Positions 1-64,000 of a DNA stretch of 64,000 nt are shown in pieces (positions within the stretch are counted from its first letter, which is position 1; the number at the start of each line of letters is the position of its first letter). A program made the position numbers and the translations under genes. Source of the stretch: Siphonobacter aquaeclarae (GTDB lineage Bacteria; Bacteroidota; Bacteroidia; Cytophagales; Spirosomataceae). The notes under the pieces are model-generated. The model saw only the letters and a list, made by a program, of their open reading frames with translations. It searched no databases and was not told where the DNA came from. Location of the stretch: positions 124,001 to 188,000 of the forward strand of contig NZ_FNGS01000002.1 in assembly GCF_900103285.1 (NCBI RefSeq), in the 5' to 3' direction.

Positions 1-985
1 TTTCGCAGGGCTCGAGGAAAATCAGCGTTCCCTCGCGCCGCGCCGCGGCCTGCCCGATGGGGCCATGCGTGCCGGGTTCAAGGCCGGTAACGTACTCTCC
101 CCTGCCCCAGTGCTGCCAGTTGGTCAGCCAGGGCAGTTGTTCTTTCCGGAAACGGACAATCGCCGCCATGCCGAGTCGCTGGTTGTACAAGCCGGTTTCC
201 GACCATCCGGCCGCATTCTTTTCCGGCCGGATAAAGGCGGCGGCTTCGCCGGGCCCGCTGTGCTCGTCGAGCGGCGCCGGGCAGGTCCGGAAATCAACGC
301 CCTCGCGGAAGTACCGATGGCTGAAGCCGTCTTCCCGCGGGGCCCATTCGCCGTGCCAGACGATCTGCGTGTCCTTGTCAGCCAGGGGCCAGCCGAAGTT
401 GACGTGATACAGCAGCATGTGCGGCGCAGGTGCGTTCCCCCGGTTCGTAACTTCGTCCCGGATGCGGATCACGGCTTCGCCGAGGGTGCCGGAAATCGTG
501 CGCTTCAGCTCCAGGCTCGGCCCGAAGACCGTCGTCTCCCGGATTCGTCCGGTAAGGCTCATCGTGAGCTGCCCCTTCGCGAGATCCGGCTGGATAATCG
601 ATTCGATCTCGGCCGGCAGGTTGCTGATGCTTCCATGTAGACCGCGTGCGCCGAACTCGTCTTTTTCCGGTCCGCCGACATGCGTCAGCCCGCAGGTAGT
701 AATCAATCCGCCGTTGAAGGTCCGCAGCCAGTTCAGCCGCTCTTCCGTAAACGGTTCCGGAGGTGTTACTCCGGAATGGCTGAGCCAGGCGAGGCTGTGC
801 TGGTTGTAAAAGGCGTCGGCGACGTCCATAGCCCGGTCAAGCACCACTTTGTAGCGCAGACCGGTACCGGTGTTGACCCAGGCGATACGAACACCTCTGC
901 CGGGACCATTGTCCAGAACCGATGTTTCAATACCGCCCACCTGGGCCGGGTTGGATACGTAAGATTGCCAGGAATGTGTTGCCAA
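1..985 (-). CDS. DUF4432 / galactose-mutarotase-like sugar epimerase family protein (partial, C-terminus off the left edge)
   Basis: Reading the minus strand from 985 gives 328 uninterrupted residues that run off the window edge. The protein begins LATHSWQSYVSNPAQVGG (TTG start read as Met) and contains LDRAMDVADAFYN, GLTHVGGPE, GLHGSISNLPAE and MLLYHVNFGWPL, all typical of DUF4432 proteins with a galactose-mutarotase-like beta-sandwich. Family members are thought to bind or epimerise sugars in the cytoplasm; the substrate cannot be read from sequence. No ATG lies near the N-terminus, so the TTG at 985 is the best start. It is 19 nt downstream of the DUF1080 stop and almost certainly in the same transcript, which fits a sugar-catabolic role. 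The true C-terminus is not visible. Confidence 0.8.
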   Translation of the reverse strand, partial: MATHSWQSYVSNPAQVGGIETSVLDNGPGRGVRIAWVNTGTGLRYKVVLDRAMDVADAFYNQHSLAWLSHSGVTPPEPFTEERLNWLRTFNGGLITTCGLTHVGGPEKDEFGARGLHGSISNLPAEIESIIQPDLAKGQLTMSLTGRIRETTVFGPSLELKRTISGTLGEAVIRIRDEVTNRGNAPAPHMLLYHVNFGWPLADKDTQIVWHGEWAPREDGFSHRYFREGVDFRTCPAPLDEHSGPGEAAAFIRPEKNAAGWSETGLYNQRLGMAAIVRFRKEQLPWLTNWQHWGRGEYVTGLEPGTHGPIGQAAARREGTLIFLEPCE

Positions 986-1004
986 AACGAGCGTCGTTGC
1001 AGGG

Positions 1005-1763
1005 TTACTTTTGCTTGATAAAGAGGTTGCGGTACTGCACTTTCATCGGCGGGCCGACGTGCACCTGCACCCCGAGGTAGCCTTTCTTCGCTCCGTTGAC
1101 GGTATCTTCATCGGTTACATCGCTCATCAGCACGTCGTTGATGTAGTGCTGCAGGCGGTTTCCCCTGATTACGAGGTGGAAGGTATTCCAGTCCTCGCTT
1201 TTGATCAGGGTTTTGAGGGAATCAGAGCTACCAAGCGAACCCACAACCGTCAGACCGTCCCAGGCATTACGCTTCACGTGGGAGCGGACGTTTTCAGGCG
1301 TATCCGTGTATTGCGGAATTTTCGTGATCTGCCCCCGGTACGCCAGCGTGGTACGCTTGCGCTCTTCGTAGTTCTGGCCGGTGTAGGTATTCTTTCCGTC
1401 GATATCCGCCTGATAGCCTTTCAGCGCGAACGGTACGTCGGTCAGGCGCTCGCTCCGGTAGTTGATACCCGAGTTGCCGGTCTGAGCAATTTTGAATTCT
1501 CCCTTCAGCTCGAAGTCTGCGGGTTCGCCACCCGTCCAGATCAGGAAGTTATTGGTTTTCAAGAGTGTGGCAGGCGTTATTTCTCCGGTAATGCAGCCGT
1601 CTTCCACTTTCCAGTAGGTCGGGTCGCCGTCCCATCCCTTGAGGGTCTTTCCGTCGAAAATCGAAACAAACCCGTCCTTCTTACTTTTTTTGGATTGGGC
1701 CTGTGCCGGCGCTACCGCGGCCAGAAGGAGTATTCCCAGCCAGAGTCGTGTGTGCTTACACAT
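1005..1763 (-). CDS. DUF1080 (3-keto-disaccharide hydrolase-type) secreted protein
   Basis: 252 residues. The start at 1763 (MCKHTRLWLG) is preferred to an in-frame upstream ATG because it directly precedes a signal peptide ending AQAQ. The mature part opens DGFVSIFDGKTLKGWDGD and has NFLIWTGGEPADFELKGEFK, GNSGINYRS and LQHYINDVLMSDVTD, the hallmarks of the DUF1080 concanavalin-like fold. Some DUF1080 enzymes hydrolyse 3-keto-glucosides in the periplasm; others are uncharacterised glycan-binding proteins. It lies between a terminator hairpin upstream and the DUF4432 gene downstream, so these two probably form a separate transcription unit from the SusCD genes. Fold assignment is strong; activity is inference. 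Confidence 0.88.
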   Translation of the reverse strand: MCKHTRLWLGILLLAAVAPAQAQSKKSKKDGFVSIFDGKTLKGWDGDPTYWKVEDGCITGEITPATLLKTNNFLIWTGGEPADFELKGEFKIAQTGNSGINYRSERLTDVPFALKGYQADIDGKNTYTGQNYEERKRTTLAYRGQITKIPQYTDTPENVRSHVKRNAWDGLTVVGSLGSSDSLKTLIKSEDWNTFHLVIRGNRLQHYINDVLMSDVTDEDTVNGAKKGYLGVQVHVGPPMKVQYRNLFIKQK

Positions 1764-1820
1764 ATTATTATTTCCTGATTTTACGGGATGATTCCTGTAT
1801 TCGTTGGCAAGAAAAGGCTT

Positions 1821-1861
1821 AAAAAAGGTTTCCGCAACCTGTAGAGTCAGGTTGCGGAAAC
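1821..1861 (-). terminator. Intrinsic terminator after the haem-c dehydrogenase-like gene
   Basis: Perfect 14-bp stem (1828-1841 with 1848-1861, arms GTTTCCGCAACCTG and its complement), 6-nt loop TAGAGT. On the minus strand it is followed by CC and six T (plus-strand A run 1821-1826). It starts 3 nt after the stop of the gene ending at 1864. Confidence 0.85.
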
Positions 1862-1863
1862 AC

Positions 1864-4572
1864 TTATTTGCCGGAAGCTTTGAAAGCGGGGGCGTCGGGG
1901 TTGCCACCGGCCTTCAGATAGGCCATCAGATCACGGAGTTCATCCGGTCCGAGGGTATTGATCAGGCCGGGCAGCATGATCGAAACGGAAGAGTATTTTT
2001 TGGAGGCTACGTTCTTCTTCGGCACCTTCTTCAGCACCTCCGGTGCAAACGGGTTTTGCGAAACCACGTAGTTCGTGGCGTCTTCGCTGACGAGGCGGCC
2101 GAGAATCGTTTCCCCATTCTTCATCGTAAAAATTGAAGAGGCATACTGGTCGGAGACCACCTTATCCGGAATAATAATCGACTCCAGGATGTCCTTGTTG
2201 GAGAAACGGGTTCCAAGCTGGGTCAGGTCCGGACCAATATCACCGCCTTCTCCGCGCATGGAGTGGCAACGGCTGCAAAGCACGGCGGAGTAGATCTGCT
2301 TACCGCGCTCGAAACTACGGTTGCCGGTAGCGGTATCAACGGCCGCTACGGCAGCTTCTACTTTCCATTGCCGGTAAGGACCTTTCGGCGTATACGAAGC
2401 CGCGATATCGTTTCCGCTGGAGGTCAGAAGTTCCGAGCCGGAGAGTTTGTTGTATTTCTCAAACTGATCTTTCGGTACATGCGCCAGCGCCAGTTTCCGG
2501 GCACGGTCAATAAATCCGACGTAGCTCCGTCCTCCCTGATACTTGAATCCGTTGCGGAACCACGTGAAATATTCGTTCCGTTGTTCGGGCGTCCATCCCT
2601 GATCCGCACGGCTCAACATGACGGCATAAAACGTCTGCTGCAGCGGCGGTACTTTTTCGAGCATTTTGGCGATATCAAGGCCGTATTGCGGGTTACGGAG
2701 GATCAGGTCGGACGACGCCTTACCCGGTTCGAGGCCGAGATCGTGCAGCCCGGGCTCGTCCTTCAGCGTCATCTGCTTCAGCGTCTTGCCAATGATGCCC
2801 GGCGCTTCCAGGTAGATCAGAACACGACTCAGACCCCGGTTCAGCAAGGCCGTCTTTGCCGGAAACATCGGATTGAGGAGGGAGACGACTTTGGTCTTCT
2901 CGGCCGGGTCTGGCGCACCCATCCGGGTGAAAACAAGTTCAAAGGCACGAATTGCATCAAATTGCTGATCTTCAGGCAATTGACCCACCGGAAGCGAAGC
3001 GAGGGCATTCAGAATCTTAGGCTTCAGCGACGCGTCGCCCTGGCGGGCCAGCGCAATAAGCGCCTGTGTACGCCGGCGGGGATCTGCTTCTGTCAGTGCT
3101 TTCTCCTGCCATTCAGCAACCGGTTGGTGCTCGACGGCCAGGCGGGCAGCATAGCGGATGAAGCGGTCTGGATTGTTCAGCTGCGGCCACGCGACAGCAA
3201 GCGCCTGCGGATTCGGATCGCCGTGGAATTGCTCCAGCTGGAGACGCAGCTGGCGTTCTTTTGAAACCGTCGCCGGTTTGTCCGCCGGCTTGGTTGATTC
3301 ACTACCCGTATAATAGATGCGATAAAGGTCCGACTCAAGCCGACGGCCTCCCGTCAGAAAATACATCGCACCGTCAGGACCAATAGCGCCGTCCGTCAGC
3401 GGAAGCGGAGAGCCGGAAACGAATTCTTCGAGGTCGGCGTCGTAAGACGAACCCTTGGGCTTCAGCTGAATCGAGTAAATAATGCCGAAACTCCAGTCAA
3501 ACGCATACAGAGACTGACGATACTTCTGCGGAAAACGGGCATTATGTCCTGACATGAGGTTGGTGGGTGATCCCTGTCCGACATTCACTACCGGCGGCAG
3601 GTTATCGGGGTTAGCCGGCAACCATTTGCCATCGCCTGTCCGCCAGCCGAATTCACTTGCGCTGGTGGCATGGCAGATACGTGTCGGCCGGTACCACGGC
3701 AGACCGAAATCCCATTCCATGTCGGAATCATAGGTAAACATATCGCCGGATTCATTGAAGGCGATATCAAACGGGTTGCGGTATCCGGCGCTGATCAATT
3801 CCCAGCGCTTGCCTTCCGGGTCGATTTGCGCTATCCATCCCCCGGGTGCGTTCCGGTCGGCGGCGTGCCCGCGGGGATCGGTGATCTTGGGGAAAAGGTT
3901 ATCGTCGGCCCAGTTGGGAGGCAGACGATAGGCATCCATTTTAGGTGCGTCGGTGTGGTTTCCGCAGACGACGTAAATTGATTTCTTGTCCGGCGCGAGC
4001 ACAACGCTGTGAGGACCGTGTTCGCCTTCGCCTTTCAGTTCCTTGATGAGTGTAATCTTGTCGAGCTCGCCGTCGCTGTCGGTATCCGTCAGGCGGTAAA
4101 GACCGCTACCCCGGGAAAGCGTCGCATCGCTCCGGTGGTTTACCATGACGTAAAGGCTGTTAAACGCCCAGAGAAGGCCCTGTGCGTATCCCATTTCGAC
4201 TTTCGGCTTTTTGGGGTCGTCGTTGGGCAGGTTGGCCATACTGATTTTCAGCCGTTCGACTTTGGCTTTCTGACCGGAACCGATCGCCGGGACGTCCACC
4301 CGGTAGAGATAGCCGTATTGATCGGACGTAATCATGCGTCCCTTGTCGTCAAACGTCATTGCCACCCAGGAACCCTGGTCGGCATCGGACGGGCTGTAAA
4401 GGTGTTCTGCCTTGAAATTCGGGGGCAGTTTAAGCTTGTCGGTCTTCGGATCTTCCTGCCTGGTTTGCACCGAGTCCGCCTGTTGCAGGGAGATCCACGA
4501 TGTACCGACCAGCACAAACAGGCTGAATGCTGTCAGTAGCCGGGCAGGTTTGCTAGTTGGGAACATAGCCAA
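1864..4572 (-). CDS. PVC-type haem-binding / membrane-bound dehydrogenase-like protein with C-terminal cytochrome c domain
   Basis: 902 residues, exported (hydrophobic segment about residues 11-30). Residues about 50-420 look like a sugar-dehydrogenase-type beta-propeller (MTFDDKGRMITSDQYGYLYRV, GPHSVVLAPDKKSIYVVCG, ISAGYRNPFDIAFNESGDMFTYDSDME). A HEAT-like helical middle follows. The C-terminal cytochrome c domain has the haem motif CSRCH and a downstream Met in SIMLPG as candidate axial ligand. Such three-part proteins are common in Bacteroidota and Planctomycetota glycan loci and are thought to oxidise extracytoplasmic sugars and pass electrons to the respiratory chain. It lies 126 nt after SusD with a hairpin between them. 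The substrate is unknown; oxidation to a 3-keto sugar would fit the downstream DUF1080 gene but is inference. Confidence 0.85.
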   Translation of the reverse strand: MAMFPTSKPARLLTAFSLFVLVGTSWISLQQADSVQTRQEDPKTDKLKLPPNFKAEHLYSPSDADQGSWVAMTFDDKGRMITSDQYGYLYRVDVPAIGSGQKAKVERLKISMANLPNDDPKKPKVEMGYAQGLLWAFNSLYVMVNHRSDATLSRGSGLYRLTDTDSDGELDKITLIKELKGEGEHGPHSVVLAPDKKSIYVVCGNHTDAPKMDAYRLPPNWADDNLFPKITDPRGHAADRNAPGGWIAQIDPEGKRWELISAGYRNPFDIAFNESGDMFTYDSDMEWDFGLPWYRPTRICHATSASEFGWRTGDGKWLPANPDNLPPVVNVGQGSPTNLMSGHNARFPQKYRQSLYAFDWSFGIIYSIQLKPKGSSYDADLEEFVSGSPLPLTDGAIGPDGAMYFLTGGRRLESDLYRIYYTGSESTKPADKPATVSKERQLRLQLEQFHGDPNPQALAVAWPQLNNPDRFIRYAARLAVEHQPVAEWQEKALTEADPRRRTQALIALARQGDASLKPKILNALASLPVGQLPEDQQFDAIRAFELVFTRMGAPDPAEKTKVVSLLNPMFPAKTALLNRGLSRVLIYLEAPGIIGKTLKQMTLKDEPGLHDLGLEPGKASSDLILRNPQYGLDIAKMLEKVPPLQQTFYAVMLSRADQGWTPEQRNEYFTWFRNGFKYQGGRSYVGFIDRARKLALAHVPKDQFEKYNKLSGSELLTSSGNDIAASYTPKGPYRQWKVEAAVAAVDTATGNRSFERGKQIYSAVLCSRCHSMRGEGGDIGPDLTQLGTRFSNKDILESIIIPDKVVSDQYASSIFTMKNGETILGRLVSEDATNYVVSQNPFAPEVLKKVPKKNVASKKYSSVSIMLPGLINTLGPDELRDLMAYLKAGGNPDAPAFKASGK

Positions 4573-4665
4573 ATAGGGTTATGAGTATGAGGAATTGGTT
4601 TTTTGCGGTTCTCTTTGGTACCCGGAAAATACAGGAAAAGACCAGCTTTCCATCGGGAATCTTTG

Positions 4666-4692
4666 AAGGCGCCGGCCTGCGGCCGGCGCCTT
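4666..4692 (-). terminator. G+C-rich hairpin between susD and the dehydrogenase-like gene
   Basis: Perfect 12-bp stem (4666-4677 with 4681-4692, arm AAGGCGCCGGCC), 3-nt loop TGC, 6 nt after the susD stop. No T tract follows, so it may be an RNA-stabilising or partial terminator that makes SusCD more abundant than the downstream enzyme. Confidence 0.55.
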
Positions 4693-4698
4693 CGGGCG

Positions 4699-6231
4699 TC
4701 AGAAGTAAGGCGTCAGTGCCGATTCTACCGCCGGCAGCGGATAGTAATCGTCGAGATTGGTAAAGGCATTCGGCGGCGGCACGGCGCCGGCGGGGAAATA
4801 ATAGTCCGTCGGCTTTGCTTTTACACGTGCCCCGTAGGCGGTGATGATTTCCTTCACGCGACCGGTCCGGACAAGATCAAACCAGCGCTTGTTTTCAAAG
4901 GCCAGTTCCACCCGGCGTTCCTTGAAAATTGCTTCGCGCATGTCTGTCTGGGACGCGGCCGTGGCAGCCGCCAGTCCTGCACGGGTACGGACGCGGTTCA
5001 GGTACGTCGCAGCGTCGGTAGTTTTACCCTGCTCGTTGAGCGCTTCAGCCAGGAAAAGCAGGGCTTCCGAGAAACGGTATACCGGCCAGTTCTGGCCCGT
5101 GTTGTTGTGCAGGGAGTGCGTACGGGCAAACTTCTTGATGTATGGATACACCTTGTTGTCCCGCAGGCTCTGGCTCAGGGTCACGGTTCCGATTGAAATA
5201 TCCTTGCGCTTGTCCCCTTTTTCGTATGCGGCGATGACATCCGGTGTCGGGATATTGTTGTTTTCGCCGGAAAGACCCTGTGGGTTCGACGTGCCGGTGA
5301 TCGGCGCCAGTTCCGCTGCCGTAATCGGTGTCGGAATAACCCGATAGATGTAGTTTCCATTGTATCCCGCCGATCCTTCCATGTACTGCACTTCGAAAAT
5401 CGACTCTGCATTGTTCTTGTTCGACGCGGTGTACGTGAAGGCATCGTTGTAGTCCGGCATGAGGCTATAGGTATCGTTGACGACATCCTTCGCCGCGGCT
5501 TCCGCCTGCGCCCATTTTTTCTGGGTCAGGTACAGGTCGGCCAGCAGTGTTTTGGCGGAACCCGACGTCACGCGGCCCGCTTCCTGCTTGGCCTTGCTGA
5601 AGAGGAGGCCGGCTGCTGCGGTTGCGTCTTTCTCAATCTGGGCGTACAGCTCCTCTTTCGTCGACAACGGCAGCGCCGCGTCGCCCCGGCCTGTCACCGG
5701 CTTGAGGTGAAGGGGTACCTGTCCGAAATAACGAACCAGTTCAAAGTAGGCAAATGCACGCAGGAACAGCGCCTGGCCTTTCAGGTTGTTTTTCGAGTCG
5801 GCGTTGAAATCCACCTTATCGATCACATCGAGGATCTGGTTGGCCCGGGCAATGATCTGGTAATCATAGCGGTATTGCTGCAGGACGTTGTCATTGGCCG
5901 TAACCTTGACCGCCACGCCCTTATCCGTCGTACTGTTTCCGATCGGAATGGCAAAATCCGCTACGTTTTCCGTCCCGTCTACCGCTCCGAAGAGGATATT
6001 CCGGGCGTAGTAGGTATTGTCGGAGTGCAGCTCCCCGAGAATCCAGGCGCGTTCGTTGAAGATGGCCCGCAGGGGTACATAGGTGGCATTAACCGCCTGC
6101 GCAAAATCTGCTTCGGTTTTGAAAAAGATCCCCGAACTCAGGTTGGTTTCGGGAATAACTGTCAGGAAATCACTCTGGCAGCCGGTCATCGCGACACCCA
6201 TCAGCCAGGTTACCAAAAGTCTTTTTTTCAT
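4699..6231 (-). CDS. SusD/RagB-like nutrient-binding outer-membrane lipoprotein
   Basis: 510 residues. The start at 6231 (MKKRLLVTWLMG) puts a lipobox (VAMTGC) just after the hydrophobic core. The family pattern is clear: SDFLTVIPETNLSSGIFFKTEADFAQAVNATY near the N-terminus (read in two stretches), TPR-like helices, QALFLRAFAYFELVRYFGQVPL, KTLLADLYLTQKKWAQAE, and the C-terminal FKERRVELAFENKRWFDLVR and YYPLPAVE. SusD proteins sit on the cell surface as a lid on the SusC barrel and bind oligosaccharides or other polymers. The gene follows SusC by 43 nt, the normal order. No surface glycan-binding protein or glycosidase lies beside it, so the ligand is unknown. Confidence 0.95.
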   Translation of the reverse strand: MKKRLLVTWLMGVAMTGCQSDFLTVIPETNLSSGIFFKTEADFAQAVNATYVPLRAIFNERAWILGELHSDNTYYARNILFGAVDGTENVADFAIPIGNSTTDKGVAVKVTANDNVLQQYRYDYQIIARANQILDVIDKVDFNADSKNNLKGQALFLRAFAYFELVRYFGQVPLHLKPVTGRGDAALPLSTKEELYAQIEKDATAAAGLLFSKAKQEAGRVTSGSAKTLLADLYLTQKKWAQAEAAAKDVVNDTYSLMPDYNDAFTYTASNKNNAESIFEVQYMEGSAGYNGNYIYRVIPTPITAAELAPITGTSNPQGLSGENNNIPTPDVIAAYEKGDKRKDISIGTVTLSQSLRDNKVYPYIKKFARTHSLHNNTGQNWPVYRFSEALLFLAEALNEQGKTTDAATYLNRVRTRAGLAAATAASQTDMREAIFKERRVELAFENKRWFDLVRTGRVKEIITAYGARVKAKPTDYYFPAGAVPPPNAFTNLDDYYPLPAVESALTPYF

Positions 6232-6274
6232 CGTCTTCTGAAGAATGAACATATGGAAGGAAATGGACAGATGG

Positions 6275-9200
6275 TCAGAATTTGAGGTTAAGGCCCAGCG
6301 TGTACGTGCGGGGAACGGGGTAGTTGGACAGGTCGACGCCCTGGCTCAGGTTGCCGCCGTCGCCGTTACCGTCACCCTGCGCACTCGTTTCCGGGTTGTT
6401 TCCACCCCAGTACTTCGTGAAGACGTATACCTGCTGGCAGGAGGCATACAGACGGGCCGACTTGAAAAACTTCCGCATCGCGCCGAAGTTGTAGCCGACG
6501 GTTATGTTCTTGATGGTGAAGTAGGACGCGTCATAGAGGAAGTGGCTGTTCGGCCAGTCGCGCTCCACGCCCGTGAAGTTTCCGCCGCCAACGGTCGTAC
6601 CGAAGATCCCGTCACCCGGATCCTGCGGAGAGCGGAAGCGGTGGATGGCTTTCTTGACCATGTTAAATACCCCGTCGAGGTTGGCCGTACTGTACAGGTG
6701 GCGCATCCAGAGCTTGTTGCCAAAGGACCCGGAACCCACGATCGCCATATCCCAGCTTCCGAACTGGAAGGTATTCGTCAACCCGTATACAAACTTGGGG
6801 AAGGGACTGCCGAGAATGGTCCGGTCGTCCATATCACCGCCATAGGTAATCACCCCGTCGCCGTTAACGTCTTTCAGTTTGATCGTTCCGACAGCAGAGC
6901 GGCCCGGAATCTGCGGCGAGCTGTTCAGGTCTTCCTGGTTCATGTACATCCCCTGTGACACCAGGCCGTAGAACTGACCAAACGGTTTGCCTACCTGCGT
7001 GATGTGGAAAGAGCCGTAGACGCGGTCAATTCCGGGAGCGAGCGCCATGACCTTGTTGCGGTTGAAGGAGATATTCGCGCTGGTATTCCACTTGAATCGC
7101 CCGGTCGTGTTCTTCGTGTTGACGGCGATTTCGTGCCCCCAGAACTTGATTTCACCGATGTTGTCATTGAAGTTGGTGAAACCGGCTTCCTGCGGAATCT
7201 GCACGGCGTACAACAGGTTCGTCGTCCGCTTGGTATAGAAGTCATACACCAGCTGGATGCGGTCGTTGAACAAGCCGAGGTCGAGCCCGAAGTCAAACTG
7301 CTTGGTTGTTTCCCAGCCGAGGTTGGGGTTTGACAGGGAGGTTACCGCTGCACCCGTCGCCACGTTTCCGCCGAAAACGGCGTTGACGGTGTTGTTTACC
7401 AGAGCATACTGCGTGTAGTTACCGATGTTGTTGTTACCGATCACGCCATAGCTCGCGCGGAGTTTGGCAAACGATACCTGGCGGACCGATTGCAGGAAGT
7501 TTTCATCCGACACCACCCAGCCCAGCGATGCCGAGGGGAATGTTCCCCAGCGGTTGTTGGAACCGAAGCGGGACGATCCGTCCGTCCGGATAGCAGCGGT
7601 AAAAAGGTACTTTCCTTTGTAGTTGTAGGTTAAGCGGGATAAGTAAGAAGTCAGGGCCCAGGCGTTTACCTGGTTGTTGGTACCCGTACGATCGATGTTG
7701 ATGGCACCCTGGATAGTCGGGAGACGGTCATCGGAGTACGTATTGGCCGTGATACGGGTTACATCCTGACGGAAATGCTGATTGGTGAAACCACCGAGCA
7801 GTTCGAAGTGGTGATCGCCGAAACTGCGGGCATAGGTGGCGAGGTTTTCATTCAGCCAGGAAATGTTTTCAACACTTTGACGAATCGAGACGGCCGTCGT
7901 CGGAATCGGCACGTTGATGTTTGCCGTAGCCGTAGACGGGTTGAACCAGAAGTACTTCGAATTCAGGTATTCAATGTTAATAGTCGACTTAAGCGACAAG
8001 CCCTTTATCGGTGAATAGGTAATGTACGCATTGGAAAGCAGGTTCGTATTCTTCGTCTCGTTCGTAATTTCCTTTGCTGCACGTACCCAGTTCGGATACG
8101 CGTAGATGTTCCCCGTACTGCTGGGCAGCTGATTGTACTTTGTCAGCTCGCCGTTGGCATCCCGGATCGGCATGATCGGCCAGGTATGCAGGGCGTTGAA
8201 GAGAATCCCGGTACCGCGGTCGCCGTCAGACCGTGGCGTATTGTCATATACGTAAGAAGGCGCCACGTTGAAGCCTACAGCCACGCGGTCGGAAAGATTG
8301 TAGTTTGAGTTCAGTCGGAGTGAGTAGCGCTTGTAAGCATTGTTGATGACTACCCCCTGCTGATTGAACACCCCGGCGACAAGCGAGGTATTGGAGCGCT
8401 CCTTGTTGGAAGAAACACTGAGCGTATAGCTCTGAATCGGGGCGACACGCAACAGGGCATCGTACCAGTCGTTGTTTTTGCCGGCGTATTGCTCCGGGTT
8501 CTGAAACTCCGTCGGAACGGCCTGGCCGCCGTCCTGATAATACTCCTTTTTGAACTGGGCGAATTCCTGGGCATTCATCATTTCGAGGCGACCGTGCTTC
8601 GGCACCTGCTGGATCCCGGCATAGGCGTCGAAGCTGACATTTGTCTGCCCGATCTTGCCTTTTTTGGTGGTAATCAGGACGACGCCGTTGGCCGCCCGGG
8701 ATCCGTACAGGGATGTCGACGCGGCATCTTTCAAAATGGAGATGTCCTCGATTTCGTCCGGATTGAGCTGCGCGATGTTACCCGTAATCGGGAACCCGTC
8801 TACCACATACAGCGGATCGCTGCCGGCCGAAACCGATACCTGCCCGCGGATACGGATGTTCATCCCCTGCCCCGGCTTGCCGGTGGTCTGGTTGATCTGC
8901 ACGCCGGCGAGGCGGCCCTGGAGCTTCTGCCCGATCTGTGACACCGGAATGTCTTTCAGCTCAGTACTGCTCAGGGTTTGTACGGCTCCGGTGATTTCCC
9001 GCTTGAGCTGGCTGCCATAGCCTACCACGACGACTTCGTTCAATACCTGGTCGTTGACGTCCATCGTGACATGCAGAGTCGTCTGCTTGCCAACCGGCAC
9101 TTCCTTGGATTTGTAGCCTACGAAGCTGAAGAGCAGTACGCTTTGCTCATTGGGCACGACGAGCTGGAAGTTCCCCTGTGAGTCGGTCGTCGTCCCCTTG

Positions 9201-9430
9201 GTGGTACCCTTGACCTGAATGGTGACGCCGCTGAGGCCGGCGCCTTTTTCGTCCACTACCTGCCCCGTTACACGAATGTCGGCTACAGAAGGGCCGGCCG
9301 GTCTCCCGGGGGCGGGTTGGGTGACCGGTAAGCCGGAGGGCATCCGGGCCGTTAATCCTGCTCCCTGGACCAGGCCAGGGACTGCACACGCCATCATACC
9401 CCACGCTGCGAACTGATAAATCTGTTTCAT
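6275..9430 (-). CDS. SusC/RagA-type TonB-linked outer-membrane transporter
   Basis: 1051 residues with a signal peptide (ending near VQGAG), a CarboxypepD_reg-like domain (about 50-130: VTGQVVDEKGAGLSGVTIQV, TDSQGNFQL), the linker LNEVVVVGYG where SusC plugs begin, a plug domain (about 140-260, with DPLYVVDGFP and NPDEIEDISILKDAAS), and a long beta-barrel ending in NLKF, the usual C-terminal aromatic residue. It imports a SusD-captured ligand using TonB energy. The length is normal for SusC. It is the first gene of the minus-strand locus, behind a 490-bp leader with a dyad. No STN domain or FecI/FecR pair is attached, so control is probably by another regulator. Confidence 0.96.
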   Translation of the reverse strand: MKQIYQFAAWGMMACAVPGLVQGAGLTARMPSGLPVTQPAPGRPAGPSVADIRVTGQVVDEKGAGLSGVTIQVKGTTKGTTTDSQGNFQLVVPNEQSVLLFSFVGYKSKEVPVGKQTTLHVTMDVNDQVLNEVVVVGYGSQLKREITGAVQTLSSTELKDIPVSQIGQKLQGRLAGVQINQTTGKPGQGMNIRIRGQVSVSAGSDPLYVVDGFPITGNIAQLNPDEIEDISILKDAASTSLYGSRAANGVVLITTKKGKIGQTNVSFDAYAGIQQVPKHGRLEMMNAQEFAQFKKEYYQDGGQAVPTEFQNPEQYAGKNNDWYDALLRVAPIQSYTLSVSSNKERSNTSLVAGVFNQQGVVINNAYKRYSLRLNSNYNLSDRVAVGFNVAPSYVYDNTPRSDGDRGTGILFNALHTWPIMPIRDANGELTKYNQLPSSTGNIYAYPNWVRAAKEITNETKNTNLLSNAYITYSPIKGLSLKSTINIEYLNSKYFWFNPSTATANINVPIPTTAVSIRQSVENISWLNENLATYARSFGDHHFELLGGFTNQHFRQDVTRITANTYSDDRLPTIQGAINIDRTGTNNQVNAWALTSYLSRLTYNYKGKYLFTAAIRTDGSSRFGSNNRWGTFPSASLGWVVSDENFLQSVRQVSFAKLRASYGVIGNNNIGNYTQYALVNNTVNAVFGGNVATGAAVTSLSNPNLGWETTKQFDFGLDLGLFNDRIQLVYDFYTKRTTNLLYAVQIPQEAGFTNFNDNIGEIKFWGHEIAVNTKNTTGRFKWNTSANISFNRNKVMALAPGIDRVYGSFHITQVGKPFGQFYGLVSQGMYMNQEDLNSSPQIPGRSAVGTIKLKDVNGDGVITYGGDMDDRTILGSPFPKFVYGLTNTFQFGSWDMAIVGSGSFGNKLWMRHLYSTANLDGVFNMVKKAIHRFRSPQDPGDGIFGTTVGGGNFTGVERDWPNSHFLYDASYFTIKNITVGYNFGAMRKFFKSARLYASCQQVYVFTKYWGGNNPETSAQGDGNGDGGNLSQGVDLSNYPVPRTYTLGLNLKF

Positions 9431-9520
9431 CGGTTTGAGATTATGATTAAGAGGCTACTGCGGAAAAGGAAATAATCTAATCGGGCCTTCAAATATTGAT
9501 ATATTAATTACCCTAACCCT

Positions 9521-9557
9521 CCTGCACTTACCTGCATGACGGGCAGGTAAGTACAGG
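9521..9557. promoter_or_regulatory. Inverted repeat, candidate regulator site upstream of susC
   Basis: 15-bp arms (9521-9535 and 9543-9557) with one mismatch around a 7-nt centre; core half site ACTTACCTGC facing GCAGGTAAGT. It lies about 25 bp upstream of the putative minus-strand promoter, a position suited to an activator. There is no T tract, so it is unlikely to be a terminator. Confidence 0.5.
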
Positions 9558-9837
9558 ACGGTTCAGTCATTGAATGCATCAGAACAGACTATTAATCAGA
9601 AGAATACGCAGTACGTTACCGGTAATCCCGCAAAAAAGAAAAAGTGATCTTTTATTCTTTTAAAACAAAACACGGTGAAAGTCCTTAGAATAGTCCTTTT
9701 GAATTTCACGGAATTATCCTATTTCGATTTATCGTACGAAAAACAACGGAAAAGCCCCCACTGCTTACAGGTATCAGTCTCCTGTATATCAATCTATTCG
9801 CAGAAAAATACCGTCCGGAAAACAGACAAATACCCAC

Positions 9838-9874
9838 AAAAAAAGTCTCTGCTTTCCTATGAAAACAGAGACTT
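9838..9874 (-). terminator. Intrinsic terminator for the PhzF-like gene
   Basis: 9-bp stem AAGTCTCTG/CAGAGACTT (9843-9851 with 9866-9874), extendable by TTTC/GAAA across one mismatch. On the minus strand it runs straight into a seven-T tract (9844-9838). It begins 46 nt after the stop of the gene ending at 9921. Confidence 0.85.
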
Positions 9875-9920
9875 CTCTCACGGATTAACAGCTTATCAAT
9901 AAGAACGTATTTATTCAAAA

Positions 9921-10715
9921 TTAATCGTTCGGCAAATAGATCTCACCCTTCATAAATAACCGGGCGTTTCCACCTATTTCCACCCGTTTTTCGAGGTACG
10001 TACACGTTACCTTTCCGGTACGGGAAGAAAGTTGAACAGCAGCGAGTTTTGTCTTCCCAAGCCGGTTAGCCCAGTACGGAATAAGGGTTGTATGCGCGGA
10101 GCCTGTTACGGGATCTTCGTCGATTCCGGAGGCAGGTCCAAAAAAACGGGAGACAAAATCCACCTCCGTTCCAGGCGCCGTCGCAATTATTCCGCGGGCC
10201 TGAATCGCCGCGACTTCTCTCATACGGGGTTCGAGCGCGCGGATGTCGTCCTCGCTGTCGAACACCAGCATATAATCCGTTTTTCCGCGGTACGCTTCCT
10301 TCGGTACGCGGTTGAAGGGCCCGGTCAGCTCGGGTGTCAGCGGTACCGGATGGTACTCGTCTGTCGGGAAGTTCAGCGTCAGTAATTCTCCCGCCCGCGC
10401 GACGCCCAGTGGTCCGCTCCGATGCGAATGAAAATCAATCCGGTCCCCATCCACGCCGCCAAACCGAAACAGGATGTACGCCGCAGCCAGCGTAGCATGC
10501 CCGCAAAGATCTACCTCTACAGTTGGCGTAAACCAGCGGATGTCGTAACGGTTGCCGTTGGCCACCACGAAAGCCGTTTCTGCCAGGTTATTCTCCATCG
10601 CTATCTGTTGCATCAGGCTGTCGTCCAGCCAGTTGGCAAGCAGGCAGATCGCCGCGGGGTTTCCGGTAAATACCTGCCTGGCAAAGGCATCCACCTGGTA
10701 CATCGTCAAAGTCAT
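9921..10715 (-). CDS. PhzF family isomerase/epimerase-like protein
   Basis: 264 residues. Start taken at 10715 (MTLTMYQVDAF); an upstream in-frame ATG would add 35 non-family residues. PhzF markers are the N-terminal YQVDAFARQVFTGNPAAICLL, the catalytic-Glu region NNLAETAFVV, IRWFTPTVEVDLCGHATLAAA, and the second-half DFVSRFFGPASGIDEDPVTGSAHT. These are two diaminopimelate-epimerase-like halves. Phenazine PhzF isomerises 2,3-dihydro-3-hydroxyanthranilate, but most relatives outside phenazine clusters have unknown substrates, and no other phenazine genes are present here. The gene is transcribed away from the TetR gene and may share its operator region. Confidence 0.9.
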   Translation of the reverse strand: MTLTMYQVDAFARQVFTGNPAAICLLANWLDDSLMQQIAMENNLAETAFVVANGNRYDIRWFTPTVEVDLCGHATLAAAYILFRFGGVDGDRIDFHSHRSGPLGVARAGELLTLNFPTDEYHPVPLTPELTGPFNRVPKEAYRGKTDYMLVFDSEDDIRALEPRMREVAAIQARGIIATAPGTEVDFVSRFFGPASGIDEDPVTGSAHTTLIPYWANRLGKTKLAAVQLSSRTGKVTCTYLEKRVEIGGNARLFMKGEIYLPND

Positions 10716-10790
10716 CGCTTTTCGGGGTTTTGAGCCGAAATAAGGGGTTTTCAGGCTATTCCAAGAAAAAAAATGAAACAGATACGAATT

Positions 10791-10816
10791 AGTAAATAAA
10801 CGTTTACTTATATTTG
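10791..10816 (+). promoter_or_regulatory. TetR promoter with overlapping operator-like palindrome
   Basis: AGTAAA (10791-10796) and TTTACT (10803-10808) flank TAAACG, so the centre is the perfect palindrome TAAACGTTTA (10797-10806). Immediately downstream, TATATTTG (10809-10816) matches the Bacteroidota -7 motif TAnnTTTG. An operator overlapping its own promoter between divergent genes is the classic TetR autorepression layout. Confidence 0.65.
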
Positions 10817-10828
10817 ACAAAAAAACGC

Positions 10829-11428
10829 ATGAGACCGAGAAGTGCAGACAAGGAGCAGGCTATCCGGACCAAAGCCCTGCAATTGATCCGGGAAGAAGGA
10901 CTGGAAAATCTCAGCATGCAGAAGCTGGCGAAGGCGGCGGAAATCTCGCCCCGGACCATCTATCTCAAGTATAAGGACAAGGAAGACCTGCTCATCCGGC
11001 TCTTTATCGAAGAGGTACTGGGCGCCTATGAAGCGGCGGTGCTGGATGGGTTCGACGATATGCAGCCGTTTGCCGACGGCGTCCGGCATATCTGGCAGAA
11101 TACCTATTGCTACCTGACGGCCAACCGCGAAGCCTTTGCCCTGATGCAGTACGGAAAATCCTCTCCCCTGCTCAACAAAGCCTATCAGGAACGCGGCATC
11201 CGGGAAGGGCAGTTTTTCGCTCCCATTCACCGTTTCCTGACCCGCCATGCCGAAGCCGGCCGTATCCGGCCGTTTCCGATACCCGTGTACCGGGCATTGC
11301 TTTTTGCGCCCCTGTTCGAGCTGGTGAACGAGTCGTTTGAGCGGGCAGACCGCCATGAACCGCCTTTCTCCGAAGCTTTGCTCGGCGACGTTTGCTCCTC
11401 ACTCATTCAAAGTGCCTTACTACCATGA
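10829..11428 (+). CDS. TetR/AcrR family transcriptional regulator
   Basis: 199 residues. The N-terminal HTH is clear (EQAIRTKALQLIREEGLENL, SMQKLAKAAEISPRTIYLKY, DKEDLLIRLF). The ATG at 10829 is preferred to an upstream TTG because it is the first ATG after the -7 box. The C-terminal ligand domain is family-variable, so the inducer is not predictable. The stop overlaps the start of the flavin monooxygenase by ATGA, so the two are translationally coupled and the monooxygenase is the likely target or partner. The palindrome upstream is the likely operator. It may also control the divergent PhzF-like gene. Confidence 0.93.
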   Translation: MRPRSADKEQAIRTKALQLIREEGLENLSMQKLAKAAEISPRTIYLKYKDKEDLLIRLFIEEVLGAYEAAVLDGFDDMQPFADGVRHIWQNTYCYLTANREAFALMQYGKSSPLLNKAYQERGIREGQFFAPIHRFLTRHAEAGRIRPFPIPVYRALLFAPLFELVNESFERADRHEPPFSEALLGDVCSSLIQSALLP

Positions 11429-12543
11429 AAACCATTATTGCGATTATCGGCGGAGGTCCGGGAGGACTGACGCTCGCCCGCCTGCTGCAACAGCAGGGCG
11501 CACAGGTTACCGTATACGAACGCGACCGCAGCCGGGAAGTACGGGTGCAGGGCGCTACGCTCGACCTTCACCATGACTCCGGCCTGCTCGCCCTGGAAGT
11601 TGCCGGACTGACCGAAGCGTTTCTCCGTGAATACCGGCCCGGCGCGGACTATACCCGGGTACTTGACAATCAGGCGAATATCATCTGGGAAGACGGCGAC
11701 CACGGCAAAGAAAAAGAAGCTTACCGCCCGGAAATCGACCGCGGACCGCTCCGGGATTTGCTGCTCGATTCGCTGACGCCGGGAACAGTGGTCTGGGACA
11801 GTCATTTACAATCCCTCGAAGAAATGAACGGAGGCTGGCAGCTGACGTTTGCAAACGGCTCGGTGGCATATGCCGATCTCGTTGTCGGGGCCGACGGCGC
11901 CAACTCCAAAGTACGTGCGCTGGTGACGGATATCCGGCCTTTCTACGCCGGCATCACGATTGTGGAAGGGGCTGTCACTGATTCCCGTCATACCATCCCG
12001 CAGATTCACGAATGGCTGCACGGCGGGAAGCTCTTTGTCCTCGGAGACGAAAAATCCCTGATTGTCAGCTCCAAAGGAGACGGCAGCCTGGTCTTTTACA
12101 CAGGCTGCAAAACCGGGGAAGCGCCCGCCGGCCCCTGGAACGACCGGGATGCCGCCCTCGCCTGGTTTGAATCCACGTTTCAGGGATGGAACCCGGCCTG
12201 GGCCGATCTCTTCAAAAATGCCTCGCTGCCGTTGACCATCCGGCCGCAGTACTGCATGCCTCCGGATCAGGATTGGACATCCCGGCATAACATCACCCTC
12301 CTCGGCGATGCCGCCCACCTCATGCCGCCCTATGCCGGAGAAGGCGTAAACATGGCGATGCTCGACGCGCTCGAACTCAGCCAGGCACTGGCTGCAGAGA
12401 GCGACCCTGCCGCCGCAATTACCCGTTACGAAACAGGTATGCGGAAGCGGGCGGGGGAGATTGCCCGCATGACCCTGGAACAGACCGAAGCACTCCATTC
12501 TCCCAACGGGCTGCAGCACCTGGTCAGCCTCTGGAAAGATTAG
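11425..12543 (+). CDS. TetX-like FAD-dependent monooxygenase
   Basis: 372 residues, the size of TetX. The FAD-binding Rossmann motif IIGGGPGGLTLARLLQQQG is at the N-terminus, followed by VYERD, GATLDLHHDSG, PEIDRGPLRDLLLDSL and the FAD-ribityl motif LGDAAHLMPPYAGEGVNMA, all closely following tetracycline destructases. From memory of TetX, the substrate-contacting region differs: the stretch that holds its tetracycline-contacting His reads GDGSLVFYTG here, with no His. It is therefore a TetX-family class A flavoprotein, but tetracycline hydroxylation is not assured. It is coupled by ATGA to the TetR gene, and its stop overlaps the convergent WD gene by 4 nt. Confidence 0.9.
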   Translation: MKTIIAIIGGGPGGLTLARLLQQQGAQVTVYERDRSREVRVQGATLDLHHDSGLLALEVAGLTEAFLREYRPGADYTRVLDNQANIIWEDGDHGKEKEAYRPEIDRGPLRDLLLDSLTPGTVVWDSHLQSLEEMNGGWQLTFANGSVAYADLVVGADGANSKVRALVTDIRPFYAGITIVEGAVTDSRHTIPQIHEWLHGGKLFVLGDEKSLIVSSKGDGSLVFYTGCKTGEAPAGPWNDRDAALAWFESTFQGWNPAWADLFKNASLPLTIRPQYCMPPDQDWTSRHNITLLGDAAHLMPPYAGEGVNMAMLDALELSQALAAESDPAAAITRYETGMRKRAGEIARMTLEQTEALHSPNGLQHLVSLWKD

Positions 12544-13106
12544 CCTTCGAGGTCCCACTTCATGAGGCCGCCGTAAGCGCCGGCAGCTATGCTCCGGCCA
12601 TCCGGCGAAAAGGAAACAAAGCGGGGTGTTTCGTTGGCAAGCGGCATGGGATAGTCCTTAAATGCACCGGTTTCGACGTTCCAGACACGGACTTTTCCAT
12701 AGATACCGGCGGCAAGGAGGCGACCGTCCGGTGAAAAGCTGACGCTCGGCGGGGTATCGTTGCGCAATTGCGTAGCATAATCCCGTACGCCGCTGCCGTC
12801 TACCTTCCAGACACGTACAGCTCCCCATACACCGGCGGCAACCAGCCGGCTGTCCGGCGAAAACGCAATGAAACGGGGGCTCTCATTTTTCAATTTCGTC
12901 GGAAAATCGATCGCCTCGCCCGAGCCGACAGCCCAGATACGCACGCCACCGAATACGCCGGTACCGACGTACCGGCCGTCCGGGCTGTAGACAGCCCTCA
13001 CCGGTGTTTCGTTGAGGAGTTTGGTTTGGTAAGTCGGTCGGTTGTTCCGAATGGTGCCACAGGCGGTCAGCGTCAGGACCGCACCGGCAAGCAATACGTT
13101 TTTCAT
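12540..13106 (-). CDS. Small lipoprotein with four WD-like repeats
   Basis: 188 residues. Signal peptide with lipobox LTLTACG (Cys16), then four successive repeats of about 42 residues (starting near residues 28, 70, 112 and 154), each with N-E/D-(S/T)-P, (Y/F)SPDGR, AAG.(Y/W)G.V and (I/V)W. The repeats are very alike, pointing to recent internal duplication. WD propellers usually need seven blades, so a four-repeat protein would have to oligomerise or form an atypical fold. It is probably anchored in the outer or inner membrane facing the periplasm or surface. No catalytic residues are seen and the function is unknown. The gene is convergent with the TetX-like gene, sharing 4 nt. Confidence 0.8.
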   Translation of the reverse strand: MKNVLLAGAVLTLTACGTIRNNRPTYQTKLLNETPVRAVYSPDGRYVGTGVFGGVRIWAVGSGEAIDFPTKLKNESPRFIAFSPDSRLVAAGVWGAVRVWKVDGSGVRDYATQLRNDTPPSVSFSPDGRLLAAGIYGKVRVWNVETGAFKDYPMPLANETPRFVSFSPDGRSIAAGAYGGLMKWDLEG

Positions 13107-13225
13107 GGCTCAGGTATAATTTCCGGATATTTTTTCTGTCCGGGAGGTTCGTCGTAAAACTAATTTCTTCTATCGAAAAGAAAAACAAAAACCGGGCACT
13201 CTTCCCGGTTTTTTCCCGTTCAAAT

Positions 13226-13250
13226 AGTAAAGTAACTTAACAAGTTTACT
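13226..13250 (+). promoter_or_regulatory. Nested dyads, candidate MarR operator
   Basis: Outer arms AGTAAA (13226-13231) and TTTACT (13245-13250) enclose inner arms AACTT (13234-13238) and AAGTT (13242-13246). It ends 6 nt before the MarR ATG, a position suited to autorepression. The outer half-site resembles the one upstream of the TetR gene, possibly by chance. Confidence 0.5.
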
Positions 13251-13255
13251 TACCT

Positions 13256-13684
13256 ATGGAAGATCTTGTGCTGGCGTCGGAGCTGCGTACTGCCCTGACC
13301 CGTCTTCAGAAGAAACTGCGGAGCCAGTCGGCTATCCGCCGGGAACTGTCGCTGACCGAACTGGCGGTAATCCGGCAACTGGCCGAGCACGACTACCTGC
13401 TGCCGAGCGAACTGGCCCGGCAGGAGAAGGTCACAACACAGTCGATGTCTCAGATTCTCAATCATTTAGCAGAAAAAGGTTACATACGCCGGGAGCCGGC
13501 GGAGACCGACCGGCGGAAAATCCGTGTTTCGCTCTCAGAGGCAGGCCAGACCTTGCTGCGGACCACCCGGCACGAGCGCGATGAGTGGCTCTCCCGTGCG
13601 CTGCGGGAAACCTGCACGCCTGCCGAGCGGCAACTTCTCGAACAGGTACTGACCCCATTGAACAAGCTGGTCGAATTCGAATAA
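13256..13684 (+). CDS. MarR family transcriptional regulator
   Basis: 142 residues with the MarR winged helix: LSLTELAVIRQLAEHDYLLP, VTTQSMSQILNHLAEKGYI, then the wing EPAETDRRKIRVSLSEAG. Flanking helices form the dimerisation part. There is no conserved N-terminal sensing Cys of the OhrR type, so a small-molecule ligand is more likely than oxidation. The gene is directly upstream (1 nt gap) of an MFS exporter gene. This is the standard arrangement of a MarR repressor that controls its own operon and an efflux pump, and nested dyads sit just before its start. Confidence 0.93.
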   Translation: MEDLVLASELRTALTRLQKKLRSQSAIRRELSLTELAVIRQLAEHDYLLPSELARQEKVTTQSMSQILNHLAEKGYIRREPAETDRRKIRVSLSEAGQTLLRTTRHERDEWLSRALRETCTPAERQLLEQVLTPLNKLVEFE

Positions 13685-13685
13685 T

Positions 13686-14912
13686 ATGAATACATTCAGT
13701 GCCTTCCGAAGCCGGAACTACCGGTTGTTTTTTGCGGGACAGTCCATTTCTCTCCTGGGTACGTGGATGCAGAAGTCGGCCGTCAGCTGGGTAGTCTACA
13801 ACCAGACGCATTCGAAATGGATGCTCGGCGTATCTGTTTTCGCGACGCTTTTCCCCTCTTCCCTGCTGACGCCGCTGGGAGGGGTATTCTCCGACCGGTA
13901 CAACCGGTACCGGATTCTTCTCCTGACGCAGGTACTTTCGATGTTTCAGGCCATTGCCCTGACGCTGACCGTCTGGTTTCAGGCCGATCCGGTACCCGGT
14001 ATTCTGGGGCTGAGCGTCGTTCTGGGGCTGATCAACGCCTTTGATACGCCCGCGCGGCAGTCACTGGTGTACGAAATGGTGGAAGACAAAAAAGACCTGT
14101 CAAATGCGGTAGCGTTGAACTCGTCGATGGTCAACCTCTCGAAACTACTCGGACCGGCCATTGCCGGGCTCGCGATCGAGCACCTCGGCGAAGTCGTCTG
14201 TTTCGGGCTGAATGCAGTGAGTTTTGTCGCCGTCATCGCGTCGCTCCTGCAGATGAAACTGGCTCCCTATGTTCCCCAGAAACATACCAAAAACATCCTG
14301 ACCGAATTCCGGGACGGGCTTTCCTATGTCCGGGAAAATCCGGCGCTGGGGCGCATCATCTGGATGCTGGCCCTCGCCTGCCTGTTTGTCCTGCCGTTTA
14401 CGACGCTGATGCCGGTATATGCGAAGGATATTTTTCACGGGACGGCGTCGACCTTCGGGTTTATCGACAGCGCGGTCGGGCTGGGGGCCTTTGCCGGGGC
14501 GATGTACCTGGCCTCGCTTCGCCCGGGCACAAACCTGCAGAAAGTCCTCACCGTCAATACGTTTATCCTCGGAGCCGGCTTGCTGGCCTTTTCCCATATG
14601 ACCGTTTATCCGCTGGCATTGCTCTGCCTGATACCGGCGGCATTCGGTACCATGTCTCAGGTAACGATCAGCAATACCTTGTTGCAAACGCAGGCAGCTC
14701 CGGAGATGCGCGGGCGCGTCATCAGTTTGTATGTCATGGCTTTTTCTGGAATGCTTCCGTTGGGAAGCCTGCTCGTAGGCGCGGCGTCGCACTACCTCGG
14801 CGTACAGACAACGGTGCTGGTGCAGGGAATACTGGCTCTGCTGCTGGCCCTGCTGCACCGGAAAGAGCTGAAGCGTAAGGCGGTTCCGGAGGAAGCCGCC
14901 GCCGTTGTCTGA
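13686..14912 (+). CDS. MFS transporter, MFS_3 (EntS-like) exporter family
   Basis: 408 residues, about 12 hydrophobic segments. The start NTFSAFRSRNYRLFFAGQSIS and LLGTWMQKSAVSWVVY are typical of MFS_3 carriers, which include the enterobactin exporter EntS and macrolide pumps. The loop GVFSDRYNRYRILL fits the conserved cytoplasmic signature between helices 2 and 3. It acts in the inner membrane as a proton-driven exporter; the substrate is not predictable. Downstream of marR with a 1-nt gap, it is the obvious target of that regulator. No siderophore biosynthesis genes are nearby, so a detoxification role is more likely than siderophore export. Confidence 0.9.
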   Translation: MNTFSAFRSRNYRLFFAGQSISLLGTWMQKSAVSWVVYNQTHSKWMLGVSVFATLFPSSLLTPLGGVFSDRYNRYRILLLTQVLSMFQAIALTLTVWFQADPVPGILGLSVVLGLINAFDTPARQSLVYEMVEDKKDLSNAVALNSSMVNLSKLLGPAIAGLAIEHLGEVVCFGLNAVSFVAVIASLLQMKLAPYVPQKHTKNILTEFRDGLSYVRENPALGRIIWMLALACLFVLPFTTLMPVYAKDIFHGTASTFGFIDSAVGLGAFAGAMYLASLRPGTNLQKVLTVNTFILGAGLLAFSHMTVYPLALLCLIPAAFGTMSQVTISNTLLQTQAAPEMRGRVISLYVMAFSGMLPLGSLLVGAASHYLGVQTTVLVQGILALLLALLHRKELKRKAVPEEAAAVV

Positions 14913-14942
14913 CTATTCTTTCCATCTTAAAATCCATTCCGC

Positions 14943-15503
14943 ATGATTACTGCACTTGATCCGCGTACCGCACTGGTACTGATTGACTTACAGAAAGGGA
15001 TATTGAATTATCCCCTCCGGTTACCTTCATCCGAATTGCTGGAACGGGTCGGGAAATTGCTTGCCGCGTTCCGGCAAGCCGGTTTACCGGTCGTTTTTGT
15101 GACGGTACATCCTCCGCAACCGAACCCTGCCATTCGGCGGGATAGTGCTGCCCGCGCGGTATCGACCGATCCTGTGTTGTATGAAGTAGCACCGGAACTG
15201 GAAGTACTCCCGGAAGATATCCGGATCGTCAAACCCGGCTGGAATGCCTTCTTCGGCACACCGCTGCACGAAGAACTGCAACGCAGGGGCATCACCGGTA
15301 TCGTGCTGGCGGGAGTGGCGACGAGCATCGGTGTGGAAGGTACCGCCCGAAGCGCAGCGGAGCTGGGATATAACCTGACGTTTGTCCGCGATGGTATGAC
15401 CGACTGGACGGTAGCTGCTCATGAACACAGCCTGAACGTGATTTTTCCCCGGATCGGGGAAGTGGGGGAATCGGGGGAGGTAATAGAATTGTTAAGGGAC
15501 TGA
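14943..15503 (+). CDS. Isochorismatase-fold protein lacking the usual catalytic Cys
   Basis: 186 residues. The fold is clear: ALVLIDLQKG with candidate Asp15, the Lys region IVKPGWNAFFGTPL (Lys97), and the loop GVATSIGVEGTARSAAELGY. In cysteine hydrolases of this superfamily (nicotinamidase, N-carbamoylsarcosine amidase) the residue at position 130 is the nucleophilic Cys; here it is Gly. True isochorismatases such as EntB and PhzD also lack this Cys and cleave a vinyl ether by acid catalysis, so Asp and Lys may suffice. Isochorismate itself is not implied, because no isochorismate synthase is nearby. It follows the MFS gene by 30 nt and may be the third gene of that operon. Confidence 0.88.
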   Translation: MITALDPRTALVLIDLQKGILNYPLRLPSSELLERVGKLLAAFRQAGLPVVFVTVHPPQPNPAIRRDSAARAVSTDPVLYEVAPELEVLPEDIRIVKPGWNAFFGTPLHEELQRRGITGIVLAGVATSIGVEGTARSAAELGYNLTFVRDGMTDWTVAAHEHSLNVIFPRIGEVGESGEVIELLRD

Positions 15504-15510
15504 TTTTTCT

Positions 15511-15548
15511 CACAGAAGACACAGAAGGGTCTTTCTGTGTCTTCTGTG
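15511..15548. terminator. Convergent-junction hairpin, probable bidirectional terminator
   Basis: Perfect 16-bp stem (15511-15526 with 15533-15548) and 6-nt loop GGGTCT. Each arm holds two near copies of CACAGAAG at 9-bp spacing. It is centred between the isochorismatase-like and GrpB stops. A short U-rich stretch occurs on the minus side (complement of TTTTTCT at 15504-15510 is A-rich, so U-tract support is weak). Confidence 0.6.
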
Positions 15549-15561
15549 TTTCAGTAGTTAT

Positions 15562-16140
15562 CTATTTCTTCCGGTTCTGGTCGACAATCGCTGCGATTTC
15601 TTTCCGGGAAAGGCCTTCTCCCTGTAATACTGAGGCGATGAAAGCGCTTTTTCCTTCGATATAAGCATCTATATCGCCGTTGGATAATACAGCCAGTTCC
15701 TTCTTGAGGCTACCGTAGACGGACGCCAGGACGGGATCCCGGCGCAGGGCATCCCGCAGCATCAGGTGATTTCGCAGCGCCACACTTCCTTCCATGCAGC
15801 AGTACAGGTGATGGGGCGGCCAGTGGCGACCGGAACCGTCTTCAGGTACCTGATCGTGCGTTCGCCTGAACGCATACCGGTCGGGAATACCCTGGTCTCC
15901 GGCAAAAGTATAGCCCAGACCTTCGAGTGCATTCCGTACCTGCCGGAAGGCTTCTTCACCGGTCACGACCAGGTCAATATCGAGAATGGGTTTGGCGGGA
16001 AGTCCGGGCACCGACGTACTGCCAACATGCTGAATATCTGCCAGATAAGGCCCGCAGGCACGGGTATAGACAGCCTTCAATTCATCAAATTGCCCGGCCC
16101 AGGAAGGGTCGTAAGGAACTACCTGTATCATCTGTTTCAT
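15562..16140 (-). CDS. GrpB/DUF4269-type nucleotidyltransferase-fold protein
   Basis: 192 residues. The GrpB (UPF0157) family is recognised from VVPYDPSWAGQFDELKAVY and the nucleotidyltransferase-like core HVGSTSVPGLPAKPILDIDLVV, where GST and DID resemble the GS and DxD metal-binding motifs of Pol-beta-type enzymes. The region RHWPPHHLYCCMEGS, with its conserved HLY, is also typical. Proteins of this family are cytoplasmic and their substrate is not established; some are annotated near dephospho-CoA kinase. Start at 16140 (MKQMIQ); the ATG at 16131 is an alternative. It is downstream of the S24 repressor on the same strand (68 nt) and could be co-transcribed, but a functional link is not evident. 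Confidence 0.88.
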   Translation of the reverse strand: MKQMIQVVPYDPSWAGQFDELKAVYTRACGPYLADIQHVGSTSVPGLPAKPILDIDLVVTGEEAFRQVRNALEGLGYTFAGDQGIPDRYAFRRTHDQVPEDGSGRHWPPHHLYCCMEGSVALRNHLMLRDALRRDPVLASVYGSLKKELAVLSNGDIDAYIEGKSAFIASVLQGEGLSRKEIAAIVDQNRKK

Positions 16141-16208
16141 CGACTATGTGTGAGTACAGCCTGATATACGTTAATCTGCCGGAATCCGGTTGCCCGTCGT
16201 GGAATTTT

Positions 16209-17027
16209 TTACCCATTTTCTGAAAACCGCTTGCCACGCAGGTCGCGCATTTCCTCCTGAATACCCCGCACGGCCCGGGTCAGGGCCTGCAAATCGGAGG
16301 CCGCTTCCGGAAAATCCCGCGTCTGATAGCTGTAGAACTGCCAGATTTCCAGTACCTCTCCCACCGGCACGCGATAGGGTTCGTAGGCCGTATTGAGGGA
16401 TTTCAGGAGAAGTTCCTGTTCCTGTATCGTCACCAGTTTGAATACGAAATCCTGTTCTCCCCGGAGGATCACGATGCAGGGAGTATCCGGGCGGAGGCGC
16501 GTCCAGTCTTCTATATACGACGCCGTCACGTCGCTCCCATCGGGCACCGGAAGCATGGAATCTCCGGAGATGGGAAACATCCGGAATGTGCCGTCGGGCA
16601 GGTTCGGCAGGGCGTACCGGGGCAGCGAAGCCAGGAACTCCGGGTCGGCGTATCCGTCGCGGTACCCTGCTTTGGCTTTGACGGGTACGTATTCGAGGTT
16701 TTCGTTGTTCTGCCTGTCGACGGTAATGGCCAATACCCGGATCTGGCTGCCGGTGCGGTAGGCATCGTTTCCGGCCATCAGTTCCCGCAGTTGCAATTCT
16801 CCGAGGCGCATCAGATCCACCCGCAGCAGCGTATCCACGCTGACGCCGAAGTAATCCGAAAAACCGAGGAGGTCCTCCGCCGCCGGGTTTTTCGTCTTTC
16901 CCGATTCCAGGGCCTGTAGTTTATTCCGGGATAGTTCAAGTACGGCAGAAAGATCTTCCTGGGTCATTTTCTTCCTTTCCCGGAGAAACCGCAGGTTCGA
17001 ATGAAAAAAAAGTGTTGCGCCTTTCAT
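16209..17027 (-). CDS. S24-type (LexA/CI-like) XRE-family repressor
   Basis: 272 residues. Residues about 12-66 form an XRE helix-turn-helix (LRERKKMTQEDLSAVLELSR). The C-terminal half matches S24 self-cleaving repressors: a candidate cleavage bond Ala120-Gly121 in VKAKAGYRDG, the catalytic Ser157 in SGDSMLP and catalytic Lys197 in FVFKLV. In LexA, UmuD and CI this Ser-Lys pair cuts the Ala-Gly bond when RecA filaments form, lifting repression. The gene is divergent from imuA-imuB-dnaE2, with a dyad between them. Bacteroidota mostly lack canonical LexA, so this protein is a good candidate for a damage-responsive switch of the mutasome and of itself. The last residues (KRFSENG) add a short helix. 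Self-cleavage has not been shown. Confidence 0.9.
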   Translation of the reverse strand: MKGATLFFHSNLRFLRERKKMTQEDLSAVLELSRNKLQALESGKTKNPAAEDLLGFSDYFGVSVDTLLRVDLMRLGELQLRELMAGNDAYRTGSQIRVLAITVDRQNNENLEYVPVKAKAGYRDGYADPEFLASLPRYALPNLPDGTFRMFPISGDSMLPVPDGSDVTASYIEDWTRLRPDTPCIVILRGEQDFVFKLVTIQEQELLLKSLNTAYEPYRVPVGEVLEIWQFYSYQTRDFPEAASDLQALTRAVRGIQEEMRDLRGKRFSENG

Positions 17028-17030
17028 CGC

Positions 17031-17078
17031 TCTTTGTTACTATTGTAAACACTGATTTGTTGCCAACAGCAACAAAGA
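17031..17078. promoter_or_regulatory. Operator region between the S24 repressor and imuA
   Basis: A perfect dyad TTTGTTGC (17056-17063), spacer CAACA, GCAACAAA (17069-17076). A third half-site TTTGTTAC (17033-17040) lies 5 nt upstream of the repressor start and faces an imperfect GTAAACA (17045-17051). Two operator dyads would then cover both divergent promoters, with imuA starting at 17087. Confidence 0.7.
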
Positions 17079-17086
17079 TAGAAAAA

Positions 17087-17803
17087 ATGAACGGAGTACA
17101 AAGCCCGGTGGTGCAGCAATTGCGGGAAGATATTCTTTCGCTACAGGGGTTTACGCCGCCTGCGCCCGGCTCCCGTGTAGGGCTCGGCCCGGTAGAGGCT
17201 GCTTTCCCGAACGGCTGCTTTCCGCGGGCAGCGGTTCATGAGTTTTTGAGCGATACGCCGGAAGAATCGGCCGCTACGAGCGGTTTTCTCGCCGGATTGC
17301 TGGGCTGCCTGCTGCCCGAGCGGGGTATGTGCCTGTGGATTGGCCGCAACCGGCAGGTTTTTCCGCCGGGATTGACGGCTTTCGGACTCACGCCCGACCG
17401 GATACTGTTCATTGACCTGGCCCGTGAAGCCGATCTCCTCTGGGCCATCGAGGAAGCCCTGAAATGCGAGGCGATATCCGCTGTTGTCGGCGAAGTGCGG
17501 GAATTGGGGATGACAGAATCCCGCCGGCTGCAACTGGCCGTAGAGCGCAGCCGGGTCACGGGCCTGCTCCACCGCCGGAACCCCCGCGCCAGGCACGCGC
17601 TTGCCTGCGCGAGCCGCTGGCGGATTTCGCCCCTGGCGAGCCTGCCGGAAGACGGCCTGCCGGGAGTAGGATTTCCGCGCTGGCAGGTAGACCTCCTTAA
17701 GGTTCGGAACGGGCTGCCGGGAAGCTGGCAGCTGGAGTGGGCAGAAGGTCATTTCCAACCGCTTGCCACTGCGCCACGCGGGCGGTGGCTTCAAACGGGC
17801 TGA
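17087..17803 (+). CDS. imuA: ImuA, RecA/SulA-like mutasome protein
   Basis: 238 residues. Start at 17087 (MNGVQSPVVQQLREDI), because upstream in-frame codons lie within the operator. Family features: the N-terminal ILSLQGF, VGLGPVEAAFPNGCFPRAAVHEF (read in two parts), a RecA-like core MCLWIGRNRQVFPPGLTAFGL, RILFIDLAREADLLWAIEEAL, AISAVVGEVRELGMTESRRLQLAVERSRV (in two parts), and a basic C-terminal segment. No Walker A GKT is present, as is usual for ImuA. ImuA works with ImuB and DnaE2 in damage-induced translesion synthesis. It leads a three-gene operon (2 nt to imuB, then an ATGA overlap) and is divergent from an S24 repressor, which probably controls it. Confidence 0.88.
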   Translation: MNGVQSPVVQQLREDILSLQGFTPPAPGSRVGLGPVEAAFPNGCFPRAAVHEFLSDTPEESAATSGFLAGLLGCLLPERGMCLWIGRNRQVFPPGLTAFGLTPDRILFIDLAREADLLWAIEEALKCEAISAVVGEVRELGMTESRRLQLAVERSRVTGLLHRRNPRARHALACASRWRISPLASLPEDGLPGVGFPRWQVDLLKVRNGLPGSWQLEWAEGHFQPLATAPRGRWLQTG

Positions 17804-17805
17804 GG

Positions 17806-19299
17806 ATGGAAAAGCGGTTTGTATCCCTGTGGTTTCCGCACCTGATTACGGATTGGGTACTGCTTCAAAAGCCGGTACTGAAGGCGACACCGTTTGTGCT
17901 GGCTTCGCCCCGCCACGGGCGGATGATCGTCTCGGCCACCAGCGCGCCTGCCGCAGCCGCCGGCATCGAAACCGGCATGGTGGTGGCCGATGCACGCGTG
18001 CTGTTTCCGCAACTGGCCGTTTTTCCGGACCGGGAAGGCCGCGCCGGACGCCTGCTCACCGAACTGGCAGCATGGTGCATCCGCTTTACGCCTGTAGTGG
18101 CTCTCGATCTGCCGGACGGGCTGCTGCTCGACGCCAGCGGCTGCGCACATCTCTGGAAAGGCGAACTGCCCTACCTCCATGACCTGCTGCTGCGCCTGCG
18201 GCAGATGGGGTACCACGTCCGGGCGGGCATGGCCGATACCATCGGCACGGCCTGGGCTGTCGCGCGGTTCAGGAGCGACGATCCTGTCGTACCGCCGGGT
18301 ATGATGGATGAGGCGCTTGGCCCGCTTCCTTCCGCGGCCCTGCGCCTCCCGCCGGAGGTGCTGGAGCGGCTGGATAAACTGGGATTTTACCGCATTGAAT
18401 CGTTTCTGCCTATTCCGGCGTCGGTACTGCGGCGGCGCTTCGGGGAAGTGCTCCCCCGGCAGCTTTCGCTGGCGCTGGGGTACCGGGAAGAGCCGCTGAA
18501 ACCGGTCCGGCCGCTCGAACCTTATTTCGAACGGCTCCCGGCACCGGAACCGATTCTGACCGCTACCGGCATTGAAATAGCCCTCCATCACCTGCTGGAA
18601 GCCCTCTGTACCCGGCTTGCCCGGGAAGGAAAAGGCCTGAGAAAAGCCTTTTTCCGGGGCTACCGGCTCGATCACGAGATTGTTCAGCTGGAAATCGGTA
18701 CCAGCCGGGCTTCCTGCCACGGGGAGCACCTGTTCCGTCTGTTTGACATCAGCAAACTTGCACCGGAGCCGGGCATTGAACTGTTTGAACTGGAAGCGCC
18801 GGTGGTGGAAGATCTCCTTCCCGCGCAGGAAGCGCTCTGGAACCTCAACGGCGGCAAGGGCATGCGCGAAATTGCCGAGTTGCTCGATAAACTGACCGGA
18901 AGAGCCGGCGCGAATATCGTCCACCGCTACCTGCCGGCCGAACATTACTGGCCGGAGCGATCGGTTGCTGCTACGGATTCGCTGGAAGACGTACCGGGTA
19001 CTCCCTGGCCGGTGGAGCGGCCAAGGCCTGTTCACCTGCTCGCCCGGCCGGAGACCATTCAGGTTACGGCCCCCGTCCCGGATTACCCGCCCATGCTTTT
19101 CCGGTACCGGGGGGAAGTTCACCGGGTCAGCAAGGCCGACGGACCGGAGCGCATTGAGCAGGAATGGTGGCTCGAACAAAGCGCCCACCGGGATTATTAT
19201 GTGGTGGAAGATGAACGCGGCGCCCGGTACTGGATTTTCCGGCTGGGGCATTACGACGGGCCGCATTCCGAATGGTTTCTTCACGGTTTTTTTGCATGA
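17806..19299 (+). CDS. imuB: ImuB, Y-family polymerase-like mutasome adaptor
   Basis: 497 residues. The N-terminus MEKRFVSLWFPHLITDWVLL replaces the IxHVDMDAFYASVE-type catalytic stretch of DinB; the conserved Asp is not there, so polymerase activity is unlikely, as known for ImuB. The palm/finger remnants (ATSAPAAAAGIETGMVVADAR, LDASGCAHLWKGE), a helix-hairpin-helix region (LERLDKLGFYRIESFLPIP) and a little-finger-like C-terminus are present. In other bacteria ImuB binds the beta clamp, ImuA and DnaE2. A clamp motif candidate was not firmly identified here. It starts 2 nt after imuA, and its stop overlaps the dnaE2 start (ATGA), indicating coupled translation of a fixed complex. Confidence 0.9.
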   Translation: MEKRFVSLWFPHLITDWVLLQKPVLKATPFVLASPRHGRMIVSATSAPAAAAGIETGMVVADARVLFPQLAVFPDREGRAGRLLTELAAWCIRFTPVVALDLPDGLLLDASGCAHLWKGELPYLHDLLLRLRQMGYHVRAGMADTIGTAWAVARFRSDDPVVPPGMMDEALGPLPSAALRLPPEVLERLDKLGFYRIESFLPIPASVLRRRFGEVLPRQLSLALGYREEPLKPVRPLEPYFERLPAPEPILTATGIEIALHHLLEALCTRLAREGKGLRKAFFRGYRLDHEIVQLEIGTSRASCHGEHLFRLFDISKLAPEPGIELFELEAPVVEDLLPAQEALWNLNGGKGMREIAELLDKLTGRAGANIVHRYLPAEHYWPERSVAATDSLEDVPGTPWPVERPRPVHLLARPETIQVTAPVPDYPPMLFRYRGEVHRVSKADGPERIEQEWWLEQSAHRDYYVVEDERGARYWIFRLGHYDGPHSEWFLHGFFA

Positions 19300-22200
19300 A
19301 AAGCGCCTACGCCGAGCTTCAGGTTACGACCAATTTCAGCTTTCTAAGGGGAGGTTCCCATCCCGAAGAGCTGGTCGATCAGGCCATTGCCCTGGGTTAC
19401 CGGGAGCTGGCCATTACAGATCATAACTCGCTCGCCGGAGTGGTACGGGCGCACGCCGCTGCACGGGACCGGAACCTGCGCCTTCTGCCGGCCTGTACCC
19501 TGCACCTGCTCGACGGCCCCGATCTCCTTGCCTACCCAACCAACAGAGAAGCCTATGGCCGCCTGTCCGGACTACTAAGCGAGGGCAACCTCCGTACCGA
19601 AAAAGGCCAGTGCCACCTGTACAGGGCCGATGTATACCGGTGCCAGGAAGACATGCTATTTGTCGCCGTTCCTCCTGCTACCCTGACACCCCGTTTTGAA
19701 CTGGATCCTGCTTTTGTACGCGCGTTTTCGGAGTACCGGGAGGTATTCGGGAAAGACCTGGGCCTGGCAGCTTCGCGCTCCTATCAGGGTGACGATATAA
19801 AAAAACTCTTTCGCCTGGCACAGCTCGCCGACCGCTTCGATGCCCGGCTCGTAGCTACGAACGATGTGTATTACCACGCTCCCGAACGCCGGGAGCTGCA
19901 GGATATCCTCACCTGCGTCCGGGAAAAATGCACGATCTACCAGGCAGGCTTCCGCCTTCATGCCAATGCGGAGCGCTTTCTGAAACCCATTCCGGAAATG
20001 CACCGCCTCTTCCGGCAGTATCCGGAGGCCATCCGGAATGCGCTGGAGATCGCGGACGCCTGCCGGTTTTCACTCGAAAGCCTGCACTACATGTATCCCG
20101 AGGAGATTACAACGAATGGCAATACGCCGATGGAAGAGCTGGAGATTTTGATCCGGAAAGGCGTTTCCTGGCGGTACCCGCCCGAAAAATACCCCGAAGG
20201 CGTTCCCGAAAAAGTCCTTCATGCCATCGACCACGAAATGGCTTTCATTGAACAGAAAGACTATGCGCCTTATTTTCTGACCGTCTATGACCTGGTCCGT
20301 TTTGCCAAAGAAAATCATATTCTATGCCAGGGCCGGGGCTCTGCCGCCAATTCTACGATCTGTTATTGCCTGGGAATCACCTCCGTGAACCCCGCAACGA
20401 CAGAGCTTCTTTTCGAACGGTTTATCTCTTCCGCCCGCAACGAACCGCCTGATATTGACGTGGACTTTGAACACGAACGGCGCGAAGAAGTCATCCAGTA
20501 CATCTACCAAAAGTATGGCCGGGACCGCGCCGCAATCGTTGCCACCGTGACGCAGGTACACCGGAAAGGCGCGATCCGGGATGTGGCCAGAGCGATGGGC
20601 CTTTCAGCGGATGCGGTCAACCGGCTGGCCAAATCCGCCAATGATTTTTCGGATGACCGGGTCGATAACGGGCTGGTCGCCGAGCAGGGATTCGACCCGA
20701 CCGATCCGCATCTGAAGAAAATCCTCAGCCTCACCGACCAGTACATGGGTTTCCCGCGGCAACTCGGCCAACATACCGGCGGGTTTATCATCACCCGCGG
20801 CAAACTGGCCGACCTCTGCCCTATTCTGAACGCGCGTATGGAAAACCGTACCTGCGTGGAATGGAACAAGGACGATATTGAAGCCCTTGGTTTTCTGAAG
20901 ATCGACGTACTCGCGCTGGGTATGCTGACCTGCCTGCGGAAGGCTTTCGACCTCGCCAGGCTACATTACGGCCTGGCCTGGGAACTCGGGGGTTTTCCGG
21001 AAGAAGATCCGGCTGTATATGATATGATCGGACATGCCGATACCATCGGCGTTTTCCAGATCGAAAGCCGTGCCCAGCAATCCATGCTGCCCCGGCTGAG
21101 ACCACGGTGCTTTTATGACCTGGTGATTGAAGTCGCCATTGTCCGGCCCGGACCGATTCAGGGAGACATGGTTCACCCCTACCTGCGCAGGCGAAACGGA
21201 GAGGAACCCGTTGAATACCCGAAGGAGGAACTGAGAGAGATCCTCGGCCGTACCCTCGGCGTACCCCTGTTTCAGGAGCAGGCCATGAAAATCGCGATGG
21301 TCGCTGCGGGTTTCACCGCCGCCGAAGCCGACGACCTGCGGCGCAGCATGGCCACTTTCAAGGCGCACGGAAAGGTTTCCTATTTCCGGGAAAAGCTCAT
21401 CAACGGCATGATTGCCAGAGGGTATGAGCCTGAATTTGCCAAGCGGGTTTTCAAGCAACTGGAAGGCTTCGGAAGCTATGGATTTCCCGAAAGCCATGCC
21501 GCGAGCTTTGCCTTGCTCGTGTATGATTCTTCCTGGATCAAATGCCACTACCCGGATATCTTCGCCGCCGCGCTGCTCAATAGCCTGCCGATGGGCTTTT
21601 ACCAGCCTGCTCAGATTGTGATTGACGCGAAGAAGCATGGCGTGGAAGTACGTCCTGTAGACATCAATCATTCCGACTGGGACCATACCCTGGAGCCGTG
21701 TCAAAACTCCCGGAACTACCTGGCACTACGCCTGGGATTCCGGCAGGTAAAAGGCCTGAGCGAAGCCGACGCCCGGGCGCTGGTAGCCGGGCGGCAAAAA
21801 CCCTACCGGCGTATGCATACCTTGCTCGACGCCGGCGTATCCCTCACTGCGCTGGAAAAACTGGCAGATGCTGACGCCTTCCGGTCCATGGGTATGGACC
21901 GGCGTAAGGCCCTCTGGGAAGTATCCGCCCTGGGCGACCGGCCCGAAGGCCTCTTTCAGGGGCACGCTTCACCAAGTGATCACGAGCCGGCCGTCGACCT
22001 ACCCGAACTAACTGATCCTCAGCATGTTTTTCAGGACTATGCCGCGATGTCCCTCTCGCTGAAGGCGCATCCGGTTCAGTTTGTGCGGGACCAACTGGCC
22101 CTCTTCGGCGCGCAGCCCAACAGTACCCTGGCAGAAACGCCGGCGGGTACGAAGGTGAAAGTGGCCGGGCTGGTACTTGTCCGCCAGCGGCCAGGCACCG

Positions 22201-22472
22201 CCAAAGGCGTGCTTTTCGTCACCCTGGAAGACGAAACAACAACCGCCAACCTCGTTCTCTTCCACGATGTATTTGAAAAACACCGCAAGGAGGTTCTCCA
22301 TTCCAGCCTGCTGCTGGCTGAAGGTACGCTGCAGAAAGAAGGGGAAGTGATACACGTGATTGTGTCTCACTGTCAGAACCTTTCGGGTTTGATGAAGACG
22401 CTTCATCAGCCGGCCGACAAGCGTAAAACCGAAGAGCGAAGCGTCTTTCCGGAAGGACGGAATTTCCGGTAG
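19296..22472 (+). CDS. dnaE2: Error-prone DNA polymerase DnaE2 (ImuC)
   Basis: 1058 residues, the normal length of DnaE2 and shorter than replicative DnaE. The start at 19296 (MKSAYAELQVTTNFSFLRGG) overlaps imuB. The PHP domain is near the N-terminus (LAITDHNSLAGVVRAHAAARD, in part), with replacements typical of the error-prone clade. The C-family palm holds the catalytic PDIDVDFEHERREEVI, followed by VRPGPIQGDMVHPYLRRR, GVPLFQEQAMKIAMVAAGF and GFPESHAASFALL, then an OB-fold near the C-terminus (VAGLVLVRQRPGTAKGVLFVTLED, in part). It is the catalytic subunit of the ImuA-ImuB-DnaE2 translesion complex and causes damage-induced mutation. Its stop abuts the stop of the convergent downstream gene. 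Confidence 0.96.
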   Translation: MKSAYAELQVTTNFSFLRGGSHPEELVDQAIALGYRELAITDHNSLAGVVRAHAAARDRNLRLLPACTLHLLDGPDLLAYPTNREAYGRLSGLLSEGNLRTEKGQCHLYRADVYRCQEDMLFVAVPPATLTPRFELDPAFVRAFSEYREVFGKDLGLAASRSYQGDDIKKLFRLAQLADRFDARLVATNDVYYHAPERRELQDILTCVREKCTIYQAGFRLHANAERFLKPIPEMHRLFRQYPEAIRNALEIADACRFSLESLHYMYPEEITTNGNTPMEELEILIRKGVSWRYPPEKYPEGVPEKVLHAIDHEMAFIEQKDYAPYFLTVYDLVRFAKENHILCQGRGSAANSTICYCLGITSVNPATTELLFERFISSARNEPPDIDVDFEHERREEVIQYIYQKYGRDRAAIVATVTQVHRKGAIRDVARAMGLSADAVNRLAKSANDFSDDRVDNGLVAEQGFDPTDPHLKKILSLTDQYMGFPRQLGQHTGGFIITRGKLADLCPILNARMENRTCVEWNKDDIEALGFLKIDVLALGMLTCLRKAFDLARLHYGLAWELGGFPEEDPAVYDMIGHADTIGVFQIESRAQQSMLPRLRPRCFYDLVIEVAIVRPGPIQGDMVHPYLRRRNGEEPVEYPKEELREILGRTLGVPLFQEQAMKIAMVAAGFTAAEADDLRRSMATFKAHGKVSYFREKLINGMIARGYEPEFAKRVFKQLEGFGSYGFPESHAASFALLVYDSSWIKCHYPDIFAAALLNSLPMGFYQPAQIVIDAKKHGVEVRPVDINHSDWDHTLEPCQNSRNYLALRLGFRQVKGLSEADARALVAGRQKPYRRMHTLLDAGVSLTALEKLADADAFRSMGMDRRKALWEVSALGDRPEGLFQGHASPSDHEPAVDLPELTDPQHVFQDYAAMSLSLKAHPVQFVRDQLALFGAQPNSTLAETPAGTKVKVAGLVLVRQRPGTAKGVLFVTLEDETTTANLVLFHDVFEKHRKEVLHSSLLLAEGTLQKEGEVIHVIVSHCQNLSGLMKTLHQPADKRKTEERSVFPEGRNFR

Positions 22473-23138
22473 CTACTGTGCCGCCAGTTCTTTGATGTCC
22501 GATACTTCGATGATCCGGCGGGCCGGCCGGTCCAGCGCGCAGCGGATCATGGCCTTTCCGACTTCGGTAAGCGTACACGTCCATCCCGGCGTGATGACTT
22601 TCATGACCGGATACAGCCAGGCGAAGTATGTATAGGCTTTCAGGACGTGCAGCTGGCCTTTCGTCGCCTTCATAAACGCCGGGCGGAAATGATAGACCGC
22701 CCCGAACGGCAACGCTTCCAGGTCTTTTTCCGTACGGCGTTTGACTTTGGCCCACATGGCGCCATTGGCGCGGTCGCCGGCATCGGTACCCCGGCCGCTG
22801 ACATAGGTGAAAACCATACCCGGTTGCAGCCGGGCCAGGATACCTGCCAGGTGCAGGGTCAGGTCATAGGTCAGCCGCGTGAATTCGGCTTCGTTTTTGC
22901 CGACGCTGCTGACTCCTGCGCAAAAGAAACAGGCGTCATACCCACGCAGGCGCCCGTCTCCTTCTTTCAGGTCCCAAAACTCGGGAATGTGCAGCTCGGT
23001 GAGTTTGGGATGCGTATGCCCGGTCGGACGGCGGCTGATGCTCAGTACCGCGTCGATGGCGGGATTCTCCAGGCATTCGAGCAGAACGCCTTCGCCTACC
23101 ATGCCCGTGGTGCCGGTGATGATTACTTTCAGACCCAT
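22473..23138 (-). CDS. NAD(P)-binding short-chain epimerase/oxidoreductase-like protein
   Basis: 221 residues from the ATG at 23138 (MGLKVIITGTTGMVGEGVLL); an ATG 15 nt upstream is also possible. The TGxxGxxG Rossmann motif is GTTGMVGEG, followed by ISRRPTGHTHPKL, a DACFFCAGVSS strand (loop after beta-4) and YVSGRGTDAG, resembling atypical SDR / HTATIP2-like proteins. The canonical YxxxK is not obvious, so an atypical SDR is likely. Substrate unknown; cytoplasmic. The gene is convergent with dnaE2 with no intergenic base and stands alone. Its own start lies about 200 bp from the AraC gene transcribed away from it. Confidence 0.8.
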   Translation of the reverse strand: MGLKVIITGTTGMVGEGVLLECLENPAIDAVLSISRRPTGHTHPKLTELHIPEFWDLKEGDGRLRGYDACFFCAGVSSVGKNEAEFTRLTYDLTLHLAGILARLQPGMVFTYVSGRGTDAGDRANGAMWAKVKRRTEKDLEALPFGAVYHFRPAFMKATKGQLHVLKAYTYFAWLYPVMKVITPGWTCTLTEVGKAMIRCALDRPARRIIEVSDIKELAAQ

Positions 23139-23311
23139 AGTTGTTTCAGTCAAGTCGATGGCAGCAGCCGGAGGAAAGATACCCTGATTTCGGGTACCGA
23201 ATACCGGGTGACGTTTTTTTCACCAAAAGTGCGGCAAAATAAGCCGCAGTCGCTTTGTTGAAACGTCCATTTTTTAGGTTGCGCCAAAATTCGTCCACCC
23301 TAAATAATCTA

Positions 23312-23323
23312 CTACATTTGTAG
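23312..23323 (+). promoter_or_regulatory. Promoter box and palindrome upstream of the AraC gene
   Basis: TACATTTG (23313-23320) matches TAnnTTTG and lies inside the palindrome CTACA TT TGTAG (23312-23323), 18 nt before the ATG at 23342. The palindrome could be an autoregulatory site overlapping the -7 element. Confidence 0.55.
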
Positions 23324-23341
23324 ACTTATATTTTACGAACG

Positions 23342-24166
23342 ATGTCTGAATCCATCGCACAGAAATCCAAGCTGGACAGCGACCTCCTTTTCAAAATTGC
23401 TCCGATGAAGCCGGTCATCAAGACGACCCGGCCGCACGGTCACCGGAGCTACTTCGAGCTGATTTTTCTGACTGGCGGCGGCGGCAGGCACTGGATTGAC
23501 GTCGACGGATACGATATCGTCCCTAATGCATTATACATCATTCAGCCGGGTCAGGTACATTTCTGGGAGATGACGGCTATTCCTTCGGGCTATGTCGTGA
23601 TGTTCCGGGATGATTTTCTGATCGAACACCACCTCTCGGCGCAGGATCTCGCCGCAGCCGCGCAGGCGCTGAACGGACGGGGTCTGTTGCCGGAACAGGC
23701 CGGACAGGTACTCGAACTACTCCGCCACATCGAAGCGGAATACCTCGTTTCCGGCCAGGATTCGGGAAAAATTCTTGCTTCTTACCTCAATATCCTGATT
23801 CTGCGGCTGAAAAGCTGGTCGGACAATGGCCATTCTGTTCCCAAAGACCCTACCTTTTTGCAGCGGTTCCGGACGTTGGTTGATACCCATTTCCGGACCT
23901 CCCGTCAGGTACAGTATTATGCCGACCTCCTGGCCATTTCTCCGAAATACCTGAACGACCAGGCCCGGAAGGCTGCCGGTGTTACGGCGAGCGATCTGAT
24001 CGACGAGCGCGTTGTTCTCGAAGCCAAGCGCCTTCTCCTGCATACAGACCTGACGATTGCGCAGGTTACGTTCGACCTCGGATTGCAGGACCCTTCCCAC
24101 TTTTCGAAGTTCTTCATCCGGAAAACGGGTATTTCGCCTTCCGATTACCGGGAAAGTATCCGCTAG
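23342..24166 (+). CDS. AraC family transcriptional regulator
   Basis: 274 residues. An N-terminal cupin-like sensor (about 20-110; HGHRSYFELIFLTGGGGRHW, YIIQPGQVHFWEM) precedes a C-terminal double HTH (about 170-272) with YYADLLAISPKYLNDQARKA and the conserved end LGLQDPSHFSKFFIRKTGISPSDYR. The sensed ligand is unknown. The next gene on the same strand, 90 nt downstream, encodes an outer-membrane barrel, and regulation of that receptor-like protein is plausible. A promoter box with palindrome lies just upstream, consistent with autoregulation. Confidence 0.92.
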   Translation: MSESIAQKSKLDSDLLFKIAPMKPVIKTTRPHGHRSYFELIFLTGGGGRHWIDVDGYDIVPNALYIIQPGQVHFWEMTAIPSGYVVMFRDDFLIEHHLSAQDLAAAAQALNGRGLLPEQAGQVLELLRHIEAEYLVSGQDSGKILASYLNILILRLKSWSDNGHSVPKDPTFLQRFRTLVDTHFRTSRQVQYYADLLAISPKYLNDQARKAAGVTASDLIDERVVLEAKRLLLHTDLTIAQVTFDLGLQDPSHFSKFFIRKTGISPSDYRESIR

Positions 24167-24256
24167 GTTCGCAAACAGACCAGCATTCCCACCTTTTGGA
24201 CCTTTACAGGAGGGAGACCGGGCTTCTACTTTTGAAGACTGTTCCCGTCCCTTCCC

Positions 24257-26683
24257 ATGCGCTATCTCTTTCTGCTGCTGTTCGCCGCCCTTTCGACCAC
24301 GCTGTATGCCCAAACGCTTACCGGCGAGGTCCGCGAGGCTGTTCAGCAGACTCCGCTTCCGTTTGCTTCCGTGTCTTTGTTTGCTTCCGGAAAAACCGAA
24401 CCGGTTCAGGCAGTTCTGGCCGACTCCACCGGGCGTTTTAGCTTTGCTTCTCTGCGAAACGGTCGGTACCGCCTGCTGATCCGTTCGCTGGGGTATCAAT
24501 CTTTCGAAAAAAATGACCTAGAGATCCGGGGAGCAACTCACCTCGGTACGTTGCTGCTTTCTCCGGGAGAAGCACTGCTGCGGGAACTGACCGTCACGGG
24601 GCAGAAGCCGGCGTTTCTCAACCAGCCCGACCGGCAGGTATTCCGGGCGGCCGAGTTTCAGTCGGCGCGGGGTGGTACCGCCGCCGACGTACTGAAAAAC
24701 ATGCCTTCGGTTGCGATGAATTCACAGGGAGAGATCAGCGTGCGCGGCATGAGCGGTTTTCTCCTGTTGATTGACGGGAAGCCGGTACAGGGTGATCCGG
24801 CGTTTTTACTGGGGCAACTTCCGGCAAACAGCATCGAAAACGTCGAAATCATCACAACGCCTTCAGCCCGGTTTGACGCCGACGGAAAGGGAGGTATCAT
24901 CCAGATTACCACCAAGCCGGGCACCCTCGACACCCGGGCGGTGCAGTTTAACCTCCTCGGAGGCCTGCCCAGTACAAATGACTTTGGCAACAAAGACAAA
25001 CCCGTTCGCTTCGGCGGTGATGCGTCTTTTCAATACAAGCACGGCAAATGGGACCTTTCAGCAGGCGGCGCCTACAACCGGTATGATCTTGCGGGACGAC
25101 GGGAAGGCGACGTCTGGACGAAGATCGGCAACCGGTTTACCCGTTTTCCGTCCGTCGGCGAGCGGAGTACACGAAAGGAAAACTACTCCCTCCGGGGAAC
25201 GGCCGGCTACCGGATTTCGGCCCGTCAGACGCTGAAAGCAGGTATTTCCTATGGTGTGCGGGACGAGTACCGCCGCGCCGATCTTACCTATGCCAATACG
25301 ACGACCGACCTGACTACCGGCCAGCTCATCGGCAAAGCCGACTACTACAACGCGAACCTGGTCCGGAAAAAAGGTACTTTTCTGCTGGCTGATCTTGATT
25401 ATTCCCTGACGTTCGTAAATCGGTCAGTACTATCCCTTTCGGCGTTGTATGAGCAGGACCGGTTCTCCGGTTTCACCCAAAACCTCAATATCCGTACGCC
25501 CGAATCCCGGGATACCCTCCAGTATACGCTCAATACCAATGTGCGGCCGTTGACAGGGTATCGCCTCAAAGCAGCCTACGAAATTCCTGTCTGGAAAGGG
25601 ATGCTGGAAAGCGGGTACCAGTTCCGGTCGTGGCAGGAAGACGGCACCTACGTATACCTGGAGAAAGAAGGGAACTACTCCCCTTTCGGTACGATACCGG
25701 GTTTTGGCGGAAACGTCCGGGTAGCCAATACCATCCACGCGGTGTATAGCCAGTATGTCTTGAAACCTGCTCAGGGATGGTCGGTAACCGCCGGGTTGCG
25801 GTACGAAGACGCCAACCGGACCCTGACGACGGATTCGTCCGGCAATCGCCTGCACCTGCAAAACCTGTTTCCGTCGGCGCTGGTGGCCTGGCAATGGTCG
25901 GACAACTGGCAGCTGAAGGCCGGATACAGTCGCCGGGTACAACGCGCCAGCAGCCCTGAGCTGAACCCGCTGCCGGAGCGTGAGCACTCGGAAACGCTGG
26001 AACAGGGAGACGCGCATCTGCTGCCGGAGTTTGTACAGCTGGCGGAGGCGGGCGTCGTGCGGAATCTGAAAAAAGGAAGCCTCTTCGGGAATTTTTATTA
26101 TCAGCACGTCCGGAACGTCGTGAACCGTGTCAACAGCGTGTATGCAGATACCATCCTCAACCGCATCTATACCAACGCCGGCCAGGCACGGCGACTGGGC
26201 CTGGAGCTTGGGCTGACGCTCAATCCGACAGCCCGCTGGAAGCTGTATGCGGGTGGGAATATCTATCACTACCGGATACAGGGAAACCTGTTTGGCGGCG
26301 CTGTCGCGAACAGTTCCTGGGTGTATTCCCTGAATGTCAATTCAGGCGTAGGGCTGGGCGACGGCTGGAACCTGCAACTCAACGTCAACTACCTTTCACG
26401 GCGCGCCACCGCACAGGGAGAAGATTCCCGTTTCCTGACGCCGACGGTGTCGCTTAAAAAGGACTTGATGAAAGGGCGGGCTTCTCTCCTCTTCGTCTGG
26501 CAGAACGTGGACCTGGGCATCTGGCATGCCAACGAGCAGCGTATCACCACCCGCGGTAAGGATTTCTTCACTACTACCAACTATATCTATGAAAAGGATG
26601 TACTCCAGCTTCAGTTTTCGTTCAACCTCAACAAAAAGGTCGGAAAGTTCACGGAAGCCGAGTTTGGAGATCGCGAATTCTGA
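24257..26683 (+). CDS. TonB-receptor-like outer-membrane protein (OMP_b-brl_3 type)
   Basis: 808 residues. Signal peptide (MRYLFLLLFAALSTTLYAQ), CarboxypepD_reg-like domain (about 20-105, TGEVREAVQQTPLPFASVSL), a plug-like domain (NMPSVAMNSQGEISVRGMSGF, PSARFDADGKGGIIQITTKPG with separate stretches) and an outer-membrane beta-barrel to the C-terminus. It belongs to the Bacteroidota barrel family often annotated as TonB-dependent receptor-like, shorter than SusC and with no SusD partner. The ligand is unknown; it may export, import or signal. It sits 90 nt downstream of an AraC regulator. Its stop codon TGA is the first triplet of a 38-bp perfect palindrome. Confidence 0.88.
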   Translation: MRYLFLLLFAALSTTLYAQTLTGEVREAVQQTPLPFASVSLFASGKTEPVQAVLADSTGRFSFASLRNGRYRLLIRSLGYQSFEKNDLEIRGATHLGTLLLSPGEALLRELTVTGQKPAFLNQPDRQVFRAAEFQSARGGTAADVLKNMPSVAMNSQGEISVRGMSGFLLLIDGKPVQGDPAFLLGQLPANSIENVEIITTPSARFDADGKGGIIQITTKPGTLDTRAVQFNLLGGLPSTNDFGNKDKPVRFGGDASFQYKHGKWDLSAGGAYNRYDLAGRREGDVWTKIGNRFTRFPSVGERSTRKENYSLRGTAGYRISARQTLKAGISYGVRDEYRRADLTYANTTTDLTTGQLIGKADYYNANLVRKKGTFLLADLDYSLTFVNRSVLSLSALYEQDRFSGFTQNLNIRTPESRDTLQYTLNTNVRPLTGYRLKAAYEIPVWKGMLESGYQFRSWQEDGTYVYLEKEGNYSPFGTIPGFGGNVRVANTIHAVYSQYVLKPAQGWSVTAGLRYEDANRTLTTDSSGNRLHLQNLFPSALVAWQWSDNWQLKAGYSRRVQRASSPELNPLPEREHSETLEQGDAHLLPEFVQLAEAGVVRNLKKGSLFGNFYYQHVRNVVNRVNSVYADTILNRIYTNAGQARRLGLELGLTLNPTARWKLYAGGNIYHYRIQGNLFGGAVANSSWVYSLNVNSGVGLGDGWNLQLNVNYLSRRATAQGEDSRFLTPTVSLKKDLMKGRASLLFVWQNVDLGIWHANEQRITTRGKDFFTTTNYIYEKDVLQLQFSFNLNKKVGKFTEAEFGDREF

Positions 26684-26718
26684 CAAATTACGTAGTTCTA
26701 GAACTACGTAATTTGTCA
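26681..26718. repeat. 38-bp perfect palindrome starting at a stop codon
   Basis: The left half (26681-26699) is exactly complementary to the right half (26700-26718), centred on TCTAGA. It begins with the TGA stop of the barrel gene. Directly after it is a 12-bp palindrome AAAGTATACTTT (26719-26730) and a second TTTGTCA (26728-26734) repeating the end of the first. No T tract, so a terminator would be atypical. Confidence 0.85.
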
Positions 26719-26889
26719 AAAGTATACTTTGTCACTTTTGATATACGACTCAACCGATCGGGCCATTCACACAGTATCTTTCGACAACTGATCTCACACC
26801 GCCAAAACTGAAACGACTGCCTGCCCTGTGCAGGCGCACCTGTCTCTCCGGGTTTACCGGTCTGACGAACCGGATTTCCGTTTCAACGC

Positions 26890-27591
26890 ATGAATGGCAA
26901 TTTTCCCGTCGATAAATGGGCCTTTGGCTCGCCGCAGTTGTTTGACGACCGGACGCACACCGAACTGGAGGATCTTCTCCGGACGGCGGAAACCGGGCTT
27001 TTCCCCAAAGGAGCGACCCTCTTCCGCGAAGACCAGATCGCCGACGGCATTTTCTACCTCCACCGGGGAATGGTGAAGAAGTATAAGGTCGACAATTTCA
27101 ACAAGGAACAGATCATTTACATCGCGCGGTCGGGAGAGTTTGTGGGCTACCACGCGGTTCTCTCCGGCGAACGATACGCAGATACGGCGACCGTCATCGA
27201 GGACTCGGAAGTATCCTTCATCCGGAAAGAAGCTTTTCTGGAAGTACTGGAGCAGTCGAAAGAGCTGGCCGGGCGCTTGTTGAAGGCGCTCAGCCACGAG
27301 TATGCCGTGCTGGCCAATACGATATCGGTTTTCACGAACCGGCCTGTCCGGGAGCGGCTGGCGATTACGCTCATTATTCTGCTGGAAAAGTACCGGCATA
27401 TGGACGAAAGCCAATCCGAGCCGGCGATTAACCTGAGCCGGAACGACCTGGCCAACCTGGTGGGTGCTTCCCGGGAGAACGTCATCCGTTACCTGAGCGA
27501 ATTCAAGGAAGACCGCCTGATCCGGACAAAAGGCCGGAAGATATGGATATTGAACCTCGAAGGGCTGGTAGCCATGTCTAACTACCAGTAA
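26890..27591 (+). CDS. Crp/Fnr family transcriptional regulator
   Basis: 233 residues. An N-terminal cyclic-nucleotide-binding-like jelly roll (about 15-130: LFPKGATLFREDQIADGIFY, MVKKYKVDNFNKEQIIYIARSGEFVGYHAVLSGE in parts) precedes a Crp-type winged HTH (LSRNDLANLVGASRENVIRYLSEF). The Arg/Glu cAMP-contact signature is not clear and there are no clustered Cys for an Fe-S centre, so the effector is open. Bacteroidota have many such regulators for respiration and metabolism. It is followed by a strong terminator. The 38-bp palindrome about 170 bp upstream could be one of its binding regions, although the arm TTTGTCA differs from the usual TGTGA. Confidence 0.92.
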   Translation: MNGNFPVDKWAFGSPQLFDDRTHTELEDLLRTAETGLFPKGATLFREDQIADGIFYLHRGMVKKYKVDNFNKEQIIYIARSGEFVGYHAVLSGERYADTATVIEDSEVSFIRKEAFLEVLEQSKELAGRLLKALSHEYAVLANTISVFTNRPVRERLAITLIILLEKYRHMDESQSEPAINLSRNDLANLVGASRENVIRYLSEFKEDRLIRTKGRKIWILNLEGLVAMSNYQ

Positions 27592-27641
27592 GACACGAAC
27601 TATACCCGCTTGCTACTTATTTTTTAGGTAATCACAGTCAG

Positions 27642-27677
27642 ACACCCACCTTCCTTTGGGAGGCGGGTGTTTTGTTT
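27642..27677 (+). terminator. Intrinsic terminator after the Crp/Fnr gene
   Basis: Stem ACACCC / GGGTGT (27642-27647 with 27665-27670), continued inward by CCT/AGG and CC/GG across one mismatch and one wobble, followed on the plus strand by TTTTGTTT. It abuts the stop of the convergent DUF2490 gene. Confidence 0.85.
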
Positions 27678-28431
27678 AGGGGGCTTTTTCCTGTTTCGGC
27701 CGGAAATCCAGCTGGTGGAACAAAAACACCCGCAATACGTGATTACTGTTGAACTGATTACCGGCCGGCAACTGCTGAAACTGATTCATGTATCCGACCT
27801 GGAGGTTCAGCTCTTTGTTGAACTGATAGCCGAGCCCGACAAAGAACCGGTTCTGGTCGAAAACGTTATAGGTTATTTCTTTACCGGCGTTGAGGTGTAC
27901 TTCATCGTTGAATACAAAAAAGAGCGTTTTGGGGTCGAGAAATGCATGGTTCAGCGGCACCATCAGGTTAAGCAGGTACCGGAAACGGTAGTTGAACTGA
28001 TAGCCCTCCTGCAGTTCATCCGCAGCGATTTTCCGGTTGAACCGCTCTTCGAGCCGGATCCACTGCTGGGTTTGGAGGCGCTTCTGGCGGCTGGTCCACA
28101 GAATTTGCTGCCAGAGCCGGTGTTCGGGCCGGACGGTATGCAGCCCGGCGGCGGGAAAACTGCGCGCGTAGGTGTAGCCGACCGTCAGCCGTACGTTGTC
28201 TTTGACGAAGTACGTTACCCCCGGCCGGATGAGCTGGGCCGACCAGCGATCGAGGAAATCGGTCCGTCGGGCATGTACATCCAGCCAGAGGCCCCATTTG
28301 TCAGACAGCCGGGTCTGATTGAAATACCCCAGCCATGCCTGGCTCTGGTTATGTACCTGTTTTTGGGCGGAAGAAAGACTGGAAACAAGGCATAGCGCGG
28401 CCAGCAGGCCGCTTTTTAGCAGGGTGTTCAT
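27676..28431 (-). CDS. DUF2490 outer-membrane protein
   Basis: 251 residues. Signal peptide (MNTLLKSGLLAALCLVSSLSSAQ), then repeated amphipathic beta strands with the DUF2490 pattern: QSQAWLGYFNQTRLSDKWGLWLDVHARR (in parts), RPGVTYFVKDNVRLTVGYTY, HRLWQQILW, RLEERFN, RFRYLLNLMVPL and a C-terminal LFHQLDF. DUF2490 proteins are predicted small outer-membrane barrels with no known activity. It is the last gene of the chromate operon (3 nt after chrA). That position suggests an accessory envelope role, or just co-transcription. Length is normal for the family. Confidence 0.85.
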   Translation of the reverse strand: MNTLLKSGLLAALCLVSSLSSAQKQVHNQSQAWLGYFNQTRLSDKWGLWLDVHARRTDFLDRWSAQLIRPGVTYFVKDNVRLTVGYTYARSFPAAGLHTVRPEHRLWQQILWTSRQKRLQTQQWIRLEERFNRKIAADELQEGYQFNYRFRYLLNLMVPLNHAFLDPKTLFFVFNDEVHLNAGKEITYNVFDQNRFFVGLGYQFNKELNLQVGYMNQFQQLPAGNQFNSNHVLRVFLFHQLDFRPKQEKAP

Positions 28432-28434
28432 CGA

Positions 28435-29571
28435 TCAGAAGAAAAAGCGTACGGTATATCCGAGGACTCCCGCGGCGAGGATAAGAACGGGTTCAGGTAT
28501 CTTTTTGAAACGAATGAGGCAAATCAGTGTGGCGAGGGCAAAAAAGGGCGACAGCGCATCGGTAAAAGTCCGGAGGGCAATGACGATGACCGAACCGGCC
28601 AGGGCGCCGACCACCGCGGCCGTCAGCCCGTCGACAAACGCCCGGATATACCTGTTACCCGAAATCTTCCGGAAATACGGAGCAGGGAGCACCGTAAAAA
28701 CATAGCAGGGAAGAAACACCCCCAATGCAGCGACTACCGCGCCGGGAGTACCTTCCACCAGGTATCCGATAAACCCGACCGTGATCACCACCGGCCCCGG
28801 GGTAATCATCGCGACGGCCACCGCATCGAGAAACTGCTGCTGGGTAAGCCAGCCCATTTCGTGCACAACGCCCGTCTGGAGAAACGGAATAATGGCCAGA
28901 CCGCTCCCGAAAACAAAAGCGCCTGCTTTCGTGAAAAACCAGCCGATCTGCCAGAGTCGTCCGTCCGGTTGAAGTGCCGGCAGAAACCCAAGCCACAGCG
29001 TCAGCGCCATGCCTTTTACCGGGCGGGTACGAACCAGCATATAGACCAGACCGGCCGCCAGAAAAAGCAGCATTTCCTCCCGCTCGCGCCAGACCGTCAC
29101 GGCTGCCGATCCCCCGAACAGTACCCAGCGCAGGGGATCTTCGCGGAGGGAAGTACCGACGGTTTTCCGCGTCAGCCGGTAACAGCTCAGCACGATGATA
29201 CCGATCACGGCTGACCCGACGCCGTAGAAAACCGATTGCATCCAGGGCAATCCGCCAAAGGCCAGGTAGGCCCGCCCTAGTGCGAGCACCATCAGAAACG
29301 ATGGCAGTACAAACGCCAGTCCGCATAACCCCGCTCCCAACGCCCCGAAGTGTACGTAGCCGAAGTAAATGCCCAGCTGCGCCGCGAGCGGACCAGGAGC
29401 CAACTGCGCCAGGGTCAGTCCTTCCCGGTACTGATCTTCGTCGAACCAGCGTTTTCTCTCCACCAGATCCCGGTGCATGTAGCCCACGAGGGCGACAGGC
29501 CCGCCAAAACCCCAGGTCCCGAGTCGCAGAAAATACAGGAGGAGATCCTTTAGTTTATAGGTCGGCTCCAT
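28435..29571 (-). CDS. chrA: ChrA chromate efflux transporter
   Basis: 378 residues, the length of the two-domain ChrA proteins. The first CHR half has FLRLGTWGFGGPVALVGYMHRD and AQLAPGPLAAQLGIYFGY (loop typical of CHR); the second has FGSGLAIIPFLQTGVVHEMGW and PGPVVITVGFIGYL. About ten hydrophobic segments cross the inner membrane. ChrA expels chromate (and possibly sulfate) driven by the proton gradient. It lies 5 nt downstream of the DUF1259 gene and 3 nt upstream of DUF2490, in an operon led by a ChrB-AraC fusion, strengthening the chromate assignment. Confidence 0.95.
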   Translation of the reverse strand: MEPTYKLKDLLLYFLRLGTWGFGGPVALVGYMHRDLVERKRWFDEDQYREGLTLAQLAPGPLAAQLGIYFGYVHFGALGAGLCGLAFVLPSFLMVLALGRAYLAFGGLPWMQSVFYGVGSAVIGIIVLSCYRLTRKTVGTSLREDPLRWVLFGGSAAVTVWREREEMLLFLAAGLVYMLVRTRPVKGMALTLWLGFLPALQPDGRLWQIGWFFTKAGAFVFGSGLAIIPFLQTGVVHEMGWLTQQQFLDAVAVAMITPGPVVITVGFIGYLVEGTPGAVVAALGVFLPCYVFTVLPAPYFRKISGNRYIRAFVDGLTAAVVGALAGSVIVIALRTFTDALSPFFALATLICLIRFKKIPEPVLILAAGVLGYTVRFFF

Positions 29572-29576
29572 CGCTT

Positions 29577-30524
29577 TCAGTGGCCGTGAGGGTGTTTTTT
29601 ACCGAGGACGTCAAGGGCAGCCCGGAAACCGGAGACCAGTTTTCGTGCTTCTCCTTTGCCGTAATAATGAAGAAAGACCATCCGGGGGTCGTCGCCCAGC
29701 ATGTGATGGTGCAGGGCCACTACCTCAAGGCCATTGGTGCGCAGGGTACGGATCACTTCGTTGACTTCTCCCTCCAGCATCGCAATGTCTCCGGCGATAC
29801 GGGCGGCAGCCATATCCCCGGCCAGTGATGCCCAGGAATTCAGTCCGATGGCGGGCGTCATTTCAGCGCCCATCGCGACGACACGCAGGTCTTCACGGCC
29901 GATGGTGTACTTGCAGGTCATGCCATTGACGGCGGCTTTGCTTCCGACCAGCGCATCCAGCGCAGGCAGATCGAAGGCTTCGCCGGCCGGTTTTCCCGTT
30001 TTTGCCGGGGGCTGGGCGGCAGGCGTCAGTGCCGTTCCGCGAATGGCTTCCGCAAATTTCCCGGCCAGTTCTTCCGGCGTACCCATGCCGTGCACGTGCA
30101 TGAACACGATGCGGGGGTTTTCGTAGAAAAAATGATTGTGGATCGCGCCGACTTCAAGCCCGGCCCGCTGTACTGCCGAAATAAGCGGATTTACCTCTGT
30201 TTCAAGGAGAACGGTATCGCCCATGAGGACGGCCGAGCGGCCGTCTATCGTTCGTTTGATGGCCACCCAGCCGCTGAATCCGAAGGTTATCGGCGTTGGC
30301 TCACCGGCTATTGAGACAGAAAGGTCGTTCCGCGGCAGGGAAATGGACAGTGTCGCCTGCTTGTCGGAATAGGTTCCTTTCTTCCCGAGCCGCTCTTCTA
30401 CCGCCCTGATTTCTTCGGGAGTCAGGGCCGGTGTATCGGCAGATTCAGCGCCCGCAACATATGGATACAGGCCGACCATGGCACTGAGGCCCAGCCATTT
30501 TCGTCTGGAAAAGAGAGGATTCAT
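29577..30524 (-). CDS. DUF1259 (LppY/LpqO-like) exported protein with internal duplication
   Basis: 315 residues from the ATG at 30524 (MNPLFSRRKWLGLSAMVGLY), an export signal with an RR-K-W start that resembles a Tat signal. Two homologous halves are visible: IHNHFFYENPRIVFMHVHGMG in the first and LHHHMLGDDPRMVFLHYYGKG in the second, both His-rich, and GWVAIKRTIDGRSAVLMGDTVLLETEVN matched by SWASLAGDMAAARIAGDIAMLEGEVN (each read in parts). DUF1259 proteins recur beside chrA in many bacteria; a metal- or oxyanion-binding periplasmic role would fit the His clusters, but this is inference. It lies second in the chromate operon. Confidence 0.88.
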   Translation of the reverse strand: MNPLFSRRKWLGLSAMVGLYPYVAGAESADTPALTPEEIRAVEERLGKKGTYSDKQATLSISLPRNDLSVSIAGEPTPITFGFSGWVAIKRTIDGRSAVLMGDTVLLETEVNPLISAVQRAGLEVGAIHNHFFYENPRIVFMHVHGMGTPEELAGKFAEAIRGTALTPAAQPPAKTGKPAGEAFDLPALDALVGSKAAVNGMTCKYTIGREDLRVVAMGAEMTPAIGLNSWASLAGDMAAARIAGDIAMLEGEVNEVIRTLRTNGLEVVALHHHMLGDDPRMVFLHYYGKGEARKLVSGFRAALDVLGKKHPHGH

Positions 30525-30620
30525 CGCGTCGGTCGACGGCATTAGCGCCGCCGTTCCGGTACAATGGTACGTCTCGACATCAGAATATATCTTGCACGAA
30601 AATGACCTTTTGCCGGAGGA

Positions 30621-31454
30621 TTACTTCGGGGATAGATTTTTCCGGAAATCAGACGGACTCTTTCCGGTATGGGCTTTGAACACGCGGGAAAAATGACTCT
30701 GATCGGAGAATCCCGTGAGGTACGCGATTTCGGCGAGAGAATGCGCGGAGTGTTCCAGCAGATCCAGCGCCTTTTCGATACGCAGTTTCCGGATGTATTC
30801 CCCGAACGAAAGGTCGTCAAAATACCGGGAAAACTCCCGCGAAACATACGACGGGTGCATACGCAAACCTTCCGCCAGCTCCCGGAGGCTGAACTGGGTA
30901 TCGATCTGGTCCTGAATAAGGCCTTTCAGCTGTGGTACCCAGTCGGGCTGCTTTTCCTGCTTTTTCCGTTCGAGGTAAGAATGGAATACGTCGAGCAACC
31001 GTTTTTCCTCCGTTTGAGCGGTATGCGGCTGTTTTTGGAGGTACTTCGCCCAGGTATAAAGCGAATCGTACAGCATGAACCCTTTTTCGATAATCTCTTG
31101 ATCATCAGGCGTATTGAAGGCCAGCCCGGCCGAAATAGCCCAAAGGCCGGCAGCCTGCGCGGCGAGGGCATGGTTATCGGTATCGGCGCCGCGGATAATC
31201 GGCGCCATATCCCGCAGCGCCGGGTCGGTCAGCTGGTACTTTTCCAGGAAATAATCAAAGGTACAACGGTCTTCGTAGTGCGTAAACTCGGCGCCGGTAA
31301 CGTCAAAGGGCGTCGCATGCAGCGCTTCGGCGCGGGTCAGTACGTCATCCGCCGGTACAAAAAAGAACGTCGCCTCCGGGTCGATGAATCGCCGGATCAG
31401 CCAGGGACAGGCTATCCGGTCAATCTTGGGGCGCTCGCGTGTGATCCAGTTCAT
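30621..31454 (-). CDS. ChrB-type chromate sensor fused to an AraC DNA-binding domain
   Basis: 277 residues. Residues 1 to about 150 match the ChrB C-terminal domain (KIDRIACPWLIRRFIDPEATF, PFDVTGAEFTHYEDRCTFDYF in parts, MAPIIRGADTDNH). Residues about 175-272 are an AraC/XylS double HTH (SLRELAEGLRMHPSYVSREF and IAYLTGFSDQSHFSRVFKAHTG, in part). Classical ChrB is a longer protein with its own N-terminal domain and no AraC module. Here the sensor-like part seems to be joined to a transcription factor, giving a one-component chromate switch. It heads the operon with DUF1259, chrA and DUF2490, which it probably controls. The effector is inferred from context. Confidence 0.87.
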   Translation of the reverse strand: MNWITRERPKIDRIACPWLIRRFIDPEATFFFVPADDVLTRAEALHATPFDVTGAEFTHYEDRCTFDYFLEKYQLTDPALRDMAPIIRGADTDNHALAAQAAGLWAISAGLAFNTPDDQEIIEKGFMLYDSLYTWAKYLQKQPHTAQTEEKRLLDVFHSYLERKKQEKQPDWVPQLKGLIQDQIDTQFSLRELAEGLRMHPSYVSREFSRYFDDLSFGEYIRKLRIEKALDLLEHSAHSLAEIAYLTGFSDQSHFSRVFKAHTGKSPSDFRKNLSPK

Positions 31455-31562
31455 GTCTGCCTATTCGGTAGCAGAACAAAGTAACGTGCTTTTCACGGCT
31501 TCTGCGAGCAGTTGGTTTCGGGGAAGCGACCGGGTACGGAAAATACCCGATCACTTCCGGCA

Positions 31563-32102
31563 TTACCTGCGGGAAAATACCAGCGAAAACTGAATCTCGA
31601 ACGACTCGTCCGTCGGTACCATCATCAGCGAAGGCCTTTCGACGCCGTAGTCGCTCATTTTGACGGGAAACCCGCCGGAAACGACGACGCGGTTACCATC
31701 GTCGGTCCGGGTTCCTTCGATGGTAACGGGTTTCGTCACGCCATGAAAGGTCAGGTTACCGGAAATGGCCAGCCGGGAGCCCGTCTGCGTAATCCGGGAA
31801 CTGCTGAAGGTAACGCGGGGATATTTAATGCCCTCAAGCACTTCAATGGTATGGGAATCCCGGTTGGCATTTTTGGTATCGAAGGAAGCAACGTTGACAG
31901 ACACTGCCGCAGCGTCGAACCGGTCGGTTTCGTCGTTGTAAACCGCCACGCTCTGCACCTGGTGGCTGATTCCCTCCCAATCGTGCATGGGGTGGTGCAT
32001 TTTATACCGGATGACGGATGCGGCCGGGTCCGCAACCAGCTTCCGGCCGGCCGAAGGCAACAGGCTTACCAGTCCGGCCAGCCACAAAAGAAGTAATTTC
32101 AT
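31563..32102 (-). CDS. YceI family periplasmic protein
   Basis: 179 residues from the ATG at 32102 (MKLLLLWLAGLVSLLPSAG), a signal peptide. The YceI lipocalin-like barrel is seen in SVIRYKMHHPMHDWEGISHQVQ (in part), VASFDTKNANRDSHTIEVLEG, YPRVTFSSSRI, GNLTFHGVTKPVTIEGT and the C-terminal FEIQFSLVFSRR. Members bind isoprenoid-type amphiphiles. In E. coli yceI is beside yceJ, a cytochrome b561 homologue. Here it is 4 nt downstream of a b561-like gene and in line with a Rieske protein, so electron transfer to or from a quinone-like ligand is a fair inference. Confidence 0.9.
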   Translation of the reverse strand: MKLLLLWLAGLVSLLPSAGRKLVADPAASVIRYKMHHPMHDWEGISHQVQSVAVYNDETDRFDAAAVSVNVASFDTKNANRDSHTIEVLEGIKYPRVTFSSSRITQTGSRLAISGNLTFHGVTKPVTIEGTRTDDGNRVVVSGGFPVKMSDYGVERPSLMMVPTDESFEIQFSLVFSRR

Positions 32103-32106
32103 CGGA

Positions 32107-32766
32107 TCAGAATTTAATGGCAATGACGGACGCAGCGAACGCGCCGAATGTTGTATACGCCGCCGCCCGGTGGTAGGGTTTCAACTCCGGATGCCCTTCA
32201 AGGGAAGAGGCCAGGACATTCGTCGCAATCATACCCGCAATGTGTACCACCGCCAGGTACTTATGCAGCTTGATGGAACTGAAGCCCCTGCGCTCGCTGA
32301 CCATCCGCGGCGGCGCGAAGAGGGACAATAGCGCGGTTGTTGTATAGGTGATATTCACCGCGGTACCGATTGTTTCATGCGTCGATTTGAGGCGACTATA
32401 CTCGCTGCCGGTCGCATTATACAGCTTTGCGCCTACTATCCCCTGAGCGATAAAGCCGGCCAGGGTTACAAATCCGGCTACCTGATGCGAAACCAGCATC
32501 GACCGCCGGATTTTGAGTTCATGCGCCCGGCCTTCCGGTGTCAGCGGCGCCATACCAGTGGTACGCATGAAGCCCTTGCTTCCCCAGAGCAGGCGCTGCG
32601 TAACGATCATTTTCGGGGGCAACAGGGCGGGACGGGATGCAGTATCAACCAGCGTTTTCAGCAGGTCGTCTCCGGAAGAGTCAGGCTGCGCTCGCCCCGG
32701 TTCGGTCTGGGCAATGCCACAGAACGGCAGCAGACAGGCTGCCGCCAGCAGAAAGATGTATTTCAT
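32107..32766 (-). CDS. Four-helix membrane protein, cytochrome b561-like
   Basis: 219 residues. Signal-like N-terminus (MKYIFLLAAACLLPFCGIAQ), then about four hydrophobic helices. Histidines are spaced as in b561-type haem proteins: His94 (SHQVAGFV), His130 (STHETIGT), His168 and His175 (KLHKYLAVVHIAGMI) and His199 (YHRAAAY). Two pairs could bind one or two haems b. No family was recognised with certainty. Its place between Rieske and YceI genes (gaps of 6 and 4 nt) matches the yceJ-yceI pairing and supports a membrane electron carrier. A haem-free role remains possible. Confidence 0.7.
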   Translation of the reverse strand: MKYIFLLAAACLLPFCGIAQTEPGRAQPDSSGDDLLKTLVDTASRPALLPPKMIVTQRLLWGSKGFMRTTGMAPLTPEGRAHELKIRRSMLVSHQVAGFVTLAGFIAQGIVGAKLYNATGSEYSRLKSTHETIGTAVNITYTTTALLSLFAPPRMVSERRGFSSIKLHKYLAVVHIAGMIATNVLASSLEGHPELKPYHRAAAYTTFGAFAASVIAIKF

Positions 32767-32772
32767 GGTGTT

Positions 32773-33204
32773 TCAGGAGATGGTCAGGATGTTGCCGGAT
32801 TGCGCCACGGAATAAACAGTCAATCCCCGGCTGCCGTTGGCGTTGAGCCCCTTGCCATCCAGGCCATACCGCGCGCCGTGCGCCGTGCAGTAAAATTCAT
32901 CGTTCTGCAACCGTACCTGCTTCTGGCCTTCGTGGCTGCAAACGACCGTGACCGCCACAAACCCTTTTGAGGTATTGGCGACGACAATGTTGTTCGTGAC
33001 AATGTACCCGCCGGTTTTTTGCAGGGCGGTGTTGGCGGTGAGGTCGACCGTCACCGGTCCGGAAAGCGGGGCGGGCGTAACCGAATTTTTCTGGCAGGAC
33101 GCAAGCCCCTGCCCAAGACATGTCGCCGCGATTAAGGCGGCTCCCTGGAAGCCCAGTTGTTTCAGAAATTCGAACCGGCTGATGGAATCATTGGATACTG
33201 GCAT
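32773..33204 (-). CDS. Small Rieske [2Fe-2S] protein
   Basis: 143 residues. The Rieske cluster ligands are complete: Cys89 and His91 (CSHEG) and Cys106 and His109 (CTAHGARY). An N-terminal helix precedes a lipobox-like LASC (Cys37), suggesting membrane anchoring on the outer side. The fold is a minimal Rieske domain (about 45-143), smaller than the bc1-complex subunit. It is the first gene of the Rieske / b561-like / YceI set. Rieske proteins carry single electrons between membrane donors and periplasmic acceptors; the partner here is probably the adjacent membrane protein. Confidence 0.9.
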   Translation of the reverse strand: MPVSNDSISRFEFLKQLGFQGAALIAATCLGQGLASCQKNSVTPAPLSGPVTVDLTANTALQKTGGYIVTNNIVVANTSKGFVAVTVVCSHEGQKQVRLQNDEFYCTAHGARYGLDGKGLNANGSRGLTVYSVAQSGNILTIS

Positions 33205-33301
33205 GATGGAAAGAAATGAGGGTTTTAACCGGGATTACGGAGTTTCTTTCCTGTTCGCTGCCTTCATTCGGTCCGAAATGACAGTTTGATATTGGTATAA
33301 A

Positions 33302-34444
33302 TTAACGGAACGCCTTTCCTGGAAAAAGATCGAGTCCAACAGCCGTCCGTACCCCAAACGCGGCAGTGCGGGCTACCCCCGAAACGCTCCGGAACGCATA
33401 CTCGTAAAACGGCATCGCCTGAAAAGAGAAACGGCCCTTGTGGTAGTGTACCCCGGCGCCGAAACGCAGGTTCCGGAAGGCATATACAGGTATGTTCGTC
33501 TCAAAAAAATGATAGGTTTCCTCTCCGCCCTGGTGCGTCTCAAAACCGACCTGCCGGAACGCCGCCAGGTTCAGCCGGGTACCGGTTTGCAGGAGGATCG
33601 ACCAGCGGGGAGAAACGGGTACCGTGTAGTGCAGCATCACCGGCAGGTTTACGAGCGTTGTGCGGACCGATAACTCTTCCAGCCGGTCATACTTATCCGG
33701 AAGATGATCCCGGTAATTCTCCAGAAAATCCTGGCCGGTCGCGGCGTTGAACATACCCGCGTCGCGGTACCGGTCCGGAAAAAACCGCTCGATCTGTACG
33801 CCGAGCGACAGCCCGACCCGGCTATTGGTCTGAAGCGATACCGACGGCCCTACCGCCAGGCTGCTTCCTGTTGCCTGTAAATCAAGACCGAGCGTCGGCT
33901 GAAGGGACGACAACCGGAACCGGCTGCCGGTCTTCACCGGAGGAAGTACCGGTTCGTGGCGGGGCGCTTTCAGAGCGAGCGTATCGGCGGGCAGGGCGGC
34001 AGGTACCCCGGCCGTGTTTGCGTCCGACGGTATATCCGGCTGGATCGCGGAGTAAGGTATTTCCGGCCGGTCGGTTGCCGGTCCGGAAACGGGTACCGGA
34101 AAATTGCCGCGAGCCATTGTGCGGGTATCCAATCCGGGTATTTCCCGCCGGACTATTTCCCGGACTATTTCCCGCACCACGACTACGGTGTCTTTCCGGG
34201 ACGTCGCGACGACCGGCCTGCTTTTCAGCTGTTCGGACAACGAACGAATCAATTCTTGTTGCTGAGAAAGGGTAAATAACATCCATAGGCAGGCAGCTAG
34301 TGAACAGAGGGAAACAAACGCGGGCCAGCGGGGCGCTGGCGCCGGGAGCCGCTTCCTGAACCGCTCCCAGGCTCCGGAAGGGTATTCGGGCCGGACCGAC
34401 TCCAGTTTCTTTTTCAGGAAGCGGTCGTATCGGTCTTCTGACAT
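33302..34444 (-). CDS. Membrane-anchored protein with a barrel-like C-terminus, sigma-factor partner
   Basis: 380 residues of two unlike parts. Residues 1-40 (SEDRYDRFLKKKLESVRPEYPSGAWERFRKR in parts) resemble the cytoplasmic head of an anti-sigma factor; about 41-61 is one hydrophobic helix; a Pro-rich, low-complexity linker follows (about 85-175). Residues about 180-380 contain amphipathic strands (PTLGLDLQATGSSLAVGPSVSLQ, RWSILLQTGTRLNLAAF, RNLRFGAGVHYHKGRFSFQAMPFYEY, in part), like an outer-membrane barrel. The gene start overlaps the sigma gene end by 31 nt. If the topology is right, one polypeptide would link an inner-membrane anti-sigma head to an envelope barrel domain. No exact family was recognised. 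Confidence 0.7.
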   Translation of the reverse strand: MSEDRYDRFLKKKLESVRPEYPSGAWERFRKRLPAPAPRWPAFVSLCSLAACLWMLFTLSQQQELIRSLSEQLKSRPVVATSRKDTVVVVREIVREIVRREIPGLDTRTMARGNFPVPVSGPATDRPEIPYSAIQPDIPSDANTAGVPAALPADTLALKAPRHEPVLPPVKTGSRFRLSSLQPTLGLDLQATGSSLAVGPSVSLQTNSRVGLSLGVQIERFFPDRYRDAGMFNAATGQDFLENYRDHLPDKYDRLEELSVRTTLVNLPVMLHYTVPVSPRWSILLQTGTRLNLAAFRQVGFETHQGGEETYHFFETNIPVYAFRNLRFGAGVHYHKGRFSFQAMPFYEYAFRSVSGVARTAAFGVRTAVGLDLFPGKAFR

Positions 34445-34998
34445 AGGGCAGGTTGTTTTTCGGGGTGAGAAACCAGCAGCTGCTGGAGTTTCAGGCGTGC
34501 TTTAACCAGGTTCGAACGGGAGGTACTTTCCTGAATCTGAAGAAGTTCTGCTATCTCCGCATGCGAATATCCATCCACAACATAGAGCGAAAAGACAGTG
34601 CGGTACATCGCCGGGAGGCGTTGCACGAGCGCCAGTATTTCCTCCGCGGTCATTTTTTCCAGCATCGGGTCACTCGTGCCGATGTCATGCGCTTCGTCGA
34701 GATCCACTTGACGCCATGCCGCCTGGTTTTTCCGGTAGTAGTCAATTGCCGCATGTGTCACAATGGTCCGGAACCAGGCTTCGAAGGGCTTGCTTTCATC
34801 GTAATAGCTGATTTTGTCAAGCACCTTCAGAAAGCCGTCGTCCAGCATTTCCTCCGCTTCCTGACGACCGGACGCATACCGCAGGCAGATGCTCAGACCG
34901 AAACTGTACCAGGTTTCGTACAGTTGCCGTTGCGCCCGGTTCTGACCGAGCCGGCAGCCCTCGAGCAGATCGGGAAGTGATTTATATTTCCGGAACAC
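34414..34998 (-). CDS. ECF-type RNA polymerase sigma factor
   Basis: 194 residues from the GTG at 34998 (VFRKYKSLPDLLEGCRLGQ). An ATG at 35103 would put a T-rich tract and terminator-like hairpin inside the gene, so it is not used. Region 2 is RQLYETWYSFGLSICLRYA, EMLDDGFLKVLDKI and SKPFEAWFRTIVTHAAIDYY; region 4 is LPAMYRTVFSLYVVDGYSHAEIA and SNLVKARLKLQQLL. The protein directs transcription of a small envelope-related regulon. Its last codons overlap the membrane partner gene by 31 nt, giving strong translational linkage, as in sigma/anti-sigma pairs. Confidence 0.9.
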   Translation of the reverse strand: MFRKYKSLPDLLEGCRLGQNRAQRQLYETWYSFGLSICLRYASGRQEAEEMLDDGFLKVLDKISYYDESKPFEAWFRTIVTHAAIDYYRKNQAAWRQVDLDEAHDIGTSDPMLEKMTAEEILALVQRLPAMYRTVFSLYVVDGYSHAEIAELLQIQESTSRSNLVKARLKLQQLLVSHPEKQPALCQKTDTTAS

Positions 34999-35060
34999 GA
35001 AGTTTTGGGGTGACCTGTGAGGCAATACGGAAAGAAAGCGGCCGGCGCTGCCCGGAACGG

Positions 35061-35090
35061 AAAAAAAAATCCGTCCGGCCGGCGCCGGCC
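35061..35090 (-). terminator. Candidate terminator downstream of the CarH-like gene
   Basis: A perfect 14-bp palindrome GGCCGGCGCCGGCC (35077-35090). On the minus strand, 7 nt later comes a run of nine T (plus-strand A run 35061-35069). It lies about 100 nt after the stop at 35194 and before the sigma gene. Confidence 0.55.
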
Positions 35091-35193
35091 TTTGGGTAAT
35101 CAAACCGTTTCAGTGTGTTTGACCGGAGATACGCGGAAAGTAAAGTCAGGTATCCGGAAAAAGGCAAAAAACAGGAAGCGGGTACGGGGACGT

Positions 35194-36036
35194 TTATTTC
35201 AGCTTCAGCAAGGCAATTAAATCGCTGATTTTCAACCCATTATCTGGCAGATCATACGCGCCGGGTACCGGTCCCGTAAAATACACCGGTATTCCAAACC
35301 GGCAGATATCGGCTGCCCAGGATGGAAACTCCGGGAAACCGGTCGTAGCGCCCGTCACCAGCATGACAGGTGAGCGGGCAGCCAGTACGCGCGCGAGGCT
35401 TTCAATCGGAACGGCCTGGCCGAGGTAGGTAGTCCGGTACCCGCGGCGGCGAAGTGCGCCGGCGTAAAAAAGCAGGCCCAGTTCGTGCCATTCGTGCTCC
35501 GGAAGAAACAGGAGTACTTCGGGTCCGTCCTCCGGCAAAGGCAGTTCTTCTGTCCAGGTAATCAGCCGGTTGCGAACGAGATTCGAAAAGAAATGCTCCT
35601 GTGCGGGGTTAATCGTTCCGAGCTGCCACATCAGGCCGACGCGGTCAAAAAACGGAAAGATTACCTGAAAAACAGCCTGTTCAAACCCCAGCTCCTGCGT
35701 CAGGCCGGTGAAGGTCCGCCGGAAGCGGGACTCATCCAGCTCAATCAGGCTCAGGAGGAGGTTTTCCCAGGCTTCGTCGCCGGTAGGCGCCAGGCCGGTC
35801 ACGGCCCCCGTCAGCTCTTTCTCCGACATGGTACTGACGGCTGAGATACGGTATCCGTTCCGCACCAGCAGGCTGACGTTCAGCAACTTCCTCAATTCGT
35901 CGTTTCCGTAAAACCGGATATTGGTATCCGTGCGGCCCGGGTGAATTACCCCGTACCGTTTTTCCCACATACGGATGGTGTGTGCCTTGACACCGGAAAG
36001 CTCCTCGAGGTCACGGATGGAATAATATGCCGCCAT
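35194..36036 (-). CDS. CarH/LitR-like MerR regulator with B12-binding domain
   Basis: 280 residues from the ATG at 36036. The MerR winged helix is YSIRDLEELSGVKAHTIRMW and EKRYGV. The helical cap of the cobalamin region contains Trp137 followed after nine residues by Glu147-His148 (WQLGTINPAQEH), the Wx9EH motif that contacts adenosylcobalamin in CarH. The Rossmann-like part has Glu182-x-His184-xx-Gly187 (EWHELG), where CarH-type proteins place the lower axial His. Light breaks the Co-C bond in CarH, freeing DNA and opening carotenoid genes. The divergent crtB-idi pair fits this role. Photochemistry is predicted from motifs, not shown. The C-terminal DLIALLKLK may add a helix. Confidence 0.93.
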   Translation of the reverse strand: MAAYYSIRDLEELSGVKAHTIRMWEKRYGVIHPGRTDTNIRFYGNDELRKLLNVSLLVRNGYRISAVSTMSEKELTGAVTGLAPTGDEAWENLLLSLIELDESRFRRTFTGLTQELGFEQAVFQVIFPFFDRVGLMWQLGTINPAQEHFFSNLVRNRLITWTEELPLPEDGPEVLLFLPEHEWHELGLLFYAGALRRRGYRTTYLGQAVPIESLARVLAARSPVMLVTGATTGFPEFPSWAADICRFGIPVYFTGPVPGAYDLPDNGLKISDLIALLKLK

Positions 36037-36115
36037 AGTCGCCCCAAAATAGTACAAAATCGATGGCTTTTCCTTCGAAAGGTATTTCGTTTTACGCAGA
36101 CCTTCCGATAATTTT

Positions 36116-36159
36116 GTTTAATCTTTTTTGAAAAAAATTAAACAAACTCTATACCTTTC
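36116..36159 (+). promoter_or_regulatory. CarH-type operator and crtB promoter
   Basis: Inverted arms GTTTAAT (36116-36122) and ATTAAAC (36137-36143) flank CTTTTTTGAAAAAA, itself near-palindromic. TTTG at 36127-36130 and TACCTTTC at 36152-36159 (one base from TAnnTTTG) with 21 nt between them could be -33 and -7 elements. A repressor on the dyad would block this promoter. Confidence 0.65.
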
Positions 36160-36190
36160 AGTTGTAGTAACAGAAACCAATTCTGCCCGG

Positions 36191-37015
36191 ATGAAAGCAC
36201 TGTTCGATCACGTCAGCCTCCGGTGCAGCCGGATGATTACCCGCACCTACAGTACGTCCTTTTCCCTCGGTATCCGCTTGCTGGCAAAGCCGTTCAGGGA
36301 TCCCGTTTACTCCCTGTATGGCTTTGTCCGGCTGGCGGACGAAATCGTTGACTCCTTTCACGAGTACCCCAAAGAGCGGTTGCTGAACCAATTCCGTCAG
36401 CAAACCAACGAGGCCCTGGCCGATGGTATCAGCCTGAATCCGGTCCTGAACAGTTTTCAGTCGGTCGTACACCGGTATGCCATCGACCGGGAGCTGATTG
36501 ATACCTTTCTGGATAGCATGGAGATGGACCTGCAGCAGCAGTTTTACACCCGGAGCCTGTATGAAAAATACATCCTTGGATCGGCGGAAGTAGTAGGTCT
36601 CATGTGTCTCCGGGTTTTCACGGACGGAGATAACCAGGCTTATGAATCGCTCCGGTATCCGGCGATGAAACTCGGTTCCGCCTTTCAGAAGGTTAATTTT
36701 TTGAGGGATGTGCGGGCAGACAGCCAGGAATTGGGCCGTGTTTATTTTCCGCATGTAAATTTGGAGCGGTTTTCGGCGGAGGACAAAGCCGCGATTGAAG
36801 CGGAGATCGAAGCCGACTTCCGGGAGGCACTGACGGGTATCCGGCAACTGCCGGCGGGCGCACGCAAAGGCGTCTTTCTGGCATACAGTTATTACCGGAT
36901 ACTGTTTGACAAAATACGCCGCCTCCCGCCGCAGCGGATCATGACCGAACGGATACGCGTTCCGAACGCGCAGAAATTCGGCCTGATGCTGCGAACGATG
37001 GTCTCGACAGCATGA
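36191..37015 (+). CDS. crtB: Phytoene synthase (squalene/phytoene synthase family)
   Basis: 274 residues from the ATG at 36191 (MKALFDHVSLRCSRMITRTY); the upstream TTG frame would start inside the -33 box. Both aspartate-rich motifs are present: LADEIVD (first) and FLRDVRAD (second), which bind Mg-diphosphate. Also typical are TYSTSFSLGIRLLAKPFRDPVYSLYGFVR (in parts) and GSAEVVGLMCLRVF. It condenses two geranylgeranyl diphosphates to phytoene, the first committed carotenoid step. Its stop overlaps the idi start (ATGA). The remaining crt genes are not in the window. A CarH-like regulator is divergent, so light is the likely cue. Confidence 0.95.
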   Translation: MKALFDHVSLRCSRMITRTYSTSFSLGIRLLAKPFRDPVYSLYGFVRLADEIVDSFHEYPKERLLNQFRQQTNEALADGISLNPVLNSFQSVVHRYAIDRELIDTFLDSMEMDLQQQFYTRSLYEKYILGSAEVVGLMCLRVFTDGDNQAYESLRYPAMKLGSAFQKVNFLRDVRADSQELGRVYFPHVNLERFSAEDKAAIEAEIEADFREALTGIRQLPAGARKGVFLAYSYYRILFDKIRRLPPQRIMTERIRVPNAQKFGLMLRTMVSTA

Positions 37016-37533
37016 ACGAACAAGTCATTTTGGTAGATACGGCCGACCGTCCCGTCGGCCAAATGGAAAAAATGCAGGCGCACCGCGAAGGTCGCCTGCA
37101 CAGGGCGTTCTCGGTCTTTCTTTTCAACGATCACGACCAGGTCCTGCTGCAACGCCGGGCGCTGGAGAAGTACCATTCGGGCGGACTCTGGTCGAATACC
37201 TGTTGCAGTCATCCCCGGCCGGGCGAGGACACGCAGGTCGCGGCCGAACGGCGGCTGTTCGAAGAAATGGGCATTACCTGCCGCGTATTTCCTTCTTTCA
37301 GCTTTGTCTACGAAGTACCACTGGATCAGGGACTTACCGAACATGAATACGATCACGTCTTCATTGGTCGGTTTTCCGGCACGCCGGAGGTCAACCCGGA
37401 AGAAGTAGCCGACTGGGCTTACCGCGATGTCGCCGAAGTGGAAGCCGACCTCCTGCAAAATCCCGCGCGGTACAGCGAATGGTTTCGGATTGCGTTTCCG
37501 GAGCTTGTAAAGCGCATGGGGCAGGGGGGTTAA
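37012..37533 (+). CDS. idi: Isopentenyl-diphosphate delta-isomerase, type 1
   Basis: 173 residues. A Nudix-type protein with LVDTADRPVGQMEKMQAHREGRLHRAFSVFLFND (in parts), the active-site Cys region WSNTCCSHPRPGED, the Nudix-like stretch AAERRLFEEMGITC and EHEYDHVFIG with metal-binding Glu/His. It interconverts IPP and DMAPP, supplying precursors for geranylgeranyl diphosphate. The start overlaps crtB by ATGA, so the pair is translated together. The 3' end runs into a heptamer array, and the last codons (GGG CAG GGG GGT) resemble the repeat units. Confidence 0.96.
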   Translation: MNEQVILVDTADRPVGQMEKMQAHREGRLHRAFSVFLFNDHDQVLLQRRALEKYHSGGLWSNTCCSHPRPGEDTQVAAERRLFEEMGITCRVFPSFSFVYEVPLDQGLTEHEYDHVFIGRFSGTPEVNPEEVADWAYRDVAEVEADLLQNPARYSEWFRIAFPELVKRMGQGG

Positions 37534-37534
37534 A

Positions 37535-37620
37535 GGCTGTAAGCTTTAGGCGGTAGGCAATAGGCGAAGGCACGTCCCCCTTGGGCCCTATGCCCTATGC
37601 CCTATGCCCCATGCCCCTCA
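37535..37620. repeat. Inverted pair of heptamer arrays at the idi/nhaA convergent junction
   Basis: Arm A (37535-37569, plus): GGCTGTA, AGCTTTA, GGCGGTA, GGCAATA, GGCGAAG. Arm B (37586-37620) reads CCCTATG three times, CCCCATG, CCCCTCA on the plus strand; on the minus strand these are RGC-type heptamers in a shifted phase. The nhaA stop (37595-37597) and last codons lie inside arm B. Confidence 0.85.
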
Positions 37621-38782
37621 GCACCCCATATCCCACCAGCCCCGAAGCCACCGAAGCGGTCAGAATCGCGAATTTGGCGGTGAGCTGGTAATGAGGATCA
37701 GCGAAGGAGAGCAGCGCGACAAAAATCGACATCGTAAACCCGATACCGCCCAATAAGCCCAGCCCCAGGAGGTGACCCCACCGGGCCTTACGAGGCATAG
37801 TCCCCCACCCCAGCTTTACCACCAGTCTGGATGTCAACAGAATACCCAGCGGCTTTCCCAGAAACAAGCCAAGCAGAATGCCTAACCCCAGCGGTTCGGT
37901 CAATCCCTGCGTCATCCCCGGTTCAAAGCGGATATTGGTATTCACCAGCGCAAAAACAGGCATAATCAGGAAGTTGACGGGCTTTGTCAGCGCATGTTCC
38001 AGTTTTTCGAGGGGAGATTCCTGCGCGCCTTCGTTGGTGGGAATAGCCAGCGCCGTCAATACTCCGGCGATGGTCGCGTGCACCCCCGAATGGTGAACCA
38101 GGTACCAGATCACCACACCTGGTATCAGGTAGGCAGCCAGGTTACGGACGCCGAGCTTATTGAGCCCGAGCAGCGCCGCGAAAATAGCCAGCGCCGTTGC
38201 CAGGTAGGTAAAATGGATTTCGGAGGAATAGAAAACGGCGATAACGAGAATAGCGATCAGGTCGTCTACAATGGCCAGCGCTGCCAGAAAAATCTTCAGT
38301 GACGCCGGTACTTTATCGCCGAGCAGGGAGAGAATCCCGATTGCGAAGGCAATGTCGGTCGCCATCGGAATACCCCATCCGGCCGCCGCCGGCTGGCCGT
38401 TATTCAACAGCGCATATATCAGCGCCGGCAGCACCGCCCCACCAAAGGCGGCAAAAACCGGGAGGCTTGCCTGCTGCGGAGACGACAGCTCTCCTTCCAC
38501 CAGTTCCCGTTTGATTTCGAGGCCGACAAGCAGAAAAAAGACAGCCATCAGCCCGTCGTTCACCCATTCGAGCAGGGTAAAAGACAGGTGGAAACCGTCG
38601 GTATGAATACCTGCCTCCGTTTCCAGAAAGGCCGCAAACCGTTCGCCGGCCGCGGAATTGGCGATAGCCAGTGATACCACAACACTCAGCAACAGGATGA
38701 TACCGCCAACCGAACCGGAAGCAAAAAAATCCCGGAAGGGCTGGAGATTGATACGCGGACGGCGGGAGGAGACTTGTTTCAT
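37595..38782 (-). CDS. nhaA: Na+/H+ antiporter NhaA
   Basis: 395 residues, normal for NhaA. Recognised from LEWVNDGLMAVFFLLVGLEIKRE (in part), LPVFAAFGGAVLPALIYAL, GWGIPMATDIAFAIGILSLLG (with the ATDIAFA core), LAALAIVDDLIAILVIAVFY (containing the two adjacent Asp that exchange Na+ and H+), and PVNFLIMPVFALVNTNI. About eleven or twelve membrane helices. It exports Na+ for inward H+ at high pH or salt. The C-terminal residues RGMGHRA and the stop are encoded by repeat units of a heptamer array, so the tail is probably not conserved. Transcribed alone. Confidence 0.96.
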   Translation of the reverse strand: MKQVSSRRPRINLQPFRDFFASGSVGGIILLLSVVVSLAIANSAAGERFAAFLETEAGIHTDGFHLSFTLLEWVNDGLMAVFFLLVGLEIKRELVEGELSSPQQASLPVFAAFGGAVLPALIYALLNNGQPAAAGWGIPMATDIAFAIGILSLLGDKVPASLKIFLAALAIVDDLIAILVIAVFYSSEIHFTYLATALAIFAALLGLNKLGVRNLAAYLIPGVVIWYLVHHSGVHATIAGVLTALAIPTNEGAQESPLEKLEHALTKPVNFLIMPVFALVNTNIRFEPGMTQGLTEPLGLGILLGLFLGKPLGILLTSRLVVKLGWGTMPRKARWGHLLGLGLLGGIGFTMSIFVALLSFADPHYQLTAKFAILTASVASGLVGYGVLRGMGHRA

Positions 38783-38937
38783 TTGTGGATGATTTCAGAA
38801 CGGGTACCGGACCAGCCGGTTTTCGCGGAAAGAAGAAAGCAATACGCGGGATGAGGAACAAAGATACGCCTGGAAAAGGGATTTTCAGGAACAGGCAATC
38901 GGGGCCGCCACGTCTCTCGACAGAACGGCCCCGAACG

Positions 38938-39987
38938 TTACGTACCACTGTACAGAACATCGCGAATGCCTACCAGCGCTTTTTCAATCCGGGGCCTGTC
39001 CGGCTCCGCCGGCAAATCGCTGATGGCCGCAGCCGCGTCTGTTTCCCGGATCAATTGTTCCGCCCGGGCAAGCAGGTCGTCGTACGACCACTCCCCGCGC
39101 TTGATGGACAGCAATTCCACGCGGTTATCCGAAACGATTTCCAACCGGCCGGTCTGAAACAATCTCAGGGCCACTTCCAGCAGGCGTATGGTATGCATCA
39201 TGTTTTTGGCATCGTAACCGTTTGCATGCTGTTCGTTAACCCGATAGCGTTCCTCGTTGCGGTTGGCAAGCCAATCGCGGTATTCCCTGTGCCGGCGGCA
39301 ATGCATTTCGTACCCGTCCTGATGACAAAACAGATAGGCAACCACGGGAGAATCCTTCGGAACGGAACTGCACCGGATCTGATCACCGGCTGTCAATCCG
39401 CCAAAAGTGTCTGCCGGGTCATAATGAATTGCATACAACCCGCGGGTATGATCCAACCGGGTCAGCCGGCAATGCTCCTCCCGCAATTCACTGGCTGCGA
39501 GCCAGTTCCGAACCGGTATGGTACGGGCCTTGTCCGGTACAAAGCAAAAATCCAGGAGAGACTTCCGTTCCTCCGGCTCAGGAGTCCGCATTTTTCTATT
39601 CAATCCGTTCGCCTTCTTAATCTGGGTCATCGCATAGCCGCTGAAGGTCGTTTGTGCCTGTTTCGAGAGGACGAACTCCGGCAGGAACAACTCCATCAGC
39701 GGGTGGCGATACAGCACACAGCTCTCCGGCGTTGCGAGCAGCTCCAGTGCCCCCGGGTTGCTTTTGCTCAGGAGTTCAGCAAACCGTCCGACCTCGTAGT
39801 ACACAATGTCGTTGCGGTCGCTGCCGACCTGGGGAATGTATTCCATCCCGAAAAAATGGTCTCTCGGAAGGTAAAACACACCCTTCTTGTCCGTATCAGA
39901 AGTATCTGTCGCCAGCCCGTAGGCGCGGCTTCCGCTGATCGCGTCGAAGAGCACCAGCCCTTTTTCGTGTAAATCCTTGATTGTCAT
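38938..39987 (-). CDS. COG3541-type (RlaP-like) nucleotidyltransferase, second of a pair
   Basis: 349 residues from the ATG at 39987 (MTIKDLHEKGLVLFDAISGS); a longer open frame upstream crosses the partner gene and shows no family features. The Pol-beta-type core is Gly19-Ser20 followed by Asp31 and Asp33 (ISGSRAYGLATDTSDTDKKG). KSNPGALELLATPE and the later YDAKNMMHTIRLLEVAL (conserved HTIRLL helix) are typical of this family, some of whose members sit next to RNA ligases. Cytoplasmic; the substrate is unknown. The start overlaps its partner by 4 nt. A WYL regulator is divergent from the pair. Confidence 0.85.
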   Translation of the reverse strand: MTIKDLHEKGLVLFDAISGSRAYGLATDTSDTDKKGVFYLPRDHFFGMEYIPQVGSDRNDIVYYEVGRFAELLSKSNPGALELLATPESCVLYRHPLMELFLPEFVLSKQAQTTFSGYAMTQIKKANGLNRKMRTPEPEERKSLLDFCFVPDKARTIPVRNWLAASELREEHCRLTRLDHTRGLYAIHYDPADTFGGLTAGDQIRCSSVPKDSPVVAYLFCHQDGYEMHCRRHREYRDWLANRNEERYRVNEQHANGYDAKNMMHTIRLLEVALRLFQTGRLEIVSDNRVELLSIKRGEWSYDDLLARAEQLIRETDAAAAISDLPAEPDRPRIEKALVGIRDVLYSGT

Positions 39988-40727
39988 ACAAAAGCCTGAA
40001 AAAAGGCGTCGAGGTCTTTGTGGCAAAAGGAATCGGAAGGCCATGTTGCGGCCCGTTCTGTTGCCCAGGCCAGACGCCGGGTGATGAAATCGTTCAGGGT
40101 TGCCGAAAGCACCGTTGTGTCTTTTTCGGTTCCATATGCCTTGGCTGCAATAAGCGCAGAAACCTCGTCGCGAATATCTTCCGGCAACAACGCCATCAAC
40201 GTATGCATTTCCATCGGTGCATGCTCGTTTCGGCTCAGAATCCAGTCGGCCGACAAGAGCGACCGGAGCACATAGCACAGTTTCTTAATCCGGATCGCCT
40301 CTCCTTTCATATCGCAGAACTGTGTCACCACAATACCGAGGTAGTGGCGTGCCTGAGCGCGCGGACTGAAATAATGCGGCAACAGGCGGCGGAAAGCCTC
40401 GACAAACACGTCGTCGGCAGCATAAACAACAGGCGATTGTATCCATTCAAACGGGGTAACGTTCGACCGGAGAAGCAGCCGGAGCGCTTTCCGGAGATCC
40501 CATCCGCAGAGGTCGAGGTCTCCGGCCGGCGGGTCACCGATCTGATCCGGGACCTCGCCGACCGAGAGGTACGCCTCTCTTTCACGCAGGTAGATAAAAC
40601 GAATGTCGTAGTCGCTGTCAGCCGAGGGAAATCCCCAGGCCCGGCTGCCTGACTCGCAGGCGTAGAGAATGCGCACTCCGTGGTGCTGCTCTTTCTCTTT
40701 GAGCAGGTTTTTTATAACCGTTCTCAT
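39984..40727 (-). CDS. COG3541-type (RlaP-like) nucleotidyltransferase, first of a pair
   Basis: 247 residues. The nucleotidyltransferase core is complete: SGSRAWGFPSADSDYDIRFIY with Gly27-Ser28 and the metal Asp39 and Asp41. Then VGEVPDQIGD, DLDLCGWDLRKALRLLLRSN and PFEWIQSPVVY, strongly like the RNA-ligase-associated Pol-beta superfamily group. It lacks the extended C-terminal part of the adjacent homologue, so the two are paralogues of different size and not a recent duplication. It is the promoter-proximal gene, with an operator-like dyad about 140 bp upstream. An RNA-end or tRNA nucleotidyltransferase role is possible but no RNA ligase is in the window. Confidence 0.87.
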   Translation of the reverse strand: MRTVIKNLLKEKEQHHGVRILYACESGSRAWGFPSADSDYDIRFIYLREREAYLSVGEVPDQIGDPPAGDLDLCGWDLRKALRLLLRSNVTPFEWIQSPVVYAADDVFVEAFRRLLPHYFSPRAQARHYLGIVVTQFCDMKGEAIRIKKLCYVLRSLLSADWILSRNEHAPMEMHTLMALLPEDIRDEVSALIAAKAYGTEKDTTVLSATLNDFITRRLAWATERAATWPSDSFCHKDLDAFFQAFV

Positions 40728-41048
40728 TTTTCGGGAAGACGGATGGCGCGGACGCGTCCGTCAGTTACTGTTTGAAAAGCCAAAGAGGAATGCCTTTGCA
40801 GGTGGCAGTTCAGTACCACATTCCAGAAATATCCCCTCCGGCTTTGCAAAGATTCAGACACAACAACGCAGAGTAACTGCGCAGCTATGGATCAATGCAC
40901 AAAAAATTACTACTATACTGTTTATCAAATAATTACAACAAAAAAAATATATTTAAAACGGATTATTCAGTCGAATTACGCAAATCAATTGCGCAGTTTT
41001 TTTTGACAAATCATTTGACCTTGTTACTTTCACTGGAAAAGACATCCG
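40728..41048. promoter_or_regulatory. Divergent control region between the nucleotidyltransferase pair and the WYL gene
   Basis: 321 bp, AT-rich toward the WYL side. It contains two copies of one 19-bp dyad, 40866-40884 and 40978-40996, each reading ACGCA(G/A), five bases, (C/T)TGCGCAG. The second lies just before TTTTTTTTGAC, 52 nt upstream of the WYL start. No gene is seen. Confidence 0.7.
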
Positions 41049-42113
41049 ATGGCTATTCACAAACTTGCGCTTATCCGTTACAGGACCATCGACCAGTGCC
41101 TGCAAAACAGGAGCCGGAAATGGACGCTGGAGGACCTTATCCAAAAGGTGAGCGAAACGTTGTATGAGTACGAGGGCATTTCGGATGGCGTCAGCAAGCG
41201 AACCATCCAGGCGGATATTCAGCTGATGCGGAGCGACAAACTGGGCTATAACGCACCTATTGCCGTACGGGAGCGGAAGTACTATGTGTATGAAGAACCT
41301 GGCTACAGTATCAGCCAGGCAGCCGTAACCAACGCGGATATCGAAAAGATGACGGATGCAGTATCTGTTCTCCGGCAACTGAACGGATTAGCTCATTTTG
41401 CGGACCTCTCCGATATCATCGCCCGCCTGGAAAATACCCTGCGCCAGTCCGTCAATCCCTCCGAAAGCCCGATACAGCTGGAAGGCAATGGATTACTTAA
41501 AGGACTGGAGCATCTCATGCCCCTGTACCAGGCGATCCGGCGAAAAATCCCGTTGTTGATCAGCTACCAGTCTTTCCGCGCAAAAGAACCCAGACAGGAT
41601 ATCTACCATCCCTACCTGCTGAAAGAATACCGGAACCGGTGGTTTCTCCTCGCAAAGCCCCGCAAAGGACCGCAGCCGCTCGCGCTCGCGCTCGACCGGA
41701 TTACCGAGATACTGGAAATGAACGCGAAGGACTTTATCCCTTACACCGGTATCCCGTTCGATCAGTACTTTGCGGACACCATCGGGGTAACAAAAAGTAT
41801 AGCCGACAGACCGCAGAAAGTAGTGCTCTGGGTCAACCGCCGGCATGCGCCATATGTGCTGACCAAACCCATCCACACCTCACAGCAGCTACTCTCCGAA
41901 GATCAAACCGGTATTCTGATCCGGCTCGATGTAGTCCTCAACTTCGAACTCGAACGGGAGATACTCGGGTTCGGGGAAAATATCAAGGTTTTTGCGCCTG
42001 CCCAGCTTCAGCAACGGATCAAGCGGCGGCTACAGGAAGCGGTGGCTGTGTACGAGCCGGTCAGCCGTCCTGCCGATAAAATGCAGGACGTCCATCCGGA
42101 AGAAGACGAATAG
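41049..42113 (+). CDS. WYL-domain transcriptional regulator
   Basis: 354 residues. N-terminal winged HTH (about 1-75: YRTIDQCLQNRSRKWTLEDL, VSKRTIQADIQLMR). WYL domain (about 150-240: ISYQSFRAKEPRQDIYHPYL and EYRNRWFLLAKPR, where the W-Y-L motif of the family is R-W-F-L), then a WCX-like C-terminus (VVLWVNRRHAPYVLTKPIH). WYL regulators sense nucleic acids or nucleotides and often control defence or DNA-repair genes, including CRISPR and BREX. This one is divergent from two nucleotidyltransferases and has two matching dyads between. It may regulate them in response to RNA or DNA damage; this is inference. Confidence 0.9.
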   Translation: MAIHKLALIRYRTIDQCLQNRSRKWTLEDLIQKVSETLYEYEGISDGVSKRTIQADIQLMRSDKLGYNAPIAVRERKYYVYEEPGYSISQAAVTNADIEKMTDAVSVLRQLNGLAHFADLSDIIARLENTLRQSVNPSESPIQLEGNGLLKGLEHLMPLYQAIRRKIPLLISYQSFRAKEPRQDIYHPYLLKEYRNRWFLLAKPRKGPQPLALALDRITEILEMNAKDFIPYTGIPFDQYFADTIGVTKSIADRPQKVVLWVNRRHAPYVLTKPIHTSQQLLSEDQTGILIRLDVVLNFELEREILGFGENIKVFAPAQLQQRIKRRLQEAVAVYEPVSRPADKMQDVHPEEDE

Positions 42114-42184
42114 TTCAGTTGCCTTAGGCCATTTGCGGCCTTATGGCTGTCGGTGCTTTTCGAAATTGTTTCCGGGCAAGCTTC

Positions 42185-42223
42185 CAGTAAAAACAGGCCT
42201 CATTGTGAGGCCTGTTTTTACTG
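42185..42223. terminator. Bidirectional terminator at the WYL / lipoprotein junction
   Basis: Perfect 18-bp stem (42185-42202 with 42206-42223), 3-nt loop TTG, with the arms ending in runs of A and T, so U tracts follow on both strands. It includes the stop codon (42218-42220) of the minus-strand gene. Confidence 0.9.
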
Positions 42224-42649
42224 ATGAATTTTTTTCATTCTGACGTTGACATTTCCTTTATGATAATTCGGAGGAGTAAAAACATAATCGGCTGTTCCAT
42301 TGGGATAAATTGTCATCCAGCTTTCGGTAGAGTCAGGCGCTGTTGTATTTAGGTCCAACTCATATACCCCGGACGATCTATTTTTTACAGGAACAGTAAA
42401 TACTTTTTTATCTATTCCCGGAGAATATTGATCATTTCTGGGCGCATCTATAGTAACACTTGCCTTCGAATTGTCGACCAGCGATACCTGCATCGATATT
42501 GTCAACCCGTTGATTGGATACGACGAATAAGGGTGACTATTCGACCAATAATCAGCGAGATATTGGCCTTGAACGATATCTGATTCTTCTCTTTTTTTGC
42601 ATGAAAAGACCACCAGGAAAAGCAGAAATATTTTAATTATTTTTTTCAT
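42218..42649 (-). CDS. Small lipoprotein of unknown function (AT-rich island)
   Basis: 143 residues from the ATG at 42649 (MKKIIKIFLLFLVVFSCKKR). The lipobox FSC gives Cys17 and then charged residues, as in Bacteroidota lipoproteins. The rest is beta-rich (NGLTISMQVSLVDNSKASVTI, VFTVPVKNRSSGVYELDLNT, in parts) and resembles a small immunoglobulin-like or jelly-roll domain; no family was recognised. Codon use is AT-richer than in the neighbours, as in the upstream partner gene, and the two are 7 nt apart on one strand. It could be a small accessory or immunity protein for the larger partner, but there is no direct evidence. Confidence 0.75.
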   Translation of the reverse strand: MKKIIKIFLLFLVVFSCKKREESDIVQGQYLADYWSNSHPYSSYPINGLTISMQVSLVDNSKASVTIDAPRNDQYSPGIDKKVFTVPVKNRSSGVYELDLNTTAPDSTESWMTIYPNGTADYVFTPPNYHKGNVNVRMKKIHQ

Positions 42650-42656
42650 CAAAGTC

Positions 42657-43967
42657 TCAATTATGCGTATAAACATCCATTTGACGATAACATGCTCCGC
42701 ATGACGTATGTGCCTCCCCTGCTACGACAACCCATCCCGGGTATTGGTTCCACTGAATCCAGGTTGTCGTATTATATAAATATGAGCTATTTATAATGCC
42801 ACTTGCCTGGTTTCGCGTGTAAAGACTCCACGATACATCTGACAAATTTCTTCCTACCATGTTATAGCTCACATATGAAGTAATATATGGATTTGCCGGA
42901 CCAGCTATCGTAAAATCAGGCCAACCCAGCTGGCTGATTCGAATTGCAACTACTTTTGGTTGATTAAGCCATTGGCCACCGCAGTTGGTATAAACAGATA
43001 CATATACAAGGTCATTGCCCACTAAATCGCTATTGGAAAAAGTAACTTCATCTCCAGAGCTGACTTGCTTGAAAGCTATTTGGTTTGCAGTAATCAAATT
43101 ATCGCTTTTATACAATTCTATTCGAAATCCAAGGGCGTTAGTCCCATATCCCGACACTTTAAATTTGATCCCATTATAAGGATCATAACAAACATCCGGA
43201 GTACTGACCGCCGCCGGGAATGTACAGGATGATCCGCAGGTGCATGTGGAAATAGACAGCAACGATCCAATAAAAACACCGACTACGGCGCCCGCGTCTG
43301 CGCCAAATACAGCGCCAATCGCTGCATAAGTAGACGCATTCGTCACGATGCAGTTAAGCAGCGGAACAGTGCATGCATTTGTGCTGTTTGTCCTTCCTGA
43401 TTTGTCAGAAATAGTCAACGATTCATAAGCTGCTTTCAGGGCATATTTCATCATTGTCAAATGCCTGACTGCTATGTGCTTGTCTTTTAGTTTTAGTCTG
43501 TTATTCGCTTTTACAGAAACGATCTGTAAGTCAAACCACTTAATGGTTTGCTCTCTATCGTATCCATCAGTTATGTTTTTCTTTAATTCTTTCTCTATGT
43601 CTTTCAGTATTGAGCCTGTCAATTTTGAAATAATATTTCTTTTAGATGCTTCATCCCAATGAAATCCCACTTCTTTACCGGGGGCTGATTGAACACTATC
43701 TACCTTGTGCCTCAATTCTTCCCTTCCTTTTTCCGGCATTAAATCGTACGGGTCATAATACAATAAGTGCTTTTTAATGTGATTGTATACAAACGAGCCT
43801 GTACTATCGTAATTTATTGAATCTACCGGCGTCGCTGTTCGATAGGAATTATCCGCCTTGTCGGCTGAAGGAAGGGAAATATCTTCCCTTGTTTTTGTGC
43901 ATGAAAGCACAAGAGCAAAAAAGGCAATTGCGACTGTCAACAGCGAAAAAAATGGAATTTTTTTCAT
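42657..43967 (-). CDS. Large lipoprotein with a glycine-zipper segment (AT-rich island)
   Basis: 436 residues. Lipobox ALVLSC (Cys23). Residues about 30-195 are helical and charged. About 212-238 is a hydrophobic Gly/Ala-rich stretch with G-x3-G-type spacing (AAIGAVFGADAGAVVGVFIG), typical of pore-forming or membrane-inserting glycine zippers. Cysteines cluster at 199, 206, 242, 244 and 248. Residues about 255-436 are beta-rich with GW and Cys pairs near the end (TSCGACYRQ). No family was recognised. The gene is visibly AT-richer than the native-looking genes around it, pointing to horizontal acquisition. It pairs with the small downstream lipoprotein. A secreted toxin or antibacterial role is speculative. 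Confidence 0.75.
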   Translation of the reverse strand: MKKIPFFSLLTVAIAFFALVLSCTKTREDISLPSADKADNSYRTATPVDSINYDSTGSFVYNHIKKHLLYYDPYDLMPEKGREELRHKVDSVQSAPGKEVGFHWDEASKRNIISKLTGSILKDIEKELKKNITDGYDREQTIKWFDLQIVSVKANNRLKLKDKHIAVRHLTMMKYALKAAYESLTISDKSGRTNSTNACTVPLLNCIVTNASTYAAIGAVFGADAGAVVGVFIGSLLSISTCTCGSSCTFPAAVSTPDVCYDPYNGIKFKVSGYGTNALGFRIELYKSDNLITANQIAFKQVSSGDEVTFSNSDLVGNDLVYVSVYTNCGGQWLNQPKVVAIRISQLGWPDFTIAGPANPYITSYVSYNMVGRNLSDVSWSLYTRNQASGIINSSYLYNTTTWIQWNQYPGWVVVAGEAHTSCGACYRQMDVYTHN

Positions 43968-44366
43968 ACGTATTCAAACTGGAGGTTAGAAATCAGCCCA
44001 ATATCAATCGGGAAACCAAAATGTAACCTACCTCCCCGGAAAGATACAATTATCCATTGCACGTATAAGTAAAGGTTATCATTATAATACAATATAATAA
44101 GACTATATAACCATTTTTTATTAGGCAAAATACTTATTTTTAATTAAAGTGTCCTTGATTCAGTACCGAAAACGAAGCGCCGGATTTCCGGACTATACCC
44201 TGCTTCATCGCCTGCGAAAGCGGAACGTGACGACGCAGGGACAGTCTATCCATCCCGAAGACATCCGGCAATACACCGCATTTTCGATCTTCATTTAAAT
44301 TTTTTCAAATTAAATTGTGTACAATATAATTTCATCCTTACCTTTGTCCCATCAAAAACAACGGCT
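43968..44366. other. 399-bp intergenic region with a possible gene remnant
   Basis: Mostly AT-rich. Residues 44149-44298 form a 49-codon GTG frame (VSLIQYRKRSAGFPDYTLL to FSIFI) with G+C-rich codon use like the native genes, so it may be the tail of an older gene cut when the AT-rich island arrived. No promoter or family match is evident, so it is not called as a gene. The OhrR control region occupies the right end. Confidence 0.4.
44307..44346 (+). promoter_or_regulatory. OhrR operator and promoter
   Basis: Inverted arms AAATTAAATTGT (44307-44318) and ACAATATAATTT (44321-44332), one mismatch, 2-bp centre. They resemble known OhrR operators built from TACAATT/AATTGTA. Next, TACCTTTG (44339-44346) matches the -7 motif TAnnTTTG, 20 nt before the ohrR ATG, so the operator overlaps the promoter. 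Confidence 0.8.
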
Positions 44367-44798
44367 ATGGAAAATCCCCTGCTTTTGAAGAACCAGATTT
44401 GCTTTCCGCTGTACGCGTTATCGCGGGAAGTTATCCAGCATTACCGCCCGTTTCTGGACGAACTGGACCTGACCTATCCGCAATACCTGGTTCTGATGAT
44501 TTTATGGGAAAGCCAGCCGCAGACCGTCAACCAGCTCGGCGAGAAGCTTCTGCTTGATAGCGGCACCCTGACACCCCTCCTCAAACGACTGGAAGCCAAG
44601 GGGTTACTTACCCGCAAGCGAAAAGCGGAAGACGAGCGCGTCGTTGAAATTTCACTTACCGAAGCCGGTCAGGCCATGCGGAGTCGGGCAGAGGAAATTC
44701 CGGCAAAGCTGATGGACGCCATGGGCTTTACCGTTGAGGAAATGGTCGAATTGAAACAAATCGTCGATAAACTATTAGCTAAATCTTCCCGATCATGA
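44367..44798 (+). CDS. ohrR: OhrR, organic-hydroperoxide-sensing MarR regulator
   Basis: 143 residues. The N-terminal Cys12 in LLLKNQICFPLYAL is the peroxide-sensing Cys of OhrR, followed by YRPFLDELDLTYPQYLVLMI, the winged helix LLDSGTLTPLLKRLEAKGLL and the wing KAEDERVVEISLTEAG. Organic peroxides oxidise this Cys and release the operator, raising ohr expression. The gene overlaps ohr by ATGA, so a single transcript carries both. A good operator lies between 44307 and 44332. No second resolving Cys is seen, suggesting the 1-Cys type. Confidence 0.95.
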   Translation: MENPLLLKNQICFPLYALSREVIQHYRPFLDELDLTYPQYLVLMILWESQPQTVNQLGEKLLLDSGTLTPLLKRLEAKGLLTRKRKAEDERVVEISLTEAGQAMRSRAEEIPAKLMDAMGFTVEEMVELKQIVDKLLAKSSRS

Positions 44799-45217
44799 CA
44801 GTCTTATATCAGGCCGCAGCGACGGCCAAAGGAGGCCGCAACGGCCACGTTCGTTCCGACAACGGCATTCTCGACCTCCAGGTACGCATGCCGAAAGCCC
44901 TCGGCGGTGCAAATGATGACTTTGCCAACCCCGAAATGCTCTTTGCGGCCGGTTACTCCGCCTGTTTCGACAGCGCGCTGAGCCGCGTGATCCGCATGGA
45001 AAAAGTGCAGACAGGAGAAACGACCGTCACCGCGCACGTTGGCATCGGTCCGAACGCGGAAGGCGGTTTCGGCCTGGCAGTAGAGCTGGAAGTCAACGTA
45101 CCCGGCGTAGACGCTGAAACGGCGCAGGCGCTTGTTGCCAAAGCCCACCAGGTATGCCCCTACTCCAACGCTACCCGCGGCAATATCGAGGTCAAACTGA
45201 CCGTCACAAATCATTAA
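44795..45217 (+). CDS. ohr: Organic hydroperoxide resistance protein Ohr
   Basis: 140 residues, full length for Ohr/OsmC. Both catalytic cysteines are present: Cys57 in GYSACFDSAL and Cys121 in VCPYSNATRGN. The N-terminal YQAAATAKGGRNGHVRSDNG and GGANDDFANPEMLFAAGYSA (in part) are diagnostic. It is a thiol peroxidase that reduces alkyl and lipid hydroperoxides, regenerated by lipoylated proteins. Co-transcribed with ohrR through an ATGA overlap. The downstream nitroreductase, 11 nt away, may be a third member of the regulon. Confidence 0.97.
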   Translation: MTVLYQAAATAKGGRNGHVRSDNGILDLQVRMPKALGGANDDFANPEMLFAAGYSACFDSALSRVIRMEKVQTGETTVTAHVGIGPNAEGGFGLAVELEVNVPGVDAETAQALVAKAHQVCPYSNATRGNIEVKLTVTNH

Positions 45218-45228
45218 TCAAAACGAAA

Positions 45229-45870
45229 ATGGCTTTATTAGATGATCTTCAGTGGCGTTATGCCACCAAGAAATACGACCCGACAAAACAGGTTCCGAAG
45301 GAATATGTCGATAAAATTGTAGAAGCGGCCCGCCTCGCGCCGACCTCTTCCGGCCTGCAGCCGTTCCGCGTCATCGTCGTCACCGATCCGGAACTGAAAG
45401 AAAAGCTCGTTCCCATTGCCTCAGGCCAGCGGGTAGTGGCTGACGCCTCGCACGTACTGATTTTTGCCGCCTGGGATCGCTACACCGAAGAACGCATTGA
45501 CGATGTGTACGACCGCACGACGGACGAACGTGGCCTTCCCCGCGGCCGGTTTGGCTCCTACACCGACAAGCTGAAGGCCCTGTATTTGCGTCAGGAAGCC
45601 GATGTCAACTTTGCCCATGCGGCGCGCCAGGCTTACATCGGTTTCGGCCTTTCCATTGCACAGGCGGCGGAACTCAAAGTGGACGCGACGCCGATGGAAG
45701 GCTTCTCCGGCCCGGAGCTAGATGCCTTGCTGGACCTGCCTTCAAAAGGCCTCCGGAGTGTTCTGATGCTGCCCCTCGGCTACCGCGACGCGGAAAACGA
45801 CTGGCTCCACCCCATGAAAAAAGTCCGCAGCCCGAGGGAAGAGTTTGTGTTGGATGGGGATCGGCTGTAG
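45229..45870 (+). CDS. NAD(P)H-dependent nitroreductase family oxidoreductase
   Basis: 213 residues from the ATG at 45229 (MALLDDLQWRYATKKYDPTK). The nitroreductase FMN pattern is present: RYATKKYDPTKQV, EAARLAPTSSGLQPF, AARQAYIGFGLSIAQAAEL, GFSGPELDALLDLPSKGL and LPLGYRDAENDW. These are homodimeric flavoproteins that reduce nitroaromatics, quinones or enals with NAD(P)H. The position 11 nt after ohr suggests oxidative-stress use, perhaps quinone or enal reduction. Its last codons and stop (TAG 45868-45870) fall in the first two units of a heptamer array. Confidence 0.92.
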   Translation: MALLDDLQWRYATKKYDPTKQVPKEYVDKIVEAARLAPTSSGLQPFRVIVVTDPELKEKLVPIASGQRVVADASHVLIFAAWDRYTEERIDDVYDRTTDERGLPRGRFGSYTDKLKALYLRQEADVNFAHAARQAYIGFGLSIAQAAELKVDATPMEGFSGPELDALLDLPSKGLRSVLMLPLGYRDAENDWLHPMKKVRSPREEFVLDGDRL

Positions 45871-45967
45871 GCGGACGGCAGTCAGCTATCGGCTATCAGC
45901 TATCGGCGGGCGGCGGTCAGCTATCGGCTTTAAGCTGTAGGCAATAGGCTTTAGGCTAAAGGCGGGC
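45863..45967 (+). repeat. Array of 15 heptamers RGCNNNN after the nitroreductase gene
   Basis: Fifteen units in unbroken 7-bp phase, each starting GGC or AGC: for example GGCTGTA, AGCTATC, GGCTATC, GGCTTTA, AGCTGTA, GGCAATA, GGCTAAA, GGCGGGC. It starts inside the coding sequence (stop TAG spans units 1 and 2) and leads to the hairpin at 45981-46030. Confidence 0.95.
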
Positions 45968-45980
45968 AACCTCAGGTGTT

Positions 45981-46030
45981 ATTAAAGGAAAAGTGCTTCC
46001 CTGTATGAGGGGAAGCACTTTTCCTTTAAT
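45981..46030. terminator. Convergent-junction terminator hairpin between heptamer arrays
   Basis: Perfect 21-bp stem (45981-46001 with 46010-46030) and 8-nt loop. The arms begin ATTAAAGG, so T-rich stretches end both strands, consistent with bidirectional termination. It is flanked by heptamer arrays in opposite orientation. Confidence 0.85.
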
Positions 46031-46072
46031 CAAATTCTCAACATGTTTCGCCGTCATTACGGACACTTCTCC

Positions 46073-46135
46073 ACTCGCCTAAAGCTTACTGCTTACAGCT
46101 TAAAGCCGATAGCCGGCTGCCGCCCGCCGATAGCC
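46073..46135 (-). repeat. Array of nine heptamers RGCNNNN after the tag gene
   Basis: On the minus strand: GGCTATC, GGCGGGC, GGCAGCC, GGCTATC, GGCTTTA, AGCTGTA, AGCAGTA, AGCTTTA, GGCGAGT, in perfect 7-bp phase (46135 down to 46073). The stop TAG of tag uses the first base of unit one. It is the near mirror image of the plus-strand array at 45863-45967. Confidence 0.95.
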
Positions 46136-46683
46136 TACCTCATCCACAACGGCTTGCTCTCCACTACCTGCTGGTATACCGGGCAGGCTTCGCTGTGCGC
46201 GCCGGGGAGGTAACCGATGCTCATGAGAAACTCGCCGACGATTTCACCACCGGTGAAGCGGAAGGTCTTCTTAAACAGTTTCACCCATTCTTCTTTGGAT
46301 TTCGGGTGATGGGATTCCAGCCATTTTTCGAAAGAACCGTGGGAGGCCTGCAGCCCCTGGATGGTCCGGGCATTTTCGATGGCGGCGTTGATTTTCAATT
46401 TGTTGCGGATAATACCGGGGTCGCGCATTAAACGCTCGCGGTCGGTCTCGGTATAGGCCGCGACGACGTCGATGACAAAATTATCGTATGCTTTCCGGAA
46501 GGTTTCTTCCTTTTTGAGAATAGTCTCCCAGCTCAGACCGGCCTGGTTGATTTCCAGAATGAGCCGGCCGAAAAGTTCATTGTCGTCGTGAATCGGAAAG
46601 CCATAATGCTGATCGTGATAGGCTTTGTGCAGGGCCTGCCGCTCGGCGGGCTGCATGGTTGAGATAGCGAAGCAGTAGGACAT
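46135..46683 (-). CDS. tag: DNA-3-methyladenine glycosylase I
   Basis: 182 residues from the ATG at 46683 (MSYCFAISTMQPAERQALHK). Tag hallmarks: YHDQHYGFPIHDDNELFGRL, LEINQAGLSWETILKKEETFRKAYDNF (in parts), DPGIIRNKLKINAAIENA, and the C-terminal zinc-site region GAHSEACPVYQQV, with HSEAC matching His and Cys ligands. It removes 3-methyladenine from alkylated DNA. It stands alone; the in-frame ATG 150 nt upstream would add a stretch with no family match. Its stop adjoins the heptamer array. Confidence 0.94.
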   Translation of the reverse strand: MSYCFAISTMQPAERQALHKAYHDQHYGFPIHDDNELFGRLILEINQAGLSWETILKKEETFRKAYDNFVIDVVAAYTETDRERLMRDPGIIRNKLKINAAIENARTIQGLQASHGSFEKWLESHHPKSKEEWVKLFKKTFRFTGGEIVGEFLMSIGYLPGAHSEACPVYQQVVESKPLWMR

Positions 46684-46944
46684 GGGGAAGTAAGGGTGAT
46701 GGAAGGGGATTGGTTCCCGGTTTAGAGAGATGGAAGGTAATATTATTACCAGATAGAATATGCCAATGGGAAACCTTTCAAAAAGCAACAGGTACAACAA
46801 AACCAAAGGCAAACGAAACTTCTTCTGACGCAACAGTCCTCTATACCCCCTGCTATTTACTCATTTCCCAACATTCTCGTCCCAAAATCAAACACCTACC
46901 CCGCAAAAGCTCCCGATCTTTGAGGGTCCGGAAGCTTTTTGCCT

Positions 46945-48771
46945 ATGAATAATGCCTGGTTTGAGGTGAATGTGAGCGTGGTCGGTTCCCTGGCGGGGCT
47001 GGCCCTCAACACGGTCATCGCCGCCTATCTTCAATCCCTGCGGCCCCGCCACCGCGATGCGACGCTGTTTACCCAATTGCTCTGGCTTGCCAGCGTACAA
47101 TACGGTAGCGCCGCCGCGCATGACTTCACCGCCACCTACTGGCCTCGCGAGATTTCAGGCTGGGTACACGCGCTGGTGCTCAGCTGTCAGTCGTTGTACC
47201 ACCTCTGGTTTGCCTATGAAATCGGCGGAAGATGCTCCGGACGCGAACGCATTCCGGCCCTGACGGCGTTTGCTGCCGTATACCTGACCTGTTTCGCGCT
47301 GTTTACAGCCGGCATAGCACTCGACGACCTCACCTTTATCCCCAACCTGCTCCTCTACCCCTGGATTATACGGATATACGCCAAAAGGAGCGCCTCCGCA
47401 GAGAACAAAAGTACCCGACTGCTATTCAGCGGACTGTATACCTGGTCGTTTCTCCTGTGGCTGATCTGGCTGACGGGGAACCTGATTATTTCCGGGCCGG
47501 CCATCGGTCTGCCTGTGCGCGTAGAATGGCACTATTACCTCCTGCATCCGGTGCAGTTCGGGGCTACGGTCTGGTCTGCGCTGGTTTTCCTCCGGTATAC
47601 CCCGCAGGCCACGTCGTTTCAGGCCAAACTCGCCGGACTGATCCTCGCCGCCCTGCTCATGTTTATCGGGCTCGTTCCGGTATGGCTGGCCTGGCTCATG
47701 TCGGCAGTTCCGGGTGGTGAGGTCGTCACAAGACGTATGCTCTGGGGTTTTGTGGCCTTTATTCCGGTGACGACGATCCTCTGCCTCCGGCTGCTGCCTG
47801 CCTTTTTACAGCGGGCGTTTCTGGCCCCGCTCAACCGGGTGACAGAAGGCGTCCGCGCCGTGGATACCGGTGAATTACCTCCTCCGCTGCCCGTCGACAT
47901 ACACGACGAAATCGGTGCGCTGACCCGTGGTTTCAACCACATGACTACGTCCCTGCGCACGCATCGGGAGCACCTCGAAGCACTGGTTGCCGAACGGACG
48001 CAGGAACTGGAAGAATCCCTCGATACCCTCCGCTCCACCCAGGCCGAGTTGATCCGGAAAGAAAAACTGGCCGGGCTCGGCGAGGTAGCCGCGGGCGTCG
48101 CACACGAGATCCAGAATCCACTCAATTTCGTCGTGAATTTTGCCGGGCTGTCTCAGGAGCTCAGCGAAACCCTTCGCACCTACCTTCCCCCGGCATTGCA
48201 CTACCTGTCGGATGAATTATCGGATAACCTGAAGCATGTCGTCGACAACGGTCAGCGGGCGTCGAACATTGTCCGTAACATGCTCATTCACAGCCACCAG
48301 CAACCGGAGGAAGAGCGGTATTGCGAGTTGAACGAACTGGCAGATCATTACCTTACCCTCGCCTATGAAGGGTACCGGACGCAGCATCCGGAATTCCACT
48401 GCCGCCTGGAAAAGGTACCTGCACCGGACGCATTACCGGTTGCCGCTGCCCGGCAGGACCTCGGCCGGGTCCTGCTTAATCTCCTTTCGAATGCGTTTCA
48501 GGCTGTTCCGGAGAAAGGCGGGTTGGTCCGGATACAGACGGAAAAAACCGCTTCCGGAGTGCGATTGATCGTTTCAGACAATGGTCCCGGCGTTCCGACT
48601 GTCTTGCAGGATAAGATTTTCCAGCCTTTTTTCACGACACGACCTGCGGGTACCGGTACGGGACTGGGTTTAAGCATTTGCCACGACATCGTTTCCCGGT
48701 ATGGCGGCTCTATCCGCCTGCACCGCGGCTCCCTTACAGAAATGATTATAGAATTACCTGGTCTGTCATGA
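46945..48771 (+). CDS. Membrane sensor histidine kinase (HAMP, HisKA, HATPase)
   Basis: 608 residues from the ATG at 46945 (MNNAWFEVNVSVVGSLAGLA). About seven hydrophobic helices fill residues 1-295, with no periplasmic ligand domain, so it probably senses within the membrane. A HAMP-like linker follows (VTEGVRAVDTGELPPPLPVD, DEIGALTRGFNHMT), then a coiled coil. HisKA has GVAHEIQNPLNFV with the phospho-His at about 387. HATPase has LLNLLSNAFQAVP, SDNGPGVP and GTGTGLGLSICHDI. Its stop overlaps the next gene (ATGA), so it is coupled to a hybrid regulator that also carries a kinase. The signal is unknown. Confidence 0.94.
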   Translation: MNNAWFEVNVSVVGSLAGLALNTVIAAYLQSLRPRHRDATLFTQLLWLASVQYGSAAAHDFTATYWPREISGWVHALVLSCQSLYHLWFAYEIGGRCSGRERIPALTAFAAVYLTCFALFTAGIALDDLTFIPNLLLYPWIIRIYAKRSASAENKSTRLLFSGLYTWSFLLWLIWLTGNLIISGPAIGLPVRVEWHYYLLHPVQFGATVWSALVFLRYTPQATSFQAKLAGLILAALLMFIGLVPVWLAWLMSAVPGGEVVTRRMLWGFVAFIPVTTILCLRLLPAFLQRAFLAPLNRVTEGVRAVDTGELPPPLPVDIHDEIGALTRGFNHMTTSLRTHREHLEALVAERTQELEESLDTLRSTQAELIRKEKLAGLGEVAAGVAHEIQNPLNFVVNFAGLSQELSETLRTYLPPALHYLSDELSDNLKHVVDNGQRASNIVRNMLIHSHQQPEEERYCELNELADHYLTLAYEGYRTQHPEFHCRLEKVPAPDALPVAAARQDLGRVLLNLLSNAFQAVPEKGGLVRIQTEKTASGVRLIVSDNGPGVPTVLQDKIFQPFFTTRPAGTGTGLGLSICHDIVSRYGGSIRLHRGSLTEMIIELPGLS

Positions 48772-50651
48772 GTATACGGGTTCTGGTTGTGGACGACGAA
48801 GTCCTCCTCGCGTCCCTCTTTCAGCAGCGTTTCCGCCGGCGTATCCAGTCGGGCGAGTATACCTTCCGCTTCGCGACGGGCGGGCGGGAAGCGCTGACGA
48901 TTCTGTCGGAAGATCCGGAGGTCGACGTATTGCTCTTCGACATCAACATGCCGGACATGGACGGGCTTACGCTGCTCGAACTGACCGCCGGCCTTATTCC
49001 CGACGCCCGGGCGGTGATGGTATCTGCGTACGGAGACATGCCGAATATCCGGCTGGCGATGAACCGCGGCGCGTTTGACTTCATTACAAAACCTATTGAT
49101 TTCCAGGACCTTGAACGAACCATCGATAAAACAGCCGCCGTCGTTCAGGCCCTGCGGGAATCAACCCGAATCAAAGCACTGGCTGAGTTGAAGGCCCGCT
49201 TTTTTGATAACCTGACGCATGAATTCCGCACGCCCCTGTCGCTTATTCTGGCGCCGGCAGCTGCCCTTTTACAACGCCCGGAACTGGACGAAGCCACCCG
49301 CGGGCAGCTTGGAGGTATCCGCCGGAATGCGGAAGAGCTGAGTATATTGATTGATCAGCTGCTGGATCTCGCCCGACTGGAAGAAGACCGTCTGCCAATA
49401 GAAGAATCCGTACAGGATATACCGTCATTTGTTTCGGAACTTGTCGAAGCATTTCGTCCGATTTGTCCGACCATTCGTTTTCAGGCTGACCGGGAAGCCC
49501 TGGAAGCGGCATTTGATGCGGGAAAATGGCGTAAGATTCTGAATAATCTCCTCTCCAACGCCGTCCGTTTCACGCCGGAGGGAGGTATGCTGGATATTCG
49601 CTGTCAGTTTTCCGAAGAAACCGTACATATCTGTGTGGCAGACTCGGGGCCGGGTATTCCGGAAACGGAGTTACCGTTTGTATTTGACCGGTTTCACCGG
49701 GCGGATACGCGGCATGCCGGGTCGGGAATCGGCCTGTCTCTCGCCTATGAGCTGACGCGCCTGCTCAAGGGTAGTCTTTCTGCACAGAGCCGGCCGGGGG
49801 CCGGGACGACGTTTACCGCGGTACTCCCCTTCCGCGCTGAAAACCCGGCGCCACCGGAAGTTCTCGTGAGTACGAACCCATTCCACCCAACTTCCTACCC
49901 TTCTGGTAATCCACTGATTCTCATCGCAGAAGACAACCCGGAATTACGGTGCTACCTCAGCGATCTGCTCGGGAAAGAGTATATAGTCCTGACGGCTTCC
50001 GACGGACGGACGGCACTGGAAATAGCCCGCCGGGAACTGCCCGATGTGGTACTGTCAGACGTTCGCATGCCGGGTATGGACGGCTTCCGCCTCACCCGCC
50101 TGCTGCGGACGCACCCGGCTACCGACCACATCGCGGTGATGCTGCTGACGGCTCTGGCCTCCGTCGATCACCTGCTCGCAGGCCTTTCCGAAGGCGCTGA
50201 CGAATACCTTATCAAACCCTTCCGGCCGGAAGAATTGTCCCTGCGCCTGCGAAACCTGCTCAACCGGCAGGAAAAATTACGGACGCGGTACCGGGAGAGC
50301 GTCGGCCAGGCTGCGACAACCGGGACAAAAACTCCGGATACCTTTCTGCACCGCCTGGCTGCGGTCATTGAACAACACCTGGATGATCCTGATTTCCGGG
50401 CGGAAACACTGGCCGAAGAAGTGGCGATGAGCCCGCGAACCCTTACCCGCAAACTGAGTATGGTGGCAGATATCAGCCCGGCCCGCCTGATCCGCACCCA
50501 CCGGCTCCGGCGGGCGGGAGAGATGCTGCGCAGCGGGGCATCTGTTGCCGATGCCGCCTATGCCGTCGGGTTCGAAAACCCTTCCTATTTCGCCACTGCT
50601 TTCCGGGAGTATTACGGACGTACCCCGACCGACTTCGCGCGCGGACAATAG
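48768..50651 (+). CDS. Soluble hybrid regulator: REC, histidine kinase, REC, AraC HTH
   Basis: 627 residues. First receiver (about 4-120) with phospho-acceptor Asp58 in LLFDINMPDMDG; HisKA with His151 in NLTHEFRTPLSLIL; HATPase with SNAVRFTPEGG and DSGPGIP; second receiver (about 375-490) with Asp431 in LSDVRMPGMDGF; C-terminal AraC HTH (about 520-627: LAEEVAMSPRTLTRKLSM, AYAVGFENPSYFATAFREY). There is no transmembrane or sensor domain, so its input should be the receiver, phosphorylated by the membrane kinase encoded immediately upstream (4-nt overlap). The order lets a phosphorelay end on DNA in one molecule. The downstream barrel gene is a possible target. Confidence 0.93.
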   Translation: MSIRVLVVDDEVLLASLFQQRFRRRIQSGEYTFRFATGGREALTILSEDPEVDVLLFDINMPDMDGLTLLELTAGLIPDARAVMVSAYGDMPNIRLAMNRGAFDFITKPIDFQDLERTIDKTAAVVQALRESTRIKALAELKARFFDNLTHEFRTPLSLILAPAAALLQRPELDEATRGQLGGIRRNAEELSILIDQLLDLARLEEDRLPIEESVQDIPSFVSELVEAFRPICPTIRFQADREALEAAFDAGKWRKILNNLLSNAVRFTPEGGMLDIRCQFSEETVHICVADSGPGIPETELPFVFDRFHRADTRHAGSGIGLSLAYELTRLLKGSLSAQSRPGAGTTFTAVLPFRAENPAPPEVLVSTNPFHPTSYPSGNPLILIAEDNPELRCYLSDLLGKEYIVLTASDGRTALEIARRELPDVVLSDVRMPGMDGFRLTRLLRTHPATDHIAVMLLTALASVDHLLAGLSEGADEYLIKPFRPEELSLRLRNLLNRQEKLRTRYRESVGQAATTGTKTPDTFLHRLAAVIEQHLDDPDFRAETLAEEVAMSPRTLTRKLSMVADISPARLIRTHRLRRAGEMLRSGASVADAAYAVGFENPSYFATAFREYYGRTPTDFARGQ

Positions 50652-50737
50652 TTGTCTGATTTCCAAAGAGATCCTGTCCCAAAACCGGACAGGCTTCCGG
50701 CTGCCGGGCCGGAGCTTTGCGGAAACATTTTCCAGAC

Positions 50738-53092
50738 ATGCGCGTGCTTTTCTTTTTCCTTCTGGCGATGACAGAAGTTTCCGGACAGACCCTTTCCGGC
50801 CGTGTGACACAGGCGTCCGGGACGCCCCTTCCCTTTGCCCACCTGCGGCTGTGGCGGGCGGATTCCAGCCTGGCGGCAGGTGTGGTGGCGGATACCGGCG
50901 GCTATTTTGTTCTGCGCCCCTCGGTCTCTTCCGCCTATCGGCTCACGGCTGATGCCGTCGGGTATGCATCGAGTCATACCAACTTTTTCCGGTTGTTGCG
51001 TGATACAACAGTTCATTTTCTCCTGACGCCGCAAGCGGCTGATCTCGGTGAAGTCACGGTCAAGGCCTCCCGACCGGCATACGAGCAGCAGATGGATAAG
51101 CTGGTCGTTCACGTCGCCTCCCTCCTGACAGCGTCCGGCGGTAATGCGCTGGATGTGCTGGAGCGGGCGCCCGGAGTTACTGTGAACCGGCAGCAGCAAG
51201 CCGTGTCGTTAGCCGGCCGGCCCGGTACCACCATTCTCATCGACGGCAAGCGGTATCCGGCCGAAACCGTCATGGCACTCCTGAGCGGCCTCCCCGCCGG
51301 GCAGATTGAGAAGATCGAACTCATGACGGCTCCGTCGGCCCGGTATGACGCGGAAGGCGGCGGCGGGATTATCCAGCTTATTCTCCGGAAAAATGCCCTG
51401 AACGGGTTCAACGGCTCCTGGCAGGCATCCGCAGGCACAGGCCGGTTTGAGAAACTGAACGGCTACCTCCGGCTGGCCTGGAGGCGGGGAAAATGGTCAC
51501 TCCAAACGGATTTTTCCCTGACGCAGGATCGCGAATGGCAGCGTCTGGAGCTATATAGCCGGGCTGTCCGGGATACCCTGATGGTGACGAACCATACCCG
51601 GAAGGAGTCGTTCAATGTGCGTCCGTTTCAGCAGATGCGGCTATCGGCCGACTATGCCGCCGATAGCCGAACTACCGTCGGCGTAACGCTCAGCGGGTTT
51701 CACAACGGCTTCCGGAGTACCTCACCGGCACGCCAGGAAACGACTCAAAACGGCCGGCCGGCGGAGCCGGTGACGCTCCGCGACGCCGAGCGCAACCAAT
51801 GGCTATATGGCATGGCGAGCGGATATATCACGCGGCGGCTCATGTCGCGGGCTACCTGGTCTGCCGATGTCGACTATGCGCGGTACGCCAACCACAACCC
51901 GCACGATTACGTCAGTGAGCAGGGTATCGCGAATCAGGTTTTTCGAACCCGGAAAGAAACGCCTATCCGGTTATGGGTCGTCAAAAGCGACTATACGGTG
52001 AACCTGCCTGACGGCAGCCGCTTCGACACCGGAATAAAAGGTACCTGGACCGGGCTCACCAACGACGTACGGGTGGAAACCCTCTCCGACCCCGGCTGGC
52101 AGATTGATACGTCCATGACCCGCTACTATTCCCTCCGGGAACGTATTCTGGCGGGGTATGCGACATTTCTCCGGCCGGTCAGTGCTGCTATCCGGCTGCA
52201 ACTGGGTATCCGGTATGAGCATACTGATTTTGTTATTCCTGAAGCGGGGATCGACAGGCGGTATGGGAACTGGTTTCCGGGCGTTCATATTTCGCACGAC
52301 TGGTCCCACGACCGCAGCATGCAGCTTTCCTATACCCGCCGGATCCAGCGACCGGGGTATGACCTGCTGGCTCCGTGGGTCATGTTTCTTAATCCCTATA
52401 CATTTATCACGGGAAATACCCGCCTGCTTCCGGGATTCAGTGACGTTTTTCAGGCGACGTACCGCTTCCGGGGAAGTTACCTCCTGACGGCAGGGTACAT
52501 CCGGGATCGTGATGCGCTGGACCGCTTCCGGTTTACGACCGATCCGCTGACCAACCGCAGTTACATTACCCCGCAAAACGTCCGGCTGCGCCATACTTTT
52601 TCGGTGCAGGCCAGTGTACCGGTCCGGATAACCCGGTGGTGGTCGGCGCAGCAGCAGGCTACCGGCAGCTTTGTCCGGCAGGAAACACCGGTAGACGGGC
52701 AGCCAATCCGTCAGCAACAATGGTCGCTTACCTTCTATACCGGCCACGCATTCGTTTTGTCCCGCAGCCTGACGGCAGAAGTCACCGCCAATTACCAGAG
52801 TCCGGTTCTCTCCGGAACCACCCGTATGCGCGGGCAGGGGGCTGTCAACTTCGGCATCAGAAAGAAATGGGCCAATAGTTCCCTTACCGGGTCAGTGTCC
52901 GACCTGTTTCGGACGACGACACTCCGCGCCGATAATGTCGCCATTACCGATGCCAGTCGCTGGGCGCAGTACTACGAGCCGCGCGTTTGCCGCCTGACCT
53001 GGGCACATGCCTTCGGGAAAAGCCTGTTACCGGCGGCGGCCATCCGCCGGAGCAGTTCGGAAGACGAGCGAAACCGTGTCTCTTCTCACTGA
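50738..53092 (+). CDS. TonB-receptor-like outer-membrane protein (OMP_b-brl_3 type)
   Basis: 784 residues from the ATG at 50738 (MRVLFFFLLAMTEVSGQ), a signal peptide. CarboxypepD_reg-like domain (about 19-110: LSGRVTQASGTPLPFAHLRL), plug-like domain (NALDVLERAPGVTVNRQQQ, TTILIDGKRYPAETVMALLSG, in part; APSARYDAEGGGGIIQLIL), then barrel strands. The same architecture as the protein at 24257-26683, so the two are paralogues in one window. It follows the kinase/hybrid regulator by 86 nt and lies just before a fecI-type sigma gene. The ligand and direction of transport are unknown. A signalling role for the kinase is plausible. Confidence 0.88.
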   Translation: MRVLFFFLLAMTEVSGQTLSGRVTQASGTPLPFAHLRLWRADSSLAAGVVADTGGYFVLRPSVSSAYRLTADAVGYASSHTNFFRLLRDTTVHFLLTPQAADLGEVTVKASRPAYEQQMDKLVVHVASLLTASGGNALDVLERAPGVTVNRQQQAVSLAGRPGTTILIDGKRYPAETVMALLSGLPAGQIEKIELMTAPSARYDAEGGGGIIQLILRKNALNGFNGSWQASAGTGRFEKLNGYLRLAWRRGKWSLQTDFSLTQDREWQRLELYSRAVRDTLMVTNHTRKESFNVRPFQQMRLSADYAADSRTTVGVTLSGFHNGFRSTSPARQETTQNGRPAEPVTLRDAERNQWLYGMASGYITRRLMSRATWSADVDYARYANHNPHDYVSEQGIANQVFRTRKETPIRLWVVKSDYTVNLPDGSRFDTGIKGTWTGLTNDVRVETLSDPGWQIDTSMTRYYSLRERILAGYATFLRPVSAAIRLQLGIRYEHTDFVIPEAGIDRRYGNWFPGVHISHDWSHDRSMQLSYTRRIQRPGYDLLAPWVMFLNPYTFITGNTRLLPGFSDVFQATYRFRGSYLLTAGYIRDRDALDRFRFTTDPLTNRSYITPQNVRLRHTFSVQASVPVRITRWWSAQQQATGSFVRQETPVDGQPIRQQQWSLTFYTGHAFVLSRSLTAEVTANYQSPVLSGTTRMRGQGAVNFGIRKKWANSSLTGSVSDLFRTTTLRADNVAITDASRWAQYYEPRVCRLTWAHAFGKSLLPAAAIRRSSSEDERNRVSSH

Positions 53093-53208
53093 GACAGGTA
53101 TTCTCTTTCTGAAAAAAAAAAGCTACCCGCTGAAAACAGAAAAATTATTTGGAATGATACTAAATAAGAACTTCATTTGTCCCGACTGATTCGCGTCCGG
53201 TCGGCCTT

Positions 53209-53724
53209 ATGCACAGCGATCACCCCTTTCTTCTCACAGAGGAGTCGTTTCGGCTCCTGTATCTCTCCCTCGCAAAGCGGCTCTACCGGCTTTGCCACTA
53301 TTACCTGCGTGATGAGGAAGAAGCCCGGGAGATTGTCCAGGAAGTATTCCGCTCGTTTTGGGAACGTCGGGCGGATCTTCGCCTGTCGGGCCCACCGGAA
53401 GCCTACCTCATCCAATCGACCAAAAACCTCATCAACAGACACTTCCGGGATAAATCAACACACCAGGCACACCTGAACGAAGCGGCAGCGCTCCGGCCTG
53501 TTTCTGAAGAAACCACCGAACAGATGGTGCTGTTTTCCCAGCTTTCAGCCCGCATTGCAGAGCTGGTCGGCGCACTGCCCGGCCTGACGGCGCATGTTTT
53601 CCGCCTGAGCCGCGAGCAGGGACTTGGAAACCGGGAAATTGCCGTCCGCCTGGATATCTCCGAAAAAGCCGTGGAGTATCACCTTACCAAATCCCTTGCA
53701 CACCTGCGGCGCAATCTCGAATAA
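53209..53724 (+). CDS. FecI-like ECF sigma factor
   Basis: 171 residues. Region 2: FRLLYLSLAKRLYRLCHYYL, DEEEAREIVQEVFRSFWERR, YLIQSTKNLINRHFRDKS. Region 4: GALPGLTAHVFRLSREQGL, GNREIAVRLDISEKAVEYHL and TKSLAHLRRNL, which match Bacteroidota FecI-type sigmas. It is activated by the next gene, a FecR-like anti-sigma, when the outer-membrane receptor binds its ligand. TTCATTTG (53172-53179) upstream is one base from the -7 motif. The tail LRRNLE ends 69 nt before the fecR ATG used here. Confidence 0.94.
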   Translation: MHSDHPFLLTEESFRLLYLSLAKRLYRLCHYYLRDEEEAREIVQEVFRSFWERRADLRLSGPPEAYLIQSTKNLINRHFRDKSTHQAHLNEAAALRPVSEETTEQMVLFSQLSARIAELVGALPGLTAHVFRLSREQGLGNREIAVRLDISEKAVEYHLTKSLAHLRRNLE

Positions 53725-53793
53725 TTAGTTCGGAACCGGTTTAGGGATCTGACGATGTTGTGGAACTCTGTTTCTGCCAATCATCCCACCGCT

Positions 53794-54720
53794 ATGTCAC
53801 CGGAATTGCTGGAAAAATATCATCAGGGAACCTGTTCGGAAGCCGAGAAACGGGTTGTTGAACAGTGGCTGTCGTCGGATGGCCTGCCTGACGACCTGCC
53901 GGTATGCCCGGAAGAAGAAGACGTCGTTTCCGCGGTCTGGTCGGCGATTGAACCTCCGGCGCGGCCCCGGTTCCGACGCTGGATGATCGGGCTGGCGGCA
54001 GCCATCGCCGTCGCCGTCGGCCTGTATGTTTTTCAGACAAAATCGCCGGAGCAGGTCCGGGAAACAACGGTCGCTGCGGCCCCCTCGCAAACCCTGGCCT
54101 TTGTCACCCGGCCAGGTGAACGCAGGCAGTTGACGCTACCCGACAGCTCGGTGGTGACGCTCAACGCAGGCAGCCGCCTGACCTACACCGGAGCCGATAC
54201 CCTCCGCTCGCTGACACTGGAAGGGGAAGCATTCTTCGAAGTATACCGGGATACCCTGCGGCCTTTTGAGATTGCGGCGGCACAAACGCATATCCGGGTA
54301 CTGGGAACGGCCTTCAACGTTCGGGCTTATCCGGGCGACAGGGAAACGTCTCTGGTCGTTGCCCACGGGAAAGTACATTTCTCCGCAATCGGAAAGCACC
54401 CCTCCGAAGTTGTACTGACTGCCCAGCAAAAGGGCATCAGCCGGCCCGGAAAGGCTATTGAGCGGCGCCGGGTATGGGGGGACGCCGCCTGGTCCTGGAA
54501 AGAACATACACTTGTTTTTGATAACCAGCCGCTTCGGGAAATCGCTGTAACGATGGAACGCTGGTATGGCATTCGCGTGGTCATTGCGTCCGATGACCTG
54601 GGAGAGCGCCGCTGCTCGGGTACGTTCGCCAATCCTTCGGTTGACGAGCTGATGCAGGGACTATCCTATGCTCTCAACCTTCACTACCGGAAGCAGGGTA
54701 ACACCATAACTATTTATTAA
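53794..54720 (+). CDS. FecR-like anti-sigma factor
   Basis: 308 residues from the ATG at 53794 (MSPELLEKYHQGTCSEAEKR); an ATG 39 nt upstream is less likely. A cytoplasmic head (about 1-60) with VVEQWLSSDGLPDDLP precedes one membrane helix (about 70-90, WMIGLAAAIAVAVGLYVF). The periplasmic FecR domain has FVTRPGERRQLTLPDSSVVTLNAGSRLTY (in parts), VLGTAFNVRAYPGDRETSLVV (in part), and the C-terminal YGIRVVIASDDLGERRCSGTF with a DUF4974-like end. It holds the FecI-like sigma until the STN domain of the next gene's receptor signals. The periplasmic part fits this three-gene regulatory set. Confidence 0.93.
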   Translation: MSPELLEKYHQGTCSEAEKRVVEQWLSSDGLPDDLPVCPEEEDVVSAVWSAIEPPARPRFRRWMIGLAAAIAVAVGLYVFQTKSPEQVRETTVAAAPSQTLAFVTRPGERRQLTLPDSSVVTLNAGSRLTYTGADTLRSLTLEGEAFFEVYRDTLRPFEIAAAQTHIRVLGTAFNVRAYPGDRETSLVVAHGKVHFSAIGKHPSEVVLTAQQKGISRPGKAIERRRVWGDAAWSWKEHTLVFDNQPLREIAVTMERWYGIRVVIASDDLGERRCSGTFANPSVDELMQGLSYALNLHYRKQGNTITIY

Positions 54721-54740
54721 CCAGACAACCCCGTAAAAAA

Positions 54741-54797
54741 ATCCACGGCCGGCAGCCGTGGATCTGTTCCGGAAGCTGTTACCAGCAGCCTTCCGGA
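54741..54797 (+). promoter_or_regulatory. Two successive hairpins between fecR-like and receptor genes
   Basis: Hairpin 1: ATCCACGGC (54741-54749), loop CGGCA, GCCGTGGAT (54755-54763), perfect. Hairpin 2: TCCGGAA with GCTG (54768-54778) against CAGC and TTCCGGA (54786-54797) with one unpaired C. No T tract follows, so an RNA-processing or partial-terminator role is more likely than full termination. Confidence 0.55.
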
Positions 54798-54841
54798 GCG
54801 TGAACAGTCAATCGTGTACAACTAACCGTTTTTTCAAAAGT

Positions 54842-57550
54842 ATGCATTCTTCTTTACATTCCCGGAACCGGTCGGTCCCGGCGGGGACGTCATGGCTCGA
54901 GCTGTGCGACACTTTTTCCCTGCTCCGTATTCTTTGTCTGGCTGGTCTGATCCTGCTGGCAGGCGCCCGGCCGGTCCGGGCGCAAGGCTCCGTTCTTGAT
55001 CGCCGTATCTCGCTGGAAGTTAATCAGGTAACCGTCTCGGAAGTACTCCATTCCTTTGAAATCCAGGCCGGCGTAACCTTTGTTTTCAGCAATTCCCTGC
55101 TGGATACCCAGCGGAAAGTAACCCTGCGGTACGACAAGAAAACGCTTTCCGAAGCCTTGAAAGACCTGTTGGGAGACGTGGCCCGCGGCGTTCAGGTACA
55201 GGGCAACCGGATCTTCATCAAGCCCGTCAAAGGCGAAAGCCGGGGTACGGTGACGGGTTCCGTGCGTACATCCGACGGCCACCCGGCCCCGTTCGTCGAC
55301 GTGAGCGTCCGCGGAACCGGTCGGGGAACGCTGACCGACGAAAACGGAAACTATCAAATAAAAAATGTTCCGGCGGGTATCCGGCAGCTGATTATTCAAC
55401 TGGTCGGCTACACTCCGCTGGAACAGACCGTAGAAATACCTGAAAATCAAACCGTTTCACTCGATCCTATTTCATTGCGGGAGGACTCCCGGACGTTACA
55501 GGAGGTTGTCGTGACAGCGAATAACCAGTCTTTCACGCGGGCAGAGAGCGAATTTGTCGCCAAAATGCCCCTGAAAAATCTCGAAAACCCGCAGGTATAT
55601 ACATCGGTTACCGGTGAGCTGCTCCGCGAACAACTGGTAGTCACCTATTCCGACGCTCTCCGGAACGTACCGGGCGTCGTGATGCAACTCGAAAACAACA
55701 GCGCCGGCGGCTCCGTCACTTCCCGCGGGTTTCCGACGCAGTCGTTTCTCCGGAACGGCGTACCCGGCAGCATCGGCTCTGGCACCATAGATCCCGCAAA
55801 TATCGAGACCATCGAGGCCATCAAGGGCCCCTCGGGATCCCTGTATGGCAGCAGCCTGGTATCCTTCGGCGGGTTGTTTAACCGGGTTACGAAAAAGCCG
55901 TTTGCTTCTTCCCGGTCTGAAATCACCTATACCGCCGGCGGGTTCGGGTTGAGCCGCTTGTCGGCCGACATCAACACTCCCCTGAATCCCGAAAAAACCC
56001 TCCTGCTGCGCGTCAACGCGGCCCGGCACCATGAACGCAGCTTCCAGGATGCCGGGTTCAAGACATACTCCTTCGTCTCCCCGGTACTTGTTTATAAACT
56101 GAGCGACCGGACCACGGCGAGTCTCGAAGCCGAATACCGCAGCGAAAAGTCCAACAGTTTTTACCGGCTCTTTGCGGACGGCGCACTTACCACCGGTGCA
56201 CGGAGTCCCAAAGACCTCAAACTCGATTTCAACCGGCGGTTTTATGGAGACGATATCGTAGCCAACAGCGGCAATGCCAACGTGTACCTGCAACTGGATC
56301 ACCGGTTTTCGGACAGGTGGCAATCCCGCACCAATGTTACTTATCTCTCCGGCACCCTCAACGGTATGAGCGGATACATGAGTATGAAAGCCGGCAACGA
56401 CTCCCTGATCCGGTACCTGGGGTACACGGAATACCAGAACATTGCGGCTACTGATCTGCAGCAGAATTTTACGGGAGATTTCCGGATCGGATCGCTGCGT
56501 AGCCGCCTCCTGGCAGGCCTTGAATACTACACTTCCACGACAAAAAGCTCAGCAGCCCCGACCATACCCTTCGACATCATCAGTGCTTCAACCCCCGGCC
56601 GGGCGTACACTGCTCTCAATCGCCTCGCAGCGCTGGACCGGTTCAGTACCCTCACATTTACCAAAGGTTCCGCCCGGCAGAATACCTACAGTGCCTATGT
56701 CCAGGAAGTACTGAACGTCACGCCCCAACTGGCGCTGCTTGCCAGCCTCCGCCTCGACTACTTCGACAACCTGGGCACACAGAACCTGACCCTCGGGACG
56801 ACCGCGGGTAAGTATACGCAGACGGCCTTTTCACCCAAACTCGGCTTTACCTACCAGGTTATTCCGGAACAGGTTTCGGTTTTCGGTAACTACCTGAACG
56901 GTTTTCAGAACATCGCTCCCCTGACGCAACCCGACGGTACGATTTCCACCTTCAAGCCCAGCCAGGCTAATCAGTGGGAAGCGGGCGTAAAATTCGACGC
57001 GTTCCAAAGCCGGTTATCAGGTAGCCTGAGCTATTATGCTATTCAGGTGACAGACGTGACGCGAGCGGACTACCCCGATCGGCCGGCCTTTACCGTTCAG
57101 GACGGCAACCAGTACAGCCGGGGCATTGAGGCGCAGGTAGTTGCCCAGCCGGTACCGGGGCTCTCCCTCATCGCCGGGTATGCTTACAACAACAGTAAGT
57201 ATCAGAAAATCAACGCAACACTCGACGGCCTTCGCCCTTCAAACGCCGGTCCGGAGCATACTGTAAACTTCTGGCTCAGCTACGGTATCCGGAAAGGGAT
57301 CTGGCGGGGCTTTGGTATTGGTTTCGGTGGAAATTATGCCGGTGAGAATGCCGTCATTCTTTCCACGGCAAGCCGCTATACGCTGCCGTCTTACTTCGTC
57401 CTCGGGGCAGGTGCTTCTTACGATCATACCCGCTTCCGGCTGAATCTGAAGGCCGATAACCTGACCGACCAGCGGTACTGGGTTGGCTGGAGTACCACCA
57501 TTCCGCAGATGCCGGCACGGGTGAGCGCCTCTGTCACACTGAAACTCTGA
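54842..57550 (+). CDS. TonB-dependent receptor with STN signalling domain (FecA-like siderophore type)
   Basis: 902 residues from the ATG at 54842 (MHSSLHSRNRSVPAGTSWLE). Signal peptide around 45-65 (ILLAGARPVRAQ). STN domain (about 65-135: SLEVNQVTVSEVLHSFEIQA, VTLRYDKKTLSEALKDLLGD), CarboxypepD_reg domain (about 145-225), plug (LRNVPGVVMQLENNSAGGSV, GSIGSGTIDPANIETIEAIKG in part, GPSGSLYGSS) and a siderophore-type barrel ending VTLKL. The STN domain contacts the FecR-like protein encoded upstream. Together they form an uptake-and-signalling set, most probably for ferric siderophores, by family resemblance. The long N-terminal leader before the STN is unusual. Confidence 0.95.
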   Translation: MHSSLHSRNRSVPAGTSWLELCDTFSLLRILCLAGLILLAGARPVRAQGSVLDRRISLEVNQVTVSEVLHSFEIQAGVTFVFSNSLLDTQRKVTLRYDKKTLSEALKDLLGDVARGVQVQGNRIFIKPVKGESRGTVTGSVRTSDGHPAPFVDVSVRGTGRGTLTDENGNYQIKNVPAGIRQLIIQLVGYTPLEQTVEIPENQTVSLDPISLREDSRTLQEVVVTANNQSFTRAESEFVAKMPLKNLENPQVYTSVTGELLREQLVVTYSDALRNVPGVVMQLENNSAGGSVTSRGFPTQSFLRNGVPGSIGSGTIDPANIETIEAIKGPSGSLYGSSLVSFGGLFNRVTKKPFASSRSEITYTAGGFGLSRLSADINTPLNPEKTLLLRVNAARHHERSFQDAGFKTYSFVSPVLVYKLSDRTTASLEAEYRSEKSNSFYRLFADGALTTGARSPKDLKLDFNRRFYGDDIVANSGNANVYLQLDHRFSDRWQSRTNVTYLSGTLNGMSGYMSMKAGNDSLIRYLGYTEYQNIAATDLQQNFTGDFRIGSLRSRLLAGLEYYTSTTKSSAAPTIPFDIISASTPGRAYTALNRLAALDRFSTLTFTKGSARQNTYSAYVQEVLNVTPQLALLASLRLDYFDNLGTQNLTLGTTAGKYTQTAFSPKLGFTYQVIPEQVSVFGNYLNGFQNIAPLTQPDGTISTFKPSQANQWEAGVKFDAFQSRLSGSLSYYAIQVTDVTRADYPDRPAFTVQDGNQYSRGIEAQVVAQPVPGLSLIAGYAYNNSKYQKINATLDGLRPSNAGPEHTVNFWLSYGIRKGIWRGFGIGFGGNYAGENAVILSTASRYTLPSYFVLGAGASYDHTRFRLNLKADNLTDQRYWVGWSTTIPQMPARVSASVTLKL

Positions 57551-57571
57551 CCGTCCTCCAACCCCTGAATG

Positions 57572-57605
57572 AAGCGGGAGGCATACAGCCTTCCGCTTTT
57601 ATTTT
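57572..57605 (+). terminator. Intrinsic terminator after the FecA-like gene
   Basis: Stem AAGCGGGAGGC (57572-57582), loop ATACA, GCCTTCCGCTT (57588-57598), one G-T wobble, followed by TTATTTT. It lies 21 nt after the receptor stop and ends at the convergent SRPBCC gene. Confidence 0.88.
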
Positions 57606-57607
57606 CC

Positions 57608-58051
57608 TTATAATGAGTCGTTTACATTTTCCTCTGCTACTTCTTTCAGGATTGTGAGCGTCGCCGGCCAGTAAAATTCGAAGTGTTTCCGGATGGATTC
57701 TGTCGGAAAATTCCGAAGAGAAAGTGCGAGCAACGTATGCTCCTTTTCGGGAGTGAGGAGAAACGAAAAAACCGTATGATTTTCAGGGATATCCCGTAGG
57801 CGCGAGACGGAACTGAGATGGGTATATTCCAGGCGGCGGTTTTTCTCGGCAGCCAATACTGTTCCCCGGTTCTCAAACGAAACGTGGTGAAATCCGCGGA
57901 CAATAACAGGTGAGCCAGGAAGCCAGTCGGTTTCTACTTCGAGCCTCATTTCCGGGTCGCCCATCCACCGGATCATTTGCGCAGGCTCGGTCAGCGCCGC
58001 CCAAACCGATTCGGGTCGGGCGTGTATAAGAATGGAGTAGGATGTTTCCAT
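57608..58051 (-). CDS. SRPBCC / AHSA1-type lipid-transfer-fold protein
   Basis: 147 residues from the ATG at 58051 (METSYSILIHARPESVWAAL). The START-like fold is seen from ILIHARPESVWAALTEPAQM (short form), WMGDPEMRLEVETDW, the glycine-poor helix near NENRGTVL-type loop FENRGTVLAAEKNRRLEYTH (in part) and the C-terminal helix YWPATLTILKEVAEEN. AHSA1-type proteins bind hydrophobic ligands or act as co-chaperones; the role is unknown here. The gene follows an HxlR gene on the same strand (125 nt) and may be controlled by it. An upstream in-frame ATG (58111) would add a stretch with no family match. Confidence 0.85.
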   Translation of the reverse strand: METSYSILIHARPESVWAALTEPAQMIRWMGDPEMRLEVETDWLPGSPVIVRGFHHVSFENRGTVLAAEKNRRLEYTHLSSVSRLRDIPENHTVFSFLLTPEKEHTLLALSLRNFPTESIRKHFEFYWPATLTILKEVAEENVNDSL

Positions 58052-58176
58052 GCGGATAGCCGGTGAAAAAACGGCTTCCCGTTCAACACCTTCTCCGGGC
58101 TTTCGTTCCACCCGATGCTCTTTTTAGACGGTGAAATAAAAGACCGCGCTATCGGGCAAACCGTCGCATCTTCAGG

Positions 58177-58536
58177 TTACGCAGCTCCTCCATGGTCCAT
58201 ATTCCTCGCCATGTCCTGCAATCCCCATTGCTGCACAGTCTGAATAACAGGCAGTAAGCTGCTGCCATATTCCGACAACCGGTATTCCACCCTCGGCGGA
58301 ATTTCAGGAAAGACCGTCCGTTCCAGAATTCCGTCTTCTTCCAGCTCCCGGAGCTGATTGATCAGCATTTGTTTGCTGATCTGCGGAATGGCCTTTGTGA
58401 GGAGGCTGAACCGGTTGCATCCCATACTGACTCCATGAATGACGAGTACTTTCCATTTCCCGCCAACTTTATTGAGAAAATGAGTGACGCCGCATCGATG
58501 CGGATTGAAATCTTTGGTTTTTCGCTTTTCTGCCAT
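58177..58536 (-). CDS. HxlR family transcriptional regulator
   Basis: 119 residues. The HxlR winged helix is visible: VGGKWKVLVIHGVSMGCNRF, IPQISKQMLINQLRELEEDGIL and the wing EIPPRVEYRLSEYGSSLLPVI. The conserved N-terminal Cys is Cys15 (NPHRCGVTHFL). Family members such as HypR and YodB respond to thiol-reactive quinones or aldehydes through such a Cys. The gene is divergent from an orphan protein gene (58620), with the dyad at 58575-58596 between them. It is also upstream of the SRPBCC gene on its own strand. Its target and inducer remain to be identified. Confidence 0.9.
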   Translation of the reverse strand: MAEKRKTKDFNPHRCGVTHFLNKVGGKWKVLVIHGVSMGCNRFSLLTKAIPQISKQMLINQLRELEEDGILERTVFPEIPPRVEYRLSEYGSSLLPVIQTVQQWGLQDMARNMDHGGAA

Positions 58537-58574
58537 TAGTCTGTAAAATTGGACATGGTCTCTATCATTAGCCT

Positions 58575-58596
58575 ACTTGTCATTTTCTGACCAAGT
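58575..58596. promoter_or_regulatory. Dyad between the HxlR gene and the divergent orphan gene
   Basis: ACTTG (58575-58579) and CAAGT (58592-58596) with a 12-bp spacer that is itself nearly symmetrical (TCATTTTCTGA). Close to known HxlR sites (TACTT-type half-sites). It lies 23 nt before the ATG at 58620. Confidence 0.5.
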
Positions 58597-58619
58597 TACC
58601 AGTTTAGCAAAAAAAAGCT

Positions 58620-59168
58620 ATGGCAGTAACGCAGCAAACATCCCCGGGTACATGGGAAAGCCTGTCCGTCGAGGTCCGTCCAAGCCTGTCTACAGGAACA
58701 CTGAAGCCCTTTTACCTGACGCGGAAATTCCAGCTTTCCCCGGATAATACCTTTGAACTCACTGTTACAAATTTTGCCGATCCGTTTGGGGAGATTCCGC
58801 TGGTTCGGATAGCCCTCCATGGTCACCTCGAATGGGGGGATGCACACCCCGTCGTTGCGGATGCGTGGCAGGCAGATTTCACAGCTGATACGGCATACGC
58901 CGTTACTCCGCTGACTGACGGATTTACTGACGTCCTCAACCAGCTGGCTACCGGGTTTTCCGGCTGGCAAACAGGCAAGACCCAGTCCATTCTTGGAAAA
59001 GCGTTTGCGCCGTTCGGCCTGACTGAAGGGCAGATTTTCAAGGAATATGATCTGATTTATGTTGATGGCGACCGCATGTACTGGGGAGCCCGCCACCCGG
59101 ACGGGCGCGGCTTCGATACACCCGAAAACCGCCCGTCTAACCTGCAGATTCCGATGAAGCGGATCTAG
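58620..59168 (+). CDS. Orphan protein of unknown function, HxlR-linked
   Basis: 182 residues, no signal peptide. N-terminal WESLSVEVRPSLSTGTLKPF and YLTRKFQLSPDNTFELTVTN, then FADPFGEIPLVRIALHGHLE, LTDGFTDVLNQLATGF, QIFKEYDLIYVDGDRMYWGA. The pattern of alternating beta strands suggests a calycin-like or similar small barrel that may bind a ligand; I do not recognise the family firmly. It is soluble and probably cytoplasmic. The gene is divergent from HxlR, with a dyad between, so it is a strong candidate target of that regulator, perhaps in detoxification or sensing of a reactive molecule. Not seen beside other enzymes. Confidence 0.7.
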   Translation: MAVTQQTSPGTWESLSVEVRPSLSTGTLKPFYLTRKFQLSPDNTFELTVTNFADPFGEIPLVRIALHGHLEWGDAHPVVADAWQADFTADTAYAVTPLTDGFTDVLNQLATGFSGWQTGKTQSILGKAFAPFGLTEGQIFKEYDLIYVDGDRMYWGARHPDGRGFDTPENRPSNLQIPMKRI

Positions 59169-59194
59169 CCGGTATATTCTCCTTCGGCAGGTCG

Positions 59195-61411
59195 TTATTT
59201 TTTGACTGTGAAATGGAAGGTTGTCCTTCCCGGCAGCCCTCCGTTTCCGATTCCTTCAACAATACCTGTAAAAGAACTATCAATATCAGAGGTATAGAAA
59301 TCAACCGTTACCTCACCGGTGGTCGTCAGTACCGGCCGCCAGAGCAGGGTATTGCGGAAGTCGCTCACCGACGAGGCGTCGGTATCAGGTTCATAAAACT
59401 GCTTTGCCGGGTAATACCCCTGAATACGCGTCAGCCGGAACTTCTCCAGTAGTTCTTCCTCCGTAAATACCGGATAGTGATACACCACGCGCCGCATTTC
59501 ATTTCCGGAAAAGGCATACGGGTGCGCGTTGATTTCGCTGCGGCGGTTGCCAATGTACTCGGTGTATTCGCGGCCTTCTACCGGCTTTCCCTTCCGATCG
59601 CCGGCCGGACAGTTCAGGATCCCGCATTGCCCGACATAATCGGTATTTCCTTCGAGTTTGGCGAGGCTGTCGAGCTGGCCGAGGTACCTGTCCCGGAAGC
59701 CTCCCGGCCCGTTTTTCGCCCGGATCACGACATCGAGAAGTGTCTTTCCGAAAACGCCGGTCCGGGGAAGTTCCGGCGCCTCGTCTCCGGGGAGAATCAC
59801 TTCCGGATATGCCGGCAGAGTAGTCTTCCGGTACGCGGCGATTGCCCGGAAGGGATCGTCCGCATGCAGGCTTACTTCCTCGTTACCAAGGCATTTCAGG
59901 TAAATCCGTCGCCCGATCGCGAGCGTAGCGGGCGGGAGTAGTATTTGCCCGGAAGCATCGGGCATGAGAAACTCCCGGTTTCCGTTTTCAGGCCGGTCAA
60001 ATGCCAGTACCGCGGGCATACGGGCGATCTTCTTTTTGGACGATACGACATGCACCGCCACCGTATCACTTACGACAGGTGGCACCAGCCCGCTGTTCTG
60101 ATCCCAGACATACCGCCGCCAGCCCTGGGTAAGCAGGAGCAGGTCCAGCGCTTCCTGCCGCCCGGTATTCGCCGGGTCGAAGTAGTACTGCGGATTGACG
60201 ATACGCCCCCGGAGCTGGGTCGACAGGTAGCAGTGTGTCAGGATATCCTGGCCGTCGGCGAGGCCATACAGGTCATCCGAAATGCTCACCGCCAGGTCGG
60301 CGGAAACCGGTTTACCCTGTTCGTCGGTCGCCCGGATCGTCAGCGAAACTTTCTCCCGACTGCCAAACGCCGTTTTGGCGAGACGGGTATGAATCTTAAG
60401 CTGACGGTCAGGATGGAGGTATACCAGTCGCTCGGCGAGGGGTCGCCGTTGTTCGTCAAAAACCGTCACTTCCGCAATACCCTGCGGCATATGCTGAATG
60501 GGGAACGCAATACGGAGCTCCTCCCCTGCCATCCCTGACGCGATCGCCTGCACCATACCCCGTATCTGCACGCGGCAGTATACGCGCTGGCGCGGGATGC
60601 CGGCAGAAGGGGTTATCCGGACAAACAGCGTATCCCGGGTATCGGCCGACAACGTCCATCCCTCCGCCTGCATTTCCGGCAGCAACAATGTATCTGGAGC
60701 CTGATTCACCGCGACCCGGTAGCGCTTCGACCGCTCCGGGCGAAAAACAAAACTACCCATGCCTTCGTGGGTACTCCGGATGGGAAACAAAGGTTTGCCG
60801 TCTTCCAGCAAAACACCGGAAACAGCTACCGGCCCGCCGGTACTGTCTACAGCCTTGAACGCCATGCGATTGGACAGTTCTGCTACCAGATTACCTCCTT
60901 CGGGAAAGAAGGAAAGGCGTACTCCACCGGCCTTCCGGCGGGTCGTACGGGGCTTTCTGAACGCATTGATATCCCGTGTGACCGTGATTTTTCTGAGCGA
61001 GCGGAAAGCGTGGTCCCGTTCAGGAACAGAGCGGGCGGAGTAGGCTTCGAGCCAGTAGACTCCCTCCGGCAGACCGGGATCCAGGTATATATGCCCATTC
61101 ACCCCTCCCTGTTGAATCGGATATATTTCTTTCCAGACCAGGCTGTCTTTCTGCGCGTGGACGAGGCGAACGTAAAGATTCGCGTCACCAGCAAACGGCG
61201 TGAAAGACTGAGCGTCAAGAACAAAGGCACGAAACCAGACGTCTTCCCTGGTTTCGTAGATATCCTTGCTGGTACGGAGGTACAGGGTGGCCGACGGGCG
61301 CACGGAAGCAGTCACCTGGCGGGCCAGTGTGTCCATAGTCACGCGGTTCTGGGCGGAAACGGCGACAGGCCAGCACAAACAGAGAATAAGCAGAATACGG
61401 CGGGTTGGCAT
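59195..61411 (-). CDS. MG2-domain (alpha-2-macroglobulin-like) exported protein
   Basis: 738 residues. Signal peptide MPTRRILLILCLCWPVAVSAQ, then MG2-like beta domains: LYLRTSKDIYETREDVWFRA, LVWKEIYPIQQGGVNGHIYL (in part), LPEGVYWLEAYS, and repeated Ig-like blocks (EKVSLTIRATDEQGKPVSADLAVSISDD, in parts). The segment DLLLLTQGWRRYVW is common in Bacteroidota members of this group. No thioester CxEQ motif or complete complement-like C-terminus is present, so it is not a full alpha-2-macroglobulin. Such proteins are often linked to outer-membrane receptor function or envelope defence. It stands alone, on the opposite strand to its neighbours. Function unknown. Confidence 0.85.
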   Translation of the reverse strand: MPTRRILLILCLCWPVAVSAQNRVTMDTLARQVTASVRPSATLYLRTSKDIYETREDVWFRAFVLDAQSFTPFAGDANLYVRLVHAQKDSLVWKEIYPIQQGGVNGHIYLDPGLPEGVYWLEAYSARSVPERDHAFRSLRKITVTRDINAFRKPRTTRRKAGGVRLSFFPEGGNLVAELSNRMAFKAVDSTGGPVAVSGVLLEDGKPLFPIRSTHEGMGSFVFRPERSKRYRVAVNQAPDTLLLPEMQAEGWTLSADTRDTLFVRITPSAGIPRQRVYCRVQIRGMVQAIASGMAGEELRIAFPIQHMPQGIAEVTVFDEQRRPLAERLVYLHPDRQLKIHTRLAKTAFGSREKVSLTIRATDEQGKPVSADLAVSISDDLYGLADGQDILTHCYLSTQLRGRIVNPQYYFDPANTGRQEALDLLLLTQGWRRYVWDQNSGLVPPVVSDTVAVHVVSSKKKIARMPAVLAFDRPENGNREFLMPDASGQILLPPATLAIGRRIYLKCLGNEEVSLHADDPFRAIAAYRKTTLPAYPEVILPGDEAPELPRTGVFGKTLLDVVIRAKNGPGGFRDRYLGQLDSLAKLEGNTDYVGQCGILNCPAGDRKGKPVEGREYTEYIGNRRSEINAHPYAFSGNEMRRVVYHYPVFTEEELLEKFRLTRIQGYYPAKQFYEPDTDASSVSDFRNTLLWRPVLTTTGEVTVDFYTSDIDSSFTGIVEGIGNGGLPGRTTFHFTVKK

Positions 61412-61602
61412 AGGCTTGAGCGAGGTATTTTCAGCGGGTTCCGAAGGTAGGAAAACCCATTGATATAGCCGGAGACACGGCGATGCGCCGGCGGGTTTGT
61501 CGCAATTTTTATTTAATCATCTGTTCATCGAACCGGCGTGACAGAATCTGGGAAGTTTCCTTACTTTTAAACCCCATTGCGACGCAACCTTCAACCTGAG
61601 CC

Positions 61603-61935
61603 ATGGCCTATAACGAGACCCTGAGTAACCGCATCCGCGAGGCGCTTGCCGACCTGCCCGTCGTCACCGAAAAACGGATGTTCGGCGGTGTCTGTTACAT
61701 GGTCAATGACAAAATGTGTATCGGTGTTGTCGGGGACGAAATGATGTGCCGTATCGGTGAAGAGGCCTATGAAGCGGCCCTCGAACGCCCGGGTTGCCGG
61801 GAAATGGTATTTACCGGAAAACCCATGAAGGGCTACGTCTTTGTCAGTGAAGACGGACTGCGAACGGGCTTCCGGGAGTGGATAGATCTCTGTCTCGCCT
61901 TCAATCCACAGGCAAAAGCCTCGCGAAAAAAGTAG
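61603..61935 (+). CDS. TfoX N-terminal domain protein
   Basis: 110 residues. The TfoX-N pattern is complete: NRIREALADLPVVTEKRMFG, GGVCYMVNDKMCIGVV, MMCRIGEEAYEAAL and the C-terminal EWIDLCLAFNP. It is a single domain without TfoX-C, which is typical of many annotated MmcQ/YjbR-like and TfoX-N proteins. TfoX is a competence regulator in gamma-proteobacteria, but single-domain members elsewhere have no established role, so competence is not implied here. It lies 38 nt before a VOC protein gene and may share its transcript. Confidence 0.9.
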   Translation: MAYNETLSNRIREALADLPVVTEKRMFGGVCYMVNDKMCIGVVGDEMMCRIGEEAYEAALERPGCREMVFTGKPMKGYVFVSEDGLRTGFREWIDLCLAFNPQAKASRKK

Positions 61936-61973
61936 TCCCGTCACCCCTTTTCATACAACTAAACCATACACAC

Positions 61974-62360
61974 ATGAATGCAATGAATCCTGTCGGCTGG
62001 TTCGAGATCTATGTCGACGACATGCCCCGGGCCAAAAAATTCTACGAAACCGTTCTGAATGTCACGCTGAGTCAGCTTCCGGTGCCTCCCGATGCCGGCG
62101 GCGGCGAAATGTGGGCCTTTCCGTGGGTAGAGGGTGCGCCGAATACGTCCGGCACGCTCGTCAAACACGAAATGGGCAAACCCAGCGCCACCGGTACGCT
62201 GATTTACTTCTCCTGTGACGATTGCGCCAATGAAATCAGCCGCGTCGAAGCGGCCGGCGGCAAGGTCACGGCGCCCAAATTCCCGATCGGCGAATTCGGC
62301 TTCATCGGTATTGCCAGCGATACCGAGGGCAATACGATCGGTTTCCATTCCATGCAGTAA
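61974..62360 (+). CDS. VOC family protein (glyoxalase/bleomycin-resistance fold)
   Basis: 128 residues from the ATG at 61974. VOC beta-alpha-beta-beta-beta units are seen in VGWFEIYVDDMPRAKKFYET and in the second half FPIGEFGFIGIASDTEGNTIGFHSM (in part). Candidate metal ligands are Glu in GWFEIYV and Glu in GNTIGFHSM-type end; a His is not evident at the usual first position, so metal chemistry is uncertain. These proteins range from dioxygenases to antibiotic-binding proteins. It lies 29 nt upstream of a second VOC gene of a different subgroup, so the pair is probably an operon. The substrate is not predictable. Confidence 0.88.
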   Translation: MNAMNPVGWFEIYVDDMPRAKKFYETVLNVTLSQLPVPPDAGGGEMWAFPWVEGAPNTSGTLVKHEMGKPSATGTLIYFSCDDCANEISRVEAAGGKVTAPKFPIGEFGFIGIASDTEGNTIGFHSMQ

Positions 62361-62389
62361 TTTTTCCACGAGTTCAACCAATAAAACCA

Positions 62390-62839
62390 ATGGCAGTCGT
62401 CAATGTATATCTGACGTTCAACGGCAACTGTGAAGAAGCCTTCAACTTTTACAAGTCTGTTTTCGGCGGGGAATTTCCGTTCATCGGCCGCTTCGGGGAG
62501 ATGCCTCCTTCGGAAGACGGCAAGGGTGTAAGCCCGGAGGATGCCAACAAAATCATGCACGTAAGCCTCCCTATCAGCCGGGAAACCATCCTGATGGGCA
62601 GCGATACGGGCGGAGAATGGGCGTCCCACTTTCAACAGGGGAATAATTTCTCGATTTCGGTAGGCACGGAAAGCAAGGAAGAAGCGGACAAACTGTTCGG
62701 CGGACTGTCAGCCGGCGGCATCATCACCATGCCCATGGGCGATACTTTCTGGGGCGCGTACTTCGGCATGTTTACCGACAAGTTCGGCATCAACTGGATG
62801 GTGAACTACGACGATCCGGCGAAGATGCAGCAGGCATAA
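62390..62839 (+). CDS. VOC family protein, PhnB-like subgroup
   Basis: 149 residues. PhnB-like features: VVNVYLTFNGNCEEAFNFYK, SVFGGEFPFIGRFGEMPPSE, KIMHVSLPISRETILMGSD, and GTESKEEADKLFGGLSAGG followed by WGAYFGMFTDKFGINWMVNY. These are 3-demethylubiquinone-9 methyltransferase-like VOC proteins of unknown activity. It is the second gene after another VOC protein with a 29-nt gap, and is followed by a terminator hairpin. The length is normal. Its role is unknown; detoxification or protection are common guesses for this fold. Confidence 0.9.
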   Translation: MAVVNVYLTFNGNCEEAFNFYKSVFGGEFPFIGRFGEMPPSEDGKGVSPEDANKIMHVSLPISRETILMGSDTGGEWASHFQQGNNFSISVGTESKEEADKLFGGLSAGGIITMPMGDTFWGAYFGMFTDKFGINWMVNYDDPAKMQQA

Positions 62840-62856
62840 AGGCATTGAACAAACGT

Positions 62857-62897
62857 AAAGAGATCGCTTCCCAACCGAAGCGACCTCTTTCGTTATA
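62857..62897 (+). terminator. Intrinsic terminator after the VOC gene pair
   Basis: Stem AAAGAG (62857-62862) then TCGCTTC (62864-62870), loop CCAACC, GAAGCGA (62877-62883) and CTCTTT (62885-62890), with one A-C mismatch. It ends CTCTTTCGTTAT, moderately U-rich. It begins 17 nt after the stop. Confidence 0.75.
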
Positions 62898-63083
62898 GCT
62901 GGTTGCCGATATTGCTGTCATTCTATTTCAAAAGGGAAAGAATAATCAAGCTCAATACCTATTTCAAATACTTTGTACGACGGTAGATTTTCAATGAGAG
63001 TTTAAGCAAAGTAATCTTGACAGTTTGAACAAATTCCCCCGGTCAGCGGGCGTCTAGTTTTGTTCCCACAAACCAAACGCATC

Positions 63084-64000
63084 ATGACCAACTACAACGG
63101 AGTACTTCAGCAACCAATCGGCTCGGGTTTCAACGCCGCTTCTACTACCACCGACATCATCGGAGATTTGTCTCTGGCCGGGAAAACGGTCATCGTCACC
63201 GGAGGATATGCCGGTATCGGGCGGGAACTGACCCGTACCCTCAGCGCTGCCGGGGCAACGGTCATCGTACCCGCCCGTGACCTGACCAAAGCCGCCAATA
63301 ACCTCGCCGGGTTGCCGCGCGTCGAAGTCCGGTACCTGAACCTGATGGAGCCGGATTCCATTGATGCCTTTGCCAAAACCTTTCTGGCGTCCGGCCAGCC
63401 GCTTCACCTCCTCCTCAACAACGCCGGAATCATGTGGGTACCCCTGCGCCGGGATAGCCGCGGGTATGAATCCCAGCTTTCGACCAACCACCTCGGTCAC
63501 TTTCAACTCACGGCGCGGCTCTGGCCGGCACTTGTCAGGGCAGGCGGCGCACGCGTGGTTAACGTCTCGTCCTTCGGCCATCAGATTGCGCCGTTCAATT
63601 TTGAGGATCCGCACTTTCTGCACCGCGACTACGAGACCCTGCAAGGGTACGGACAGGCCAAAACAGCCAATAACCTTTTTTCGGTAGCGCTCGACGCCCG
63701 CGGGCAATCGGCCGGCGTCCGGGCCTTTGCCGTACATCCCGGTTCTGTCGGCGATACCGACCTGGGCAGAGAGGCGCCGATGGCCCTGTTTCAGCAGATG
63801 GGCACGCACGACGCAGACGGGAATCTCTATCCGGAAGTCGCCCGCAAACTCAAAACTACCCCTCAGGGCGCCGCAACGGTGCTCTGGGCGGCGGTCAGCC
63901 CGCAACTCGACGGCCTCGGCGGCGTGTATTGCGAAGATTGCGATATTGCAGAACTGGATGCCGGGAACATCGTTCATACCTACGATGAGCCGTCGACCCT
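63084..64000 (+). CDS. SDR family NAD(P)-dependent oxidoreductase (partial, 3' end off the window)
   Basis: At least 305 residues from the ATG at 63084 (MTNYNGVLQQPIGSGFNAAS); the frame is open to the window end. SDR motifs are complete: Rossmann TGGYAGIGREL, NNAG after LHLLL, the catalytic Ser in VVNVSSFGHQI and the YxxxK motif in YGQAKTANNL. The layout, with an N-terminal extension of about 30 residues, is like WWOX/retinol-dehydrogenase-type SDRs often found in Bacteroidota. The likely substrates are alcohols or ketones; it is cytoplasmic. It stands after a terminator and a 187-bp gap with no strong promoter match. The C-terminus is not visible. Confidence 0.9.
   Translation, partial: MTNYNGVLQQPIGSGFNAASTTTDIIGDLSLAGKTVIVTGGYAGIGRELTRTLSAAGATVIVPARDLTKAANNLAGLPRVEVRYLNLMEPDSIDAFAKTFLASGQPLHLLLNNAGIMWVPLRRDSRGYESQLSTNHLGHFQLTARLWPALVRAGGARVVNVSSFGHQIAPFNFEDPHFLHRDYETLQGYGQAKTANNLFSVALDARGQSAGVRAFAVHPGSVGDTDLGREAPMALFQQMGTHDADGNLYPEVARKLKTTPQGAATVLWAAVSPQLDGLGGVYCEDCDIAELDAGNIVHTYDEPST

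Follow-up and report, generated by a model that had tools for sequence, protein, structure and literature searches.

The DNA analysed here (the window) is a 64,000-nt stretch of the Siphonobacter aquaeclarae genome, a 6.19-Mb draft in 19 contigs, and lies within a contig of 896,379 bp (C7). At one junction in the window, a nitroreductase-family gene and a methyladenine glycosylase gene converge, and two arrays of degenerate heptamers face each other between them across a hairpin (Table 1). The unit counts and unbroken phase of the original prediction proved exact. When the window was shuffled 50 times under a second-order Markov model, neither strand had a run of at least five RGCNNNN units, and runs of four arose at 0.3 per shuffle. 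The arms also supply stop-codon bases, as had been claimed: the TAG of the nitroreductase-family gene (45868-45870) lies entirely within the left arm, and the TAG of the glycosylase gene (46137-46135, minus strand) has one base in common with the right arm. This copy sits between two protein genes, not in a 23S rRNA gene, and there is no ORF between its arms. An Rfam search of the window gave zero matches.

Table 1. Facing heptamer arms of the window and the features around them
Feature	Position	Strand	Remarks
Nitroreductase-family gene (PF00881)	45229..45870	+	Stop codon within left arm; family assigned with a longer ORF starting at 45154
Left arm	45863..45967	+	15 RGCNNNN heptamers, unbroken 7-bp phase
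Perfect 21-bp hairpin between arms	45981-46001 / 46010-46030		8-nt loop; probable bidirectional terminator, by eye
Right arm	46073..46135	-	9 RGCNNNN heptamers (46135-46073), opposed to left arm
Methyladenine glycosylase gene (PF03352)	46135..46683	-	Stop codon touching right arm
Second facing pair, left arm	37535..37569	+	5 heptamers right after the stop of a NUDIX gene (37012-37533)
Second facing pair, right arm	37581..37615	-	5 heptamers, flavour GGCATRG; overlaps final 21 bases of a Na+/H+ antiporter gene (37595-38782)

The perfect hairpin between the arms can be read directly from the sequence. A terminator-pattern scanner did not list it. By eye it still looks like a bidirectional terminator, as its GC-rich inner stem (about 10 bp) leads into TTTTCCTTT on both strands; the arms thus probably enclose a normal terminator that serves the two convergent genes. 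The whole junction can indeed fold into one long stem, with z-scores for arm pairing of –17.8 (plus strand) and –14.7 (minus strand) relative to 200 dinucleotide shuffles each; facing arms of a single unit type would yield such strong scores anyway. The second facing pair of the window (37535-37615) likewise lies at a convergent junction and is shorter than the first. The GGCATRG flavour of its minus arm recurs at C7:302968-303031 and C7:866478-866505.

A dispersed family in gene spacers

The original prediction proposed a search for further copies, and the genome holds many. Used as a DNA query, the left array gave 65 matches at E ≤ 1, itself included, and a 35-nt profile of five units gave at least 148 (150 of 1226 candidates scored). 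The unit consensus is RGCTNTA, or TARGC-type. Contig C7 was tiled entirely, and 714 genes were identified on it with a home-made caller, so gene ends there are approximate. On this contig, 47 runs of at least five units form 22 clusters, and none of the 47 is centred deeper than 60 bp within a gene. Eight clusters lie in convergent, 11 in tandem and 3 in divergent spacers, compared with 115, 483 and 115 of the 713 gene junctions. The convergent excess has a p of 0.017 by junctions and 0.034 by share of spacer bases. Convergent spacers are thus mildly over-used, but are a minority of array sites.

We also mapped 138 runs of four or more units relative to genes. Most were sense and downstream of a stop codon (78 runs, median 4 nt) or antisense and upstream of a start (53 runs, median 93 nt), and 7 lay within genes. 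The gene on the 5′ side of the array was the nearer one in 92 cases, versus 39. In 21 further stretches of the genome, one of which overlaps an earlier stretch by about 3.5 kb, 30 runs followed stops (median 18 nt) and 15 preceded starts. Arms run outward from the neighbouring gene, in many cases from its stop codon onward. These data show the arms to be a family spread through the genome, which avoids genes and sits next to stop codons. We also considered whether each unit is selected to carry a stop codon, as the consensus contains TAR, yet units with G as the middle base showed no preference for TGA (7) over TGG (9) in the few cases available, and we rejected this reading.

Polarity is strongly biased. 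Among adjacent runs of four or more units less than 400 bp apart, in 1.17 Mb of this genome's sequence, the facing order (+ –) was seen 40 times, – – 14 times, + + 11 times and – + twice. The 21 further stretches gave 11 facing pairs, 10 – – pairs and no other combination; outside C7, stretches were chosen for their known matches, and array rates from them cannot be taken as densities. Facing polarity is a property of the element itself. Arm lengths and outer ends vary from site to site, and the middles between arms differ across sites. Among 18 gene-less middles of 40 bp or more, none held a PF05635 remnant. Two loci on C7 contain tandem duplications, one with a spacing of about 189 bp (L143, C7:651773-652353) and one with a spacing of 78-85 bp (L146, C7:707236-707672). 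Each duplicate carries a near-identical minus arm, so arms also multiply locally.

Arms share the order of their units beyond what five rounds of unit shuffling produce. At a score of at least 21, there were 14 cases between different loci versus 1.4 after shuffling, and 16 versus 0.2 within the same locus. Arms of one locus also pair with each other better than swapped arms do in this genome (mean rank 0.29 for 40 pairs and 0.35 for 11 pairs); in two genomes of the same class, own arms paired no better than swapped ones. We conclude that arms are copied, as an order of units recurs within a locus and, in some cases, across unlinked loci. Neither an empty site nor movement was observed, and matched congener DNA is only 64-74% alike, in scattered pieces.

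From the sequences, a stem of paired arms at the RNA level is plausible. In the first 19 tandem pairs, G·U exceeded A·C on the transcribed strand by 53:24 (pooled p 0.0013, Wilcoxon p 0.013, sign test p 0.18), yet swapped arms already give a ratio of 1.69, as against 2.21. The excess was not replicated in new loci of this genome (12:19) or in the two same-class genomes (11:18), and all sets pooled give 76:61 (p 0.23). As two further sets failed to reproduce it, we do not claim a G·U preference in RNA.

Heptamer arrays in other genomes

Outside S. aquaeclarae, TARGC-type arrays were found in 8 of 38 relatives (up to 150 candidates scored per genome) and, under a stricter filter with at most 23 candidates scored each, in 46 of 295 others across the phylum. 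None of five congeners had a TARGC match among 150 candidates scored in each. Periodicity was also assessed irrespective of unit. Spacers with strong lag-7 similarity numbered 31 of 480 on C7, 9 of 141 in one congener (G001) and 0 of 123 in E. coli; two members of the family had 6/131 and 3/115, and four other genomes had 1/98, 1/59, 1/68 and 0/50. Across 80 named Bacteroidota loci, lag 7 (4 of 338 spacers) was not above lag 8 (6) or lag 11 (5), and two of the lag-7 hits (L032, L034) are coding, by eye.

Congener G001 uses a different heptamer, GTTTNRG, whose arrays face each other in pairs and lie downstream of stops and upstream of promoter-like boxes. At its locus L219 (13674-13721 and 16312-16371), antisense heptamer arrays end right at promoter-like TAnnTTTG boxes; by eye, the genes behind these boxes resemble an RNase P RNA gene and a ribosomal protein gene. 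The two same-class genomes have 36 and 52 array matches. There, all 13 distinct facing pairs that qualified among the loci examined occupy tandem spacers, and facing pairs occur between hisB and a glutamine amidotransferase gene and between trpC and trpF.

PF05635 genes between arms

The family PF05635, the four-helix-bundle '23S rRNA-intervening sequence protein', has to our knowledge no known function. Matches to it occur in 32 of the 38 relatives, and S. aquaeclarae has two. At one locus (L356 1222-3034, genome G282), groES and groEL are separated by a PF05635 gene that has a facing pair on each side, the two pairs being similar, and this arrangement led us to test PF05635 flanks systematically. 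The Bacteroidota sample comprised 25 genes: 20 loci from 19 genomes (S. aquaeclarae included) picked without regard to arrays, and 5 from array-matched stretches. Controls were 159 genes of 300–600 bp from seven relatives, and flanks of 180 bp were scored. The median inverted-repeat score was 16.8 for PF05635 genes versus 8.6 for controls (p 9e-8), with 13 of the 25 above every control. A periodic flank on either side was found for 20/25 PF05635 genes and 14/159 controls, and periodicity on both flanks for 10/25 and 1/159. The 20 array-blind picks alone gave a median of 15.1 (p 7e-7), with 9 above every control, 15 periodic on either flank and 7 on both. Five of the 25 loci had no periodic flank at threshold. 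L393 and L394 had zero scorable heptamer or octamer arrays; the flanks of L394 nevertheless repeat with a 9-nt period and score high for inverted repeats.

A tblastn search of plasmids found PF05635 relatives in 32 records, mostly from cyanobacteria. In 12 of these records, compared with 130 control genes taken from 150 kb across three of these plasmids, every PF05635 gene had a periodic flank on either side (12/12 versus 12/130, p 3e-11), and 7 of the 12 had both flanks periodic, versus 1 of 130. At three of these plasmid loci (L395, L399, L402), a CRISPR cas operon encloses the PF05635 gene, at cas6|cas4 in two cases and at cas10|cmr3 in one, with heptamer or octamer arrays on both sides; the arrays at L395 are long, near-perfect and direct, not facing. 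Units at PF05635 loci are diverse, including CAGTTTT, TTAGTCY, GAGGAGT, GGCTGTC, CTAAACC and octamers, and some of the cyanobacterial plasmid loci have G-rich units (GGGAACA, GTAGGGA). Where both flanks could be scored, the unit match was facing at 26 of 32 loci and direct at 6 (p 1e-4). On the statistics of these partial samples, PF05635 genes in Bacteroidota and on cyanobacterial plasmids are flanked by arms, usually with matching, facing units. We did not find a link between PF05635 and intergenic heptamer arrays in the open literature, mostly judged by titles and abstract openings. Within the literature searched, then, the link is unreported and new here, and it is the part worth following.

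In S. aquaeclarae, one of the two PF05635 genes lies between TARGC arms (L392), and the frame of one appears by eye to be broken near the N-terminus. A PF05635 gene occupies the leuC/leuD spacer in this genome, in two congeners (G003, G004) and in two family members (G010, G020). LeuC was identified by its conserved end, by eye, and aconitase families were found on both sides of L246 and on the right side of L392. The leuC/leuD copies at L392 (about 390-749) and L246 (about 9280-9630) have apparently broken reading frames, so arms appear to persist beside decaying genes. The arms at this junction are RGC-type in S. aquaeclarae, G010 and G020 and GTTGTTN in G003 and G004, whose PF05635 protein is also, by eye, of another sequence type. 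At a junction other than leuC/leuD, L168 of S. aquaeclarae and L389 of congener G002 have gene, place and unit in common. Over 35 loci, protein and unit similarity are correlated (Mantel r 0.24, p 0.0002), with an r of 0.11 (p 0.026) below 70% identity and no correlation below 50%. Orthologues at one junction inflate the Mantel r, and cognate pairing of protein and unit is suggestive only. Array counts correlate only modestly with PF05635 counts over the 38 relatives (rho 0.43, p 0.008; 0.38 with S. aquaeclarae added).

Interpretation and relation to known systems

Intervening sequences (IVSs) of 23S rRNA have inverted-repeat ends, carry an ORF of the S23p (IVP) family and are excised by RNase III, and in one species tandem heptamers lie upstream of the S23p ORF in a number that varies between strains (PMC4990558, in the parts covered). 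The same source mentions an S23p gene of X. campestris with a solved structure. These features led us to propose IVS-like elements in spacers, with the window arrays as the arms of a gene-less copy. Taken whole, with all four of its steps, we give this reading an even chance of being right. The element would occupy an intergenic spacer and have two opposed arrays of a degenerate heptamer (at times an octamer) whose sequence depends on the genome or locus; the arms would enclose either no gene or one for a PF05635 four-helix bundle. It would be a spacer-dwelling relative of the rRNA IVS. The first two steps are the dispersed family and the armed PF05635 genes described above. In the third step, by analogy with rRNA, the arms would pair in RNA as a long double-stranded stem, a possible substrate for an RNase III-type enzyme, and such cutting would make the element tolerable between cistrons. 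In the fourth, gene-less copies may arise and spread by arm copying, possibly helped by the PF05635 protein in trans, with both arms of one locus kept alike. Several results weigh against this reading. S. aquaeclarae has 2 PF05635 genes versus 148 or more array matches, the gene-less middles hold no PF05635 remnant, the G·U excess was not replicated, and array counts follow PF05635 counts only modestly. Some PF05635 loci have direct units or no periodic flank at threshold, and lag 7 does not stand out among the named Bacteroidota loci.

A broader version is more tentative. Facing heptamer arrays and PF05635 (IVP/S23/Avd-like) genes could form one element class, found in Bacteroidota, Cyanobacteria and probably Xanthomonas, with the rRNA IVSs included. 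Its protein would recognise its own heptamer and write, copy or homogenise arms at gene ends, and gene-less arms would be non-autonomous copies. Such recognition would account for each genome or locus having its own unit under a constant architecture. The family resembles the Avd subunit of diversity-generating retroelements (PMC10053308, parts covered). A shared architecture across unlike units would weaken the G-quadruplex explanation of the Xanthomonas and Nostoc heptamers and give PF05635 genes a context, and the nature of rRNA intervening sequences would become testable at many intergenic sites, in laboratory bacteria that are harmless.

The arrays could instead be selfish or neutral heptamer satellites without function, a possibility we take seriously but hold less probable than the IVS-like element. 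Slippage would produce the 7-bp tandems, hairpin-templated copying the facing arm, and selection would clear genes; PF05635 genes would merely settle in such spacers. The degeneracy of the units, the different unit of a congener, the local tandem duplications on C7 and an abundance so species-specific that five congeners lack TARGC matches all fit this account. So does the over-representation of heptamers among simple repeats in many bacterial genomes (PMC4692102, in the parts covered). Yet satellites do not predict PF05635 genes between matching facing arms in two phyla, nor a unit order common to unlinked loci.

It is unlikely that the arrays are bidirectional transcription terminators or mRNA 3′-end stabilisers, with arms and hairpin stopping or protecting the neighbouring transcripts. 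Arrays often begin at stop codons, and the arms enclose what by eye resembles a terminator hairpin, both here and at several other sites. But terminator-like signals are no commoner with arrays than without them, at convergent gene 3′ ends (17/35 versus 98/181) or at tandem ones (3/21 versus 130/363; deficit p 0.057). Moreover, some facing pairs sit where a complete stop of transcription would do harm: between hisB and the glutamine amidotransferase gene, between trpC and trpF, and between groES and groEL. Divergent spacers carry arrays too. The arms may still stabilise transcripts. The original prediction had tied the arms to convergent 3′ ends and terminators. Of this, a mild convergent excess (8 of 22 clusters) survives, not a rule, and we rejected a convergent-terminator element as a general reading on the spacer classes, the terminator-signal counts and the 13 tandem pairs of the same-class genomes.

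Spread as REP/BIME-type palindromes by a REP-associated tyrosine transposase is very improbable. The repeats are intergenic and facing, S. aquaeclarae has one Y1_Tnp gene, and Y1 transposase counts correlate weakly with array counts across the 38 relatives (rho 0.35, p 0.03). We rejected this origin nonetheless, since zero arrays of four or more units lie in the 12 kb around that gene and three congeners lack any TARGC match (150 candidates scored in each) although they have 3, 5 and 3 Y1_Tnp matches. A regulatory role as G-quadruplexes has been proposed for the repeats of Xanthomonas and Nostoc. Those repeats have the 7-nt phase, facing pairs and stop-codon contact in common with our arrays (PMC4692102, parts covered), but units such as TARGCNN, GTTTNRG and TTAGTCC show the same architecture without four G-tracts, which makes G-quadruplexes the least credible account.

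The IVS-like element, our preferred reading, has several known counterparts. The short tandemly repeated repetitive (STRR) sequences of filamentous cyanobacteria are heptamer tandem repeats, as are the arrays here; we know of no description of STRRs with facing arms or a PF05635 link. The original prediction had noted a cyanobacterial likeness, and it was right. It had also held that no element of this form was described, which is mistaken: the (GGGAATC)n and GGGGA(C/T)T heptamers of Xanthomonas and Nostoc are published as facing pairs next to stop codons, interpreted as G-quadruplexes (PMC4692102, in the parts covered). Like our arrays, these are degenerate, mostly intergenic tandem heptamers, and the placement of ours is close to their rule, sense near stops and antisense upstream of starts, the latter farther out (median 93 nt). 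They are G-rich, whereas our units lack four G-tracts (consensus RGCTNTA, by eye) and differ between species and loci, and the parts of PMC4692102 covered hold no PF05635 link, unlike the arrays here. We regard the window arrays as the same kind of repeat with non-quadruplex units.

TAACTGA direct repeats occur in Beggiatoaceae, Cyanobacteria and five Bacteroidetes (PMC4679880, parts covered). They are similar in being heptamers that lie mostly between genes, contain stops in every one of the three frames and have a sporadic taxonomic spread, but are direct (with a single indirect repeat in the genome studied), and most lie just upstream of start codons. The BrickBuilt MITE of Porphyromonas gingivalis is likewise an intergenic Bacteroidota element of tandem repeats with small inverted-repeat ends, but its unit is 23 nt and one strain has 19 copies (PMC4596501, parts covered). 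As a class, MITEs have fixed terminal ends and a target-site duplication; the arms here vary between sites in length and outer ends. The 23S rRNA IVS, whose origin and function are called unclear, shares with many of the related loci (L392 included) inverted-repeat ends around a PF05635 ORF, an ORF that the window copy lacks (PMC4990558, in the parts covered). The IVS is located in rRNA and excised by RNase III; the arms described here lie in spacers between protein genes.
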